Part shown: in pieces, positions 1 through 64,000 of the stretch
Layout of the letters: every line of letters begins with the position of its first letter
Position numbering within the stretch: position 1 is the first letter of the stretch
NCBI RefSeq assembly: GCF_000196875.2
Contig: NC_014532.2
Location: forward strand, 3,658,001 to 3,722,000
Direction of reading: 5' to 3'
DNA: 64,000 nt
DNA from: Halomonas elongata DSM 2581
Lineage (GTDB): Bacteria > Pseudomonadota > Gammaproteobacteria > Pseudomonadales > Halomonadaceae
The notes under the pieces: model-generated
Seen by the model: the letters and a program-made list of their open reading frames with translations, nothing else
Databases searched by the model: none
Told to the model about the DNA's origin: nothing
Made by a program: the position numbers and the translations under genes

Positions 1-147
1 AAACGTCTCGTTTGACGAGTCGCTTGTCTTGATTTTCGGTGACTGGTCACCGACATCCCGACAAGCGCCCACATGAATTACCTGATCGATTGTTAAAGAG
101 CATCTCACGTTGCCGGCCCGTGGCGCAGCGCCTCGTGAGGAAGGCGT
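1..147 (-). other. rRNA operon leader (pre-16S), 16S gene lies off the left edge
   Basis: Read on the minus strand, this stretch contains the antitermination box TGCTCTTTAACA (91-102) followed by the AATC..GGTAATTCATGTGGGCGCTTGTC type sequence that precedes 16S genes in gammaproteobacteria. A strong stem follows: CGCTTGTC (21-28) pairs with GACAAGCG (60-67), enclosing the inner hairpin at 37-52. Such stems form part of the RNase III processing site of pre-16S RNA. No rRNA gene body is inside the window. The identification is by pattern from known rrn leaders. Confidence 0.85.
91..102 (-). promoter_or_regulatory. rRNA boxA antitermination element
   Basis: On the minus strand the sequence reads TGCTCTTTAACA, an exact match to the boxA element bound by NusB/NusE in rRNA leaders. 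It lies downstream of two tandem promoters and upstream of the 16S leader stem. Confidence 0.85.
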
Positions 148-175
148 ATTCTACCGATTCGGCGCCTGGCGTCAA
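148..175 (-). promoter_or_regulatory. rRNA promoter P2
   Basis: The minus strand has -35 TTGACG (170-175), a 16-bp spacer and -10 TAGAAT (148-153). The position between P1 and boxA and the 16-bp spacer are typical of rRNA promoters. Confidence 0.8.
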
Positions 176-259
176 GCTCGATCTTGCCGAGAGCGACACA
201 AACCTCGTTGAGGCGACTCCGAACTGAACCCTCAGCGGGCTCGGTAGCGAGTGGCGAGC

Positions 260-287
260 ATTTTACCGAAATCGGCGTTCCTGTCAA
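260..287 (-). promoter_or_regulatory. rRNA promoter P1
   Basis: The minus strand has a consensus -35 TTGACA (282-287), a 16-bp spacer and -10 TAAAAT (260-265). An A/T-rich block at about 300-330, immediately upstream, could serve as an UP element. It stands 112 bp upstream of a second promoter with the same spacing. Confidence 0.85.
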
Positions 288-527
288 CCGGCGAATTCCA
301 AAGCGATTCGAAAAACCCTAAGAAAAACAGGCGCTTCTGCCACCCTTCACCGCCTGCAACGTTGCCCGTCGCCGGCAGCGGATGCGTACTTTACGGATAT
401 CAGGCCGGCGATGCAAGCCCTTTGCGACAAGAACGTGAAGAAAAGATAGCAAGCCGATGACAGTTCATCCACAACCTCTCGCACCACAGACCGGCTGTGG
501 ACAACCTCACGCCCCGGCCGGCGACGA

Positions 528-552
528 AAACGCCCGCTCGAGGCGGGCGTTT
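528..552 (-). terminator. tyrS terminator
   Basis: Perfect 10-bp stem AAACGCCCGC (528-537) / GCGGGCGTTT (543-552) with a 5-nt loop. On the minus strand the stem is followed by T residues, 30 bases after the tyrS stop. Bases 288-527, between this and rrn P1, show no convincing gene. Confidence 0.85.
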
Positions 553-581
553 GTGGCCTTGTCGCACGGGGGGAGCGGGTG

Positions 582-1781
582 TCAGGTGAGCGTCACTCGC
601 GCATAGCGTTTCTTGCCGGCCTGAATCACGTAACGCTTGCCGGTATCGAGCATATGATCGCGGGCGACCACCTCGCCGTCGACCTTCACCCGACCGTTGC
701 CCAGCATGTCCTTGGCCTGGGCGCTGTTCTGCACCAGCCCGGCGCGATTGAGCACGGCGGCGATGGGCGCCCGGTCACTTCCCTCGAAGTCGACGTCCAC
801 TTCGGGCAGGTCCTCGGGCAACTCGCCGTCGGCCAGTTGATTACCGGCACTGCGGTGCGCATTGGCCGCCGCTTCTTCACCGTGATAGCGACCGATCAGC
901 TCGCGCGCCAGCTCCATCTTGATATCCCGGGGATTCGCCCCCTGCTCCACAGAGTGCTTGAGCGCGTCGATCTCCTCATTGCTCTTCAGAGAAAGCAGGT
1001 CGAAATAACGCCACATCAGGCTATCGGGCATGGACACCAGTTTGTTGAACATGGCGCCCGGCGCTTCGTCGACCCCGACATAGTTGCCCAACGACTTGGA
1101 CATCTTCTGGACGCCGTCCAGCCCCTCCAGCAGCGGCATGGTGATGACGACCTGAGACTCCTGATCGAAGTGCTTCTGTACCTCCCTGCCCATCAGCAGG
1201 TTGAACTTCTGGTCGGTACCGCCGAGTTCGATGTCGGCCTCCAGCGCCACGGAGTCATAGCCTTGCACGAGCGGATAGAGAAACTCGTGGATGGAAATCG
1301 ACTGGCCGGCACGATAGCGCTTCTCGAAATCATCACGCTCGAGCATGCGTGCCACGGTGCTCTGGGCCGCCAGCTCGATCATGTCGGCGGCACTCATGGA
1401 GGAGAACCATTCGGCATTGAAGCGTACTTCGGTCTTGGCAGGATCGAGCACCTTGAAGACCTGTTCCTTGTAGGTCTCGGCGTTGGCTCTCACTTCCTCT
1501 TCCGTGAGCGGCTTGCGCGTCACGTTCTTGCCGGTGGGATCGCCGATGCGTCCGGTGAAATCGCCGATCAGGAAAATGACCTCATGACCGAGATCCTGAA
1601 ACTGACGCATCTTGGTCAGCAGCACACTGTGCCCCAGGTGCAGGTCCGGCGCGGTGGGATCGAACCCCGCCTTGATGCGCAGGGTACGGCCGGAGGCCAG
1701 TTTCTTCTCCAGCTCTTCTTCCAGAAGAATCTCGTGGGTACCGCGCTTGAGCAAGGCTAGCGCGTCGGCAACATCGGTCAT
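582..1781 (-). CDS. tyrS: tyrosyl-tRNA synthetase
   Basis: Class I aminoacyl-tRNA synthetase that charges tRNA-Tyr in the cytoplasm; 399 residues. The catalytic Rossmann domain has the HIGH-type motif HLGH (48-51) and a perfect KMSKS (226-230). The C-terminal end ([11 protein letters not shown]) is an S4-like RNA-binding domain. The start at 1781 is chosen because GGAGAGGAG precedes it; an in-frame codon seven residues upstream lacks a ribosome site. It is divergent from anmK, as in Pseudomonas, and next to an rRNA operon. The length and KMSKS form fit the TyrZ-like subgroup common in Pseudomonas and Halomonas; that subgroup call is inference. Confidence 0.96.
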
Positions 1782-1892
1782 TCTCTCCTCTCCACTCGGC
1801 AAGACGGTCCTCCCGGGACCTTGATCGGCGACTGTACCGCGCCAATGCTATCATGCTCCGCAACGACGGTTGAGCCTATCCCGGGAGTCCTC

Positions 1893-3023
1893 ATGAGCTT
1901 ATTCATCGGCCTGATGTCCGGCACCAGTCTCGATGGCATCGACGCCGCCCTGGTCGACATTGCCCCCGACACACCACCACGACTCCTGGCGACCCACGGC
2001 GAACCGATCCCGCCAGACCAGAGAGACCTCCTGTGGCGCCTCTGCCACGCCGAGCGCATCAGCTTCGCCGAGCTGGCTCGTGCCGAGGCCGATTTCTCTC
2101 GACTACAGGCCGGGGCGGTCGGCACCTTGCTCGCCAAGCAGAACATCCCGGCTTCACGCATCGTCGCCATCGGCAGCCATGGCCAGACCATCGAACACGC
2201 GCCGGCAGGTCACGATGGCGGCCCCGCCTATACCTTGCAGCTGGACAACCCCAGCCTGCTGGCCGAGCTGACCGGCTGTCGCGTGGTCGCCGACTTCCGG
2301 CGCCGCGATCTCGCCGCAGGCGGTCAGGCCGCTCCCCTGGCTCCCGCCTTTCACCAGGCACTCTTCAGAGTCCCCGACGAATGGCGGGCCATCCTCAACC
2401 TCGGCGGTTTCGCCAATCTCACCCTGCTGCCGCCCGAAGGCGATGCTCGCTCGCCACTTGGCTTCGACACCGGCCCCGCCAATGCGCTGCTGGACGCCTG
2501 GCATGCCCGGCACCGTGACGGTCACTTCGACGAGAATGGCGCCTGGGCGGCCTCCGGGCGGGTCGACGAGGCCCTTCTCGAGCGACTCATGGACGAGCCG
2601 TTCTTTCACCAGCCTCCGCCGCGCAGCACCGGGCGCGAACTGTTCAATCTCGACTGGCTGGAGGCGCGACTGTCCGGAGGCGAGCGCCCGCAGGACGTAC
2701 AAGCGACGCTGGCCGAACTCACGGCCACCAGCATCGCGATGGGCATCGAGATGGCCAGGGAGCGCCTCGAAGCCCCCTCGCCCGAGCGCCTGATCCCTTG
2801 CGGCGGCGGCGCCCACAATCCCGATTTGCTGGCCAGGCTGGCCAGGCGGTTGCCCGACACGCCGCTGGAAGACAGCGCCAGCCTCGGCTGGCCCGCCGAC
2901 TGGCTCGAGGCGGGCGCCTTCGCCTGGCTGGCCTGGAGAAGACTCGTGCAATTGCCGGGCAACCTGCCCTCGGTCACCGGCGCCGCCGGGCCACGCATCC
3001 TGGGAGGCATCTACGCGCCTTGA
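1893..3023 (+). CDS. anmK: anhydro-N-acetylmuramic acid kinase
   Basis: AnmK phosphorylates and opens 1,6-anhydro-MurNAc, producing MurNAc-6-phosphate during peptidoglycan recycling. The protein has 376 residues, the usual length. Its N-terminus MSLFIGLMSGTSLDGIDAAL is the hallmark of the family (sugar kinase/Hsp70 actin-like fold), and DTGPANALLDAW and CGGGAHNP motifs follow. The start at 1893 gives this canonical N-terminus; in-frame codons upstream add nothing family-like. Divergent from tyrS. It is convergent with the pilT gene, with 8 bases between the stops and no terminator visible between them. Confidence 0.96.
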   Translation: MSLFIGLMSGTSLDGIDAALVDIAPDTPPRLLATHGEPIPPDQRDLLWRLCHAERISFAELARAEADFSRLQAGAVGTLLAKQNIPASRIVAIGSHGQTIEHAPAGHDGGPAYTLQLDNPSLLAELTGCRVVADFRRRDLAAGGQAAPLAPAFHQALFRVPDEWRAILNLGGFANLTLLPPEGDARSPLGFDTGPANALLDAWHARHRDGHFDENGAWAASGRVDEALLERLMDEPFFHQPPPRSTGRELFNLDWLEARLSGGERPQDVQATLAELTATSIAMGIEMARERLEAPSPERLIPCGGGAHNPDLLARLARRLPDTPLEDSASLGWPADWLEAGAFAWLAWRRLVQLPGNLPSVTGAAGPRILGGIYAP

Positions 3024-3031
3024 CCCCGGCG

Positions 3032-4066
3032 TCACCGCCTCAGGGGAGCGCGCGCCCGCGACTGCGCCTCGTCAGGCGCCACCACACCCTCGGCCACCAG
3101 CCGCGCCAGCGCCGTGTCCAGTGTCTGCATGCCCTGGGCGGCGCCGGTCTGCAGCACCGAATGGAGTTGCGCCACCTTGTCCTCGCGAATCAGGTTACGC
3201 ACCGCCGGCGTGGCGACCATGACTTCATGAGCCGCCACGCGCCCGCCCCCACAGCGCTTCAACAGCACCTGCGAGACGACCGCCTGCAGGGATTCCGACA
3301 GCATCGCCCGCACCATGCCCTGTTCGGGGCCGGGGAAGGCATCGATGATGCGATCGATGGTCTTGGCCGCCGAGAGCGTATGCAGGGTTCCCAGTACCAG
3401 GTGCCCCGTCTCGGCGGCAGTCAGCGCCAGCCGCATGGTCTCCAGGTCGCGCATTTCACCGACCATGATGACATCGGGATCCTCGCGCAGCGCGCTGCGC
3501 AAGGCCGCCGCAAAGCTCCGGGTATCCCGCGACACCTCGCGCTGGCTGACCAGGCACCGCTTGCCGTGATGCACGAACTCCACCGGATCCTCGATGGTCA
3601 GGATGTGCTCGCGGCGCGTCTCGTTGATGGCATTGACCAGCGCCGCCAGGGTCGTGCTCTTGCCCGAACCAGTGGGCCCCGTCACCAGCACCAGTCCGCG
3701 TCGCAGTTCGGCCAGAGCCCCCAGGGTATCCGCCATGCCGAGCGCAGCCAGTCCAGGCACATCGCCGGGGATGGTGCGAAACACCGCGCCGATGCCCCGG
3801 CCATGCTGGAAGACGTTGCCCCGGAAACGCGCCACGCCGGGAAGCTCCAGGGCAACGTCGACTTCCAACTCGGACTCGAAGGTTGCCCAATGCGACTCAC
3901 CGAGCAGTCTTCGAAGTTCTCTGCGCAAGGTCGGGTCATCGACGGGCGGCCCATCGAGCGCTTCCAGCTCGCCGTCGACGCGCATCATCGGTGCCATGCC
4001 TGCCGACAGATGCAGATCGGAGGCGCCCCGCTTTGCCGAGGCTGCCAGCAGTTCGGTAATATTCAT
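3032..4066 (-). CDS. pilT: PilT-type twitching motility ATPase
   Basis: Hexameric retraction ATPase of type IV pili (or a PilT-like relative), 344 residues. Visible motifs are Walker A GPTGSGKSTT, an Asp box (TIEDPVEFVH), Walker B DPDVIMVGEMRD and the His box LTAAETGHLVLGTLHT. The start at 4066 follows AGGGAA. It is divergent from yggS, as pilT is in Pseudomonas. No pilU lies behind it: the next gene is convergent anmK. PilT rather than PilU is favoured by the length and context. Whether other pilus genes exist cannot be seen here. It overlaps no neighbour. Confidence 0.88.
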   Translation of the reverse strand: MNITELLAASAKRGASDLHLSAGMAPMMRVDGELEALDGPPVDDPTLRRELRRLLGESHWATFESELEVDVALELPGVARFRGNVFQHGRGIGAVFRTIPGDVPGLAALGMADTLGALAELRRGLVLVTGPTGSGKSTTLAALVNAINETRREHILTIEDPVEFVHHGKRCLVSQREVSRDTRSFAAALRSALREDPDVIMVGEMRDLETMRLALTAAETGHLVLGTLHTLSAAKTIDRIIDAFPGPEQGMVRAMLSESLQAVVSQVLLKRCGGGRVAAHEVMVATPAVRNLIREDKVAQLHSVLQTGAAQGMQTLDTALARLVAEGVVAPDEAQSRARAPLRR

Positions 4067-4122
4067 GCGATTCCCTCGCTCCCTGTTACAGGGGTTCCTG
4101 TTGACATGACGGACCACACGAA

Positions 4123-4827
4123 ATGACGGATCCGGCGCTTTCCGAGTCCTTGACCGCCGTACGCGAGCGCCTCGCGGCAGCATTGCATGCCGCGGGTCGC
4201 CCCGATGACGACGCTCGTCTGCTGGCGGTCAGCAAGACCAAGCCCGCCGCCATGATCCGCGAGGCCTGGCGGCTCGGGCAGCGCGAGTTCGGCGAAAACT
4301 ATGTTCAGGAAGCCCTGGACAAGCAGGCCGAACTGGCGGACCTGGACGACATCGTCTGGCATTTCATCGGCCCGTTGCAGTCCAACAAGAGCCGCATCGT
4401 CGCCGAACATTTCGCCTGGATTCATAGCGTAGACCGCGAGCGCCTCGCGCGGCGTCTCGATGCTCAACGTCCGGCCTCGCTGGGCCCCTTGAACGTCTGC
4501 CTGCAGGTCAACATCAGCGACGAGGCCAGCAAGTCAGGCATCTCGCTCGCCGAGCTTCCGGCCCTGGCCGAGGCCGTACATGGCTTGCCGAATCTGCGGC
4601 TGCGTGGCCTGATGGCGATTCCGGCGCCCTGCGCCGATCCGGACGAGCAACGACGGCCCTTCATCCGGCTGCGTGAAGCCCTGGAGTCATTGCGCACACG
4701 ACTCCCCGAGGCACCACTGGATACACTGTCGATGGGCATGAGCGACGACCTGGAGGCAGCAGTGATGGAAGGCGCCACTCTGGTGCGCCTGGGCACTGCC
4801 ATCTTCGGCGCACGCCAGCGCCCCTGA
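4123..4827 (+). CDS. yggS: PLP homeostasis protein (YggS/PLPBP family)
   Basis: Pyridoxal phosphate-binding protein with a single TIM-barrel domain; it keeps vitamin B6 and amino acid pools balanced and has no known enzymatic reaction. 234 residues, the normal size. The PLP-lysine segment LLAVSKTKP is near residue 35, followed by GQREFGENYVQEA, WHFIGPLQSNKSR and the phosphate-binding end LSMGMSDDLEAA. First gene of a plus-strand run yggS-proC-yggT-metX-metW. Confidence 0.94.
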   Translation: MTDPALSESLTAVRERLAAALHAAGRPDDDARLLAVSKTKPAAMIREAWRLGQREFGENYVQEALDKQAELADLDDIVWHFIGPLQSNKSRIVAEHFAWIHSVDRERLARRLDAQRPASLGPLNVCLQVNISDEASKSGISLAELPALAEAVHGLPNLRLRGLMAIPAPCADPDEQRRPFIRLREALESLRTRLPEAPLDTLSMGMSDDLEAAVMEGATLVRLGTAIFGARQRP

Positions 4828-4887
4828 AATTTCACGCCCGCCGGCACGCCGTCGGGCCATCATCGTCACTTACACAGGACACACCGC

Positions 4888-5712
4888 ATGGCAAGCCAAG
4901 TCACCTTCATCGGCGCCGGCAACATGGCCGGCGCGATCATCGGCGGGATGATCGACAGCGGTTATCCTCGCGATGCCATTACCGCCACCTCGCCCGATGA
5001 CAGCGTGCTCGCACCACTGCGCGAACGCCTGGGCATTCACACCGCAACCGACAACGCCAGCGCCGTGGCCCAGGCCGACGTGGTGGTCCTGGCGGTCAAG
5101 CCACAGATCATGCAGGACGTCTGCAGCGGCATGCGCGATGCCGTCCAGGCCCGCAAGCCGCTGATCATTTCGGTGGCAGCCGGCCTGCCCGCCGATACCC
5201 TCGAGCACTGGCTCGGCGGCGAGCTGCCGGTGGTACGCTGCATGCCCAACACGCCGTCGCTGGTCGGCGCCGGAGCCGCCGGCCTGTATGCCAACGCCCG
5301 GGTCACGGACGACCAGCAGCGCATCGCCGGTGAACTGCTCGAGGCCGTGGGGCTGGTCGAGTGGGTCGATGACGAAGCCCTGCTCGAGGCCGTGACCGCC
5401 GTCTCCGGCAGCGCCCCGGCCTATTTCTTCCTGATGTTCGAGGCCATGGAGCAAGCCGGTGCCGACCTCGGTCTGCCCGCCGACACGGCACGCCGACTCG
5501 CCATGCAGACCGCCTATGGCGCCGCCCGCATGGCCATGGACAGCGACAAGACACCAGGCGAGCTCAAGCGCAACGTGATGTCGCCAGGCGGCACCACCGA
5601 ACGCGCCATCGAACACCTGGAAAACGCCGGCCTGCGCGACATCATGCAGGGCGCGATGCGTGCCTGCGCCGAGCGTGCGGGCGAAATGGCCGACGAACTC
5701 GGCAAGCGCTGA
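4888..5712 (+). CDS. proC: pyrroline-5-carboxylate reductase
   Basis: NAD(P)H-dependent last step of proline synthesis, 274 residues. The N-terminal Rossmann motif is FIGAGNMAGAIIGG (about 6-20). The C-terminal dimerisation and active-site region reads TAVSGSAPAYFF, followed by MSPGGTTERAIEHLE. A GGA ribosome site precedes the ATG. It lies 60 bases after yggS and 26 before yggT. In halophiles proline can act as a compatible solute, but nothing here shows osmotic control. Confidence 0.96.
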   Translation: MASQVTFIGAGNMAGAIIGGMIDSGYPRDAITATSPDDSVLAPLRERLGIHTATDNASAVAQADVVVLAVKPQIMQDVCSGMRDAVQARKPLIISVAAGLPADTLEHWLGGELPVVRCMPNTPSLVGAGAAGLYANARVTDDQQRIAGELLEAVGLVEWVDDEALLEAVTAVSGSAPAYFFLMFEAMEQAGADLGLPADTARRLAMQTAYGAARMAMDSDKTPGELKRNVMSPGGTTERAIEHLENAGLRDIMQGAMRACAERAGEMADELGKR

Positions 5713-5738
5713 AACACCACGGACACGGAGGAGCCCTG

Positions 5739-6332
5739 ATGGGCAGTCAATTGGGAAACGCCGGCCTGCTGCTGGTCAACACCCTCGTCAATATCTACCT
5801 GTTCCTGCTGATGCTGCGCTTTCTGCTGCAGGCATCCCGGGCCGACTACTACAACCCCATCAGCCAGTCGGTGGTCAAGATCACCCAACCGGCGGTGCGC
5901 CCCTTCCAGAGCTTCCTGGGGCCGGTGATGGGACGCTTCGATCTGGCCACCCTGGCCAGCGGCCTGGTCCTCAAGCTCATCGCCATCATCGTCATCCTGC
6001 AGATCGCCGGGTATGGCATGGCGCCGCTGAGCAGCCTGGCCATCGGCGCGGTGGCCGCGCTGGCCAATGCCATCCTCAAGATCTACTTCTTCGCACTGAT
6101 CGCGATGATCATCCTCAGTTGGGTGGCGCCACGCGCCAGTCATCCCGGCGCACTGCTGATCATGCAACTGGTGGAACCGATCATGGCGCCGGTGCGCCGT
6201 GTCATCCCGCCGCTCGGCATGCTCGACCTGTCGCCCATCGTGGTGTTCATCGCCATCAACCTGATCGATGGTATCGTGGTCGGCTCGCTGACCCGGGCCG
6301 CTGGCGTCGTCGGTGTGCTGGTCGGCCTCTGA
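5739..6332 (+). CDS. yggT: YggT family membrane protein
   Basis: Integral inner-membrane protein of 197 residues made of two YggT repeats, each with a pair of hydrophobic segments (LVNTLVNIYLFLLMLRFLL and a similar pair in the second half, ILKIYFFALIAMIILSWV). The repeated PVRRVIPPLGMLDLSPIVVFI / VVKITQPAVRPFQSF pattern is typical. Molecular function is not established; E. coli YggT has been linked to osmotic shock tolerance. A GAGGAG site precedes the start. Confidence 0.9.
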   Translation: MGSQLGNAGLLLVNTLVNIYLFLLMLRFLLQASRADYYNPISQSVVKITQPAVRPFQSFLGPVMGRFDLATLASGLVLKLIAIIVILQIAGYGMAPLSSLAIGAVAALANAILKIYFFALIAMIILSWVAPRASHPGALLIMQLVEPIMAPVRRVIPPLGMLDLSPIVVFIAINLIDGIVVGSLTRAAGVVGVLVGL

Positions 6333-6374
6333 GATTCATACACAACACCATAACGACAGGACACGACACGCCTG

Positions 6375-7532
6375 ATGACCGAGATGCCGCGCGAATCGGT
6401 CGGCCTGGTGACGCCGCGCACGGCGCACTTCGACGACCCCCTGGAGCTGGCCTGCGGCAAGACGCTGCCGGCCTATGATCTGGTCTACGAGACCTACGGC
6501 ACGCTCAATGCCGAGCGCAGCAATGCCGTACTGATCTGTCACGCCCTGTCCGGGCACCATCACGCCGCCGGCTTCCATTCGCCGGAGGATCGCAAGCCCG
6601 GCTGGTGGGATGCCCACATCGGGCCAGGCAAGTCCATCGATACCGAGCGTTTCTTCGTGGTGTCGTTGAACAACCTCGGCGGCTGCCACGGCAGCACCGG
6701 CCCCACCAGCCTCAATCCGGAGACCGGCGAGCCCTGGGGGCCAGACTTCCCGATGATGACGGTGCTCGACTGGGTGCACAGCCAGGCGCGGCTGGCCGAT
6801 CGCCTCGGCATCCAGCGCTTCGCCGCCATCATCGGCGGCAGCCTGGGCGGCATGCAGGTGCTGCAGTGGGCGCTGTCCTATCCCGATCGCATCGCCCATG
6901 CCGGCGTGATCGCGGCGACGCCCAAGCTGTCGGCGCAGAACATCGCCTTCAACGAGGTCGCCCGCCAGGCCATCCGCTCGGATCCCGACTTCTTCGACGG
7001 GCGCTATGCCGACCACGGCACCCTCCCCCGGCGCGGCCTCAAGCTGGCTCGCATGGTCGGCCACATCACCTACCTGTCGGAAGACGCCATGGGCAGCAAG
7101 TTCGGCCGCGACCTGCGCAGCGCCGATCTCAACTTCGGCTATGACGTGGAGTTTCAGGTGGAGTCCTACCTGCGTCACCAGGGCGATACCTTCTCGTCAT
7201 CCTTCGACGCCCATACCTACCTGCTGATGACCAAGGCCCTGGACTACTTCGATCCCGCCGCCGACCATGACGGCGACCTCTCGGCGGCCGTGGCCCCCGC
7301 CACCTGCCCCTTTCTGGTGGTCAGCTTCTCCAGCGACTGGCGCTTCCCTCCCTCGCGCTCCAGGGAGCTGGTCAACGCCCTGATCCGGGCCGGCAAGTCG
7401 GTCAGCTACGCCAACATCGACTCGCCGCATGGCCACGACGCCTTCCTGTTGCCCGAACCTCGCTACCAGGCGATATTCACCGCCTTCATGGAGCGCGTGG
7501 CACACGACCAGGGCCTGGAGGACCGCTCATGA
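6375..7532 (+). CDS. metX: homoserine O-acyltransferase MetX
   Basis: Activates homoserine with acetyl-CoA or succinyl-CoA in methionine synthesis. Alpha/beta-hydrolase fold, 385 residues. The nucleophile elbow is GGSLGGMQ (Ser about 156), and the catalytic His is in the segment [12 protein letters not shown] near the C-terminus. The gene shares 4 bases (ATGA) with metW, the usual metXW pair. MetX homologues of gammaproteobacteria are often succinyltransferases, so the acyl donor cannot be told from family membership. The Shine-Dalgarno sequence before 6375 is weak. Confidence 0.93.
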
Positions 7533-8158
7533 TGCGCACCGACCTGAAGCTGATCTACGACTGGGTCCCGCAAGACGCCCGCCTGCTCGACCTGGGCTGT
7601 GGCGACGGGACCCTGCTCGCCGCGCTGGCCCGCGACAAGAACGTCACCGGCTACGGCCTGGAGATCGACCCCGAGGGCATCACCCGCTGTCTGGCACGCG
7701 GCGTCAACGTCATCGAGCAGAACCTCGACGACGGGCTGGCCAACTTCGAGGACGATGCCTGCGACCTGGTGGTGATGACCCAGGCCCTGCAGGCCCTGCG
7801 CCGCCCCGATCGGATGCTCGACGAGATGCTGCGCGTCGCCGAGGAATGCATCATCACCTTCCCCAACTTCGCCTACTGGCGCCACCGCGTGCATCTCGGC
7901 TTGCGCGGCTACATGCCGGTATCGAAATCCCTGCCTCATGCCTGGTACGACACGCCCAACATCCACCTGTCGACCTTCAACGACTTCGAGCACCTGTGCC
8001 GCCAGAAGGACCTGGTGATCGTCGACCGGGCGGTGGGCGCCGGCGATTATCGCGACCACTGGGCCTCGCGGCTGTGGCCCAACCTGCTCGGCGAGATCGC
8101 CATCTTCCGAGTCACCCGTCGCAGCAACACACGCCAGGGTGTAAAGCCCTTCGGATGA
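7529..8158 (+). CDS. metW: methionine biosynthesis protein MetW (SAM methyltransferase fold)
   Basis: Partner of MetX, 209 residues, with a class I methyltransferase motif [12 protein letters not shown] near residue 20 and MetW signatures such as [11 protein letters not shown] and [14 protein letters not shown]. The family is required with MetX for methionine synthesis in some bacteria, though its exact chemistry is unsettled. Translation is coupled to metX through the ATGA overlap. The stop is 6 bases from the convergent sfsA stop, with no clear terminator. Confidence 0.93.
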
Positions 8159-8164
8159 GCCGCC

Positions 8165-8896
8165 TCACCCGAGCCGCACCGGCAGCGCCTCCCCCAGTCG
8201 AATGGCCAGGGGGCGCTGGTCATCACTGCGCTCGACGTCGATTCCCCGCGCCATGATCTCGACGCCCTGCCCGGCCACCCGGTGCAGGGTCTCGGCATAG
8301 GCCGGATCCAGATGCGCGGCCGGCGCCACATCGGCGATGGCCTCGTGGGCCACGAAAAACAGCAAAACGGCACGCTGCCCCTCGGCCGCCAGAGTCGCCA
8401 GCGTTTCCAGATGCTTGCGCCCACGCTCGCTGACCGCATCGGGAAAATAACCGTGGCCGTCCGTCTCGCGCAGGGTGACCTGCTTGACCTCGACATAGGT
8501 ATCGCGCCCGTCCTCTCCCGGGCGGTGGAAATCCAGGCGCGCCCCCTCGACCCGCGCCTCGCGACGCCACTTGCCGACACCGGACAACTCATCCACGACC
8601 TCTGCCCGCAACGCCTCCTCGACGATGCGATTGGCGCGCCCCGTATGCACCGAGGCCAGCGCCAGGCCGCCATCCGGCTGAGGCAACTCGATCAGCTCCC
8701 AGGTCCAGGCCAGCTTGCGTTCGGGCTTGTCGCTCGGCGCCAGCCAGACCCGACAGCCGGGTACGTTGACCGCGCGCATCGAACCGGTATTCGGGCAATG
8801 GGCGACCACTTCACGCCCATCGTCGAGACGCACATCGGCCAGAAAGCGCTTGTAGCGCCGCAGCAGGGTGCCGGCCGCCAACTCGGGGTATCGCAT
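8165..8896 (-). CDS. sfsA: SfsA family protein
   Basis: 243-residue member of the SfsA family (sugar fermentation stimulation protein), a DNA-binding OB-fold joined to a nuclease-like domain. Visible signatures are CPNTGSM and TGRANRIVEEAL in the N-terminal half and YVEVKQVTLRE and FPDAVSERGRKHLETL in the second. The cellular role is poorly defined. The start at 8896 gives MRYPELAAGTLLRRYKRF and overlaps the aminotransferase stop (TGATG), which implies translational coupling. Confidence 0.93.
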   Translation of the reverse strand: MRYPELAAGTLLRRYKRFLADVRLDDGREVVAHCPNTGSMRAVNVPGCRVWLAPSDKPERKLAWTWELIELPQPDGGLALASVHTGRANRIVEEALRAEVVDELSGVGKWRREARVEGARLDFHRPGEDGRDTYVEVKQVTLRETDGHGYFPDAVSERGRKHLETLATLAAEGQRAVLLFFVAHEAIADVAPAAHLDPAYAETLHRVAGQGVEIMARGIDVERSDDQRPLAIRLGEALPVRLG

Positions 8897-10068
8897 CAGG
8901 CCCGTCCCCGCTGGCGCGTCAGAAAACGCCCGAGACGCCCGACAGCCTCCTCCAGCCGACCGACATCGGTCGTGAAGGCAATGCGCACATGATGCTCGCC
9001 ACCCTGCAGGGCGAAGTCGGTCCCCGGCGTGATGGCGACGTTTTCCTCCTCGAGAAAACGCAGGCAGAACGTCTCGCTGTCGTCGCTGTAGCGCGAGATG
9101 TCCAGCCACAGGTAGAAGGCGCCCTGAGGCGGCAGCGACGGCGCCAGCCCCAGCGAGGCCAGGCCATCGAGCAGGGCGTCGCGGCGGCGCTGCAGCTCGA
9201 CGCGACGCTGTTCGAGCAGATCCAGGCAATCGGGCCGGAAGGCCGCCAGGGCGGCGTGCTGTGCCGGCGTCGAGGCGGCCAGGAAGACATTCTGCGCCAG
9301 CCGGGAGAGCGGCTCGACCGCCGCCTCGGGGGCAACCAGCCAGCCCAGGCGCCAGCCGGTCATGCCGAAATACTTGGAGAAGCTGTTGACCACGAAGGAC
9401 TCCGGCGCCACCGCGGTCGCCGACAGGGGCGCCAGGTCATAGGTCAGCCCCTGATAGATCTCATCGACCAGCAAATGCCCGCCGCGCTCGGCTACTGCGC
9501 TCGCCACCCGGCCCAACTGCCCGGCATCGAGCATGTGGCCGGTGGGGTTCGAGGGAGATGCCAGCATGGCCAGGCGGGTGCTCTCCCGCCAATGCCTTGC
9601 CACCAGCTCAGCATCCAGTTGCCAGCCGCTCTGCCCATCGACCGGTACGGCGTCGATCTCGGCACCGGCCAGCGCCATGAAGTGGCGATTGCACGGATAG
9701 GTGGGATCGGCCATCAGTACGCGATCGCCGGGCTCCACCAGCAACTGACTGGCCAGCAGCAGCGCACCGGAGGCCCCGGGCGTGACCAGGATACGCTCGG
9801 GCGCCACCTCGGCGCCGAAGCGCTCGGCGTAGTGCTCCGCGATGGCCTCGCGCAATGCCGGCAGGCCAGCGGCCGGCGTATAGCGAGTATGGCCTGCGCT
9901 CAGGGCCTGCTGCCCCGCCTCGAGGACCGGCCTCGGCGTCGGGAAATCCGGTTCGCCGATCTCCAGGTGGATGACATCGTGTCCGGCCGCCTCGCGGGCC
10001 TGGGCGGCTTCCAGCAGATTCATCACGCGGAAGGGGGCAACGCCCTCCAGACGCGAGCTCCAGGACAT
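8896..10068 (-). CDS. class I PLP-dependent aminotransferase
   Basis: Fold type I aminotransferase of 390 residues. The substrate loop IGEPDFPTPRPV is near residue 37; the PLP-lysine is in SFSKYFGMTGWRLGW; the C-terminal Arg region (HHVRIAFTT) binds the carboxylate. It resembles the aspartate/aromatic aminotransferase-like group of uncertain substrate often found beside sfsA. The start at 10068 follows GGAGA; upstream codons in frame are rich in Arg and not family-like. Coupled to sfsA by TGATG. Confidence 0.9.
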   Translation of the reverse strand: MSWSSRLEGVAPFRVMNLLEAAQAREAAGHDVIHLEIGEPDFPTPRPVLEAGQQALSAGHTRYTPAAGLPALREAIAEHYAERFGAEVAPERILVTPGASGALLLASQLLVEPGDRVLMADPTYPCNRHFMALAGAEIDAVPVDGQSGWQLDAELVARHWRESTRLAMLASPSNPTGHMLDAGQLGRVASAVAERGGHLLVDEIYQGLTYDLAPLSATAVAPESFVVNSFSKYFGMTGWRLGWLVAPEAAVEPLSRLAQNVFLAASTPAQHAALAAFRPDCLDLLEQRRVELQRRRDALLDGLASLGLAPSLPPQGAFYLWLDISRYSDDSETFCLRFLEEENVAITPGTDFALQGGEHHVRIAFTTDVGRLEEAVGRLGRFLTRQRGRA

Positions 10069-10319
10069 GGCTGTCTCCTCTGCACGTGAACGGCCACTCC
10101 TTGCCCGTGAGCGCCGCCGGCGGGCATCTTTCACGCTCGCCATGGTCAAAAATGGCATGTTACGACTTTTGGCACGCCGACGCAGTCTCACGGCTCCCCG
10201 TGGAACATGGGTCTTGCAAAGTCGCCATTTTTTCGCTAAACAAGCATCCCTTTGGCGTGAGATACCTTAGCACCGCGGCGGGTATTGATCAGCAGTCACT
10301 AAAGTAGCGAGGCAGTCCC

Positions 10320-10757
10320 ATGCCAGTAGCCGAACAGAAGATGGAAGCGCCCAAGAAATTCACCCCGTACGAGCCGGCGCCGGGTGAAGAGTACATGAAC
10401 GAGAAGCAGCTCGAGCACTTCCGGCAGATCCTGCTGGGCTGGAAGCAGGAGCTGATGGAAGAGGTCGACCGCACGGTTCGCCACCTGCAGGAAGAGGCGA
10501 ACAATTACGCCGACCCGGCCGACCGCGCCACTCAGGAAGAGGGCTTCAGCCTCGAACTGCGCACCCGCGATCGTGAGCGCAAGCTGCTGAAGAAGATCAA
10601 CGAGACCATCGAGAAGATCGACGAGGACGACTACGGCTTCTGCGAGGCCTGCGGCGTCGAGATCGGCATTCGCCGCCTCGAGGCGCGCCCCACCGCCACG
10701 CTGTGCGTCGATTGCAAGACCCTCGCCGAACTCAAGGAAAAGCAGCTCGGCGGCTGA
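10320..10757 (+). CDS. dksA: RNA polymerase-binding transcription factor DksA
   Basis: Binds in the RNA polymerase secondary channel and, with ppGpp, controls rRNA and amino acid promoters. 145 residues: a coiled coil whose tip has the DPADRATQEE acidic motif (about 62-71), and a C4 zinc finger CEACGVEIG...CVDCK near the C-terminus. The N-terminus MPVAEQKMEAPKKFTPYEP is typical. The 251-base gap upstream, shared with the divergent aminotransferase, must hold its promoter; no clear hexamers were identified. gluQ follows, as in other gammaproteobacteria. Confidence 0.96.
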   Translation: MPVAEQKMEAPKKFTPYEPAPGEEYMNEKQLEHFRQILLGWKQELMEEVDRTVRHLQEEANNYADPADRATQEEGFSLELRTRDRERKLLKKINETIEKIDEDDYGFCEACGVEIGIRRLEARPTATLCVDCKTLAELKEKQLGG

Positions 10758-10890
10758 GGCGGCGCTGTCATCGACTTTCCGCGTCGGGCCCGCACGGCCC
10801 GGCGCCCCGTCACCCGGGAGGCGCTGACGACAGCCGGGCCCAGGCACCGCTGAGTCGGCAGCACTTCCCAGATCCGCCCCGGAGCCGTCC

Positions 10891-11787
10891 ATGAGCGTCT
10901 ATCGTGGCCGCTTCGCCCCCACACCCTCGGGCCCCTTGCACTTCGGCTCGCTGATCGCGGCGCTGGCCAGCTATCTCGATGCCCGCCATCAACAAGGCCA
11001 CTGGCTGCTGCGTATCGAGGACATCGACCCGCCGCGCTGTCCGGCCGGCGCGGCAGACACCATCCTGCGCCAGCTCGAGGCCTTCGGCCTGCACTGGGAT
11101 GGCCCGGTCCACTGGCAACACGACCGCGACGGCGCCTATCAGGCGGCACTCGCCAGGCTCGAGGCCCAGGGCCTGGCCTACCCCTGCAGCTGCTCACGCA
11201 AGCAATGGCGGGATCATCCCATCTACCCCGGTTGGTGCCGGACAGGTCCTCGCGAGCCGGACAAGCCCCTGGCCTGGCGCCTGCGCAGCGACCTCGGCCC
11301 GCGCCCGATCGTCTGGCAGGATCGACTGTTCGGCCTGCAACGCTTCGATCCCGCCGCCCTCGGCGATGTCGTCCTCAAGCGCAAGGACGATCTCTGGGCC
11401 TATCAGCTCGCCGTGGTGGTGGACGATGGCGCCCAGGGCATCACCGATGTCGTTCGCGGCTTCGACCTGCTGGACAACACGCCCTGGCAGCGCCAGCTCC
11501 AGCACGCCCTGGCACTGCCGGAACCTCGTTACCTGCACCTGCCATTGATCCTCGCTGACAATGGGCAGAAGCTGTCGAAACAGAACCTGGCGCCGGCCCT
11601 GCCGGAACAGGCGGAGGCCGCGCGCCCCCTGCTGCATCGCGCCCTGGTCGCCCTCGATCAGGCGCCACCCGCGGCGCTGGCCACCGAACCGGCGAGCGCG
11701 CAACTCGACTGGGCCATCGCGCACTGGTCACCGCAACGCCTGCAGGCAACCGCCGAAAAACGCGAACCGCACGCCGCTCAACGCTGA
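10891..11787 (+). CDS. gluQ: glutamyl-Q tRNA(Asp) synthetase
   Basis: Truncated GluRS paralogue without an anticodon-binding domain; it attaches glutamate to queuosine in tRNA-Asp. 298 residues. The HIGH-type motif is in RFAPTPSGPLHFGSL (about 7-21). Zinc ligands are in CSCSRKQW...YPGWCR, and the KMSKS-like motif is GQKLSKQN. It lies in the conserved dksA-gluQ order, just upstream of the CbrAB genes. Confidence 0.95.
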   Translation: MSVYRGRFAPTPSGPLHFGSLIAALASYLDARHQQGHWLLRIEDIDPPRCPAGAADTILRQLEAFGLHWDGPVHWQHDRDGAYQAALARLEAQGLAYPCSCSRKQWRDHPIYPGWCRTGPREPDKPLAWRLRSDLGPRPIVWQDRLFGLQRFDPAALGDVVLKRKDDLWAYQLAVVVDDGAQGITDVVRGFDLLDNTPWQRQLQHALALPEPRYLHLPLILADNGQKLSKQNLAPALPEQAEAARPLLHRALVALDQAPPAALATEPASAQLDWAIAHWSPQRLQATAEKREPHAAQR

Positions 11788-11795
11788 GGAGGCTC

Positions 11796-11975
11796 ATGTA
11801 CGTCTATCGCATCATGTTGTTCCTGGTCTTCGGCGGTTATCTGTTCTCGCCGCTGCTGATGAGCGGCTGGGCCAATCCCGGCGCCGCCTGGTACCGCCCC
11901 TTTCTCATCTGGGGCGGACTGATCGCCCTGACCCTGTGGCTGGAACAGAAGCGCAAGCTCGATGAACAGCGCTAG
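11796..11975 (+). CDS. cbrX: CbrX-like small membrane protein
   Basis: A 59-residue protein beginning MYVYRIMLFLVFGGYLFSPL, with two hydrophobic segments (about 5-22 and 34-50) joined by a short polar loop (SGWANPGAAWYRP) and a charged tail EQKRKLDEQR. A GAGGAGG ribosome site lies just upstream. It occupies the place between gluQ and cbrA where Pseudomonas has the small gene cbrX, which is co-transcribed with cbrA there. Its stop is 15 bases before the cbrA ATG. The symbol rests on position and size; its function is not known to me. Confidence 0.75.
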   Translation: MYVYRIMLFLVFGGYLFSPLLMSGWANPGAAWYRPFLIWGGLIALTLWLEQKRKLDEQR

Positions 11976-11990
11976 GAAGGCATTCGCACC

Positions 11991-14943
11991 ATGAGCCTCA
12001 ACCTCCCCGGCCTGCTGGCACTCGGCATCGGCTATCTGTCCCTGCTGTTTCTCGGCGCGCTGGCCGTCGATCGCGGCTGGCTGCCGAGCCGACTGGTACG
12101 CCACCCGGTCGTCTACACCCTGGCACTCGGCGTCTATGCCAGCGCCTGGGCGGTCTACGGCAGCCTCGAGTTCGCCAGCCACTACGGCTTCGGGTATCTG
12201 GCCTACTACCTGGGCGCCGCCGGCGCCTTCCTGCTGGCACCGGTACTGCTGGTGCCGATCCAGCGCATGACCCGCACCCACCAGCTCTCCTCGCTGGCCG
12301 ACCTGTTCGCCTTTCGCTTTCGCTCGCGCTGGGTCGGCACCCTGCTGACCCTGGTCAGCCTGCTGGCCGTGCTGCCCTTGCTGGCCCTGCAGATCCAGAC
12401 CATGGGCCATGCCATCCATCGCCTCAGCGGTGTCGGCTCGCCCTCCCTGCTGGCCCTGGGCTTCAGCCTGTTGATCGCCTTGTTCGCCATGCTGTTCGGC
12501 GCTCGCCACACGCACCTCAACACCCGGCACGACAGCCTGCTGGCAGCGATCGCCCTGGAGTCGCTGGTCAAGCTGGTCGCCATGCTGGCCCTCGGTGCCG
12601 TGGCCCTCTTCGGCGTCTTCGACGGCCCCGCCGATCTCCAGACCTGGCTCGACGGTGCCGGACACGTCGACCAGACCCGCATCGCCCAGCTCGATCCGGC
12701 CCAGTGGCGCACGCTGTTGCTGCTGTTCTTTTCGGCGGCCTTTCTGATGCCGCAGATGTTCCACATCACCTTCGCCGAGACCCTCGACCGACGTACCCTG
12801 CTCCAGGCCAGCTGGGCACTGCCGCTGTTCCTGTTGTTGATGGCCCTGCCGATACCGCTGATCCTGTGGGCCACGCAGCGCCTGGGGGTCGACGAGGTAG
12901 GTGCCGGCGCCGCCTATCTGGCCTTCGGCCTGTCCTCGTCGTGGTGGGTCGGCGGCCTGGCCTTCATCGCCGGCCTGGCCGCGGCGAGCGGTACCATGGT
13001 CATCATCTCGCTGGCCCTGTCGGGGATGATCCTCAATCACTTCGTACTGGTGGCGCATCCACCGATCGCCCAACCCGACCTCTATCGCTGGCTACGCTGG
13101 CTGCGCCGCGGCCTGATCGCCGCGGTGATCGTCGGAGGCTGGCTGTTCTATCGCCTGGTCGGCGTGCACCACGATCTCTCCACCCTGGGCCTGGCCTCCT
13201 TCGTCGGCATGGCCCAGTGCCTGCCGGGCATGCTGGCCCTGCTGTACTGGCCGGGCGCCAACCGCAAGGGCATGGTTTCCGGTCTCGTGGTCGGCCTGGC
13301 GATCTGGCTGGCCGGCTTGTGGGTGCCGCTGCTCACCGAGCATCCTCCGATGGTGTTCCTGCCGCCGGGACTGGATGTCCTGGCCGGCGAGCCCGCCTGG
13401 TACAGCGTCACCCTGGTCTCGCTGGCGGCGAATATCCTGACCTTCATCCTCGTCTCCCTGGCCACCCGGACCTCGGCCGGGGAGCGTGCGGCGGCCGAGG
13501 CCTGCTCCGTGGACGCCGTGGTACGGCCCATGCGGCTGCCCCTGGTCGCGGCCAATGGCGCCGAATTCAAGCGCCACCTGGCCCGCGTACTGGGCGAGGA
13601 CGTGGCCCAGCGCGAGGTCGAGCGTGCCCTGACCGCGCTGCGACTGTCGCCCCTCGACGGGCGCCCCTATGCCCTGCGGCGCCTGCGCGACCACATCCAG
13701 GCCAACCTCTCCGGCCTGATGGGCCCCTCGGTGGCCCAGGACATCGTCGATCGTTGCCTGCCCTATCGGCACAACGGCCCCAGCGCCACCGAGGACATCC
13801 ACTTCGTCGAGAGTCGACTGGAGGCCTATCGCTCGCGGCTCACCGGCCTGGCGCGCGAGCTCGACGGCCTGCGACGCTACCATCGCCGCACCCTGACCCG
13901 CTTGCCCGTCGGCCTGTGCGCCTTCGGCGAGGATGGCGAGCTGCTGATGTGGAACGACGCCTTGGCCGAGCTTTCCGGCATCGAGGGAGACTCGGTGATC
14001 GGCGCCCACCGCGACACCCTGCCCGCTCCCTGGAACGACCTGCTCGGCCAGATTCTCGCCGCACCGCAGGGCCGCCTCTACAAGCAGCCGGTCAGCCTGT
14101 CGCGGGGCGAGCGTTATCTGACCCTGCACCGCGCCGGCCTGCAGGGCGAGCAAGGGGAAGACGGCGGCTATGTCATCCTGGTGGAGGATCACAGCGAGAT
14201 GAAGTGGCTGGAAGACGAACTGGTCCACGCCGCCCGCCTTGCCTCCATCGGCCAGTTGGCCACCGGTGTCGCCCACGAGATCGGCAATCCCATCACCGGC
14301 ATTTCCTCGCTGGCCCAGAACCTGCGTTACGACACCGACGATCCTGCCCTGCTCGAGACGGCCGACCAGATCCAGGCGTTGACCGACCGCGTCTCGAAGA
14401 TCGTCGGCTCGCTGGTCGGCTTCGCCCATGGCGGCCGACACGTCACCGGCGCGGACTTCGCTCCCACCAGCATGGCCGAGGTCACCGACGAGGCCCTGCA
14501 CTTGATCCGGCTCGCCCGCTCGGGGGAGGATGTCCGATACGAGAACCGCTGCCCGACCGACCAGGCGGTCATCGGGGACGCGCAGCGCCTGCAGCAGGTG
14601 ATGATCAACCTGCTGGGCAATGCCCGGGACGCCAGCGAGCCAGGAGATCGCGTCATCGTCGAGGCCATGCCGGAAGATCGACGCCTGCACCTGACCATCA
14701 CCGACGAAGGCCACGGCATCGCCCCGCAGATGCGCGACCACCTGTTCGAGCCCTTCACCACCACCAAACCGGCGGGGGAAGGTACGGGTCTGGGCCTGCC
14801 GCTGGTCTACAGCATCGTCGCCGAGCATGATGGCCAGATCGAGATAGAGTCCCCGCCCGCCGGCCAGGCCAGCGGTACGCGCATCCATCTGTGGCTACCC
14901 CTCGACCCACAGAATGGCGAACCACAGAATGGCGAAAGCACCC

Positions 14944-14966
<23 letters not shown>
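11991..14966 (+). CDS. cbrA: CbrA-type sensor histidine kinase with SSF transporter domain
   Basis: Membrane histidine kinase of the CbrAB system, which senses carbon/nitrogen state and sets catabolite repression in pseudomonads. 991 residues. About the first 500 form a sodium:solute symporter-like region with around a dozen hydrophobic segments. A linker follows, then a PAS domain (about 635-735, LPVGLCAFGEDGELLMWN), a HisKA box with phospho-His 762 (TGVAHEIGNPITG) and an HATPase domain (NLLGNARDAS, GTGLGLPLVYSIV). AGGAAGG precedes the ATG. Its 3' end overlaps cbrB by 23 bases. The transporter domain may transport histidine, as reported for Pseudomonas; the substrate here is unknown. Confidence 0.93.
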
Positions 14967-16335
<1,369 letters not shown>

Positions 16336-16443
16336 TCCACACCGCACCATCCCGCTTCGCACCACCTCGACTAAAGTGCAACGCCTTGCCTCGCCGGGTC
16401 GAGGCCCTGTTCATGTGGCCTCGGATACACATTACGCACCATT

Positions 16444-16494
16444 TGTTACCTTCCCACACAGCCTGTGCGCCATCTCGGGGCAGTTTGGGTAACA
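16444..16494. promoter_or_regulatory. TGTTACC...GGTAACA half-sites upstream of crcZ (candidate CbrB site)
   Basis: TGTTACC (16444-16450) and its exact inverse GGTAACA (16488-16494) are separated by 37 bases, and end 75 bases before the -24 element of a sigma-54 promoter. This is the usual place for an activator site of an NtrC-type protein. As I recall, Pseudomonas CbrB sites are described as TGTTAC-type inverted repeats, so the match is suggestive but not verified. The same 7-mers recur upstream of panB. Confidence 0.6.
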
Positions 16495-16568
16495 CTGTCC
16501 CTGGGGCATCGAAGTGACAAAATGATGAAATCCAATAAGCAATTGAATAAAAAGGATTTACAAGCCAT

Positions 16569-16584
16569 TGGCACAGCCTCTGCA
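16569..16584 (+). promoter_or_regulatory. sigma-54 promoter of the crcZ-like RNA
   Basis: The sequence TTGGCACAGCCTCTGCAA (16568-16585) has the -24 GG at 16570-16571 and the -12 GC at 16582-16583, exactly 12 apart, as RpoN promoters require. It differs from the consensus TGGCACGnnnnTTGC at only two positions. Transcription is predicted to begin near 16595, at the left end of the A-rich repeat region. It lies downstream of cbrB, a sigma-54 activator gene. Confidence 0.85.
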
Positions 16585-16594
16585 ACATTATGGG

Positions 16595-17088
16595 CAAGAA
16601 AAACAAATCCGGATGCTACCGACGGCTCCAACAACAACAATGACCGAACGCGGTGGCAGGACCCGAACCAACAACAACAAGCCCTTCGGGTCGAGACACT
16701 TGGGCGCCATGCCGACAACAAGAACAGCAACGGCGATGGGCGCAAGTCCTTCGAGGTCAACAACAACAAGAACTCGAAGCCGGAAATCAGGACGCGACGC
16801 ACCGACAATCGGCCACCAACAAGAACAAGGGCCGTCAGGGTGCACTCCCGGTAACAACAACAAGCCACCGGGGGAAGGTATGCCAGGCATGCCGTCGTGG
16901 TTGGATTATTGTTTTGAATACGAGGCGGTCGCCGCCAGGAACGTCAATAAAGACAACAACATGCTTGCCTGAGACTCCTTGGTGACTGTGGTGCGTATTC
17001 AAGGCGATGCGCCATCACGAAGAAGAACCAGCAGCAACGGATGCTGCACCTTGCTTGATCCAGGGGAGGCCAACCGGCCTCCCCTTTC
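16595..17088 (+). ncRNA. crcZ: CrcZ-like Hfq/Crc-sequestering small RNA
   Basis: Noncoding transcript of about 490 bases between cbrB and pcnB, the exact position of crcZ in Pseudomonas. Nine A-rich segments of the AAnAAnAA kind lie at 16595-16607, 16629-16640, 16669-16681, 16713-16730, 16758-16773, 16816-16829, 16852-16864, 16945-16960 and 17018-17038, several inside predicted loops. In Pseudomonas such motifs bind Hfq with Crc and titrate the catabolite repression complex when CbrB is active. A sigma-54 promoter stands at the 5' end and a strong hairpin terminator at the 3' end. The open frames crossing this stretch only reflect the CAA repeats. Pseudomonas CrcZ is about 400 bases with fewer motifs. 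Confidence 0.85.
17062..17088 (+). terminator. crcZ terminator
   Basis: Perfect 10-bp stem AGGGGAGGCC (17062-17071) / GGCCTCCCCT (17076-17085) with a 4-nt loop AACC, followed by TTTCT. It closes the A-rich RNA region and precedes the pcnB promoter region. Confidence 0.9.
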
Positions 17089-17214
17089 TACGTGCGTTCC
17101 ATGTGCCGCCATGTCGTCCGATGCCCGACTGCCGAGGTGTCGACCATGGCAAGACAGGGCACAGGCATCGGGCCGAATGAGCCCTCGGCACTTCACGCAC
17201 GACAGCGTCACGCT

Positions 17215-17242
17215 TTGCAAGGTGTCGGGTGTCCGCTACACT
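17215..17242 (+). promoter_or_regulatory. possible pcnB promoter
   Basis: TTGCAA (17215-17220), a 16-bp spacer and TACACT (17237-17242), 50 bases before the pcnB start and downstream of the crcZ terminator. Each hexamer deviates from consensus at two positions, so this is a tentative call. Confidence 0.45.
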
Positions 17243-17291
17243 CAACGCTTTTCGTACTCTCCTTCGTACTCCCGCGAGTCGACATCACCGC

Positions 17292-18695
17292 ATGATCAAA
17301 GGTTTTACCCGCTTTCTGCAGAGTCCGGGCGAGCATATCAAGTCACTGTTCGGCCCTCAGGATGCGCCGGCTGGAGACCCCGTGCCGCGCATCATTCCCC
17401 GCGATGAACACCCCGTATCGCGTCAGCACTTCAGTGACGCTGCGCTCAAGGTGCTGTACCGCCTGCACAATGCCGGGTTCGAGGCCTTCCTTGTCGGCGG
17501 CTGCATCCGCGACGCGCTGCTGGGCCGCATGCCCAAGGATTTCGACGTGGCCACCGATGCCACGCCGGACGAGGTGCGCGACCTGTTCCGCAACTCGCGC
17601 ATCATCGGGCGCCGCTTCCGCATCGTCCACGTGCGCTTCGGTCGCGAAGTCATCGAGGTCACCACCTTCAGGGGCAAGCCCAACGACGATCACGGCGACC
17701 ACATCGCCCAGCAATCCGACGACGGCATGCTGCTGCGCGACAACGTCTGGGGCAACATCGAGGAAGACGCGCTGCGCCGCGACTTCACGATCAATGCCCT
17801 GTATTACAACATCGCCGATTTCTCGATCCACGATTTTGCGGACGGGGCACGCGACATCGACGCCCGCACCCTGCGGCTGATCGGTGACCCGGCCACGCGC
17901 TATCGGGAAGACCCGGTACGCATGCTGCGCGCCATACGCTTCGCCGCCAAGCTCGACTTCAGTCTGGCTCGCGCCACCGAGGAGCCGATCGAGGAACTGG
18001 CCCCGCTGCTCCTGCAGGTGCCACCGGCCCGGTTGTTCGACGAGGTCCTCAAGCTGTTCATGGCCGGTCATGGCGTCGAAACCTTCCAGTTGCTGAGGGA
18101 ATACGGGCTGTTCGCCATGCTGTTTCCCGAGGCCGACGAAGCCTTCGACGAGTTGCCCTGGGCCGAAGGCCTGATCGAGCAGGCTCTGGCAAGCACCGAC
18201 AAGCGCGTTCAGGAAGAGCGACCGGTAACACCGGCCTTTCTGTTCGCCGCTCTGCTGTGGGGGCCCGTCCAGTTGCGCCAACGCGCCCACCAGCAGGACG
18301 GCATGCCACCGATTCCTGCGCTGCAGGCGGCATCGCAGCAGGTGGTATCTCGCCAGCTACAGCATGTCTCCATCCCCAAGCGCTTCAGCCTGCCGATGCG
18401 CGATATCTGGGACCTCCAACAGCGACTGCCCTCGCGCCGCGGCAAGCGCGTCTTTCAGACTCGCGACCATCCACGCTTCCGTGCCGCCTACGACTTTCTG
18501 TTGCTGCGCGAGGCCGCCGGAGAGATCGAGCCCGGGCTCGGCGACTGGTGGACCGCGTTTCAGCAGGCCGATGAGCACGAGCAGCGTCGCCTGCTGGGCA
18601 AGGTCGACGCCGACCCGGCCGGCACCCCGGCACCACGCAAGCGGCGCCGTCGGCGGCGGCGCAAGCCTCGCAATCCCGACGACAACAACACATGA
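17292..18695 (+). CDS. pcnB: poly(A) polymerase I
   Basis: Adds poly(A) tails to RNA 3' ends and so promotes decay. 467 residues. The class II nucleotidyltransferase head is FLVGGCIRDALLGRMPKDFDVATDA, with the catalytic DxD in DFDVATD; the RNA-binding region has LRRDFTINALYYNI and the segment RYREDPVRMLRAIRFAAKL. The C-terminus ends in a basic Arg/Lys-rich tail (APRKRRRRRRRK). The start at 17292 gives MIKGFTRFLQSP; no strong ribosome site is visible. The stop overlaps folK by 4 bases (ATGA). Confidence 0.95.
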   Translation: MIKGFTRFLQSPGEHIKSLFGPQDAPAGDPVPRIIPRDEHPVSRQHFSDAALKVLYRLHNAGFEAFLVGGCIRDALLGRMPKDFDVATDATPDEVRDLFRNSRIIGRRFRIVHVRFGREVIEVTTFRGKPNDDHGDHIAQQSDDGMLLRDNVWGNIEEDALRRDFTINALYYNIADFSIHDFADGARDIDARTLRLIGDPATRYREDPVRMLRAIRFAAKLDFSLARATEEPIEELAPLLLQVPPARLFDEVLKLFMAGHGVETFQLLREYGLFAMLFPEADEAFDELPWAEGLIEQALASTDKRVQEERPVTPAFLFAALLWGPVQLRQRAHQQDGMPPIPALQAASQQVVSRQLQHVSIPKRFSLPMRDIWDLQQRLPSRRGKRVFQTRDHPRFRAAYDFLLLREAAGEIEPGLGDWWTAFQQADEHEQRRLLGKVDADPAGTPAPRKRRRRRRRKPRNPDDNNT

Positions 18696-19195
18696 GCCTT
18701 GCCTGGATCGGTCTCGGCAGCAACCTGGACGTGCCGAGCGCCCATGTCGAACGCGCCCTGGACGAGCTGGACGGCTTGCCACTGACCCGACGCTGCGACG
18801 CCTCCTCGCTCTATGCCACGCGGCCCGTCGGCCCGGCGGATCAGCCGGACTTCGTCAATGCCGTGGCCCGGCTGGAGACTCGCCTGTCGCCCCTGGCCCT
18901 GCTCGATCAGCTACAGGCCCTCGAGCAGCGCCATGGTCGAATCCGCGGACAACGCTGGGGCCCTCGCACCCTGGATCTGGACCTGTTGCTCTTCGATGAG
19001 CAGCACCTCGTCACCCCCCGCCTGACGCTGCCGCATCCGGAAATGACCCGGCGGGCCTTCGTGCTGGTGCCCTTGGCCGAGATCGCCCCGTCCCTGGTGC
19101 TGCCGGACGGCCGTGATATCGCTTCTCTGACTGCCGCCCTGTCGGACGAGACACCGCCTACGAGAATGCCTCCCAAGGTGTTACCCAACGCCTGA
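18692..19195 (+). CDS. folK: 2-amino-4-hydroxy-6-hydroxymethyldihydropteridine pyrophosphokinase
   Basis: HPPK, the step of folate synthesis just before dihydropteroate synthase (folP lies in another operon of this window). 167 residues; N-terminal [11 protein letters not shown], then [19 protein letters not shown] and the substrate/ATP motif [16 protein letters not shown]. Coupled to pcnB by ATGA. Its 3' end contains a TGTTACC repeat (19179-19185) that belongs to the array before panB. Confidence 0.95.
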
Positions 19196-19258
19196 CCGGC
19201 CCAAGCCGTGTTACCTATCGACACCCCAACCGGATTCAGGTAACAATCACCGGTTACA
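19179..19258. repeat. TGTTACC/GGTAACA array with 30-bp period before panB
   Basis: TGTTACC at 19179-19185 and again at 19209-19215, then the inverse GGTAACA at 19239-19245: start-to-start spacing is exactly 30 bp each time. A related GGTTACA follows at 19252-19258. These are the same 7-mers as upstream of the crcZ promoter. The array lies from the end of folK to 50 bases before the panB ATG. A binding-site role is inference. Confidence 0.65.
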
Positions 19259-19307
19259 CATGGCCCCGGGCCCCGCCGGTCGGCCGACAACACAACGAGA
19301 GCACGCC

Positions 19308-20099
19308 ATGAAAACCGTCACCCTGAGCACGCTGCAGGCCCACAAGCGCGCCGGTGAAGCCTTCAGCTGCCTGACCGCCTACGACACCACCTTCGCCCAT
19401 GCCGCCAGCGATGCCGGCATCGAGGTCCTGCTGGTCGGAGATTCCCTGGGCATGGTGCTGCAGGGACATTCCAGCACCCTGCCGGTGACCCTCGACGACA
19501 TGCGTTACCACACCCGCTGCGTGGCCCGGGGCAAGGGCGCCAGCCTGCTGATGGTCGACCTGCCCTTCATGAGCAACGCCACCACCGAGCGCCTGCTCGA
19601 GGATGCCGGCGAGTTGATGCGCGCCGGCGCCGAGATGATCAAGGTGGAAGGCGAGGCCTGGATGGCCGAGGGCATACGCGAACTGACGCGGCGCGGCGTG
19701 CCGGTCTGCGCCCACCTCGGCCTCACGCCGCAGACCGTCCATCAACTGGGCGGTTACAAGGTCCAGGGCCGTGACGCCGACCAAGCCTCGCGCATCCTCG
19801 AGGATGCCCGCCGTCTGGTCGAGGCCGGTGCCTCGGTCATCCTGCTGGAATGCGTGCCCGCCAGCCTGGGACGCGCCGTCACCGAGGCACTCGACGTACC
19901 GGTCATCGGCATCGGCGCCGGTCCCGACACCGACGGCCAGATCCTGGTGATGCACGACATCCTGGGCGTGACGCCGGGGCGCAGCCCCCGCTTCGTGAAG
20001 AATTTCATGGCCGAGGCCGATGACATCGCGGACGCCTTCCGCCGTTATCATGAAGCCGTCAAGACGCGCCGTTTCCCGGCCGAGGAGCACTGTTTCTGA
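19308..20099 (+). CDS. panB: 3-methyl-2-oxobutanoate hydroxymethyltransferase
   Basis: First committed step of pantothenate synthesis: transfers hydroxymethyl from methylene-THF to ketoisovalerate. TIM barrel, 263 residues. Signature segments are [33 protein letters not shown] and [18 protein letters not shown]. The start at 19308 gives [13 protein letters not shown]; an in-frame codon 16 residues upstream is not family-like. It shares one base with panC (TGATG). Confidence 0.95.
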
Positions 20100-20947
20100 T
20101 GCAATGCCTGCAGGAGATCCACGAACTGCGCGAGACCCTGGCGGGCCACCGCCGCGCGGGCCGCACCATCGGCCTGGTGCCGACCATGGGCAATCTGCAC
20201 GAGGGCCATCTCGCCCTGGTCGCCGAGGCCCGTCGACGCGCCGACATCGTGGTCGCCACCATCTTCGTCAACCCGACGCAGTTCGGCCCCGACGAGGACC
20301 TGGATGCCTATCCACGCACCCTGGAAGCGGATCGGCAAAAGCTCGTCGAGGCCGGCTGCGACCTGCTGTTCGCCCCCGCCGAGTCCACGCTCTATCCGCG
20401 CGGCGGCAGCGCCCAGACCCGCGTCAGTGTGCCGGAGGTCTCGGAAGGTCTGTGTGGCGGTTCACGGCCGGGGCATTTCGACGGCGTGGCGACCGTCGTC
20501 ACCATGCTCTTCAACCTGGTCCAGCCCGACCTGGCCTGCTTCGGCGAAAAGGACTACCAGCAGCTCGCGGTCATCCGGCGCCTGGTGGATGATCTCCACC
20601 TGCCGGTCGAGATCGTCGGCGTGCCCATCGTTCGCGACCGGGACGGCCTGGCGCTGTCATCGCGCAATGGATACCTGAGCACCGAGCAACGCCGCACGGC
20701 GGCCGACCTTCAACGCACCCTTCGCGAATTGCGCGATGCCCTGGAAGGCGGTGCGGCGATCGAACCCACCCTCGCCACGGGCCTGGCCCGCCTGCGCGAG
20801 TCCGGCTTCGAGCCCGACTACCTGGAACTGCGTGCCGCCGACCTCCGCCCGGTCGACGCCTCGACGCGCGACGCCGTACTGCTCGCCGCCGCGCAACTCG
20901 GCCCGGCACGCCTGATCGACAACCTGAGCCTGACCCTGCCGCGCTGA
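20099..20947 (+). CDS. panC: pantothenate synthetase
   Basis: ATP-dependent joining of pantoate and beta-alanine; 282 residues. The HIGH-type nucleotide motif is [17 protein letters not shown] (about 24-40), followed by [27 protein letters not shown] and the KMSKS-like [10 protein letters not shown]. The start overlaps the panB stop; panD follows after 29 bases. Confidence 0.96.
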
Positions 20948-20976
20948 AGCGGGGCGCCAACAAGAGGAGCCCATCC

Positions 20977-21357
20977 ATGCTCACCCATATGCTCAAGGCC
21001 AAGCTGCACATGGCCCGCGTTACCCACGCCGTGCTCAACTACGAAGGCTCCTGCGCCATCGACGGTGAGCTGCTGGACATGTCCGGTATCCGCGAGAACG
21101 AGCAGATCCAGATCTACAACGTCGAGAACGGGCAGCGCTTCACCACCTATGCCATCCGCGCCGAGGAAGGTTCCAGGATGATCTCGGTGAACGGCGCCGC
21201 TGCCCACCTGGCCAGCGAAGGCCAGCGGGTGATCATCTGCAGCTACGCCATGTACACCGACGCCGAGCTCGACTCCCACCAGCCGGCCCTGGTCTATCTG
21301 CAGGAAGGCAACGCGGTCAGCCATACCAGCAACGCCATTCCCGTCCAGCTGGCCTGA
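20977..21357 (+). CDS. panD: aspartate 1-decarboxylase precursor
   Basis: Makes beta-alanine from aspartate for pantothenate. 126 residues. The proenzyme cleaves itself at Gly24-Ser25 in [10 protein letters not shown] to generate the pyruvoyl cofactor; that site is intact, as are Lys9 and Tyr58-type residues ([11 protein letters not shown]). GAGGAG precedes the ATG. Last gene of panBCD. Confidence 0.95.
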
Positions 21358-21363
21358 GCGAAA

Positions 21364-21392
21364 ACGCCGCCGGGCATGACACCCGGCGGCGT
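21364..21392 (+). terminator. terminator-like hairpin after panD
   Basis: Perfect 11-bp stem ACGCCGCCGGG (21364-21374) / CCCGGCGGCGT (21382-21392) with a 7-nt loop, directly after the panD stop. The T-run behind it is poor (CTCC), so termination strength is uncertain. Confidence 0.6.
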
Positions 21393-21487
21393 CTCCAGAG
21401 ACTCTCCCGCAATCAACGATTGCCGCAGCGCACAATGGTCGCCTATCCTGAAAGTCGGCACGTCCGCAAATTTCAGGAGTCATGATC

Positions 21488-22663
21488 ATGTCAGAAGTGG
21501 TGATCGTCGCCGCACGCCGCACCGCCGTCGGCGCCTTCGGCGGCTCTCTCGCCGGCATTCCCGCCAGCGACCTGGGCGCCCACGTCATCAAGGACATTCT
21601 CGCCGGCACAGGCGTGGCCGCCGACCAGGTGGATGAAGTCCTGCTCGGTCAGGTGCTGACAGCCGGCACCGGCCAGAATCCGGCCCGCCAGGCGTCCATC
21701 AAGGCCGGACTGCCCGAGGCCGTGCCCGCCATGACCATCAACAAGGTCTGCGGTTCCGGCCTCAAGGCCCTGCACCTGGCCACCCAGGCGATCCGCTGCG
21801 GCGATGCCGAGCTGATCCTGGCCGGCGGCCAGGAGAACATGTCGCTCTCCCCCCATGTGCTGCCCAACTCGCGCAATGGCCAGCGCATGGGCGACTGGAA
21901 GGCCATCGACTCCATGGTCCACGACGGCCTGTGGGATGCCTTCAACGACTACCACATGGGCATCACCGCCGAGAACCTGGCCGAAAAGTACGGCATCACC
22001 CGCGAGGCCATGGACGAATTCGCCGCCGGCTCCCAGCAGAAGGCCGCCGCCGCGATTCGCGAAGGTCGCTTCAAGGGCCAGATCGTCGGCATCGACATTC
22101 CCCAGCGCAAGGGCGACCCGGTGCACTTCGACACCGACGAAAACCCGCGCGAGGTGACCGCCGAGAAGCTCGGCGCCATGCGTCCGGCCTTCAAGAAGGA
22201 CGGCAGTGTCACCGCCGGCAATGCCTCGGCACTCAACGACGGTGCCGCCGTGGTAATGATGTGCAGCGCCGAGAAGGCCGAAGCACTCGGCCTCACTCCA
22301 CTGGCACGCATCAAGGCCTACGCCAATGCCGGCGTCGATCCCTCGATCATGGGCATCGGTCCCGCCCCGGCCACGCGCCGTTGCATGGAACGCGCCGGCT
22401 GGAGCCTCGACGAGCTGGACCTGATCGAAGCCAACGAAGCCTTCGCTGCCCAGGCGCTGTCGGTCAACAAGGAGCTCGGCTGGGATACCGACAAGGTCAA
22501 CGTCAACGGCGGTGCCATCGCACTCGGCCACCCCATCGGCGCTTCGGGCTGCCGCATCCTGGTCACCCTGGTGCACGAGATGATTGCCCGCGACGCCCAC
22601 AAGGGCCTGGCGACCCTGTGCATCGGCGGCGGGCAAGGCGTGGCCCTGGCCATCGAGCGCTGA
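21488..22663 (+). CDS. acetyl-CoA acetyltransferase (thiolase)
   Basis: Biosynthetic-type thiolase of 391 residues that condenses two acetyl-CoA to acetoacetyl-CoA. The nucleophile Cys88 is in [11 protein letters not shown], the His is in GHPIGASG and the proton-relay Cys in TLCIGGGQG. In halomonads it could feed polyhydroxybutyrate (PhaA role) or ketone catabolism (AtoB role); no PHA genes adjoin it, so no symbol is given. The start at 21488 is preferred to 21482 because AGGAG (21475-21479) is then 8 bases away rather than 2. Confidence 0.93.
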
Positions 22664-22697
22664 ACCAACGACCTGCCGCTGTTTTCACCGAGAGACG

Positions 22698-22721
22698 ATG
22701 CCCCGCTTGCCGGGGCATTTT
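22698..22721 (+). terminator. terminator after the thiolase gene
   Basis: Stem ATGCCCCG (22698-22705) / CGGGGCAT (22711-22718) followed by TTTTCT on the plus strand. It abuts the end of the convergent MFS gene, whose stop lies at 22722-22724. Confidence 0.85.
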
Positions 22722-23915
22722 CTATCGTGTCTTCTCGCCAACCACGCTCGCCGGCGTACGCAACACCAGTAGTGTGGCGACCAGGAAGAACCCGCCAGCC
22801 ATCCAGGTCACACCGGGCAGGCTGATGCCGTCGACGACCCTTCCACCGACCATGGCGCCCAGGCCGATCGACAGGTTGAACACGAAGGCCATCAGCGCGG
22901 TGGCGGCTTCGGTATTCGGCGCCGTGCGCAGGATCCAGGTCTGAATGCTGACCGAAACGCTGCCGAACGCCGCTCCCCAGCCCATCAGCAGAGCCACGCC
23001 ACCCGCCGGCTGAACGCCGAGCCACGGGAAGCTGGCGACGACCAGCAACAGCAGGCTCGGTATTGCCAGCACCGCGCGATAGGGGTGATAACCGGCGAAG
23101 GCACCGGCGGCCACGTTCCCGATGATGCCGGCTGCGCCGTAGAGCAGGAGCAGGTTGCCGATATCGCTCCGGGCGATGCCGCTGATCTGCTGCAGAATGG
23201 GGCTGATGAAGGTATAGGCGGAGAAATGGCCGACCACCACCAGGCCCGTGGCGATCACCGCCACCCGGACGCCTCGATTCCCCAGTTGCTGGCCGAGCAT
23301 TCGCAGCCGTACCGGCTCGGTGGGCGGGAGTCGGGGCAGCCAGACCCACAATGCCAGGGCGGTCATCAGGCTCAATCCACCCAGGGCACCGAAGGCCACG
23401 CGCCAGTGGCTGTATTCCCCCAGCAGAGTGCCTGCCGGCACGCCCAGCACCGAAGCGGCGGCCACTCCGCCGAAGATCACCGTCATCGCCCTAGGCACCT
23501 TGTCGGCCGGCACCAGGCGCGGTGCGATACTGCCGGCGATGGCCCAGAAGCCGCCGATGCTCATGCCCACCAGCACCCGTGCGCCCAACAGGACCTCGAA
23601 GCTGTCGGCGAGCACCGTCAACGCGCTGCCGGCAACCATCAAGACCATCAGGCTGGTCAGCATGACGCGACGATCCAGGCGCCCCACGGCGACCGGCAGC
23701 AGCGGTGCCGAAAAGGCCGCCACCACGCCGGGAACCGTGACCATCAAACCGGCCAGACCCGGCGTCACGCCCAGTGACACGGCGACCTGCGACAGCAGGC
23801 CGATCGGCAACTGCTCGGCGGTGACCAGCAGAAAGATGCCGGCCATCACCGCGACCACGCCCCACCAGTGAGCGCCGGCCGTCTCCCGGGCACCGATCGT
23901 GCGAGCGTCTTCCAT
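22722..23915 (-). CDS. MFS transporter (DHA1-like drug/sugar efflux)
   Basis: Inner-membrane carrier of 397 residues with about 12 hydrophobic segments. It starts METARTIG-like with a cytoplasmic stretch, then WWGVVAVMAGIFLLVTAEQLP and the motif A-like region AVGRLDRRVMLTSLM between TM2 and TM3. The layout resembles AraJ/YdhP-type (DHA1) exporters; the substrate cannot be told. GGGAGAAGG precedes the ATG. The gene is a lone insertion between the thiolase gene and pnp, and the translation actually begins MEDARTIGARE. Confidence 0.85.
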   Translation of the reverse strand: MEDARTIGARETAGAHWWGVVAVMAGIFLLVTAEQLPIGLLSQVAVSLGVTPGLAGLMVTVPGVVAAFSAPLLPVAVGRLDRRVMLTSLMVLMVAGSALTVLADSFEVLLGARVLVGMSIGGFWAIAGSIAPRLVPADKVPRAMTVIFGGVAAASVLGVPAGTLLGEYSHWRVAFGALGGLSLMTALALWVWLPRLPPTEPVRLRMLGQQLGNRGVRVAVIATGLVVVGHFSAYTFISPILQQISGIARSDIGNLLLLYGAAGIIGNVAAGAFAGYHPYRAVLAIPSLLLLVVASFPWLGVQPAGGVALLMGWGAAFGSVSVSIQTWILRTAPNTEAATALMAFVFNLSIGLGAMVGGRVVDGISLPGVTWMAGGFFLVATLLVLRTPASVVGEKTR

Positions 23916-23941
23916 GATCCTTCTCCCTTGATGACCAAACG

Positions 23942-23977
23942 AAACCGCCCTCGCAGCTTGCGCTGCAAGGGCGGTTT
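23942..23977 (-). terminator. pnp terminator
   Basis: AAACCGCCC (23942-23950) pairs with GGGCGGTTT (23969-23977), with an inner GCAGC/GCTGC extension. On the minus strand it is followed by TTTCGTTT, 24 bases after the pnp stop. Confidence 0.85.
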
Positions 23978-24000
23978 GCCTCGAGCTTCAGCTCCGGGCT

Positions 24001-26133
24001 TTACAGCTCGGCGTCGGCCGCTTCGGCTTCGAAGGCCGCCTTCTCTTCGGGGGTGATCTCCTTGATGGTGAGCTTCACCCGGTTGCGATTGTCGATGTCG
24101 AGCACCTTGACGATCGGCTCGTCACCTTCGTTCAGGTAATCGCGCACGTCGTTGACCCGCTCGGGCACGATCTGCGAGATGTGCACCAGGCCATCGGTGC
24201 CGGGGATGATATTGACGAAGGCACCGAAGTCGGCGATGCGCACTACCTTGCCGCGATACAGCTTGCCGATCTCGGGCACGGCGGTGATGGCCAGTACGGT
24301 GTCGATGGCCGCCTTGGCCGCCGACTTCTCCTCGGCATAGATGCGTACGGTGCCGTCGTCATCCAGGTCAATGGAAGCGCCGGTATCCTCGCAGATCTTG
24401 CGGATCATGGCGCCACCCTTGCCGATGACATCACGGATCTTCTCCGGGTCGATCTTGATGGTGGCCATCGACGGCGCGTTCTCGGAGACTTCCTCACGAC
24501 TCTGGCCGATCACCGTGTTCATCTGCTCGAGGATGTGCAGACGGGCTTCATGGGCCTGCTGCAGCGCCTGCTCCATGATCTCCTCGTTGATGCCCTCGAT
24601 CTTGATGTCCATCTGCAGGGCGGTCACGCCTTCCGCGCTACCGGCCACCTTGAAGTCCATGTCGCCGAGGTGGTCCTCGTCGCCCAGGATATCGGTGAGC
24701 ACGGCGAAGCCGTCTTCATCCTTGACCAGGCCCATGGCGATGCCCGCCACCGGCGCTTTCATCGGCACGCCGGCGTCCATCAGGGCCAGCGAGGAGCCGC
24801 ACACCGAGGCCATCGAGCTGGAGCCGTTGGATTCGGTGATCTCGGAAACCACCCGGATGGTGTAGGGGAACTCGTCCTCGGAAGGCAACATGGCCTCCAC
24901 GCCCCGGCGTGCCAGGCGGCCATGGCCGATCTCGCGACGCTTGGGACCACCCATGAAACCGGCCTCGCCCACGCAGTAGGGCGGGAAGTTATAGTGCAGC
25001 AGGAAGCGATCCTTGCGCTCCCCTTCCAGCGATTCGATCAACTGGGCATCACGCAGGGTCCCCAGCGTCGCCACCACGACGGCCTGGGTCTCGCCACGGG
25101 TGAAGATCGCCGAGCCATGCGTCTTGGGCAGGCTGCCGACTTCGATATCCAGGGGGCGCACGGTCTTCAGGTCGCGGCCATCGATACGCGGCTCGCCCTT
25201 GACCACGCGACTGCGCACCACGCGCTTCTCGAGGCTGGCGAAAGCGCCCTTGACCTCGTCGGCATCGAACTTTCCGTCCTCTTCGCCGGCCAGTTGCTCC
25301 ACCGCCTCGTCCTTCAGGGCGGCCAGGGCATCCTGACGCTGCATCTTGTCGGTGATGCGATACGCCTCGCCGACCTTGGCTTCGAAGCCGCTGGCCATGG
25401 CGTCCTTGAGCGCCGTGTTCTCGGCGGGAGCCTGCCAGTCCCAGCGCGGCTTGCCGGCCTCGGCGGCGAGTTCCTGGATGGCGTTGATCGCCACCTGCAT
25501 TTCCTGGTGGCCATAGAGCACCGCACCCAGCATCTCGTCCTCGAGCAGCTCGTTGGCTTCGGACTCGACCATCAGCACGGCCTTCTCGGTGCCGGCCACC
25601 ACCATGTTGAGCTCGGAACTGGCCAGTTCCTCGACGGACGGGTTGAGGAAGTAACCGTGTTCCTCGGTGAAGCCGACACGAGCCGCGCCGATGGGACCGT
25701 TGAAGGGCACACCGGAAATCGCCAGGGCCGCGGACGTACCGATCATGGCGGCGATATCCGGGTCATGGTTGCGATCGGTGGAGAGCACCGTGCAGATGAC
25801 CTGGACCTCGTTCATGAACCCCTTGGGGAACAGCGGGCGAATCGGGCGATCGATGAGGCGCGAGGTGAGAGTTTCCTTCTCGGTGGGACGCCCCTCGCGC
25901 TTGAAGAAGCCGCCGGGAATCTTGCCGACCGCGTAGGTCTTCTCCTGGTAATGGACGGAGAGCGGGAAGAAGGGCTGGGAGGGATTGACGTCCTTCTTCG
26001 CCACCACGGTGCACAGCACCACGGTGTCGTCCATGGTGACCATCACGGCACCGGAGGCCTGGCGGGCGATACGCCCGGTTTCCAGGGTGACGGTACTGCG
26101 ACCGTATTCAAATGTTTTCTTGACCGGATTCAC
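24001..26133 (-). CDS. pnp: polyribonucleotide nucleotidyltransferase (PNPase)
   Basis: Phosphorolytic 3'-5' exoribonuclease of the RNA degradosome; 710 residues. Two RNase PH domains (first begins [17 protein letters not shown]; second has [14 protein letters not shown]) are separated by a helical linker. A KH domain ([22 protein letters not shown]) and an S1 domain ([20 protein letters not shown]) follow. A GTG start at 26133 is chosen: it gives [11 protein letters not shown], like other PNPases, with AAGGAAG 5 bases upstream. It lies downstream of rpsO as in most gammaproteobacteria, with a structured leader. Confidence 0.95.
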
Positions 26134-26210
26134 GGCGACTTCCTTCAACTTTTCGATTCATGTTCGGGTCGTTTTGACTCGGCGACCATTTTAGGTGTTG
26201 ACGGTCGCGA

Positions 26211-26279
26211 GGGCCACCGGTTATGCGGCTCATCGGTCAAAGTGGTGGCCCGGATGTTGTTCCGTGAGTGCTGGCCACC
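26211..26279 (-). promoter_or_regulatory. alternating hairpin segments in the pnp leader
   Basis: Segments GGGCCACC (26211-26218), GGTGGCCC (26244-26251) and GGCCACC (26273-26279) alternate in orientation. The middle one can pair with the first (8 bp) or with the last (7 bp), not both. The stretch lies between the rpsO terminator and the pnp start on the minus strand. In E. coli the pnp leader forms an RNase III-cut hairpin used in autoregulation; a similar role here is inference. Confidence 0.5.
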
Positions 26280-26298
26280 GGCGATATCCCCATAAACG

Positions 26299-26330
26299 CA
26301 AAACGGGCAGCCCTGGGGCTGCCCGTTTCG
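26299..26330 (-). terminator. rpsO terminator / attenuator before pnp
   Basis: AAACGGGCAGCCC (26301-26313) pairs with GGGCTGCCCGTTT (26316-26328). On the minus strand a TTTTGCGTTT tract follows. It lies between rpsO and pnp, where E. coli also has a partial terminator. Confidence 0.85.
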
Positions 26331-26381
26331 AATGGCCTGCAGTGAAGAAAAGGAGGAATTCGCGTGATGAGCGATGAGAGG

Positions 26382-26456
26382 CTGGTCGCCGCCGGCGCGC
26401 AGGACCCGGAGTGTAGATGAAACTACATGAGGAGTCCGAGCACCGCCGGCGGCCAG
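26382..26456 (-). repeat. long bipartite cruciform-like element between rpsO and pnp
   Basis: A 75-base imperfect inverted repeat. CTGG (26382-26385) pairs with CCAG (26453-26456); CCGCCGGCG (26389-26397) pairs with CGCCGGCGG (26444-26452); GGAC (26402-26405) pairs with GTCC (26434-26437); TGTAG (26412-26416) pairs with CTACA (26423-26427) around an ATGAAA loop. It stands 33 bases after the rpsO stop in the transcript. It looks like a repeated intergenic (REP/BIME-like) or RNA element; its copy number in the genome cannot be checked here. Confidence 0.6.
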
Positions 26457-26488
26457 GATCTCGAGCGCAGTAGCGAATTACCCTTTTC

Positions 26489-26758
26489 TTAGCGGCGCAG
26501 ACCGAGGCGCTGGATAATCGACTGATAACGCTCGAAATCCTTGCGCTTCAGATAGTCGAGCAGCTTACGACGCTGGTTGACCATGCGGATCAGGCCACGA
26601 CGCGAGTGGTGATCCTGCTTGTTGGTCTTGAAGTGATCCTGCAGGCCGTCGATGTTGGCGGTCAGCAGGGCCACCTGAACCTCGGGGGAACCGGTGTCGT
26701 TTTCACCACGGCCGTATTCGTTGACGATCGCGGCTTTCTGTTCAGCGGTCAGTGCCAT
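26489..26758 (-). CDS. rpsO: 30S ribosomal protein S15
   Basis: Small-subunit protein of 89 residues that binds 16S rRNA early in assembly. It carries the full S15 signature: [37 protein letters not shown] precedes the ATG. It follows truB by 90 bases and may be partly expressed from the upstream nusA-infB operon. Confidence 0.97.
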
Positions 26759-26848
26759 CTGTCTCTCCAGTAAGCAATATGCCTGAATGATGAATGTCGG
26801 GGACCACGCATATTTGCAGTCCCCACGCCCAGCCCCGTCGGGGCTGGC

Positions 26849-27775
26849 TCATGCCGAGCCCGCCACGGCGGAACTCAGCAGGCGCCGGGGGGCGATATCC
26901 CCGGCCGCCGTCACCACGCCGAGGCCCAGAAAGGCATCGGCGTGATAGAGCCTGGTCAAACTGTCGGCGGGCAAGTCGCCCGCTTCTCCTGTCGCCGCCT
27001 GGCCGAAGCGCAGGCAACGGGCACCGGCAGCGCTCATGTCGCGGCGCGGCAGGTGCGCGACCAGCACATCGACCGGCAAGAGCGCCGAGTCCTGTGCCGC
27101 ATCCTCGATCAAGCGCTCGAGAGCCTCGAGGCTCAACATGCCCTCGCTCTCGAAGGGACCTGTCTTGAGACGCCGCAGCTCACTGATGTGGCCGCCGCAT
27201 CCCAGCGCCTGGCCGATATCTTCGGCCAGAGTCCTGATGTAGGTGCCCTTGCTGACCCGCACCTCCATCTCGAAGGCTGCCTCCTCGCATGCGAGGAGGC
27301 GCGCATCATACACCGTCACACGGCGCGCTGCACGCTCCACCGTCTTGCCCTCACGAGCCAGCTCGTAGAGCTTGCGGCCCTGATGCTTGAGCGCCGAATG
27401 CATCGGCGGCACCTGCTCGATCTCGCCGATGAAGTGCGTCAACGTCTCGCGCAGCCCGGCCTCACCGAGTGCCGGCACTTCGCGTCGCTCGACCACTTCG
27501 CCTTCGGCGTCACCGGTATCGGTCACCGTCCCGAGTTCGACCCGGGTGCGGTACACCTTGTCGGCTTCCAGCAGATGGCTTGAAAACTTGGTGGCCTCGC
27601 CGAAACAGATCGGCAGCAGGCCGGTGGCCATCGGATCGAGCGTACCGGTGTGGCCCGCCTTCTGGGCCTGGAACAGGCGTCTTGCCCGTTGCAGGGCATG
27701 ATTGCTCGACACGCTCCGGGGCTTGTCGAGCAACAGCACGCCGTTCACCGGTAGTCCACGACGGCGACGCGCCAT
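26849..27775 (-). CDS. truB: tRNA pseudouridine(55) synthase
   Basis: Makes pseudouridine 55 in the T-loop of tRNAs; 308 residues. The catalytic Asp is in KAGHTGTLDPMATGLLPICFGEATK (about 40-60); other signatures are GEIEQVPPMHSALKHQGRKLYELAR and VRVSKGTYIRTLAEDIG. The start shares one base with the rbfA stop (TGATG), so translation is coupled. Confidence 0.96.
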   Translation of the reverse strand: MARRRRGLPVNGVLLLDKPRSVSSNHALQRARRLFQAQKAGHTGTLDPMATGLLPICFGEATKFSSHLLEADKVYRTRVELGTVTDTGDAEGEVVERREVPALGEAGLRETLTHFIGEIEQVPPMHSALKHQGRKLYELAREGKTVERAARRVTVYDARLLACEEAAFEMEVRVSKGTYIRTLAEDIGQALGCGGHISELRRLKTGPFESEGMLSLEALERLIEDAAQDSALLPVDVLVAHLPRRDMSAAGARCLRFGQAATGEAGDLPADSLTRLYHADAFLGLGVVTAAGDIAPRRLLSSAVAGSA

Positions 27776-28194
27776 CAGTCGCGCTCTCCCTCGCCGCGCT
27801 CGTCATCGCCACCCTCGGGCTCATCGTCGTGGCGGTCGCGATCGTTCGCCACCGCCTCGTCGATCAGCGAGGAGAGACGCTGGCCACGCACCACGCTCTC
27901 GTCGTAGTGAAAGCGCAGCTCGGGCACATGACGCAACTTGATGCGACGAGCGATCTGGCTGCGCAGGAAACCGGCGGCGCGCTTGAGTACCGCCATGTTT
28001 TCCTTGATGCGCTCGGCATCCTGCTCGCCGAGCAGCGTCACGTGGACGTCGGCATAGCCGAGGTCACGGCTGACCTCGACGCCGCTGACGGTGACCATGC
28101 CCAGGCGCGGATCCTTGATCTCGCGCTGGATGAGGACCGCCAGCTCCTTCTGGAGCTGGTCGGCCACACGGTCGGTACGCTTGAACTCACGCAT
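27775..28194 (-). CDS. rbfA: 30S ribosome-binding factor A
   Basis: KH-fold assembly factor of the 30S subunit, needed for 5' processing of 16S rRNA and cold growth. 139 residues; MREFKRTDRVADQLQKELAVL is the family N-terminus, and the core ends at RIKLRHVPELRFHYDES. The acidic tail (DDEPEGGDDERGEGE) is probably disordered. GAGGAG precedes the ATG. It lies 18 bases after infB. Confidence 0.95.
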   Translation of the reverse strand: MREFKRTDRVADQLQKELAVLIQREIKDPRLGMVTVSGVEVSRDLGYADVHVTLLGEQDAERIKENMAVLKRAAGFLRSQIARRIKLRHVPELRFHYDESVVRGQRLSSLIDEAVANDRDRHDDEPEGGDDERGEGERD

Positions 28195-28212
28195 GGTCGA
28201 CTCCTCGAGCGT

Positions 28213-30756
28213 TTAGAGCGTCCGCTCGACCTTGACCTGATCGAAGACCTCGATCTTGTCGCCGACCTGGACGTCGTTGTAGTTCTTCACGCCGATACCG
28301 CATTCCATGCCGTTGCGAACTTCGTTGACATCGTCCTTGTAGCGGCGCAGGGATTCGAGCTCGCCTTCGTAGATCACAACGTTCTCGCGCAGCACGCGAA
28401 TCTTCTTGTGGCGATGAACGGTTCCCTCGACCACCATGCAGCCGGCCACGGCCCCGATCTTGGGTGCACGGAAGACGTCGCGGACCTCGGCCACACCGAC
28501 GATCTCTTCCTTCCACTCCGGCTCGAGCATGCCGCTCATGGCCTGCTTGACCTCGTCGATCAGCTGGTAGATGACGCTGTAGTAGCGCAATTCCAGCCCT
28601 TCACGCTCGATGATCTCGCGGGCAGCGGCATCGGCACGCACGTTGAAGCCGATCACGATGGCCTCGGAAGCCAGCGCCAGGTTGGCGTCGGTACCGGTGA
28701 TACCGCCCACGCCGGACGACACCACGGAAACCTGCACCTCGTCGGTGGACAGCTCTTCGAGCGCGCCCTTGATGGCTTCCAGGGAGCCCTGCACATCGGC
28801 CTTGAGCACGATGTTGAGCTTGGCAGCTTCTTCCTGGCCCATCTGGCTGAACATGTTCTCCAGCTTGGCCTTCTGCTGACGGGCCAGGCGCACCTCGCGG
28901 TACTTGCCCTGGCGGAAGTTGGCGACTTCGCGCGCCTTCTTCTCGTCGTCGAGCACCATGAAGTCGTCACCAGCTTCCGGCGTGCCATCCAGGCCCTGGA
29001 TCTCGACCGGCATGGCCGGACCAGCCTCGTCGACCTGCTTGCCGAGCTCGTTGGTCAGGGCGCGCACGCGGCCATAGTGCAAGCCGGCAAGCACGATATC
29101 GCCCTTCTTCAGGGTGCCGTTCTGGACCAGCACCGTGGCTACCGGGCCACGGCCCTTGTCGAGCCGGGATTCGACCACCACGCCCTTGCCGGGCGCCTCG
29201 GGTACGGCCTTGAGTTCGAGCACTTCGGAAACCAGCTGGATCGACTCCAGCAGATCCTCGATACCGTCGCCGGAGTGGGCGGACACGTGCACGAACTGGG
29301 TGTCGCCGCCCCATTCCTCGGAGATCACGCCGTGCTGCGACAGCTCGTTCTTGACGCGATCCGGATCGGCGTTCGGCTTGTCCATCTTGTTGACCGCGAC
29401 CACCATCGGTACGCCTGCGGCCTTGGAGTGCTCGACCGCCTCGATGGTCTGGGGCATGACGCCGTCATCGGCGGCCACCACCAGCACCACCACGTCAGTG
29501 GCCTTGGCACCACGAGCACGCATGGCGGTGAACGCCGCGTGGCCAGGCGTGTCGAGGAAGGTCACGCCACCGTGGTCGTCCTCGACATGATAGGCACCGA
29601 TGTGCTGGGTGATGCCGCCGGCTTCGCCGGTCGCCACCTTGGCACGACGGATGTAGTCGAGCAGCGAGGTCTTGCCGTGGTCGACGTGACCCATGACCGT
29701 GACGACGGGCGAGCGCGTGATCTCGTCACCCTCGTAGGAAATGCCCTCGAGGACCTCGGTTTCCAGCGCATCGTCCTTGACCAGCTTGGGCTTGTGGCCC
29801 ATTTCCTCGACCACGATGGCCGCGGTGTCCTGGTCAATGGTCTGGTTGATGGTCACCGCCGCGCCCATGGTGAACATGGCCTTGATGACTTCGTTGGCCT
29901 TGATCGACATCTTGTCGGCCAGGTCGGCCACGCTGATGGACTCCGGAATGGAGACCTCACGGACGATCGGCTGGGTCGGCTTCTGGAAGCCATGCTTGCC
30001 ACCGCCCTGGCTACCGCCGCGACGGTTGCCGCGACGTTCGGCGCGCTTGGCCTTGCGGCCACCACGACGACGCTCCTCGCGATCGCCGCGATCCTCTTCG
30101 CGATCGCCACGGCCTTTTTTGCCCGCCTTGCCGCTGGCCTTCTTGACCGCGGCGCGACGCCCTTCGGTACGTCCTTCCTTGGGCGGTGCAGGCGCTTCCT
30201 CGGGCGCGGGGCCGGAGGTGTCGAGCTCGGGCACCGGAATCTCGGGCTCCGGATCGACCGGCGCTGCCTGTTCGGCCTGGGCCTGCTCCGCCTGGGCCTT
30301 CTCGGCCTCGGCCTGCTCGGCAGCCTGGCGCTCGGCTTCCTCGGCACGACGCTTGGCGTCCTCGGCCTCCTGAGCCGCGCGCTTGGCCTCGGCTTCGGCC
30401 ATGTCCCCCACCAGCTGGCGCGGACCATGATCCTCGACCTTGGACTCCTCGGCCGGCTCTTCCTCGCGCTTCACGTAGGTACGCTTCTTGCGAACCTGCA
30501 CCTCGATGCTCTTGCCGCGCTCGCCGGTATTGATACGGCTGCGGGTCTTACGGGTCAGGGTGATGCGGTTCTTCGCCCCCGAGCCACTGCCGCCGTGGCT
30601 CTTGGTGAGGTAATCGAGCAGCTTGCGCTTGTCCTCTTCGGACACGGCGTCGCCCTCGGACTTGTGCTCGAGTCCGGCTTCTTTCATCTGCTCCAGCAGA
30701 CGGGGCACTTCACGCCCCACCTTTGCTGCAAAATCCTTAACGGTCATTTCTGACAT
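28213..30756 (-). CDS. infB: translation initiation factor IF-2
   Basis: GTPase that brings fMet-tRNA to the 30S subunit; 847 residues. An N-terminal IF2_N domain ([21 protein letters not shown]) is followed by a long charged linker rich in Glu, Ala and Arg (about 100-260). The G domain has [14 protein letters not shown] and NKMDKP; beta-barrel domains and the C-terminal fMet-tRNA domain ([21 protein letters not shown]) follow. The first ATG (30756) has GGAGGG five bases upstream; a second start at 30747 is also possible. Confidence 0.97.
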
Positions 30757-30784
30757 TACGACCCTCCTCAGCCCGTGACCCGTG

Positions 30785-32278
30785 TTACTGTTCGCTCTCG
30801 AACCATGGCGCGCGGGCGGTCATGATCAGTGACGCGGCGCGCTCGTCGTCCAGTTCCTCGATGTCGGTCAGATCATCGACGGACTGTTCGGCGAGATCCT
30901 CCATGGTGACGATGCCCCGACTGGCCAGGATGAAGGCCAGATGACGCTCCATGCCGTCCATCGCTAGCAGGTCGTCGGCCGGCTGGGCGCCATCGAGCTC
31001 TTCCTCGGAGGCGATGGCCAGGTTCAACAACTCGTCCTTGGCGCGAGCGCGCAGCTCCTCGATGAGCTCTTCGTCGAGCTCCTCGATCTCCAACATTTCC
31101 TCCACCGGGACGTAGGCGACTTCCTCGAGGGATGTGAAGCCCTCTTCGACCAACAGACGTGCCACGTCGTCGTCGACGTCCAGGTGCTGAATGAAGTGCT
31201 CGACCAGGCTATCGATCTCCTGGTCGCGCTTGGTTTCCGCCTCGGCCTCGGTCATGACGTTCAGACGCCAGCCGGTGAGCTCGGAGGCCAAGCGTACGTT
31301 CTGACCGCTGCGGCCGATGGCCTGGGCCAGATTGTCCTCGCCGACGGCCACGTCCATCGCGTGGGCGTCTTCGTCGACGAGGATGGAAGCGACATCAGCC
31401 GGCGCCATGGCGTTGATCACCAACTGGGCCGGATTGTCGTCCCACAGCACGATATCCACCCGCTCATTCTGCAGCTCGGTGGAAACGGCCTGGACCCGCG
31501 AGCCACGCATGCCGACGCAGGCGCCCACCGGATCGATACGACGGTCATTGGTCTTGACCGCAATCTTGGCGCGCGAACCGGGATCCCGGGCCGCACCCTT
31601 GATTTCGATGAGCTGCTCGGCGATCTCGGGCACCTCGATCTTGAACAGCTCGATGATCAGCTCCGGACAGGTCCGGGACAGAATCAATTGAGCGCCACGC
31701 GCCTCGGGATCGACCTTGGTCAGCAGGGCGCGCACCCGCTCGTTCATGCGGTAGCGCTCGCCGGGAATCATCTCGCTGCGCGGCAGAAACGCCTCGGCGT
31801 TGTCGCCCAGGTCGATGATCAGGCCATCACGTGTCGTCTTCTTGACAATGCCGGCCACCAGCTCGCCCTCGCGCTCGGCATAGAGGCTCACGACCTCGGC
31901 GCGCTCGGCCTCGCGCACTTTCTGCACGATGACCTGCTTGGCGGTCTGGGCCGCGATCCGACCGAAGACGGCGTTCTCGATTCGCTCCTCGACCACATCA
32001 CCCAGGCCCAGCGGCGGATCGCGACGCTCGGCGAAAGAGAGCTTGATCTGGGCGTCCGGTCCATCGAAGTCGTCGTCCTCGACCACCTCCCAACGCCGGA
32101 AGGTCTCGTAGTCGCCGGTGTTGCGGTCGATATGTACGCGCACACTGGCTTCCTCGTCCTCGAAACGCTTGCGAGACGCGCTGGCCAGCGCCGCCTCGAC
32201 GGCCTCGAAGATCACCTCGCGGGGGACCCCCTTCTCGTTGGAGATCGCATCGACGACCGCCAGAATCTCTTTACTCAT
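30785..32278 (-). CDS. nusA: transcription termination/antitermination protein NusA
   Basis: RNA polymerase pausing and antitermination factor, 497 residues. N-terminal polymerase-binding domain, S1 domain ([28 protein letters not shown]), two KH domains ([49 protein letters not shown]) and two acidic C-terminal repeats with helix-hairpin-helix character. Operon order rimP-nusA-infB-rbfA-truB. It would also bind the rRNA leader at the left end of the window through its boxA complex. Confidence 0.96.
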
Positions 32279-32318
32279 GACTTAGCCTCGCCAGAAAACC
32301 CGTCCTGTTGCACCGACA

Positions 32319-32780
32319 TCACGCATCGAACCGGGGAACGATACGCGCTTGATCGATGCTCTCGATGGGAAAGCAATATTCCTCGCCGTCGAGCTGCAAC
32401 AGCACCTCGTCGCCTTCAATACCGGCCAGCAACCCCTGGAACTTGCGGCGCCCGTCGAACGGCGCACGCAGCTTCACAGCCACCGTATGGCCCGCATAAC
32501 GCTCGAACTGCTCGAGAGTGAACAACGGCCGATCCATCCCGGGCGACGACACCTCAAGCCGATACTCTCCGGCAATGGGGTCCTCGACATCCAGGACAGC
32601 GCTGACCTGACGGCTGACATCGGCGCAATCATCCACGCCCACGCCCTGCTCATGATCGATGAAGATCACCAGGCGCGAGTGCTTGCCCTGAGACAGATAG
32701 TCGATACCCCAGAGCTCGAAGCCCATGGCTGTCACCACTGGCTCGATCAGCGCGTTCAGCGCGGTATCCTTGGTTGCCAT
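32319..32780 (-). CDS. rimP: ribosome maturation factor RimP
   Basis: Assists 30S assembly; 153 residues, typical. Family segments are [43 protein letters not shown] and [19 protein letters not shown] precedes the start. First gene of the nusA-infB operon; its promoter should lie in 32781-32900, where no clear hexamers were found. Confidence 0.95.
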
Positions 32781-32904
32781 GGAAGAAAGCTCCTACAGCC
32801 GTTGCATCAGGCACCTGGCCAGGAGTGAACAGGAAAGTCAGGTGGCTGATTGGCGTTGCCTCGAGACAGCCGGCCGGTCTCGACCGACGGGCTGGCCGCT
32901 AACA

Positions 32905-32932
32905 AAAAGCCCCTTCGCAGGAAGGGGCTTTT
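32905..32932 (-). terminator. terminator of the tRNA-Leu/tRNA-fMet transcript
   Basis: Perfect 12-bp stem AAAAGCCCCTTC (32905-32916) / GAAGGGGCTTTT (32921-32932) with a GCAG loop. On the minus strand TTTTTGTT follows. It separates the tRNA genes from rimP. Confidence 0.9.
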
Positions 32933-33001
32933 ACAAGAAACCTGTATACCACTTCGGCTCTTTGGCATGCCCCTAACATCGCTGCATGCCTGCCAGGAAG
33001 A

Positions 33002-33078
<77 letters not shown>

Positions 33079-33201
33079 TCAATCTAGGTCGGTGATTGTA
33101 TGCTTGAACCCTATCGGCGTCAAGCCACAATGGCACCGCTCCGCCAATCCTGCTACTGAGGCCGACACCTTGGCGAGGCGTCTCACCGTGTCGGTTTCAG
33201 A

Positions 33202-33288
33202 TGGTGCCGAAGGCGGGACTTGAACCCGCACGACCGTAAGGTCACTACCCCCTCAAGATAGCGTGTCTACCAATTCCACCACTTCGGC
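33202..33288 (-). tRNA. tRNA-Leu (GAG)
   Basis: An 87-base class II tRNA with encoded CCA. It begins GCCGAAGTGGTGGAATTGG, with the anticodon loop TTGAGGG (anticodon GAG, codons CUC/CUU). The long variable arm is TGACCTTACGGTCG, the T-arm GGGTTCAAGTCCC. It is co-oriented with secG upstream and tRNA-fMet downstream. Confidence 0.95.
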
Positions 33289-33316
33289 ATCAGGGGACGG
33301 CTGGAATAACGAGGGC

Positions 33317-33679
33317 TCAGTTGCCGCCCTCCTCCAGCACTGGCGCTGCATTATCCGCACCATTGCCCTTGTCGTCAAGGGTTGGCTCGGCACTTTGTTG
33401 CTCGACCACTTCGGCATCGGGAATTCCGACCTCTTCCGGCGCCTCACCCGCCTGGGATGCGAAGTACGCCAGGGTCAGGGAGGTGGCGAAAAAGGCCGCT
33501 GCCAGCACGGCGGTCGCGCGTGACAGGAAGCTGCCGCTGCCGCGGGAACCGAACACGGTCTGGGAGGCACCGCCACCGAAGGAGGCACCGGCATCGGCGC
33601 CCTTGCCCTGCTGCAGCAGGATCAAGGCGACCAGGGCGATGGCTATCGCCACATGGATCATGAGAATGGCAACTTGCAT
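33317..33679 (-). CDS. secG: protein-export membrane protein SecG
   Basis: Accessory subunit of the SecYEG translocon, 120 residues. Two membrane segments (about 3-22 and 52-75) flank the conserved loop QQGKGADAGASFGGGASQTVFGSRGSGSFLSR. The acidic, Gln-rich C-terminal tail is variable in the family. It follows tpiA by 4 bases, and tRNA-Leu lies right behind it. Confidence 0.95.
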   Translation of the reverse strand: MQVAILMIHVAIAIALVALILLQQGKGADAGASFGGGASQTVFGSRGSGSFLSRATAVLAAAFFATSLTLAYFASQAGEAPEEVGIPDAEVVEQQSAEPTLDDKGNGADNAAPVLEEGGN

Positions 33680-33683
33680 GGAT

Positions 33684-34433
33684 TCAACCTGCTGACTGAC
33701 AAATGGCTAGGAAATCATCGATCTTGAGGGATGCGCCGCCCACCAGGCCGCCGTCGATATCCGGCTGGGCCAACAGATCGGCGGCATTATCGGCTTTCAT
33801 GCTGCCGCCGTACAGCAACTGGGTCCCTTCCGCGAGACCATCGCCGTAGCGAGCAAGGCGACGACGGATCGCGGCGTGAATCGCCTGCGCCTGTTCGGGA
33901 GTCGCAGTACGACCGGTCCCGATGGCCCAGACCGGCTCGTAGGCGATGACCAGCCGGCTGCGCTGCCCGGCCTCCAGGCCGTCCAGAACCGCTTCCAGCT
34001 GACCGATCACCACGGCCTCGCCGCGATCGGCATCGCGCTCCTCGAGGGTCTCGCCCAGACACAGCACCGGCGTGAGCTCGCACTCCAGCGCGCGACGCAC
34101 GCGCGCCAACACCGCCGAGTCGTCTTCGCCGAACTGGGTACGGCGCTCGGAATGACCGACCAGCACCAGACTGGTGCCGACCTCGCGCAGCATCTCGCCA
34201 CTCACCTCGCCGGTGAAGGCGCCGGAAGGCTGGTCACTGAGCGTCTGCGCCCCGAGGGCCGCCCGAGAACCGGTCAAGGCACGCGAAGCGGCCTCCAGAT
34301 AGGGAAAGGGCACCATCAACGCGACCTCGAGACGCGACGGCAGCTCGGCATCGGCGAGCGCCCGGCCGAAGGACTCGATCAGGTCCAGGGAACCATTCAT
34401 CTTCCAGTTGCCGGCGATCAGCGGCGTAGGCAT
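33684..34433 (-). CDS. tpiA: triosephosphate isomerase
   Basis: Interconverts DHAP and glyceraldehyde 3-phosphate. TIM barrel of 249 residues. The active site has the Lys in AGNWKMNG, the His in GHSERR (about 95-100) and the Glu in AYEPVWAIGTGRTA (about 165-178); the phosphate loop LLYGGSMKADNA is present. It lies between glmM and secG as in Pseudomonas. Confidence 0.97.
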   Translation of the reverse strand: MPTPLIAGNWKMNGSLDLIESFGRALADAELPSRLEVALMVPFPYLEAASRALTGSRAALGAQTLSDQPSGAFTGEVSGEMLREVGTSLVLVGHSERRTQFGEDDSAVLARVRRALECELTPVLCLGETLEERDADRGEAVVIGQLEAVLDGLEAGQRSRLVIAYEPVWAIGTGRTATPEQAQAIHAAIRRRLARYGDGLAEGTQLLYGGSMKADNAADLLAQPDIDGGLVGGASLKIDDFLAICQSAG

Positions 34434-34481
34434 GAGACATCCTCTTTCAAGGTGGGCCGAAATGGTATAGGAGCGTCATTG

Positions 34482-35831
34482 TCAAGACAACATGCTCTCG
34501 ACATCGTCGGCCAGGCGACGCGCCAGAGACTGTACATCCAGGTGGGGGCGACCCTCGACCATGACGCGAATCAGCGGCTCGGTCCCCGAGGGGCGGAGCA
34601 GCACACGCCCCTCATCCTTCAGCTCACCTTCCAGGGCCGCCACGGCCTCCCGCAGGGCCGCATCCTTCATCAACGATCGAGCATCGGTCCCCGGCGTTAG
34701 GCGTACATTGATCAACGCCTGAGGCGCCTTTTCCAGGCCCACCATCAGCTCGCTCAGGGCTCGTCCTTCGCGCGCCATCACCGACAGCACCTGCAAGGCC
34801 GACACAATACCGTCACCCGTGGTCTGTACATGTCCACAGACGATATGGCCCGAGGATTCGCCTCCCAGTTGCCAACCATTGGCGGCCAGCCGCTCCATGA
34901 CGTACCGATCGCCGACCTTGGCGCGCTCGAAGGGAATACCCAGCGCCTCCAGCGCCGCGGCCAGACCGAAGTTGCTCATCTGGGTACCGACGACACCACC
35001 TCCGAGCTCGCCTCGCGCGTGGCGGTCCCGGGCGATGATGTAGAGGATATCATCACCATCGACCTCACGGCCGTCGACATCCACCAGCAGGACGCGGTCG
35101 CCATCACCGTCGAAGGCCACGCCAAGATCGGCTCCCTCGCGGATGACTGCCGCCCGCAGCGCCGCCGGCTGGGTCGAGCCGACTTCATGATTGATATTGA
35201 GCCCGTCCGGACTGGCGCCGATCAGGCTGACATCGGCACCCAGTTCGCGAAACACACTGGGTGCGATGTGATAGGTGGCGCCATGGGCGCAGTCGACGAC
35301 CATCCGCAAGCCATGCAGATTGACCCGGTCGGGAATGGTCGACTTGCAGAACTCGATATAACGGCCGGCGGCATCGTCCACCCGCCGGGCCTTGCCCAGC
35401 TCATGCGGCGCCACCGTGGTCAAGGGCTCATCGAGCATTGCCTCGATGCGCTCCTCGACGGCATCGGGCAGCTTGACGCCCTCGGCGGAAAAGAACTTGA
35501 TGCCATTGTCGGCGAAGGCGTTATGGGACGCCGAGATGACGATGCCGGCATCGGCCCGAAAGGTTCGCGTCAGGTAGGCAATGCCCGGCGTCGGCATCGG
35601 GCCGAGCAGGATGACATCGACGCCGGCGGCGGATAGCCCAGCCTCCAGCGCCGACTCGAACATGTAGCCGGAAATCCGCGTATCCTTGCCGATCAGCACT
35701 TTCGCCTGCCCGGATTCACGTGCCAGCACCCGGCCGGTGGCCCACCCCAGCTTCAGCATGAAGTCGGCGGTAATCGGCGCCTCTCCGACAGTGCCGCGAA
35801 TGCCATCGGTGCCAAAATAGCGTCTAGTCAT
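34482..35831 (-). CDS. glmM: phosphoglucosamine mutase
   Basis: Converts glucosamine-6-phosphate to glucosamine-1-phosphate for UDP-GlcNAc. 449 residues. N-terminus [14 protein letters not shown], phosphoserine loop [17 protein letters not shown] (Ser about 101), metal loop DGDGDR and C-terminal phosphate loop [15 protein letters not shown]. The ATG at 35831 has GGAAGG 8 bases upstream; an in-frame GTG two codons earlier is too close to that site. It overlaps the folP stop by 8 bases. Confidence 0.96.
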
Positions 35832-36687
35832 TGTCACAACCTTCCTTGAGCACGGCCCAGGCCATGTTCACCGCGTCCACGTGGGGCCCCACATCATGCA
35901 CGCGAAGGATACGCGCGCCTCGCTCCACGGCCAGGGCGGACAATGCCAGCCCACCGGCGAGACGTTCTTCCACCGGCCGCTCGAGCACCTTGCCGATCAT
36001 GCTCTTGCGAGACATGCCCACCAGGATGGGCAACTCCAGCGAGGTCAGGCGATCCATGTATTTGAGGAGACGTAGATTGTGCTCGACGGTCTTGGCGAAG
36101 CCAAATCCGGGATCGATCAACAACCGCTCGCGGCGCAGCCCCGAAGCCTCGCAGGCTGCCACTCGTTCTTCGAGGAACTCGGCCACGGCCTCTTCCACGG
36201 GTCGATCATAGTGCGGTGCGTCCTGCATGTCGCCCGGCTCGCCGAGCATGTGCATCAGACACACCGGCAGCCCGGTGGAAGCTGCGGCCCGCACCGCCCC
36301 GTCACGGCGCAGATTGCGGACATCATTGAGCATGCCGGCCCCGGCATTGGCGGCTTCGCGCATCACCTCCGGGGTACTGGTATCCACCGACACCAAAGCA
36401 TCGAGCTCATGGACCAGCGTTTCCACCACCGGCAGCACGCGATCCAGCTCCTGCTGAGTCGATACCTCGGCCGCCCCGGGGCGCGTCGACTCCCCGCCCA
36501 CATCGATGATCGCCGCTCCCTCGGCGAGCATCTGCTCGGCGCGCCTCAAGGCATCATCCAGGGCGACATGGTGTCCGCCATCGGAAAAGGAGTCGGGCGT
36601 GACGTTGAGAATCCCCATCACATGGGGGAAGGAAAGATCGAGCCGGTGACGGCCGCACTGCAGGGGTTTCGAAGTCGTGGTCAGCAT
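35824..36687 (-). CDS. folP: dihydropteroate synthase
   Basis: Joins hydroxymethyldihydropterin pyrophosphate with p-aminobenzoate, the sulfonamide target. 287 residues. Signatures are [26 protein letters not shown] and [17 protein letters not shown]. Two ATGs are adjacent (36690 and 36687); 36687 places AGGA five bases upstream and is preferred. It lies downstream of ftsH and overlaps glmM, the ftsH-folP-glmM order of gammaproteobacteria. Confidence 0.95.
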
Positions 36688-36729
36688 CATCGTCCTGGAC
36701 AACATCGGGCCGGGGCCCTCTACGGCGAA

Positions 36730-36747
36730 GGCGCCCCGCAGGGCGCC
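36730..36747 (-). terminator. GC hairpin after ftsH
   Basis: GGCGCCC (36730-36736) pairs with GGGCGCC (36741-36747) around CGCA, between the ftsH stop and the folP start. There is no T-tract, so it may only pause or protect the transcript. Confidence 0.35.
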
Positions 36748-36776
36748 TCGAGATCAACGGGGACGGGCGCCGCCGG

Positions 36777-38759
<1,983 letters not shown>

Positions 38760-38978
38760 GGGACTACCCTCAATTGCAAGAATCCGTCGGCCGAATGCGT
38801 CTAGTGCTTCGACACTACATCAGGGACACATGTTCAGCCAGGATGCGGATCACGGTCCAATCCATTTGCTGTCCACTGTGGCATACTTGCGCCGCCCTGT
38901 CCGGCCATCGCACCGTTAGCTCCAGCCTATAGGACAGATTGTCACACCAAGCGGCCGAGCCATGCCTTCAAGACCGGC

Positions 38979-39656
38979 TCAGCCACGAAAACCTTCCGCC
39001 AGCAGATACACCTCGCGAGACCTGGCCCGCGACGCCTCCGGCTTGCGTGTCACCACCCGCTTGAAGCCGGCGCGCAGCTCCTTCAGGTAGGCATCGAACC
39101 CTTCGCCCTGGAACACCTTGGCCAGGAAGACACCACCGGGCGACAGGGTCTGGCGCGCCAGATCCAGAGCCAATTCCACCAGGTACATGGCCTGGGGCTG
39201 ATCGATGGCCGCCATACCACTCATATTGGGGGCCATGTCCGACATCACAAGGTCCACCGGGCGATCCCCGATCCGCGCCAGGATCTCCTCGAGCACGCTG
39301 TCCTCGGTGAAATCCCCCTGCACGAAGTCGACGCCGGCCAGGGCATCCATCTCGAGAATGTCGGAAGCGATCACTCGCCCCTCGTCGCCGACCTTCTCGG
39401 CGGCGACCTGGCTCCAGCCGCCGGGCGCGGCGCCGAGATCGATCACCGTCATGCCGGGGCGCAGCAGCCTGTCCTTCTCATCGAGGGCCAGCAGCTTGTA
39501 GCTGGCCCGGCTGCGATAGCCGTCCTGCCAGCTCTGCTGGACATAACGATCATCGAAGTGCTCCTTCATCCAGCCAGTGCGGGGCTTTTTGCCACCACGC
39601 CGAGCGGCGCCTTTGGCACGAGCGTCTTTCGGGCGAGAGTCATGGGAAGATGCCAC
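38979..39656 (-). CDS. rlmE: 23S rRNA (uridine-2'-O-) methyltransferase RlmE
   Basis: FtsJ/RrmJ: methylates U2552 in the A-loop of 23S rRNA after heat shock. 225 residues. The SAM motif is [15 protein letters not shown]; the acidic catalytic segment is [11 protein letters not shown], with a Lys in [17 protein letters not shown] start at 39656 is chosen, with AGGTG five bases upstream; it gives a charged N-terminus before [14 protein letters not shown]. Divergent from yhbY and upstream of ftsH, as in many proteobacteria. Confidence 0.94.
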
Positions 39657-39836
39657 GGCATCACCTGTAGAATGAACTGGATGTCGGGCGGTCGAGCGAA
39701 TTCCGGGATGACCTGGGACGAGGTGCTGACCTGCGGGCCCGGCGGTTCGAGACGATAACGGAACGCGGCGGTTTCGCCGCGACGCGATACGCCGTACCAT
39801 ACGCGCAGCGCGCCAACCGGGAAGAATCAAGATACC

Positions 39837-40163
39837 ATGAGCTTGTCACAGGCACAAAAGAAAGCATTCCGCAGCATCGGCCACTACCTCGACCCCGTGG
39901 TCACGGTGTCGGAGAACGGGATATCCGAAGGAGTGGTCGCCGAGCTGGACCGCGCCCTCACCGACCACGAGCTGATCAAGGTCAAGCTGGCCCTGCCCGA
40001 GCGCGACGACCGCACCGCCATGATCGAAGAACTGCTCGAGGCCAGCGGCGCCGAACTGATCCAGAAGATCGGCAAGGTCGCCCTGTTCTATCGCCACAAC
40101 CCCAAGGTCAACCCGAAGCTCTCCAACATCAAGCGCTTCGAGGAGCACCACGGGCGGCGCTGA
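39837..40163 (+). CDS. yhbY: YhbY family ribosome-associated RNA-binding protein
   Basis: CRM-domain protein of 108 residues that associates with pre-50S particles. Signatures are [38 protein letters not shown] and the GxxG-type region [22 protein letters not shown]. Monocistronic by context: divergent from rlmE and convergent with greA across a bidirectional terminator. Confidence 0.94.
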
Positions 40164-40180
40164 CCACCGCGCTTCGCGCG

Positions 40181-40276
40181 AGCTGTAAACCGTAAGCTGA
40201 GAGTCAAACCCAAAACACCCCCAGGGCAGCGCCCTGGGGGTGTTTTCTTACAGCTTGAAGCTCATGGCTTACAGCT
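40181..40276. repeat. AGCTGTAA-type inverted repeats flanking a terminator
   Basis: AGCTGTAAACCGTAAGCT (40181-40198) and AGCTCATGGCTTACAGCT (40259-40276) are inverted copies, matching at 15 of 18 positions when one is reversed. They frame the terminator hairpin symmetrically. The layout suggests a mobile or repeated terminator-carrying element; other copies cannot be searched for here. Confidence 0.5.
40212..40246. terminator. bidirectional terminator between yhbY and greA
   Basis: Perfect 16-bp stem AAAACACCCCCAGGGC (40212-40227) / GCCCTGGGGGTGTTTT (40231-40246) with a 3-nt loop. Terminal A/T runs give a U-tract on either strand, so it can stop both yhbY and greA transcripts. Confidence 0.92.
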
Positions 40277-40286
40277 GCCCGAAGGG

Positions 40287-40759
40287 TCAGAGATGCTCGA
40301 CACTCGAGATTTCGTACTCGACATCGCCGCCGGGCGTGCGCACCAGCACCGTCTCGCCTTCTTCCTTGCCGATCAGGGCGCGGGCGATGGGAGAGGTCAC
40401 GGAGATCAGGCCGACCTTGATGTCAGCCTCATCCTCGCCGACGATGCGGTAGGTCACTTCCTCGTCGTTATCCAGGTTGATCAGCCCCACGGTCACCCCG
40501 AAGATCACCTTGCCGGTCTTGGGGAGCTTGGTGACATCGATGACCTGCGCATTGGAGAGCTTGCCCTCGATCTCCTGAATCCGACCTTCGATGAACCCCT
40601 GTTGCTCGCGAGCGGCATGATACTCGGCGTTCTCCTTGAGATCGCCATGTTCGCGCGCCTCGGCGATGGCGGCGATGACATTGGGCCGCGCCTCGCTCTT
40701 GAGGTGTTCGAGCTCATCGCGAAGACGCTGCTCGCCGACGACGGTCATCGGAACCTTGT

Positions 40760-40763
<4 letters not shown>
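40287..40763 (-). CDS. greA: transcription elongation factor GreA
   Basis: Rescues backtracked RNA polymerase by stimulating transcript cleavage. 158 residues. N-terminal coiled coil with the acidic tip ([23 protein letters not shown]) and C-terminal FKBP-like domain ([30 protein letters not shown]). It shares 4 bases (ATGA) with the end of carB, as in other gammaproteobacteria. Confidence 0.96.
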
Positions 40764-43990
<3,227 letters not shown>

Positions 43991-44047
43991 GGTGCTTCCC
44001 GCAAGAATAGTGGCAGACGAGGGGCGACGATCGATCGGATACGGGCG

Positions 44048-45193
44048 TCAGCGCCGGCGCCGCATCATCTCGACGAAACGGTCGAACAGCGGCGCCACGT
44101 CCCTGGGGCCGGGGCTCGCCTCGGGGTGTCCCTGGAAGCTGAACGCCGGGCGGTCGGTACGCTCGATGCCCTGCAGGGTGCCATCGAACAGGGAACGATG
44201 AATGGCGCGCAGGTTATCGGGCAAAGAGGCTTCCTCGACGGCGAAACCATGGTTCTGGCTGGTGATCATCACCCGGCCGCTGTCGAGATCCTGCACCGGG
44301 TGGTTGGCACCATGGTGGCCATGATTCATCTTCACCGTGCGCGCGCCACTGGCCAGCGCCAGCAACTGGTGGCCGAGACAAATGCCGAAGACCGGAATCT
44401 CGGTCTCCAGAAACGCCTGGATGGCACTGATGGCATAGTCGCAGGGCTCGGGGTCGCCCGGACCGTTGGAAAGGAAGATGCCATCCGGATTCATCGCCAG
44501 CACTTCCTCGGCCGGGGTCTGGGCCGGCACCACGGTCAGCCGGCAGCCCCGTGAGGCCAGCATGCGCAGAATGTTGCGCTTCATCCCGTAATCATATGCG
44601 ACGACATGATAGGGCCGCTCGCCCTCGGACGCGTCGGCGTACCCGCTGCCCAGCGTCCACTCACCCTCGCTCCACTCATAGGGCTCGGTGCAGGAGACGA
44701 CCTTGGCCAGGTCCATGCCCTTCAGGCCGGGAAAGGCCCCGGCCGCTTCCAGCGCCCGCGCCTCGGCACCCTCGCCCTCGGCGTCGGGGCCGGCCAGGAT
44801 GGCACCGTTCTGGGAGCCCTTGTCACGCAGCAGGCGAGTCAGCCGACGGGTGTCGATGTCGGCGATGCCCAGCACGTTCTGCTGCGCCAGATAGTCGGAG
44901 AGCGTCTGCTCGCAACGAAAGTTACTGGCCAACAGCGGCAGGTCGCGAATCACCAGCCCGGCGGCAGCGATGCTCGAGGACTCCACATCCTCGCTGTTGA
45001 CGCCGGTGTTGCCGATGTGCGGATAGGTCAGGGTGACGATCTGACGGCTGTAGGAGGGATCGGTGAGGATCTCCTGATAGCCAGTCATGGCCGTATTGAA
45101 CACCACCTCACCGCTAGTTTGCCCGTCGGCGCCAATGGCGGTGCCATGAAACACACTGCCATCTTCCAGGGCCAGTATCGCGGGTTTGCTCAA
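44048..45193 (-). CDS. carA: carbamoyl-phosphate synthase small subunit
   Basis: Glutaminase subunit that passes ammonia to CarB; 381 residues. N-terminal domain begins [18 protein letters not shown]. The class I amidotransferase triad is Cys in [13 protein letters not shown] and His/Glu in the [10 protein letters not shown] segment. GGGAGG precedes the ATG. The promoter must lie in 45194-45326, beyond the dapB terminator; a TTGACG (45239-45244, minus strand) is present without a matching -10 at a good distance. Confidence 0.97.
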
Positions 45194-45326
45194 TGCAACG
45201 TCCTCCCATATTTTTACAGACAGCTATAAGAGACAGCTCGTCAAGGAATGCTTCACGAATGGCGCTCGACGGTTCGGGCGAGCCCTGCACGACCCGCAGG
45301 CCCGACTCCGCCCGCCTGTTGCCCGC

Positions 45327-45374
45327 AAAAAAGCGGGACGAAACCCGACGATAAAGACCGGTTTCATCCCGCTT
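45327..45374 (-). terminator. dapB terminator
   Basis: AAGCGGGACGAAACC (45331-45345) pairs with GGTTTCATCCCGCTT (45360-45374), with one G-U wobble. On the minus strand a run of six T follows. It lies 115 bases after the dapB stop. Confidence 0.85.
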
Positions 45375-45488
45375 GTTGTCATTCGCTCGGAATGCTGGGC
45401 CGACGCAACAAGCGTTTGCGCGGCGGATAGCCGGCGCCCGGCCAAAATTTGTGGGATTCTAAAGCATCCGAGGCCGTTCGACCACCCC

Positions 45489-46376
<888 letters not shown>

Positions 46377-46441
46377 TCACACGGCCGGCACAGGCCTGTG
46401 GCAGACTGATCCCTCGCCACACCATCACCGCCGAGACTGCC

Positions 46442-47425
46442 ATGCCCCGAATGCCGACATCAGGCCGCGCCCTCGGCGCCCTGCCGCTCGCCATCCTCTT
46501 CATGACGCTGCTCGTACCCCTGCCGGGCTGCGCCAATCACGCCCGAGTCGTTTCCCTGGCCGGTGTCGGTGCCGATATCACGCCACCGCCGCGGGTCGAG
46601 CTCTGCGGCACGCTCTCCCTGCCCAGCCACTGGCCGGACGGCACGCCGGTCAACGGCCTCTCCGATCTGGTCTGGGAGCGCGACGCGGGCCTGCTGCACA
46701 TGGTCTCGGACCGAGGCTGGCTGCACCGGGCTCGTCCACGCTTCGAGGACGGGCAACTGGTCGGCCTCTCGCCCATCGACAGTCATCGACTGCGTGATGG
46801 CGATGGCCTCCCGCTTGAGGGCTCGGCGGCCGATGCCGAGTCTCTCTCGCTGCTGCACGGCACCAATGGCAAGCTCGGCGACAGCGAGTTCTGGGTCAGC
46901 TTCGAGCGCGACCATCGCCTGCAGCGCTTCGACCGTGACGGCGGGCCCCTGGCGGCGCCCATTCGCCCCGCCCAAGCGGCCGACGCGGCACCCAACAAGG
47001 GCATGGAGGCCATGACCGAACTCCCGAAACACGGCCTCATTCTCGGCCTGGAGTCGCCCCCGCCCGGCGCCGCCCCGGGCGAAACGCGCCTCTTCACCCT
47101 CGATGGCAAGCAGTGGCGCTATCCCCTGGCCGCCCCGACCGGCAGCGCCCTGACAGAGCTCACCGCCGACGGCGACGACCTGCTGGCCCTCGAACGCGCC
47201 TTCGCCCCACCGGCACCGCTGGTGATCAGCCTGCGCCGCGTGCGCCTCGGCGAGCCGCCCGAGCTCGATGTCGAGACCCTGGCCAGCTTCTCCAGCGCCG
47301 ATGGCTGGTGGCTGGACAACATGGAAGGCCTCACGCGACTCGACGATGGCCGCCTGCTGCTGCTCAGCGATGACAATGCCAGCCCGTTGCAGCGCAGCCT
47401 GCTAGTCTGCCTGCGTCCGCGCTGA
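46442..47425 (+). CDS. phytase-like esterase-domain lipoprotein
   Basis: 327 residues with a lipoprotein signal: basic start, hydrophobic core LPLAILFMTLLVPLPGC and lipobox LPGC (Cys about 30). The mature part resembles the esterase-like activity of phytase family: GLSDLVWERDAGLLHMVSDRG near its start, GMEAMTELP in the middle and WLDNMEGLTRLDDGRLLLLSDDN at the end, a beta-propeller pattern. Substrate and role are unknown. The start at 46442 supplies the signal peptide. Its 3' end overlaps the convergent DMT transporter gene by 24 bases. Confidence 0.8.
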   Translation: MPRMPTSGRALGALPLAILFMTLLVPLPGCANHARVVSLAGVGADITPPPRVELCGTLSLPSHWPDGTPVNGLSDLVWERDAGLLHMVSDRGWLHRARPRFEDGQLVGLSPIDSHRLRDGDGLPLEGSAADAESLSLLHGTNGKLGDSEFWVSFERDHRLQRFDRDGGPLAAPIRPAQAADAAPNKGMEAMTELPKHGLILGLESPPPGAAPGETRLFTLDGKQWRYPLAAPTGSALTELTADGDDLLALERAFAPPAPLVISLRRVRLGEPPELDVETLASFSSADGWWLDNMEGLTRLDDGRLLLLSDDNASPLQRSLLVCLRPR

Positions 47426-48331
47426 GTCACCGGTCTTTCGCTCCGTATCGGCGTCATGGCGCAACAACAGCGCAATGGCGGCCAACACCATGAGACTGCC
47501 GGGCAACCAGACCCAGTCGAGACTCTGCGGTGCCCGCAGGAAGAGCACGAGCATGGAGACGAAAGGCACCAGATAACCGTAGGCGGTGATCGCCCCAGGC
47601 GTCAGCACCAGGGTCGCGCGCTGCATCAACCAGAAGGTCAGGGCACTGGAGAACAGCCCCAGGTAGACGAGCAGCAAGGCATCGGACCAGCTCATCGCCG
47701 CGAACCGCGACACCGGCTCCACCAGCACGCCCAGAACGCCGATCAGCACGCCGCCCAGCCCCAGGCTCCAGAAGGTGCGCACGGCAGCCGAGGCCGGCAA
47801 GCGCCCGGCATTCAATCCCCACTTGGAGAGCACCGGATAGAGTGCCGAGCAGACGCAGCCGACGAAGAACACCGCCTCGCCTATACCGAACCGCATCTGG
47901 CCGCCACGTACCAGCGCCTCGGCATAGGCCAGCGCCAGGGCACCGACAGCGCCCAAGGCGAGAATCGCCGGCAACCGCCAGGCCAACCGCTCCACGCGCA
48001 ACCCAAGCCCCAGCCCATAGGCGAGCAACGGGACGGTGACATAAAGCGTCGCCATGGAGAGTGCCGTGGCGTGGTGGGCAGCCCAGAACATGGCGCCGAA
48101 AAAGCCCGCCAGGCAAAGGCCCATCAGGGCATACACCGGCACGGCACGGCGCGCCAGGGCAAAACCCTCGGCCCGGTGCGCCAGCGGCCACAGGCCCAGG
48201 CAGGCAATGGCAAAACGCAGGGCGGTGAGCAGCATCGGCGGCAACTCACCCATCAGCCCTACGGCAGGAAACGACAGGCCCACCAATGCCGCCCAGAGCA
48301 GCATGCCCAGATGGGCGGTGCGGGCCGTCAC
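47402..48331 (-). CDS. EamA/DMT family transporter
   Basis: Inner-membrane carrier of 309 residues with about ten hydrophobic segments and two EamA halves (LGMLLWAALVGLSFPAVGL...; FGIGEAVFFVGCVCSALYPVLSKW...). Family members export metabolites or amino acids; the substrate here is unknown. A GTG start at 48331 lies 3 bases after the DUF2218 stop, with GGGAGAA inside that gene as ribosome site, so the two are coupled. The 3' end overlaps the convergent lipoprotein gene. Confidence 0.87.
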   Translation of the reverse strand: MTARTAHLGMLLWAALVGLSFPAVGLMGELPPMLLTALRFAIACLGLWPLAHRAEGFALARRAVPVYALMGLCLAGFFGAMFWAAHHATALSMATLYVTVPLLAYGLGLGLRVERLAWRLPAILALGAVGALALAYAEALVRGGQMRFGIGEAVFFVGCVCSALYPVLSKWGLNAGRLPASAAVRTFWSLGLGGVLIGVLGVLVEPVSRFAAMSWSDALLLVYLGLFSSALTFWLMQRATLVLTPGAITAYGYLVPFVSMLVLFLRAPQSLDWVWLPGSLMVLAAIALLLRHDADTERKTGDSARTQAD

Positions 48332-48334
48332 GGC

Positions 48335-48616
48335 TCAGTTCTCCCAGATGATATCCAGGGACTCCTTGCCGGACATGCGTTCGAGGTGGCTCGCCACCAC
48401 GCCTTCCAGGCGATCGAGCCCTTCCTCGTCCAGGGACTCGACCGCCACCTTGAGCTTGCCCTCCTCGGCACGCAGCAGGCAGCTCCCGTTGTCGAAGGTG
48501 ATCCGACCTTCATCGCCTTCCTGCTCCACCTCAAGCTTGTGCGACCAGTGCTTGCACAGCCGGTTGATCAGTTTCTCGCCCGAATCGGTAACGATCTCCG
48601 CACGTGAAATCGGCAT
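48335..48616 (-). CDS. DUF2218 family protein
   Basis: 93-residue soluble protein. MPISRAEIVTDSGEKLINRLCKHWSHKLEVE, then ITFDNGSCLLRAEEGKLKVAVES, fit the DUF2218 family, whose function is unknown but which is often encoded near iron-siderophore genes. Here an FeCT-type ABC importer starts 296 bases away on the other strand. It is translationally coupled to the DMT transporter behind it. Confidence 0.82.
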   Translation of the reverse strand: MPISRAEIVTDSGEKLINRLCKHWSHKLEVEQEGDEGRITFDNGSCLLRAEEGKLKVAVESLDEEGLDRLEGVVASHLERMSGKESLDIIWEN

Positions 48617-48748
48617 GACGCCCTTCCTCTATCCTTGACCATGAGTCTTCAGCCTATGACGGCGTCACCCCCGAGCACCAGCCCCACCATCGCAAACTTT
48701 CCGTTCGCCCGCACGAAACGACGCTCGACACCCGGCCCCACAAGCTCC

Positions 48749-48851
48749 TCTCTCGACAACTCCAGGTCTCTCGACAACCCCGGACGATTGCGCCACACTG
48801 CCCGACCACTGCGAATAGGAACGATCTGCAACGGAGATGGCGACATCTCCG
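48749..48851. promoter_or_regulatory. direct repeat and hairpin upstream of the ABC importer
   Basis: TCTCTCGACAAC occurs twice (48749-48760 and 48767-48778), 18 bp apart. Further on, CGGAGATG (48832-48839) and CATCTCCG (48844-48851) form a perfect 8-bp stem around GCGA, 60 bases before the importer start. No clear Fur box was found. A control role is inference; the rest of 48617-48911 shows nothing else. Confidence 0.4.
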
Positions 48852-48911
48852 CGCTTGCCGGCGTCCCGCACCCTCGATACCGATGACTTCCTCAGCGAGC
48901 GACGAAGCCTC

Positions 48912-50039
48912 ATGCACACCTCCCTGCTCAAGACCCTCGGCGGCATCGCCCTCACCCTGGGCAGCGCCGTCGCCCAGGCCGACGAAATCACCGTCACCGA
49001 CGTTGCCGGCCGCGAGGTCACCGTCGACGCACCCGTGGATCGCGTGATCCTCGGCGAGGGCCGCCAGATCTATCTGCTCGGCGCCCTGCAGCCGGAAGCC
49101 CCGTTCGCGCACGTCGTCGGCTGGCGCGAGGACTTCTCCCAGGCCGATCCGGACAACTATGCCCGCTATGCCGCCAAGTTCCCCGAACTGAAAGACATTC
49201 CGACCTTCGGTGGCTTCAAGGACGGCACCTTCGATGTCGAACAGGCCGCCGCGCTCGAACCGGACGTCGTGCTGATGAACCTCGAGGCCAAGGCCGCCAC
49301 CGAGGACGCCGCCTATGACGACAAGCTCGCCGAGCTGGGCATTCCCATCCTTTACGTCGACTTCCGCGAGGCACCGCTCGAGCACACCATCCCGTCCATG
49401 CGACTGATGGGCAAACTGCTGGGCAAGCAAGAGGCCGCCGAAGATTTCATCGACTTCGCCGAGGCGCAGATGGCTCGCGTCACCGACACCATCGAGAGCG
49501 CCGCCCCCGAGCGCCCGCGCGTCTTCGTCGACCGCGCCGGCGGCTATTCCGAAGACTGCTGCATGAGCTTCGGCCCCGGCAACTTCGGCGAATACGTCGA
49601 ACTCGCCGGCGGCACCAACATCGCCAAGGACATCATTCCGAACACCTTCGGCTCACTGAACCCCGAACAGATCATCGCCGCCAATCCGCAGCAGGTCGTG
49701 GTGACCGGCGGCAACTGGGATGCCTACGTGCCCGGCGGCGACTGGGTCGGCGTGGGCCCCGGTGCCGACATGACGACCGCTCGCGCCAAGCTCGAGGCGC
49801 TGACCGAACGCACCGCCATGACCGGCATCGAGGCCGTCGAGAATGACGACGTCCACGCCATCTGGCACCAGTTCTACAACAGTCCCTACTATTTCGTCGC
49901 CGTCCAGCGGCTGGCCAAGTGGTTCCACCCAGCGCTGTTCGCCGACCTCGACCCCGGAGCAACGATGAAAGAGCTGCACGACCGCTTCCTGCCGGTGGAC
50001 TACGAGCCGGGTTACTGGGTCTCGCTGAAGGAACACTGA
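48912..50039 (+). CDS. FeCT-type ABC transporter substrate-binding protein
   Basis: Periplasmic binding protein (FepB/BtuF-like, PF01497 type) of 375 residues. Signal peptide MHTSLLKTLGGIALTLGSAVAQA with cleavage before DEITVTD. The core begins VTDVAGREVTVDAPVDRVIL; ALEPDVVLMN and LNPEQIIAANPQQVVVTGG are typical. The unusual Cys pair EDCCMSFGPG may matter for ligand or metal binding. The ligand (siderophore, heme or other chelate) is not determined. The start at 48912 supplies the signal peptide. The permease follows after 1 base. Confidence 0.9.
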   Translation: MHTSLLKTLGGIALTLGSAVAQADEITVTDVAGREVTVDAPVDRVILGEGRQIYLLGALQPEAPFAHVVGWREDFSQADPDNYARYAAKFPELKDIPTFGGFKDGTFDVEQAAALEPDVVLMNLEAKAATEDAAYDDKLAELGIPILYVDFREAPLEHTIPSMRLMGKLLGKQEAAEDFIDFAEAQMARVTDTIESAAPERPRVFVDRAGGYSEDCCMSFGPGNFGEYVELAGGTNIAKDIIPNTFGSLNPEQIIAANPQQVVVTGGNWDAYVPGGDWVGVGPGADMTTARAKLEALTERTAMTGIEAVENDDVHAIWHQFYNSPYYFVAVQRLAKWFHPALFADLDPGATMKELHDRFLPVDYEPGYWVSLKEH

Positions 50040-50040
50040 G

Positions 50041-51126
50041 ATGCACGCCTCGCCTCCCGACCAGGCCGCTGCCGCGTCGCCCACCACGCTCCAGGGCCGC
50101 GGCTTCTACCGTCGACTGGTGATACGTCGCCAGTTGACCCTCGCCGCCCTGACGCTGGCGCTGTGCCTGAGCCTGTGCATCGACCTCGCCCTGGGGCCGG
50201 CCCGCTTCGGCCTGGGCGAGGTGATCGCCGCCCTGCTCGACCCGGCATCCGCCAGCCAGCAGGTTCGGGTGATCCTCTGGGATATCCGCATGCCGGTGGC
50301 GCTGATGGCGCTGGTGGTCGGTGCCAGCCTGTCGGTGGCCGGCGCCCAGATGCAGACCATCCTCAGCAATCCCCTGGCCAGCCCCTTCACGCTTGGCATC
50401 TCCGCCGGGGCCAGCTTCGGCGCCGCCCTGGCACTGGCCTTCGGCGTGGTGATCGTGCCCGCCGCGGTCGAGTACGTGATCCCCATCAACGCCTTCGTCA
50501 TGGCCATGCTGACGGCCTTCGCGATTCATGCACTGAGCCTCAAGCGCGGCGTGACCATCGAGACCATCGTGCTGCTGGGCATCGCCATGGTGTTCATCTT
50601 CAATTCGCTGATGGCGCTGATCCAGTTCTTCGCCAGCCAGCAAGCGGTGGCCGCGGTGGTCTTCTGGACCATGGGCAGCCTGACCAAGGCCACCTGGCCC
50701 AAGCTAGGCATCGCCGCCGGCGTACTGGCGGTGGTGCTGCCGCTGCTCGCCCGCCACGGCTGGGCACTCACCGCCATGCGGCTGGGCGACGCCAAGGCCG
50801 AGAGCCTGGGCGTCAAGCCCCGGGCGCTGCGCCTGGAAGTGCTGGTACTGGTCTCGCTGCTCGCCGCCATCGCCGTGGCCTTCGTCGGCACCATCGGCTT
50901 CATCGGCCTGGTCGGGCCACATATCGCCCGCCTGCTGATGGGCGAGGATCAGCGCTTCTTCCTGCCCGGCGCGGCACTGTGCGGCGCCCTGATCCTCTCC
51001 GTCGGCTCGGTGCTGTCGAAGATCATCCTGCCCGGGACCATCATCCCCATCGGGATCATCACCTCGCTGGTGGGCATTCCGTTCTTCCTGTTCCTCGTCC
51101 TCAACCACAAGAAGTCCGCATGGTAA
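50041..51126 (+). CDS. FecCD-type ABC permease
   Basis: Inner-membrane permease of 361 residues with about ten hydrophobic segments. Family signatures are RMPVALMALVVGASLSVAGAQMQTILSNPLASPFTLGISAGA and VGTIGFIGLVGPHIARLLMG (coupling region). It belongs to the BtuCDF/FecCD class for iron chelates, heme or cobalamin. It lies directly after the binding-protein gene and overlaps the ATPase gene by 7 bases. Confidence 0.94.
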   Translation: MHASPPDQAAAASPTTLQGRGFYRRLVIRRQLTLAALTLALCLSLCIDLALGPARFGLGEVIAALLDPASASQQVRVILWDIRMPVALMALVVGASLSVAGAQMQTILSNPLASPFTLGISAGASFGAALALAFGVVIVPAAVEYVIPINAFVMAMLTAFAIHALSLKRGVTIETIVLLGIAMVFIFNSLMALIQFFASQQAVAAVVFWTMGSLTKATWPKLGIAAGVLAVVLPLLARHGWALTAMRLGDAKAESLGVKPRALRLEVLVLVSLLAAIAVAFVGTIGFIGLVGPHIARLLMGEDQRFFLPGAALCGALILSVGSVLSKIILPGTIIPIGIITSLVGIPFFLFLVLNHKKSAW

Positions 51127-51869
51127 CGCTCACGCTCGACCGCCTGACGGCCCACTACGGCCGCCGCCAGATCCTTTCCGAGATCACCACGCCGCCGCTC
51201 GAGGGCGGCCGGGTCGTCGCCCTACTCGGCCCCAACGCCGCCGGCAAGTCCACGCTCTTTCGGCGCATCCTCGGGCTGATCGGCGGCGGTGGCAGCGCGC
51301 GCATCGACGGCACCACCCGCGAGCGGCCGCTGGCTTACATGCCACAGGACACCGGCGCGAATGCCGTGCTGAGCGTCTACGAATCGGTGCTGCTGGCCCG
51401 CATGCAGGGGCGCAGCCTGAAGGTGCAGGACGAGGACCTCGCCGAAGTCGACCGCGCCCTGCGCGAGCTGGGCATCAGCGAGCTGGGAGAGCGCGACATC
51501 GGTGACTTGAGCGGCGGCCAGCGCCAACTGGTGGGAGCGGCCCAGGCACTGGTCCAGGACCCCGAGATTCTGCTGCTCGACGAGCCTACCTCGGCGCTGG
51601 ACCTGCATCGCCAGATTCAGCTGTTGTCGATCCTGCAGCGACTCGCCCGGGAACGCCACATGCTGATCCTCGCCGCCCTGCACGATCTCGGCCAGGCACT
51701 GCGCTTCACGGACGAAGCCATCATGCTGGAGAACGGCCGACTGATCGCCTGCGGCCCGACCGGCGAGGTCGTCACCCCCGAGCTGCTGCGCCGGGTCTAT
51801 CGCGTGGAGACCCGCATCGAAGCCTGCTCGAGAGGACAGCCCCAGCTCATCGTCGAAGCCGCCACCTGA
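51120..51869 (+). CDS. FeCT-type ABC transporter ATP-binding protein
   Basis: 249-residue ATPase of the same importer: Walker A LLGPNAAGKST (about 33-43), signature LSGGQRQLVG, Walker B ILLLDEPTSALD and the switch His in AALHDLGQ. The ATG at 51120 lies inside the permease stop region (GCATGGTAA), a coupled start. Its 3' end overlaps the convergent DMT transporter gene by 23 bases. Confidence 0.94.
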   Translation: MVTLTLDRLTAHYGRRQILSEITTPPLEGGRVVALLGPNAAGKSTLFRRILGLIGGGGSARIDGTTRERPLAYMPQDTGANAVLSVYESVLLARMQGRSLKVQDEDLAEVDRALRELGISELGERDIGDLSGGQRQLVGAAQALVQDPEILLLDEPTSALDLHRQIQLLSILQRLARERHMLILAALHDLGQALRFTDEAIMLENGRLIACGPTGEVVTPELLRRVYRVETRIEACSRGQPQLIVEAAT

Positions 51870-52746
51870 ACCGGCGCCCCTCCAGGGCCGCCAGCCCGGC
51901 GCCGCCCAGCACCAGGGGCAGCGCGACCAGAAATCCCGGCGACAGGGGCAGCCCGAAGATCAACAGGTCGGCCAGCACCGGCCAGATCAGCGCGACATAC
52001 TCGAAGGGGGCCAGGCGCGACACCTCGGCAAAGCGCAGCGCCAGTGTCATGCAGATATGCGCCGCCCCGCCGAAAAGGCCGGCCAGGATCAACAGCGACA
52101 GCGTCGTCCCCGACACCCCGACCCAGCCCAGCGGCCAGGTCGCCAACCCCGCCAGGGCAGTGACCAGCACGAAATAGAAAGCGATGGAGGCCGGCGTCTC
52201 GGTACGCGAGATGCGCCGTACCGTGACCAGCGCGCCCGCCGTCAGCAGGGCGGCCAGAATGCCCAGGCCATATCCCGGGAGACGCCCTGCCTGCTCTCCG
52301 TTGCCCAGATCGGGTACCACCAAGGCCGCCACGCCGCCCAGCACCAGAGCCAGGGCCGCCGCCCGATGCCGGGTGAAACGCTCCCCCAGCAGGAACACGC
52401 CACCCACCGCCATGGCCACCGGCGCCAGTTGCGCCAGCAGCGTGGCCTCGGCCACCGGCAGCCTGGCCACCGCGGCGAAGGAGGCGAACATCGCCGCCGC
52501 CCCCAGTCCCGAGCGCAACAGGTGCCCGGCGGGACGCCGCGTCGCCAGGGCACGGGGAAACTCATGCCGCCAGATCATGAATATCACGATGGGCAGCAGC
52601 GCGAACGCCGAACGGAAGAACACGGTCTGCCCCAGCGGCACCTCCGTGCTCACCACCTTGACGCACACCATCATCCCCGTGAACAGCACACCGGAGCAAA
52701 GCCTGAGAAGAATGCCGGCCAGCGGCCGATCCATGGCGTCGGTCAT
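51847..52746 (-). CDS. EamA/DMT family transporter
   Basis: 299-residue membrane carrier with about ten hydrophobic segments and two EamA domains (LLRLCSGVLFTGMMVCVKVVSTEVPLGQTVFFRSAFALLP is the first). It resembles the RhaT/PagO or S-adenosylmethionine-uptake branch; substrate unknown. The start at 52746 shares ATGA with the LysE gene stop, so the two exporters form a small operon. Upstream codons in the same frame belong to the LysE gene read out of frame. Confidence 0.87.
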   Translation of the reverse strand: MTDAMDRPLAGILLRLCSGVLFTGMMVCVKVVSTEVPLGQTVFFRSAFALLPIVIFMIWRHEFPRALATRRPAGHLLRSGLGAAAMFASFAAVARLPVAEATLLAQLAPVAMAVGGVFLLGERFTRHRAAALALVLGGVAALVVPDLGNGEQAGRLPGYGLGILAALLTAGALVTVRRISRTETPASIAFYFVLVTALAGLATWPLGWVGVSGTTLSLLILAGLFGGAAHICMTLALRFAEVSRLAPFEYVALIWPVLADLLIFGLPLSPGFLVALPLVLGGAGLAALEGRRFRWRLRR

Positions 52747-53375
52747 GAAATTCCCTGTCGATAGACCTGTGTCAGGCCATGCGCCCCCAGGCTGGCCAGC
52801 AGCCCACCGCCCAGGCGCTGGGCGAGGCGCGTCGAGCCCCGCGGCCCCTGCAACCAGCGACGCAAGGGCGCGGCCAGCATCACCACGACCACGTCGGCCG
52901 AGGAGAACAGGAAGTTGGCAGCGATGCCCAGCCACAGCAGCTGCCAGCCCATGGCCATGCCGGCCTCCGGCTGCGCGAACTGCGGCAGGAAGGCCACGAA
53001 GAACAGTGCCGTCTTCGGGTTGAGTATCTCGACCAGCATGCTGTCGACCATCACGCGACGGGCACCCTTGCCCGTGCCGTCCGTCGTCTCGGGCGAGCCG
53101 ATGCCGCGCCGCCACAGGCGCATGCCGACCCACAACAGATAACAGCCGCCGATGATCTTCATCGCCACATAAGCGGGCGGTACCGCGGCAAACAGTGCCG
53201 CCAGGCCCAGCGCCGCGGCGATCACATGCACATAGCAACCGAGGTGCACGCCCAGTACCGCACAGAACCCCGCACGTCGACCCCGCCCCAACGTCTGAGC
53301 GGCGGTATACAGCATGGCGGGACCGGGCAGATAGGCGAAGCCCAGGGCGGCGATCACGAAGGCGAGCCATTCCAT
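52743..53375 (-). CDS. LysE/RhtB family amino acid exporter
   Basis: 210-residue exporter with six hydrophobic segments. Family signatures are LPGPAMLYTAAQTLGRGRRAGFCAVLG (about 16-42) and LVEILNPKTALFFVAFLPQF. Substrate unknown; the family exports amino acids such as lysine, threonine or homoserine lactone. Coupled to the DMT gene by ATGA. In Pseudomonas a LysE-family gene also lies in the car-dapB neighbourhood. Confidence 0.9.
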   Translation of the reverse strand: MEWLAFVIAALGFAYLPGPAMLYTAAQTLGRGRRAGFCAVLGVHLGCYVHVIAAALGLAALFAAVPPAYVAMKIIGGCYLLWVGMRLWRRGIGSPETTDGTGKGARRVMVDSMLVEILNPKTALFFVAFLPQFAQPEAGMAMGWQLLWLGIAANFLFSSADVVVVMLAAPLRRWLQGPRGSTRLAQRLGGGLLASLGAHGLTQVYRQGIS

Positions 53376-53429
53376 GGCGGGAATTCCTCATCGGCAGGGC
53401 GACCCACTACAGTAGAGCGCCGAACACGC

Positions 53430-53463
53430 AAAGAAAAGCCCCCGCCGCAGAAACGGCGAGGGC
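53430..53463 (-). terminator. dnaJ terminator
   Basis: GCCCCCGCCG (53438-53447) pairs with CGGCGAGGGC (53454-53463). The single mismatch in DNA is a G-U pair in the minus-strand RNA. TTTTCTTT follows. It lies 70 bases after the dnaJ stop. Confidence 0.85.
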
Positions 53464-53532
53464 GACGGGACGCCTCTCAGCACCGGCGCTTCAACACCAG
53501 TGTTTCGACATCAGTGCTTCAACGCCCCGGGT

Positions 53533-54672
53533 TCAGGGCTTCATATCCTCGAAGAACTTCTTCACCCCGTCGAAGAAGCTGCTCTTCTTCGGCGAGTGAT
53601 GGCTGTTGCTGCCGTCCAGGCTTTCCTGGAACTTGCGCAGCAGATCCTTCTGTTCTTCGCTGAGCTTCACCGGCGTCTCGACCACTACCTTGCACAGCAG
53701 GTCGCCGGCGGGACCGCCACGCACCGGCTTCACACCCTTGCCCTTGAGACGGAACATCTTGCCCGTCTGGGTCTCGGGTGGAATCTTGAGCTTCACCCGA
53801 CCATCCAGGGTCGGCACTTCCAGCTCGCCGCCGAGGGTGGCGTCGACGAAGTTGATCGGCACCTCGCACTGCAGGTGACGGCCTTCACGCTCGAAGATAT
53901 GGTGCGGCTTGATCGCCACCTGGACGTACAGGTCGCCGGGCGGCCCGCCGTTGATGCCCGCCTCGCCCTCGGCGTTGAGGCGAATGCGATCGCCGGTATC
54001 GACACCGGCCGGAATCTTCACCGACAGGGTGCGCGTCTCGCGCTGCCGGCCTTCGCCGTTGCACTTGTGGCACGGCACCTTGATGTGCTGGCCGCTGCCG
54101 TGACAGGTCGGGCAGGTCTGCTGCACGGCGAAGAAGCCTTGCTGCATGCGTACCTGACCGTGGCCGTGACAGGTCGGGCAGGTCTCCTTGCTGGAGCCCG
54201 GCTCGGCGCCATCGCCGTCGCAACGCTCGCACTCGATGTGGCGAGGCACGCGGATATCCACGCTGGTGCCCGCCACGGCGCTCTCGAGATCCAGCTCGAG
54301 GTTGTAGCGCAGGTCGCTGCCGCGCTGCGGGGCATTCGGGTTGCGACGCGCCCCGCCGCCACCGAAGATGTCGCCGAAGACATCGCCGAAGATATCGCTG
54401 AAGCCGCCGGCGCCCGCACCGCCGAAGCCGCCGCCTCCGGCCTGGCCGTCGACGCCGGCATGGCCGAACTGGTCGTAGGCCGCACGCTTCTCGCTATCGG
54501 TCAGGACCTCATAGGCCTCGGAAACCTCGCGGAACTTCTCCGCCGAGGTCTCATCGTCCGGGTTACGGTCCGGATGATATTTCTGTGCCAGGCGCCGATA
54601 GGCCTTCTTGATCTCTTTCTGATCGGCCCCACGCTCGATGCCCAGCACCTCGTAATAGTCACGCTTGGACAT
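53533..54672 (-). CDS. dnaJ: chaperone protein DnaJ
   Basis: Hsp40 co-chaperone that delivers substrates to DnaK and stimulates its ATPase. 379 residues: J domain (1-70, HPD in YHPDRNPDD), a Gly/Phe-rich linker ([14 protein letters not shown]), four CxxCxGxG zinc repeats (about 135-210) and C-terminal substrate domains. It follows dnaK with a hairpin between. All four zinc repeats are intact. Confidence 0.97.
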
Positions 54673-54705
54673 GTGTCTGTCCGCCTCCGTAGCGACGCTG
54701 CGGAA

Positions 54706-54739
54706 ACGCCAACGCGGGAGTCGCCTCCCGCGCTGGCGT
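54706..54739 (-). terminator. hairpin between dnaK and dnaJ
   Basis: ACGCCAACGCGGGAG (54706-54720) faces CTCCCGCGCTGGCGT (54725-54739) around TCGC. The one mismatch becomes a G-U pair only in the minus-strand RNA, which supports function in the dnaK-dnaJ transcript. TTTCC follows. It probably attenuates dnaJ expression relative to dnaK or protects the dnaK 3' end. Confidence 0.7.
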
Positions 54740-54763
54740 CAGCCGTGATTCAGACGTCGTGGT

Positions 54764-56698
54764 TTACTGCTTCTTCTGGTCGTCGTTGACTTCCTCGTAC
54801 TCGGCGTCGACCACGTCGTCTTCCGTCTTCTTCTGGCCCTCGGCCTGCTCGCCGGCGTCGGCGCCCGCGGCGTCCTCGGCCTGCTCGGCGTACATCTTCT
54901 GGGCCAGGTTGCCGGACGCCTCGGTCAGGGCATCGAGCTTGGCCTGGATATCCTCCTGGTCGTCGCCCTTGGCCGCTTCCTCGAGCTCGCTGGCGGCGTT
55001 CTCGATGGCCTGCTTCTCTTCATCGGTCGCCTTGTCGCCGGCTTCCTCGAGGGTCTTGCGGGCGGCGTGAACCATGCCGTCGGCCTGGTTGCGCAGTGCC
55101 ACCAGCTCCTCGAACTTCTTGTCCTCGTCGGCATGGGCCTCGGCATCCCGGACCATCTGCTCGACTTCTTCCTCGGACAGGCCGCTGGAAGCCTTGATGA
55201 CGATCGACTGCTCCTTGCCGGTGGCCTTGTCCTTGGCGGACACGTTGAGGATGCCGTTGGCGTCCAGGTCGAAGGCGACCTCGATCTGCGGCACGCCACG
55301 CGGCGCCGGCGGAATGTCGGCCAGGTCGAAGCGACCCAGGGACTTGTTGCCGCTGGACTGCTTGCGCTCACCCTGCAGCACGTGAATGGTCACGGCCGTC
55401 TGGTTGTCGTCCGCGGTCGAGAAGGTCTGGGTCTTCTTGGTCGGGATCGTGGTGTTCTTCTCGATCAGCGGCGTCATCACGCCACCCAGGGTCTCGATGC
55501 CCAGGGTCAGCGGAGTGACGTCGAGCAGCAGCACATCCTTGACGTCACCGCCCAGCACGCCGCCCTGGATCGCGGCGCCCACGGCCACGGCCTCATCCGG
55601 GTTGACGTCCTTGCGGGCGTCCTTGCCGAAGAATTCGGCAACCTTGGCCTGGACCAGCGGCATGCGGGTCTGGCCGCCCACCAGGATGACATCGTCGATG
55701 TCGGAAGCGGACAGGTCGGCATCGGCCAGCGCGGTCTTGCACGGCTTCAGCGAGCGTGCCACCAGCTCTTCCACCAGCGACTCGAGCTTGGCCCGGGTCA
55801 CCTTGACGTTGAGGTGCTTGGGACCGGTGTTGTCGGCGGTGATGTAGGGCAGGTTGACCTCGGTCTGCTGCGCGCTGGACAGCTCGATCTTGGCCTTCTC
55901 GGCGGCTTCCTTGAGGCGCTGCATGGCCAGGTTGTCGCCAGACAGGTCGATGCCGCTGTCGGACTTGAACTGGTCGACCAGATAGTTGATCAGCGCCAGG
56001 TCGAAGTCCTCGCCGCCCAGGAAGGTGTCGCCGTTGGTGGCCAGCACCTCGAACTGGGTCTCGCCGTCCACGTCGGCCACCTCGATGATCGAGATGTCGA
56101 AGGTACCGCCGCCCAGGTCATAGACCGCGATGGTCTTGTCACCACGGGACTTGTCCATGCCATAGGCCAGCGCGGCCGCCGTCGGCTCGTTGATGATGCG
56201 CTTGACCTCGAGACCGGCGATGCGGCCGGCATCCTTGGTGGCCTGACGCTGGCTGTCGTTGAAGTAGGCCGGCACGGTGATGACTGCCTCGGTGACGGTC
56301 TCACCCAAGTAGTCCTCGGCGGTCTTCTTCATCTTCTTCAGCACTTCGGCGCTGACCTGGGGCGGCGCCAGCTTGTTGCCCTTGACCTCGACCCAGGCGT
56401 CGCCGTTGTCGGCCTCGGTGATGGTGTAGGGCACCATCTTGATGTCCTTCTGGACGACATCGTCCTTGAAGCGACGGCCGATCAGGCGCTTGATGGCGTA
56501 AAGCGTGTTCTGGGGATTGGTGACCGCCTGGCGCTTGGCCGCCTGCCCCACCAGCGTCTCACCGTCGTCGGTGTAGGCGATGATGGACGGGGTCGTGCGC
56601 GCGCCTTCGGCGTTCTCGATCACCTTGGCGTCGTCGCCGTCGAGCACGGCCACGCAAGAATTGGTGGTCCCCAGGTCAATACCGATGATGCGTCCCAT
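54764..56698 (-). CDS. dnaK: chaperone protein DnaK
   Basis: Hsp70 chaperone of 644 residues. The ATPase domain has [25 protein letters not shown] and [11 protein letters not shown]; the substrate domain begins at [14 protein letters not shown]; the helical lid ends in the [13 protein letters not shown] motif. The start at 56698 gives [12 protein letters not shown] with GAGGA upstream. It has its own heat-shock promoter in addition to that before grpE. Confidence 0.98.
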
Positions 56699-56768
56699 AG
56701 GAAATCCTCGAAATATCGATGTTGCAGATTCGTTCATGTGCGCGGCGTTTGCCGCGGGGTTGCCGTCT

Positions 56769-56798
56769 ATCTGGGGGCCCTCGGCGCCTTTTCAAGGG
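56769..56798 (-). promoter_or_regulatory. sigma-32 promoter of dnaK
   Basis: The minus strand has -35 CCCTTGAA (56791-56798), a 14-bp spacer and -10 CCCCAGAT (56769-56776), one base off the heat-shock consensus CCCCATnT. It lies 71 bases before the dnaK start, inside the grpE-dnaK gap. Confidence 0.85.
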
Positions 56799-56825
56799 CT
56801 TCGGGCCGCTTTTCGGCACGAAATG

Positions 56826-57455
56826 TCACTCGCTGGACTGACTGACCACCACCATTGCCGGGCGGACCAGACGACCATTGAGCAGGTAGCCTTTCTGGAT
56901 CACTTCCATCACGGAGTTGGGCTCCAGCTCGGCGTTGGGCACCATGGTCACGGCCTCGTGATACTGCGGATCGAAGGGCTCGCCAGTCGGATCGACCACT
57001 TCGACGCCGAACTTGCCCAGCACATCGAGCTGCAGCTTCAGCGTCATCGACACCCCTTCGCGATGGGTCTCGCTCGCGCCTTCCTGCATGGCATCGAGCG
57101 CCTTCTCGAGGCTGTCGACCACGGGCAGCAGCTCCTTGACGAACTTCTCCAGCGCGAACTTGCGAGCCTTCTCGGCTTCCTGCTCGGCGCGCCGGCGCAC
57201 GTTCTGCGCCTCGGCGGCAGCCCGTAGCGACTGATCCTTGGCATCGGCCAGGCTCTGCTCGAGCTCCTCGACCTTGGCGGCCAGGACCTCGGCCTCCGGA
57301 TTGTCCGTCGACTCGCGCTCTTCCTGCGTCTGCTCGGCGTTCTCGATGGCGTCCTCGAGCTCACCTTCCACGGACTCCGGCTCCACCTGGGCGTCGGCTT
57401 CCTCCTGTTGACGAGAAAGCTCGTCGTCCAGCGGTGTCTGCGGATCTTTGGCCAT
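56826..57455 (-). CDS. grpE: nucleotide exchange factor GrpE
   Basis: Releases ADP from DnaK; 209 residues. An acidic N-terminal stretch and a long coiled coil ([28 protein letters not shown]) precede the beta domain, which ends in [25 protein letters not shown]. The start at 57455 follows AGGAGG. First gene of grpE-dnaK-dnaJ, with a sigma-32 promoter upstream. Confidence 0.96.
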
Positions 57456-57533
57456 GCGTGCCTCCTGAAATGACAGCCGGCGGCCCTGGGCCGCCTGAAG
57501 ACATGTTGTCGGGATGAATCGTCGTTGCGAGGT

Positions 57534-57563
57534 ATATGGGGCTGACCTCGCGGAACTCAAGGC
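57534..57563 (-). promoter_or_regulatory. sigma-32 promoter of grpE
   Basis: The minus strand has -35 GCCTTGAG (57556-57563), a 14-bp spacer and -10 CCCCATAT (57534-57541), a full match to the heat-shock -10 consensus. It lies 79 bases before the grpE start. Confidence 0.88.
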
Positions 57564-57609
57564 ATCGAAATACGTGGATTGCAGCCGTGCGTTGTTCCGG
57601 GACATGAAC

Positions 57610-57629
57610 TACTGTATAAACGCACAAGG
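57610..57629 (+). promoter_or_regulatory. LexA (SOS) box before recN
   Basis: TACTGTATAAACGCACAAGG has CTGT-N8-ACAA, one base from the CTGT-N8-ACAG consensus, with the flanking TA. It lies 49-68 bases before the recN start. recN is an SOS gene in E. coli. Confidence 0.75.
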
Positions 57630-57677
57630 CAATGGATGAATAACCAGTAGATTCAGACAAGCCCCGGGGGAAGCATC

Positions 57678-59351
57678 ATGCTGACAGAGCTCGCCATTCG
57701 CGATTTCGCCATCGTCGATCACCTGGCGCTCGAGCTGGAAGGCGGCATGACCGCCATCACCGGCGAGACCGGGGCCGGCAAATCCATCCTGCTCGGCGCC
57801 CTCGGCCTGTGCCTCGGCGAGCGAGCCGATGCCGGCAGCGTCCGCCATGGCTGCGAGCGCGCCGATCTCTCCGCCCGTTTCGATATCGCCGAGCTGCCGG
57901 CCGCCCGGACCTGGCTCGACGAACGCGAGCTGCCCAGCGACGACTGCCTGTTGCGCCGCGTGGTGACCCGATCCGGCCGTTCCAAGGCCTGGATCAATGG
58001 CCAACCCGCCACGGTGGCGGATCTCAAGGCATTGGGCGACCACCTGATCGAGATCCATGGCCAGCACGCCCACCAGGGCCTGCTGCGAGAGGAAACCCAC
58101 CTGCATCTGCTCGACGACTTCGCCGATCACGACGAGGCGGTGCGCGACATGGCGGCGACCTTTCACGCCTGGCGCGAGAGCCATCAGCGTCTCAAGCGGC
58201 TCTCGGAGGACAACGACGAGATCCGCGCCCGCCTCCAGCTATTGCGTTATCAGGTCGAGGAACTCGACCAACTGGCCCTGGCCGAAGGCGAGCTCGAGGG
58301 CCTGGAGTCGGAACAGGAGACACTGGCACACGCCGAGGAACGCCTGCGCGAGGCCCAGTTCGCCGCCCAATGCTGCGACGGCGACGAAGGCGGCGCCCTG
58401 CCGCTGCTCCACCAGGCGGTGAACCGGCTGTCGGCACTACCCGGCAGCGAGCGCAGCGCCCTGGCCGATGCCCTGAGCATGCTCGGCGACGCCTGCATCC
58501 AGGTGGAAGAGGCCGGGCGCGAACTCAATCATTTCGCCGCCGGCGTGGAGCTGGATCCCGAGCGCCTGGCCTGGGTCGAGGAGCGCCTCGGCGAGGTGCA
58601 TCGCATCGCCCGCAAGCATCAGGTAGCGCCCCATGAACTGGTCTCGCTGCACCAGCACCTCACCGAGGAACTGGCCGAACTGGAAGGTGGCGACGGCGAC
58701 CTCGACGCCTTGGCCGCCGAAGTCGAGAACCTGAAACAGGCCTGGCGGCAACGGGCCGAAGCGGTGAGCGCCACGCGCCGCAAGGCCGCCCAACGCTTCG
58801 GCAAGGCAGTGCAGGAACAATTGGCCTTTCTGGCCATGGGCAAGGCCTCTTTCGATGTCGAGCTGACACCCCGCGACACCCCGTCTCCCGAGGGGCTAGA
58901 GCGCGCCCGCTTCACGATCAGCGCCAACCCCGGTCAGCCCGCGCGCCCCTTGACCAAGGTCGCCTCCGGCGGTGAACTCTCCCGGATCAGCCTGGCCATT
59001 CAGGTGGTCGCCGCCCAGCACTCCACCATACCGAGCCTGGTCTTCGACGAGGTCGATGTCGGCATCTCCGGGGCCACCGCCGAGGTCGTCGGCCAGCTCC
59101 TGCGACGCCTGGGCAAGGGAGGCCAGGTGATGACCGTGACCCACCTGCCCCAGGTCGCCGCCCAGGCCCATCAGCATCTGCATATCGCCAAGCAGGCCGA
59201 AGACGAGACCACCCTGACGCACATGGCGCTGCTCGACGAAGCCGGTCGGGTCGGCGAGCTGGCCCGAATGCTGGGCGGCATGAAGCTGACCGACCAGACC
59301 CTGGCACACGCCCGCGAGATGCTCGACGCCAGTCAGCGCGCCCATCACTGA
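57678..59351 (+). CDS. recN: DNA repair protein RecN
   Basis: SMC-like ATPase acting at double-strand breaks; 557 residues. Walker A ITGETGAGKSIL (about 28-39), two long coiled-coil arms flanking the middle (about 150-370) and the ABC signature/Walker B region LTKVASGGELSRISLAIQ and SLVFDEVDVGISG. Divergent from grpE. A LexA box precedes it, which predicts DNA-damage induction. Confidence 0.97.
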   Translation: MLTELAIRDFAIVDHLALELEGGMTAITGETGAGKSILLGALGLCLGERADAGSVRHGCERADLSARFDIAELPAARTWLDERELPSDDCLLRRVVTRSGRSKAWINGQPATVADLKALGDHLIEIHGQHAHQGLLREETHLHLLDDFADHDEAVRDMAATFHAWRESHQRLKRLSEDNDEIRARLQLLRYQVEELDQLALAEGELEGLESEQETLAHAEERLREAQFAAQCCDGDEGGALPLLHQAVNRLSALPGSERSALADALSMLGDACIQVEEAGRELNHFAAGVELDPERLAWVEERLGEVHRIARKHQVAPHELVSLHQHLTEELAELEGGDGDLDALAAEVENLKQAWRQRAEAVSATRRKAAQRFGKAVQEQLAFLAMGKASFDVELTPRDTPSPEGLERARFTISANPGQPARPLTKVASGGELSRISLAIQVVAAQHSTIPSLVFDEVDVGISGATAEVVGQLLRRLGKGGQVMTVTHLPQVAAQAHQHLHIAKQAEDETTLTHMALLDEAGRVGELARMLGGMKLTDQTLAHAREMLDASQRAHH

Positions 59352-59364
59352 GCTTGCACGCACG

Positions 59365-59400
59365 ACGACGCCCCGACCTGTCAGGTCGGGGCGTCGTCTT
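59365..59400. terminator. terminator between recN and fur
   Basis: ACGACGCCCCGACCTG (59365-59380) pairs with CAGGTCGGGGCGTCGT (59382-59397), and the tip opens to give a loop. CTTTGT follows on the plus strand. The genes are convergent; the recN direction has the better T-tract. Confidence 0.8.
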
Positions 59401-59429
59401 TGTCCGCTGCGCTCATCGAGCCAGCGCGT

Positions 59430-59876
59430 TCACTTCTTGCCGGACGGTTCCTGGCGCGTCACCCGGGATCCCTTCGGGCGCACATAGAGCACCAGGGCGT
59501 GATCCACGAGTTCGTACCCGTGCTCCTCGGCGATTTCCTGCTGACGACGTTCGATGGTGTCATCGAAGAACTCGATGATCTCGCCGCTGTCCAGGCACAC
59601 CATGTGATCATGGTGCTCTTCCTGGGTCAGCTCGAAGACGGCATGACCGCCATCGAAGTTGTGACGAGTCACCAGACCGGCGGTCTCGAACTGTGTCAGC
59701 ACGCGATAGACGGTGGCCAGGCCCACGTCCTCGCCCGCTTCGAGCAGGGTCTTGTAGACATCCTCGGCGCTCAGGTGATGTTGTCCCGTTGCGTTCTCGA
59801 GAATGTGCAGTATCTTGACGCGCGGCAGGGTCACTTTCAGACCGGCCTTGCGTAATTCATGGTTCTGGTCGGCCAT
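59430..59876 (-). CDS. fur: ferric uptake regulator Fur
   Basis: Iron-responsive repressor of 148 residues. Winged helix (HHLSAEDVYKTLLEAGEDVGLATVYRVLTQFE) and metal sites in HNFDGGHAVFELTQEEHHDHMVCLDSGE. Only one Cys is present in that region, so the CxxC zinc site of E. coli Fur is absent, as in Pseudomonas Fur. The start at 59876 gives MADQNHELRKAGLKVTLPR. Divergent from bamE. The FeCT importer at 48.9-51.9 kb is a plausible target, but no Fur box was recognised there. Confidence 0.96.
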   Translation of the reverse strand: MADQNHELRKAGLKVTLPRVKILHILENATGQHHLSAEDVYKTLLEAGEDVGLATVYRVLTQFETAGLVTRHNFDGGHAVFELTQEEHHDHMVCLDSGEIIEFFDDTIERRQQEIAEEHGYELVDHALVLYVRPKGSRVTRQEPSGKK

Positions 59877-59948
59877 GGTTGCTCTTCGCAGTATCAGGTA
59901 GGGTCGGGTATGATCGACCAAAACCACGATAGTGAAGAACAGGCGCAA

Positions 59949-60368
59949 ATGCAAAAGCTGACTCGCACCGTCACCCTAACCGTCGCCCTGACCCTCGTCA
60001 GTGGCTGCAGCTATTTCGGCGTGTACAAGCGCGACCTGGCCCAGGGCAACCTGGTGACCTCCGCCATGGCCGAACAGCTGCAACCCGGCATGACCCGCCA
60101 GCAGGTGGTCAATCTGATGGGCAGCCCGATGCTCGAGGCTCCCTTCGACGCCCAGCAGTGGGATTATGTCTATCGCCTGGACAAGGCCTACGGCGGCGTC
60201 GAGCAACGGCGCCTCACTCTGACCTTCCAGGGCAACCGCCTGGCGGACATCGACCGGCATGGCGATTTCTCGCGTCCACCCTCGGTCGCCGACGAGCGCG
60301 GCATCGGCCCGACGGACTCCACCAACGCACGGGGTAACCTGCTCAACGCTCGCCCCGACGACGAATGA
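59949..60368 (+). CDS. bamE: outer membrane assembly lipoprotein BamE (OmlA)
   Basis: Small lipoprotein of the BAM complex; 139 residues. Signal peptide with lipobox LVSGC (Cys about 19), then the SmpA/OmlA domain: AEQLQPGMTRQQVVNLMGSP and WDYVYRLDKAYGGVEQRRLTLTFQGNRL. The start at 59949 supplies the signal sequence. Divergent from fur, the fur-omlA pair known from Pseudomonas. Stops of bamE and rnfH are 7 bases apart. Confidence 0.94.
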   Translation: MQKLTRTVTLTVALTLVSGCSYFGVYKRDLAQGNLVTSAMAEQLQPGMTRQQVVNLMGSPMLEAPFDAQQWDYVYRLDKAYGGVEQRRLTLTFQGNRLADIDRHGDFSRPPSVADERGIGPTDSTNARGNLLNARPDDE

Positions 60369-60375
60369 CCCGCTC

Positions 60376-60690
60376 TCAGCCCCGCTTGTCCGCGGCGCGG
60401 GACGCCCGTGCCGCCTTGGGATCGATGCGCAGAGGACGGTAGACTTCCACCCGTTCGCCCTCTTGCAATATGTGCCGCTCCGGATCGCGCAATGCCTTGC
60501 CGAAGATGCCGAGCGCGGCATTCTCGAAGGTCTCGGGCGGCACATCGGGGAAATAGTGTGCCAGATCGGCCTGGCGCACTGCCTCGCGAGCATGAGTGCC
60601 CGCGGGTAGCGTCAACGAGACGATGCGTTGCCTGTTCGGCAACGCAAAGGCCACTTCGACGTGGACCATGCCCTGCTCTTCAGCGTCCAT
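60376..60690 (-). CDS. rnfH: RnfH family ubiquitin-like protein
   Basis: 104-residue beta-grasp protein of the RnfH family (function unclear). HVEVAFALPNRQRIVSLTLPAGTHAREAV and GIFGKALRDPERHILQEGERVEVYRPLRIDPK are the family blocks. The start at 60690 lies inside the last codons of ratA (overlap 11 bases); ATG 60669 (MVHVEVAF), with GAAGAG upstream, is also plausible and closer to the usual length. Basic tail at the C-terminus. Confidence 0.88.
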   Translation of the reverse strand: MDAEEQGMVHVEVAFALPNRQRIVSLTLPAGTHAREAVRQADLAHYFPDVPPETFENAALGIFGKALRDPERHILQEGERVEVYRPLRIDPKAARASRAADKRG

Positions 60691-61114
60691 AGAGCTCATC
60701 GGCGCGGCGTGTGAAGGCTTCCACCAGTTGGCCTGCCACCTGCTGGAACAGCTTGCCGAACGCCATGCCCAGCAGGCGGTTGGCGAATTCGAATTCCATC
60801 TCCAGGCTGACCTTGCAGGTATCCTCGCCCATGGGCATGAACAGCCAGCGCCCACGCAGGCGCTTGAAGGGGCCGTTGACCAGCGACAGGTCGATGCGCT
60901 CGGGCTCCTGCAGATCGTTGCGCGTGGTGAAGCTCTGCTCGATACCGGCACGACCCAGCGTCATTTCGCCGACCAGATGCTCGGCGTCCCGTTCAAGCAA
61001 CCGCGCACGCCGACAGCCCGGCAGGAACTCCGGATAACGTTCGAAATCGTTGACCAGATCGAACATCTGCTGGGGGGTGTGCCGCACCAGGGCGGAACGA
61101 TTAACCGTTGGCAT
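60680..61114 (-). CDS. ratA: RatA family START-domain protein
   Basis: 144-residue polyketide cyclase/START-fold protein (RatA/PasT, COQ10-like). MPTVNRSALVRHTPQQMFDLVNDFERYPEFLPGC at the N-terminus and MEFEFANRLLGMAFGKLFQQVAGQLVEAF at the C-terminus are conserved. E. coli RatA blocks 70S formation when overproduced; the COQ10 link suggests a quinone-related role. The start at 61114 follows GGAGAGG. Paired with rnfH and divergent from smpB, as in many proteobacteria. Confidence 0.93.
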   Translation of the reverse strand: MPTVNRSALVRHTPQQMFDLVNDFERYPEFLPGCRRARLLERDAEHLVGEMTLGRAGIEQSFTTRNDLQEPERIDLSLVNGPFKRLRGRWLFMPMGEDTCKVSLEMEFEFANRLLGMAFGKLFQQVAGQLVEAFTRRADELYGR

Positions 61115-61243
61115 TGACCTCTCCGCTGACTTCAAGGGGCCCAAGGCGTATCATGAGCGGTTGTTTCAGGCCTTGAATGGTATCACGCTTCCCCCCATAT
61201 CGGAGGGGCAGGCCATCATCGGCAAGACAGAATATGAGGTTCC

Positions 61244-61735
61244 ATGGCCAACAAGAAAGGTAAGGGCAAGGGTCCAGGCAGCAACGCCATCGCCTTGAAC
61301 AAGAAGGCGCGCTTCGAGTACCACATCGACGAGACCTTCGAGGCCGGCCTGGCACTGGCCGGCTGGGAGGTGAAGAGCCTGCGCGCCGGCAAGGCACAGC
61401 TCACCGACACCTACATCCTGGTCAAGAACGGGGAGGCCTGGCTGCTGGGCAGCCACATCACCCCGCTCAACACCGTCAGCACCCACGAGGTGGCCGACCC
61501 GACCCGGACCCGCAAGCTGTTGCTGCATCGCAAGGAGATCGCCAGGATCTTCTCGCGGACCCAGGACAAGGGGCACACCTGCGTGCCACTCAAGCTGTAC
61601 TGGAAAGGCAGCAAGGTGAAGTGCGAGCTGGCGCTGGTGACCGGCAAGAAGCTCCACGACAAGCGGGCCACCGAGAAGGACCGCGACTGGCAGCGGCAGA
61701 AGGGCCGCATCCTGCGTGAGCACAACAAGACATAA
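61244..61735 (+). CDS. smpB: SsrA-binding protein SmpB
   Basis: Binds tmRNA and brings it to stalled ribosomes; 163 residues. OB-fold core [32 protein letters not shown] and [11 protein letters not shown]-type middle ([16 protein letters not shown]), with the basic C-terminal tail [24 protein letters not shown] that mimics mRNA in the channel. ssrA follows 43 bases later, so both parts of trans-translation are adjacent. Confidence 0.97.
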
Positions 61736-61778
61736 CGCTGTCACAGCCATAGCCACTCTGTTAGAATGGCGACGTTAC

Positions 61779-62157
61779 GGGGGCGACATGGCTTCGACGC
61801 CGATGACAAACCCTGAGGTGCATGCCGAGAGCGTGATGTATCTCGTAAATCCAACATCACGATTAAATAGTCGCAAACGACGACAACTACGCTCAGGGCG
61901 CGCTGGCAGCGTAAAAACTGCTAGCTTCTAGTCCTACCCGGCGGTGATGTGCCCATTCATCACCAAAGGGCACGAGCTCAGACTGATGGGATCGCGGTTG
62001 GCTTCGTCCTCGCGTCAACCGTTAAACCTTAGAGGAATCGCGTTTCTGGATCCTGGCCGTCGGAGCCAGAAGCGTTAAAGCAAAAGACGGAACTAAGCAT
62101 GTAGAGCCGATGGGCGAGTGTCGGCGGACGCGGGTTCGATTCCCGCCGCCTCCACCA
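61779..62157 (+). ncRNA. ssrA: transfer-messenger RNA (tmRNA)
   Basis: 379-base one-piece tmRNA. The 5' end GGGGGCG pairs with CGCCTCC before the 3' ACCA (62154-62157). The tag frame starts at GCA 61873 and encodes ANDDNYAQGALAA, with stop TAA at 61912-61914. The T-arm GGGTTCGATTCCC is intact. A -10-like TAGAAT (61762-61767) precedes it. The 3' end is a common integration site, and island-like genes follow. Confidence 0.96.
61873..61914 (+). other. tmRNA proteolysis tag reading frame
   Basis: Thirteen codons (GCA to GCG) plus TAA inside ssrA encode ANDDNYAQGALAA. The C-terminal ALAA is the degradation signal recognised by ClpXP and related proteases. The first tag alanine is supplied by the charged tmRNA itself. 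Confidence 0.92.
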
Positions 62158-62170
62158 CTCAAGCAATGAA

Positions 62171-62205
62171 AACAGCCACTTACGAGTGGCTGTTTTTGTT
62201 TTTTG
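62171..62205 (+). terminator. ssrA terminator
   Basis: AACAGCCACT (62171-62180) pairs with AGTGGCTGTT (62185-62194) around TACG, followed by a long T-tract TTTGTTTTTT. It lies 13 bases after the tmRNA CCA end. Confidence 0.93.
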
Positions 62206-62282
62206 GGCCTGAATATGCCTGATTTGGGCATGGTGTGGTCAGCTTTTTGGTCAACATTTGCCATCCCTTTTATCCTTGTTGA

Positions 62283-62302
62283 TACTGTACACATAAACAG
62301 TA
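62283..62302 (+). promoter_or_regulatory. LexA (SOS) box before the DUF1654 gene
   Basis: TACTGTACACATAAACAGTA is a full consensus CTGT-N8-ACAG box, with TA on each side and perfect dyad ends. It lies 21-40 bases before the start of the small DUF1654 gene and predicts tight LexA repression. Confidence 0.9.
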
Positions 62303-62322
62303 ATCGACAGGGAGGCCCTGCC

Positions 62323-62553
62323 ATGGCCAAGAAGCACCGCCCCACCTCATACGAACTCCTCGGCCAGCGCGTAAAGCAAATCATCGCGGCAGCTACCTGG
62401 CGCGAGCAGCGCCAGGTACACCTACAGCCAGCCGAGGGCGATAGCCCTGATGACTGGGATCGCCTGATCGATGAGATCAGCGAGAACGAGAACGTCGACG
62501 TGACCCGCACCGACGAGGGTTGGCTGGTCAGCTGGGTGCCTGTCGGAGCGTAA
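62323..62553 (+). CDS. DUF1654-like small protein, SOS-controlled
   Basis: 76-residue soluble protein: RPTSYELLGQRVKQIIAAATWREQRQVHL, then GDSPDDWDRLIDEI and a C-terminal VTRTDEGWLVSWVPV. This resembles DUF1654 proteins of pseudomonads and their prophages; the function is unknown. The start at 62323 follows GGAGG. A consensus LexA box lies directly upstream, so DNA damage should induce it together with the next gene, which begins 1 base after its stop. Confidence 0.75.
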   Translation: MAKKHRPTSYELLGQRVKQIIAAATWREQRQVHLQPAEGDSPDDWDRLIDEISENENVDVTRTDEGWLVSWVPVGA

Positions 62554-62554
62554 C

Positions 62555-62833
62555 GTGGCCACAAGGCACCAGATCACCCAGTGGCGGAAGCGGCTCGAGC
62601 GACGCGGCTGGATCGGTCTGCGCCGGGCAAAGCCCTCTACGGGCGAGTGGATCGAGTTTCACGTCATATGGCGTGGCCGGCTCTACAGTGGCCGGTGCCG
62701 GCTGTCGGACCATGACCAGGCCGACTATTGGCGAGTGGGATCGATGACATATCTGCTATACCGGCAGCAGGGCATCATCGACGGGGTCTGGCGGCGGTGC
62801 CAGCCAGGTAAGACGGGGATGGTCCGGCGGTAG
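62555..62833 (+). CDS. unknown small basic protein
   Basis: 92-residue protein that I do not recognise. It is strongly basic and rich in Arg and Trp (QWRKRLERRGWIGLRRAKP; FHVIWRGRLYSGRCRL), with no signal or membrane segment. A GTG start lies 1 base after the DUF1654 stop, with GGAG 8 bases upstream. It is therefore likely co-expressed under the same LexA box. A nucleic-acid-binding role is possible from its charge but is a guess. Confidence 0.6.
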   Translation: MATRHQITQWRKRLERRGWIGLRRAKPSTGEWIEFHVIWRGRLYSGRCRLSDHDQADYWRVGSMTYLLYRQQGIIDGVWRRCQPGKTGMVRR

Positions 62834-63013
62834 TGGAGGTGACGCGACATGCCGTCCTTGGCGGCGGCGCACTCCGTGTGCGTCGCATGCTGTGGGCGTC
62901 ACCACATGGCAAGCATAGCCCATCCCCGGCGGGCTGCTGTGCGACATGAACGACTCGGCACGTGCGAAATCCCCCGCACGCACCCACCATAGAGTTACTG
63001 GGGTTATTTTTTC

Positions 63014-63042
63014 TTGACCATCGCTTCTAATGGGGTTACTAT
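63014..63042 (+). promoter_or_regulatory. hicAB promoter
   Basis: -35 TTGACC (63014-63019), a 17-bp spacer and -10 TACTAT (63037-63042), about 30 bases before hicA. The -10 lies inside a perfect inverted repeat, the arrangement expected for autorepression by the toxin-antitoxin complex. The gap 62834-63013 otherwise shows no gene. Confidence 0.85.
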
Positions 63043-63050
63043 AACCCCAT
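63030..63050. promoter_or_regulatory. hicAB operator (inverted repeat)
   Basis: ATGGGGTTA (63030-63038) and TAACCCCAT (63042-63050) form a perfect 9-bp inverted repeat around CTA, covering the -10 hexamer. A further half-site GGGGTTA lies at 63000-63006, upstream of the -35. Binding by the HicB C-terminal domain is inferred from known hicAB systems. Confidence 0.75.
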
Positions 63051-63072
63051 CAACGCAGCAAAGGAGCCGGAG

Positions 63073-63255
63073 GTGAAAAGCAGTGAACTGATCAAGGAGC
63101 TTGAAGCGGATGGATGGCAGCTAGATCGCATCAAGGGCAGTCACCACCACTTCAGACACCCCTCCAAGCCCGGCACCATCACGGTGCCTCATCCAAAGAA
63201 GGATCTGAAAAAGGGCTTAGTACAAGGGATCAGAAAGCAAGCCGGCCTCAAGTGA
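63073..63255 (+). CDS. hicA: HicA-type mRNA interferase toxin
   Basis: 60-residue double-stranded-RNA-binding-fold toxin that cleaves mRNA in translation-dependent stress. KSSELIKELEADGWQLDRIKGSHHHFRHP carries the GSHHHF block with the catalytic His; TVPHPKKDLKKGLVQGIRKQAG is the usual C-terminus. A GTG start with GGAG upstream. The antitoxin gene follows 38 bases later. Length and key residues are intact, so the toxin is likely functional. Confidence 0.92.
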   Translation: MKSSELIKELEADGWQLDRIKGSHHHFRHPSKPGTITVPHPKKDLKKGLVQGIRKQAGLK

Positions 63256-63293
63256 GGCCGGTCACCTCCGGCACTTCACACAGGAGCGACGAC

Positions 63294-63971
63294 ATGTACT
63301 ACCCCATTGCTATCGAGATCGCTGACGAACAGCACGCCTACAGCGTCGTGGTTCCCGATCTGCCGGGCTGCTTCTCCGCCGGCGACACCTTCGACGAGGC
63401 GGTCGCCAATGCGCGCGAGGCCATCGAGGGGCATCTGGAAAGCCTGTCCGATCACGGTGATCCAATCCCTAAGACCACTACCATCGAGCAGCATCTGGAG
63501 AATCCAGACTATAAAGGTTGGGTATGGGCGACTGTTGAGGTCGATATAACGCCCTACCTGGGCAAGAGCCACAAGATCAATGTCACACTTCCGGAACTAT
63601 TGATCAAGCGCATCGACACCGCAGTAGCAAAACAGGGCGATGTGTATCAGAGCCGGTCGGGATTTCTGTCCCGCGCCGCGCAATACGAATTGGAGCGCAT
63701 TACTAATAAGGAGCGAAACATGAACGCCGAGCAAGCACGCCAACAGGCCGAAGCCGCTGACCCGAACCACGAAAATATCGTGAAGCGATTGACGTCAGAA
63801 ATTAATGCCCAATCCAAGATGGGGCGTCGAAGCGCTTCATCACATTTTCAGACCGACATCTTTAGCCAAGAAGATATTGATACAGCAATCGCCGAACTTG
63901 AAAATCTAGGGTATAAAGTCAAATCGGAAAAAATTAACCCCAAATTCTATGTCATCACAGCTGAATGGTGA
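63294..63971 (+). CDS. hicB: HicB-type antitoxin with C-terminal extension
   Basis: 225 residues. Residues 1-138 are a complete HicB: the partial RNase H-like fold (MYYPIAIEIADEQHAYSVVVPDLPGCFSAGDT) and a DNA-binding C-domain (INVTLPELLIKRIDTAV...RSGFLSRAAQYELERI). HicB normally ends about there; this one runs on in frame for some 83 residues (from Met143) with a helical segment and the ending LENLGYKVKSEKINPKFYVITAEW, which looks like small phage proteins. Met143 (63720) has its own AAGGAG six bases upstream, so the extension may also be made separately. Base composition of the extension is clearly lower in GC. Confidence 0.85.
   Translation: MYYPIAIEIADEQHAYSVVVPDLPGCFSAGDTFDEAVANAREAIEGHLESLSDHGDPIPKTTTIEQHLENPDYKGWVWATVEVDITPYLGKSHKINVTLPELLIKRIDTAVAKQGDVYQSRSGFLSRAAQYELERITNKERNMNAEQARQQAEAADPNHENIVKRLTSEINAQSKMGRRSASSHFQTDIFSQEDIDTAIAELENLGYKVKSEKINPKFYVITAEW
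63720..63971 (+). CDS. possible separately translated phage-like protein inside the hicB frame
   Basis: An in-frame ATG with AAGGAG six bases upstream would give an 83-residue protein: helical N-terminus (NAEQARQQAEAADPNHENIVKRLTSEINAQ) and a compact end (EDIDTAIAELENLGYKVK, then FYVITAEW). The pattern is known from small uncharacterised phage proteins. It is the same frame as hicB, so it could be an internal product or a formerly separate gene whose upstream stop was lost. No function can be assigned. Confidence 0.45.
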   Translation: MNAEQARQQAEAADPNHENIVKRLTSEINAQSKMGRRSASSHFQTDIFSQEDIDTAIAELENLGYKVKSEKINPKFYVITAEW

Positions 63972-64000
63972 CTCTTTGGAGGAATGAGAAAAGGGGCCAC

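Follow-up and report, generated by a model that had tools for sequence, protein, structure and literature searches.

Introduction

The interval between cbrB and pcnB in Halomonas elongata raises the question whether the regulatory circuit built around the small RNA CrcZ in Pseudomonas also exists in halomonads. The CbrAB system is called exclusive of the Pseudomonads in a passage of a 2018 study (PMC6296734), and an excerpt of a 2022 review calls it unique to Pseudomonadaceae and described only in Pseudomonas and Azotobacter (PMC8871633). Our search of open-licence PubMed Central found no publication on CrcZ or CbrAB in Halomonas, Marinobacter or Oceanospirillales, and none that had Hfq or catabolite repression in Halomonas as its subject. 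A first-pass annotation of this DNA proposed that a halomonad has a Pseudomonas-like circuit. The sequence parts of such a circuit are present, but they extend more widely than proposed, over much of the GTDB order, and the RNA is not simply CrcZ. The interval very probably encodes a CrcZ-like decoy RNA of Halomonadaceae under CbrB/sigma-54 control, and we put the probability that this RNA acts in trans as a decoy like Pseudomonas CrcZ at about 85%.

Results

Genes around the interval

The window is the whole 64-kb stretch of DNA that was analysed, and all coordinates refer to it. The interval spans 16336-17228, contains the promoter, CA clusters and terminator described below, and lies, as first annotated, between cbrB, whose frame ends at 16335, and pcnB, whose frame opens at 17229. 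The poly(A) polymerase gene pcnB (17229-18695, + strand; TIGR01942, 542 bits) probably starts at the ATG at 17292, where the proteins of relatives begin. Further upstream are two frames which we take to be dksA (10320-10757) and gluQRS (10891-11787, + strand). Homologues of both were found upstream of pcnB in all ten regions compared, and dksA-gluQRS-cbr-RNA-pcnB is the apparent ancestral gene order.

Three genes on the + strand separate gluQRS from the interval. The first, cbrX (11796-11975), encodes a 59-aa membrane peptide matching chain X of PDB 10ED (E 1.7e-15). The second, cbrA (11991-14966), encodes an SLC5 transporter domain joined to a histidine kinase (HisKA, HATPase_c), and its residues 1-594 match chain A of the same entry (E 4.9e-173), which is described in the accessible part of its report as the Pseudomonas CbrXA structure (PMC13022988). 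The third, cbrB (14914-16335), encodes a sigma-54 response regulator (Response_reg, Sigma54_activat); its start is uncertain and the ATG at 14944 is a better fit to homologues. Its orthology is based on synteny and on 62-64% identity to cbrB of three loci carrying Rfam CrcZ (family f21, Pseudomonas-type). The order of the three genes is that of CbrX-CbrA-CbrB in Pseudomonas and Azotobacter, and together the SLC5-kinase CbrA, the sigma-54 regulator CbrB and the peptide CbrX make up a CbrXAB set.

Promoter and upstream sites

The sigma-54 promoter TGGCACAGCCTCTGCA at 16569-16584 (+ strand) has GG and GC 10 bp apart and matches 11 of 12 scored positions, the single mismatch being CTGC instead of TTGC; the exact -24/-12 spacing read in the first-pass annotation is thereby confirmed. 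The score was also 11/12 in 77 of 78 halomonad intervals (window included), and 10 in the remaining one. Upstream, on the + strand, are an F-type CbrB half-site (TGTTAC, 16444-16449) at -125 from the promoter element and an R-type half-site (GTAACA, 16489-16494) at -80. The R half-site was found 79-81 bp from the promoter in 78/78 halomonad loci, and the F-to-R spacing was 45 bp in 71 of them, 35 bp in four, 46 bp in two and 44 bp in one. A candidate IHF-like site (16536-16548, - strand) is weak, with 8 of 9 positions of what we presume to be the IHF consensus, and so is the score in general (halomonad mean 7.8/9 compared with 6.8 in shuffles).

The three Pseudomonas-type loci with an Rfam CrcZ match have F at -123 to -125, R1 at -102 or -103 and R2 (GTAACG) at -80 to -82. 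Since the half-site distances agree there, including that of F in the window, halomonads retain a site at each of the F1 and R2 positions and are without R1. According to the part of the work from which the half-site consensus was taken, all three CbrB sites of P. putida crcZ contribute and none is essential (PMC6296734).

The predicted RNA

The predicted RNA of about 495 nt (16596-17090, + strand) would start some 12 nt past the GC element and end at an intrinsic terminator, AGGGGAGGCC-AACC-GGCCTCCCCT (17062-17085, + strand, with a tail to 17090). The perfect 10-bp stem reported earlier was recovered there, and it is followed by a weak U-run (TTTCT). The 5' domain (16596-16863, + strand) holds seven CA clusters by the strict motif AAnAAnAA, at 16596-16606, 16630-16640, 16670-16680, 16717-16724, 16759-16772, 16818-16828 and 16853-16863, and an eighth (17020-17027, + strand) lies inside the 3' hairpin module. 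Dinucleotide shuffles of 16595-17088 gave a mean of 0.51 separate clusters and a maximum of 4 in 1000. Of the nine motifs of the first-pass annotation the strict rule therefore recovers eight; the one left over probably corresponds either to GACAACAACA, a near-match at about 16952, or to AATAAAAA, which precedes the promoter at 16546. That the RNA is longer and has more motifs than in Pseudomonas held good: P. aeruginosa CrcZ is given as 407 nt with six A-rich stretches in the section consulted (PMC4063720).

The RNA was compared among 86 halomonad loci, i.e., 77 of the named loci, the window and eight further loci. The length to the terminator was 453-534 nt in 78 of them, with 5-9 CA clusters, and no terminator was found by the rule used in the other eight. 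On the transcribed strand all 78 intervals scored for the promoter (77 named loci and the window) had 5-11 clusters, as against 0-3 on the other strand. Conservation was 0.93 in the eight clusters and 0.77 elsewhere (23 aligned RNAs), a value reached by 0 of 494 circular shifts. The window RNA folds with z = -7.8, and none of 100 shuffles folded equally well. The clusters are mostly open, with an unpaired probability of 0.91 compared with 0.59 for other As, and they were higher in 86/86 RNAs. When the motifs were kept and the spacers shuffled, 12 of the 16 RNAs tested were natively more accessible than any of their 12 shuffles; in the remaining four, native accessibility was reached by 10 (L045), 7 (L256), 2 (L025) and 1 (L254) of the 12.

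Further copies corresponding to CrcY or CrcX were not found in the genome: among 24 sigma-54-like matches, the one in the interval alone is followed by CA clusters within 500 nt, in a search limited to sigma-54-like promoters that a copy with a different promoter would escape. The window also has ordinary Rfam matches, namely an S15 leader (26702-26827, -), tmRNA (61779-62157, +) and two tRNAs (33005-33078 and 33205-33288, -).

Conservation in Halomonadaceae and the 3' hairpin module

The named loci are the best 80 of 142 matches of a CbrA search and come from Halomonas, Billgrantia, Vreelandella, Litchfieldella, Modicisalibacter, Bisbaumannia and Halovibrio; the closest CbrA proteins in this set are those of H. 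eurihalina (95%) and of an H. elongata strain (94%). The order cbrA-cbrB-interval-pcnB was found in 77 of the 80, and the remaining three stop at contig ends before pcnB. All 77 that reach the interval have the same layout of promoter, half-sites and CA clusters. The synteny search suggested at the outset, for A-rich RNAs between cbrB and pcnB in Halomonadaceae, was thus borne out in 77/80 named loci. The parts of this locus, their conservation and their geometry are established by sequence and comparison.

A halomonad-specific 3' hairpin module (16892-17032, + strand) contains a nearly invariant 15-bp helix, of which 12 pairs were without variation in 41 sequences. Over the 86 loci, window positions 16909-16928 and 16989-17008 match at 98% and 95%, as against roughly 30-75% in the 5' CA domain. 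Five pairs of the upper helix are changed on both sides, U-G pairs are conserved, and there are 31 compensated cells; 99.5% of cells are paired, a figure that falls to 29-54% when the partners are slid. The module was present in 86 of 89 halomonad loci, the three misses being loci cut by contig ends. A covariance model built from 41 loci, used with strict filters that may lose weak matches, found it once in each of 18/18 family genomes and in 0/372 other genomes of the order. Rfam gave no match to the module on the RNA strand beyond chance level. A distant match in order locus L171 (16 bits, E 0.45) was not counted. The hairpin is a halomonad addition, which probably serves stability or binds a protein or an RNA partner.

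Halomonads without CbrA or CbrB

A CbrA match was absent in seven of the 18 family genomes and weak in an eighth (G312). All eight halomonads without a full cbrA retain the promoter and CA clusters before pcnB, as well as the 3' module. In one locus (L256) cbrA is reduced to a C-terminal fragment. In three others (L254, L255 and L257) cbrA was not found and cbrB stays. The receiver of L254 CbrB has Thr at the position of the phospho-acceptor Asp, and those of all three deviate at several otherwise conserved positions, the functional roles of which we assume. The receiver domains of these orphan CbrB proteins look decayed after the loss of cbrA, and the proteins are possibly phosphorylation-independent.

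In the last four (L258-L261, in genomes G130, G036, G257 and G176 of two genera) neither cbrA nor cbrB was found. The best CbrB-like matches in these genomes are 45-49% identical, i.e., at the level of other activators, compared with 74-81% in the four genomes with a retained cbrB. L258-L261 have also lost the half-site pair, while the sigma-54 promoter and 7-9 CA clusters remain. CbrB control is therefore not universal, the RNA having persisted in four genomes where neither cbrA nor cbrB was detected. Any use of the promoter there would require another activator, which may have taken over the RNA.

Spread in the order

The SLC5 part of CbrA was found at E <= 1e-60 in 269 of 390 genomes of the order and 105 of 142 genera, of which the weakest matches may be other SLC5 proteins. 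Forty loci from 23 higher-scoring families were sampled among the CbrA matches listed (down to E 3.8e-152); low-scoring families lie outside the sample because the listed matches stop at that value. Thirty-nine of these loci (22 families) were evaluable, L160 being the exception, and L139 ends inside the interval. A promoter scoring at least 10/12 was found in 31 of the 39 (19 families); shuffled intervals yield such a promoter in 1-13% of cases. A perfect CbrB half-site lies 30-200 bp upstream of the promoter in all 31 promoter-bearing loci, and in 29 of them, corresponding to 17 of the 22 evaluable families and including the Pseudomonas-type f21, CA clusters exceed shuffles (p <= 0.05). The eight loci without a promoter belong to f8 (three), f43 (two), f18 (one), f7 (one of its two loci) and f2 (the contig-cut locus L139), and the f4 locus and the other f7 locus have a promoter without CA excess. 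A halomonad profile that includes the promoter also picks up, in place, the corresponding promoter and 5' region in several loci of the order (best E 3e-7). The presence of this gene order with promoter and CA-rich RNA in 17 of 22 families would speak against the view that CbrAB is unique to Pseudomonadaceae.

Two further observations were made in the order. Three loci (L164, L176 and L177) have two high-scoring sigma-54-like promoters within one cbrB-pcnB interval, which suggests tandem CrcZ-like RNAs. The AT-rich locus L262 (f27) reads dksA-gluQRS-cbrB-like (46%)-pcnB, with cbrA absent and a promoter of 10/12; its AAAAATAA motifs are not above chance (6 compared with a shuffle mean of 3.6 and a maximum of 10 in 200), and it is possibly a remnant of the CbrAB-RNA circuit.

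Hfq and Crc

A single hfq gene, identified by sequence match, lies elsewhere in the H. elongata genome. Its product is identical to P. aeruginosa Hfq at 66 of 76 aligned residues, with Y25 changed to F, and is expected to be an Sm-like hexamer protein with an ARN-binding distal face. There are two ExoIII-like genes, one of which is Crc. The best solved relatives of this one are PDB 2myi, labelled exodeoxyribonuclease III and which we take to be P. syringae Crc, and P. aeruginosa Crc (PDB 4jg3), at 251-255 bits, a modest margin over the 217 bits of the next enzyme. The ExoIII-type catalytic residues, as we presume them to be, are changed in it and kept in the other ExoIII of the genome. It is adjoined by pyrE-like and rph-like frames (named by eye), pyrE and rph being the neighbours of crc in Pseudomonas. 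Identity to P. aeruginosa Crc is 47%, with the RKRRE and RR motifs retained. Nine of 11 contact or assembly residues, whose roles were taken from the text available of an earlier study (PMC6422490), are kept (R138, K139, R140, R141, E142, E193, R196, R229 and R230); the two that differ from Crc of P. aeruginosa and P. syringae are K155 (T) and M156 (I). Closeness to solved Crc proteins, changed catalytic residues and the presence of the RNA-contact arginines all argue that the gene is Crc. A Crc match was found in all 18 family genomes (73-100% identity). In the order a Crc-like match at E <= 1e-20 was found in 315 of 390 genomes, which is an upper bound because active nucleases of the same fold may be counted. 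In at least one order genome with promoter and CA clusters, G066, there was no Crc match at this threshold.

Comparison with CrcZ

The Rfam CrcZ model (RF01675, gathering threshold 95 bits) matched neither the genome nor the window, nor the interval in a search with lax filters. Applied to ten loci, it scored 305-313 in three Pseudomonas-type loci and 102.5 in one of another family, and gave no match in six, three of them halomonad. As a detector this model fails on the halomonad sequences tested while recognizing Pseudomonas-type loci. Weak Rfam matches to sroE, BTH_s1, snoRNAs and TUG1 in the interval were dismissed as chance, and one to P24 covers the terminator hairpin only, on the opposite strand.

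The halomonad RNA resembles CrcZ and its sisters CrcY and CrcX in its place between cbrB and pcnB on the same strand, its sigma-54 promoter, its terminator, its CbrB half-sites at equal distances, and its several CA/ARN clusters, which are on the transcribed strand and mostly single-stranded. It differs in that it has no Rfam match, lacks the middle R1 half-site and has an added, halomonad-only 3' hairpin. Unlike the CrcZ/CrcY/CrcX set, one copy was found in H. elongata, and unlike the published range of CbrAB, the host is a halomonad and the CbrA SLC5 part occurs in 269/390 genomes of the order. Because layout, half-site places, cbrXAB, hfq and crc agree while RF01675 misses, we regard the halomonad RNA as a CrcZ orthologue by position that is outside the Rfam family as modelled. 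As such it should work like CrcZ.

Candidate targets

The genome holds 50 instances of the motif AACAANAA with an ATG 3-14 nt downstream, as against 22 of the reversed pattern and 19 of a control motif with the letters permuted. In two more halomonads the counts were 35 and 61, compared with 15 and 27 for the reversed pattern. The gene-level follow-up of the 50 matches, which left out the window RNA itself and one match just past the window, gave 20 frames, several of them internal to other frames or doubtful. Nine genes were picked, among which Pfam recognized two LamB porins, an L-lactate permease, an AMP-binding (acyl-CoA type) enzyme, a family-3 solute-binding protein, an Na+/H+ antiporter-family protein, DUF3311 and DUF2291. 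Start-proximal motifs are shared between orthologues in G000 and G102 for two genes, the AMP-binding enzyme and a deacetylase-fold gene that looks allantoinase-like by eye, and in G102 and G364 for a solute-binding protein. Three other cases shared between species were set aside since the motif was inside coding sequence. A catabolic bias of these genes was sought and not established, because the few genes of the permuted control (7 frames, 6 genes) include transport genes too (three transport-like by eye). The excess of CA motif plus ATG is one of number, and as evidence for targets it is thin. The L-lactate permease frame at L221:523-1560 (346 aa) may be frameshifted, as its end looks out of frame and the Pfam profile is matched over only about half its length.

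Discussion

In the mechanism that we propose, exhaustion of the preferred carbon source would lead the transceptor kinase CbrA, together with CbrX, to phosphorylate CbrB. CbrB, seated on the half-sites at -125 and -80 with the assistance of IHF, would then activate sigma-54 polymerase at the promoter (16569-16584). Up to eight clusters of ARN repeats would be displayed in loops and linkers of the RNA made from it, some 495 nt long, and these would fill the distal face of Hfq, Crc acting as partner. Hfq and Crc would thereby be drawn off the A-rich ribosome-binding sites of catabolic and uptake mRNAs. Transcription, dependence on CbrB and IHF, binding of Hfq/Crc and relief of repression are what we infer from the sequence.

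Other explanations have to be weighed against this one, and the most serious concerns the 3' hairpin. It is possible, at less than even odds, that the RNA has two functions, the 5' half being the Hfq/Crc decoy and the hairpin a separate part (a base-pairing regulator or a protein-binding element) that maintains selection on the RNA even without CbrAB. The restriction of the module to the family (18/18 genomes compared with 0/372 others), its 98% and 95% match in segments of a molecule whose CA domain reaches 30-75%, its conserved U-G pairs and compensated changes, and its retention in the eight halomonads without full cbrA are all consistent with this. On the other hand, such strong conservation may merely reflect stability or 3'-end protection, and the four genomes lacking both cbrA and cbrB also keep 7-9 CA clusters, i.e., the decoy part. 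A decoy that titrates Hfq from all its duties, Crc being incidental, appears unlikely: G066 (L161) has the promoter, seven CA clusters and cbrAB without a Crc match, but Crc is found in all 18 family genomes at 73-100% identity and most of its RNA-contact residues are kept in H. elongata.

The RNA could also be a long pcnB leader that tunes poly(A) polymerase by attenuation, as it lies upstream of pcnB on the same strand in 77/80 named loci (the rest being contig-cut) and in the eight further loci. This is very improbable given that a terminator precedes pcnB in 78 of 86 loci, that the order locus L163 has promoter and CA clusters with no pcnB match within the region examined, and that the CA clusters would be left unexplained. 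That the interval is a coding gene or a chance A-rich stretch is scarcely credible. Open frames of 100-140 aa do overlap the RNA, and in 32 of 86 loci one frame stays fully open over 330 nt; yet 236 of 278 indels (in 22 non-independent pairwise comparisons) are not multiples of three, and no phase is consistently richer in substitutions, although some pairs are uneven. Chance would have to produce both the fold z of -7.8 and a CA count above that of all 1000 shuffles. The trans-acting decoy thus remains the preferred reading.

It is tempting to speculate, and we offer this tentatively, that the circuit of CbrXAB, sigma-54 and a CA-rich decoy RNA was already present in the ancestor of the GTDB order that contains Pseudomonas and Halomonas, and is not an invention of the Pseudomonadaceae. 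Halomonads would have fused a second, nearly invariant 3' module to the RNA, which let it outlive its sensor and activator: cbrA would have been lost first, then the CbrB receiver and then cbrB, the RNA passing to another sigma-54 activator.

If the circuit spans the order, control by Hfq/Crc with an RNA decoy would be a major and older way in which marine and halophilic bacteria choose their carbon, among them the Halomonas employed in industrial bioplastic production. The halomonad 3' hairpin provides a defined RNA part with a role that is testable by one deletion, and the lineages without cbrAB illustrate how a regulatory RNA may change its master.
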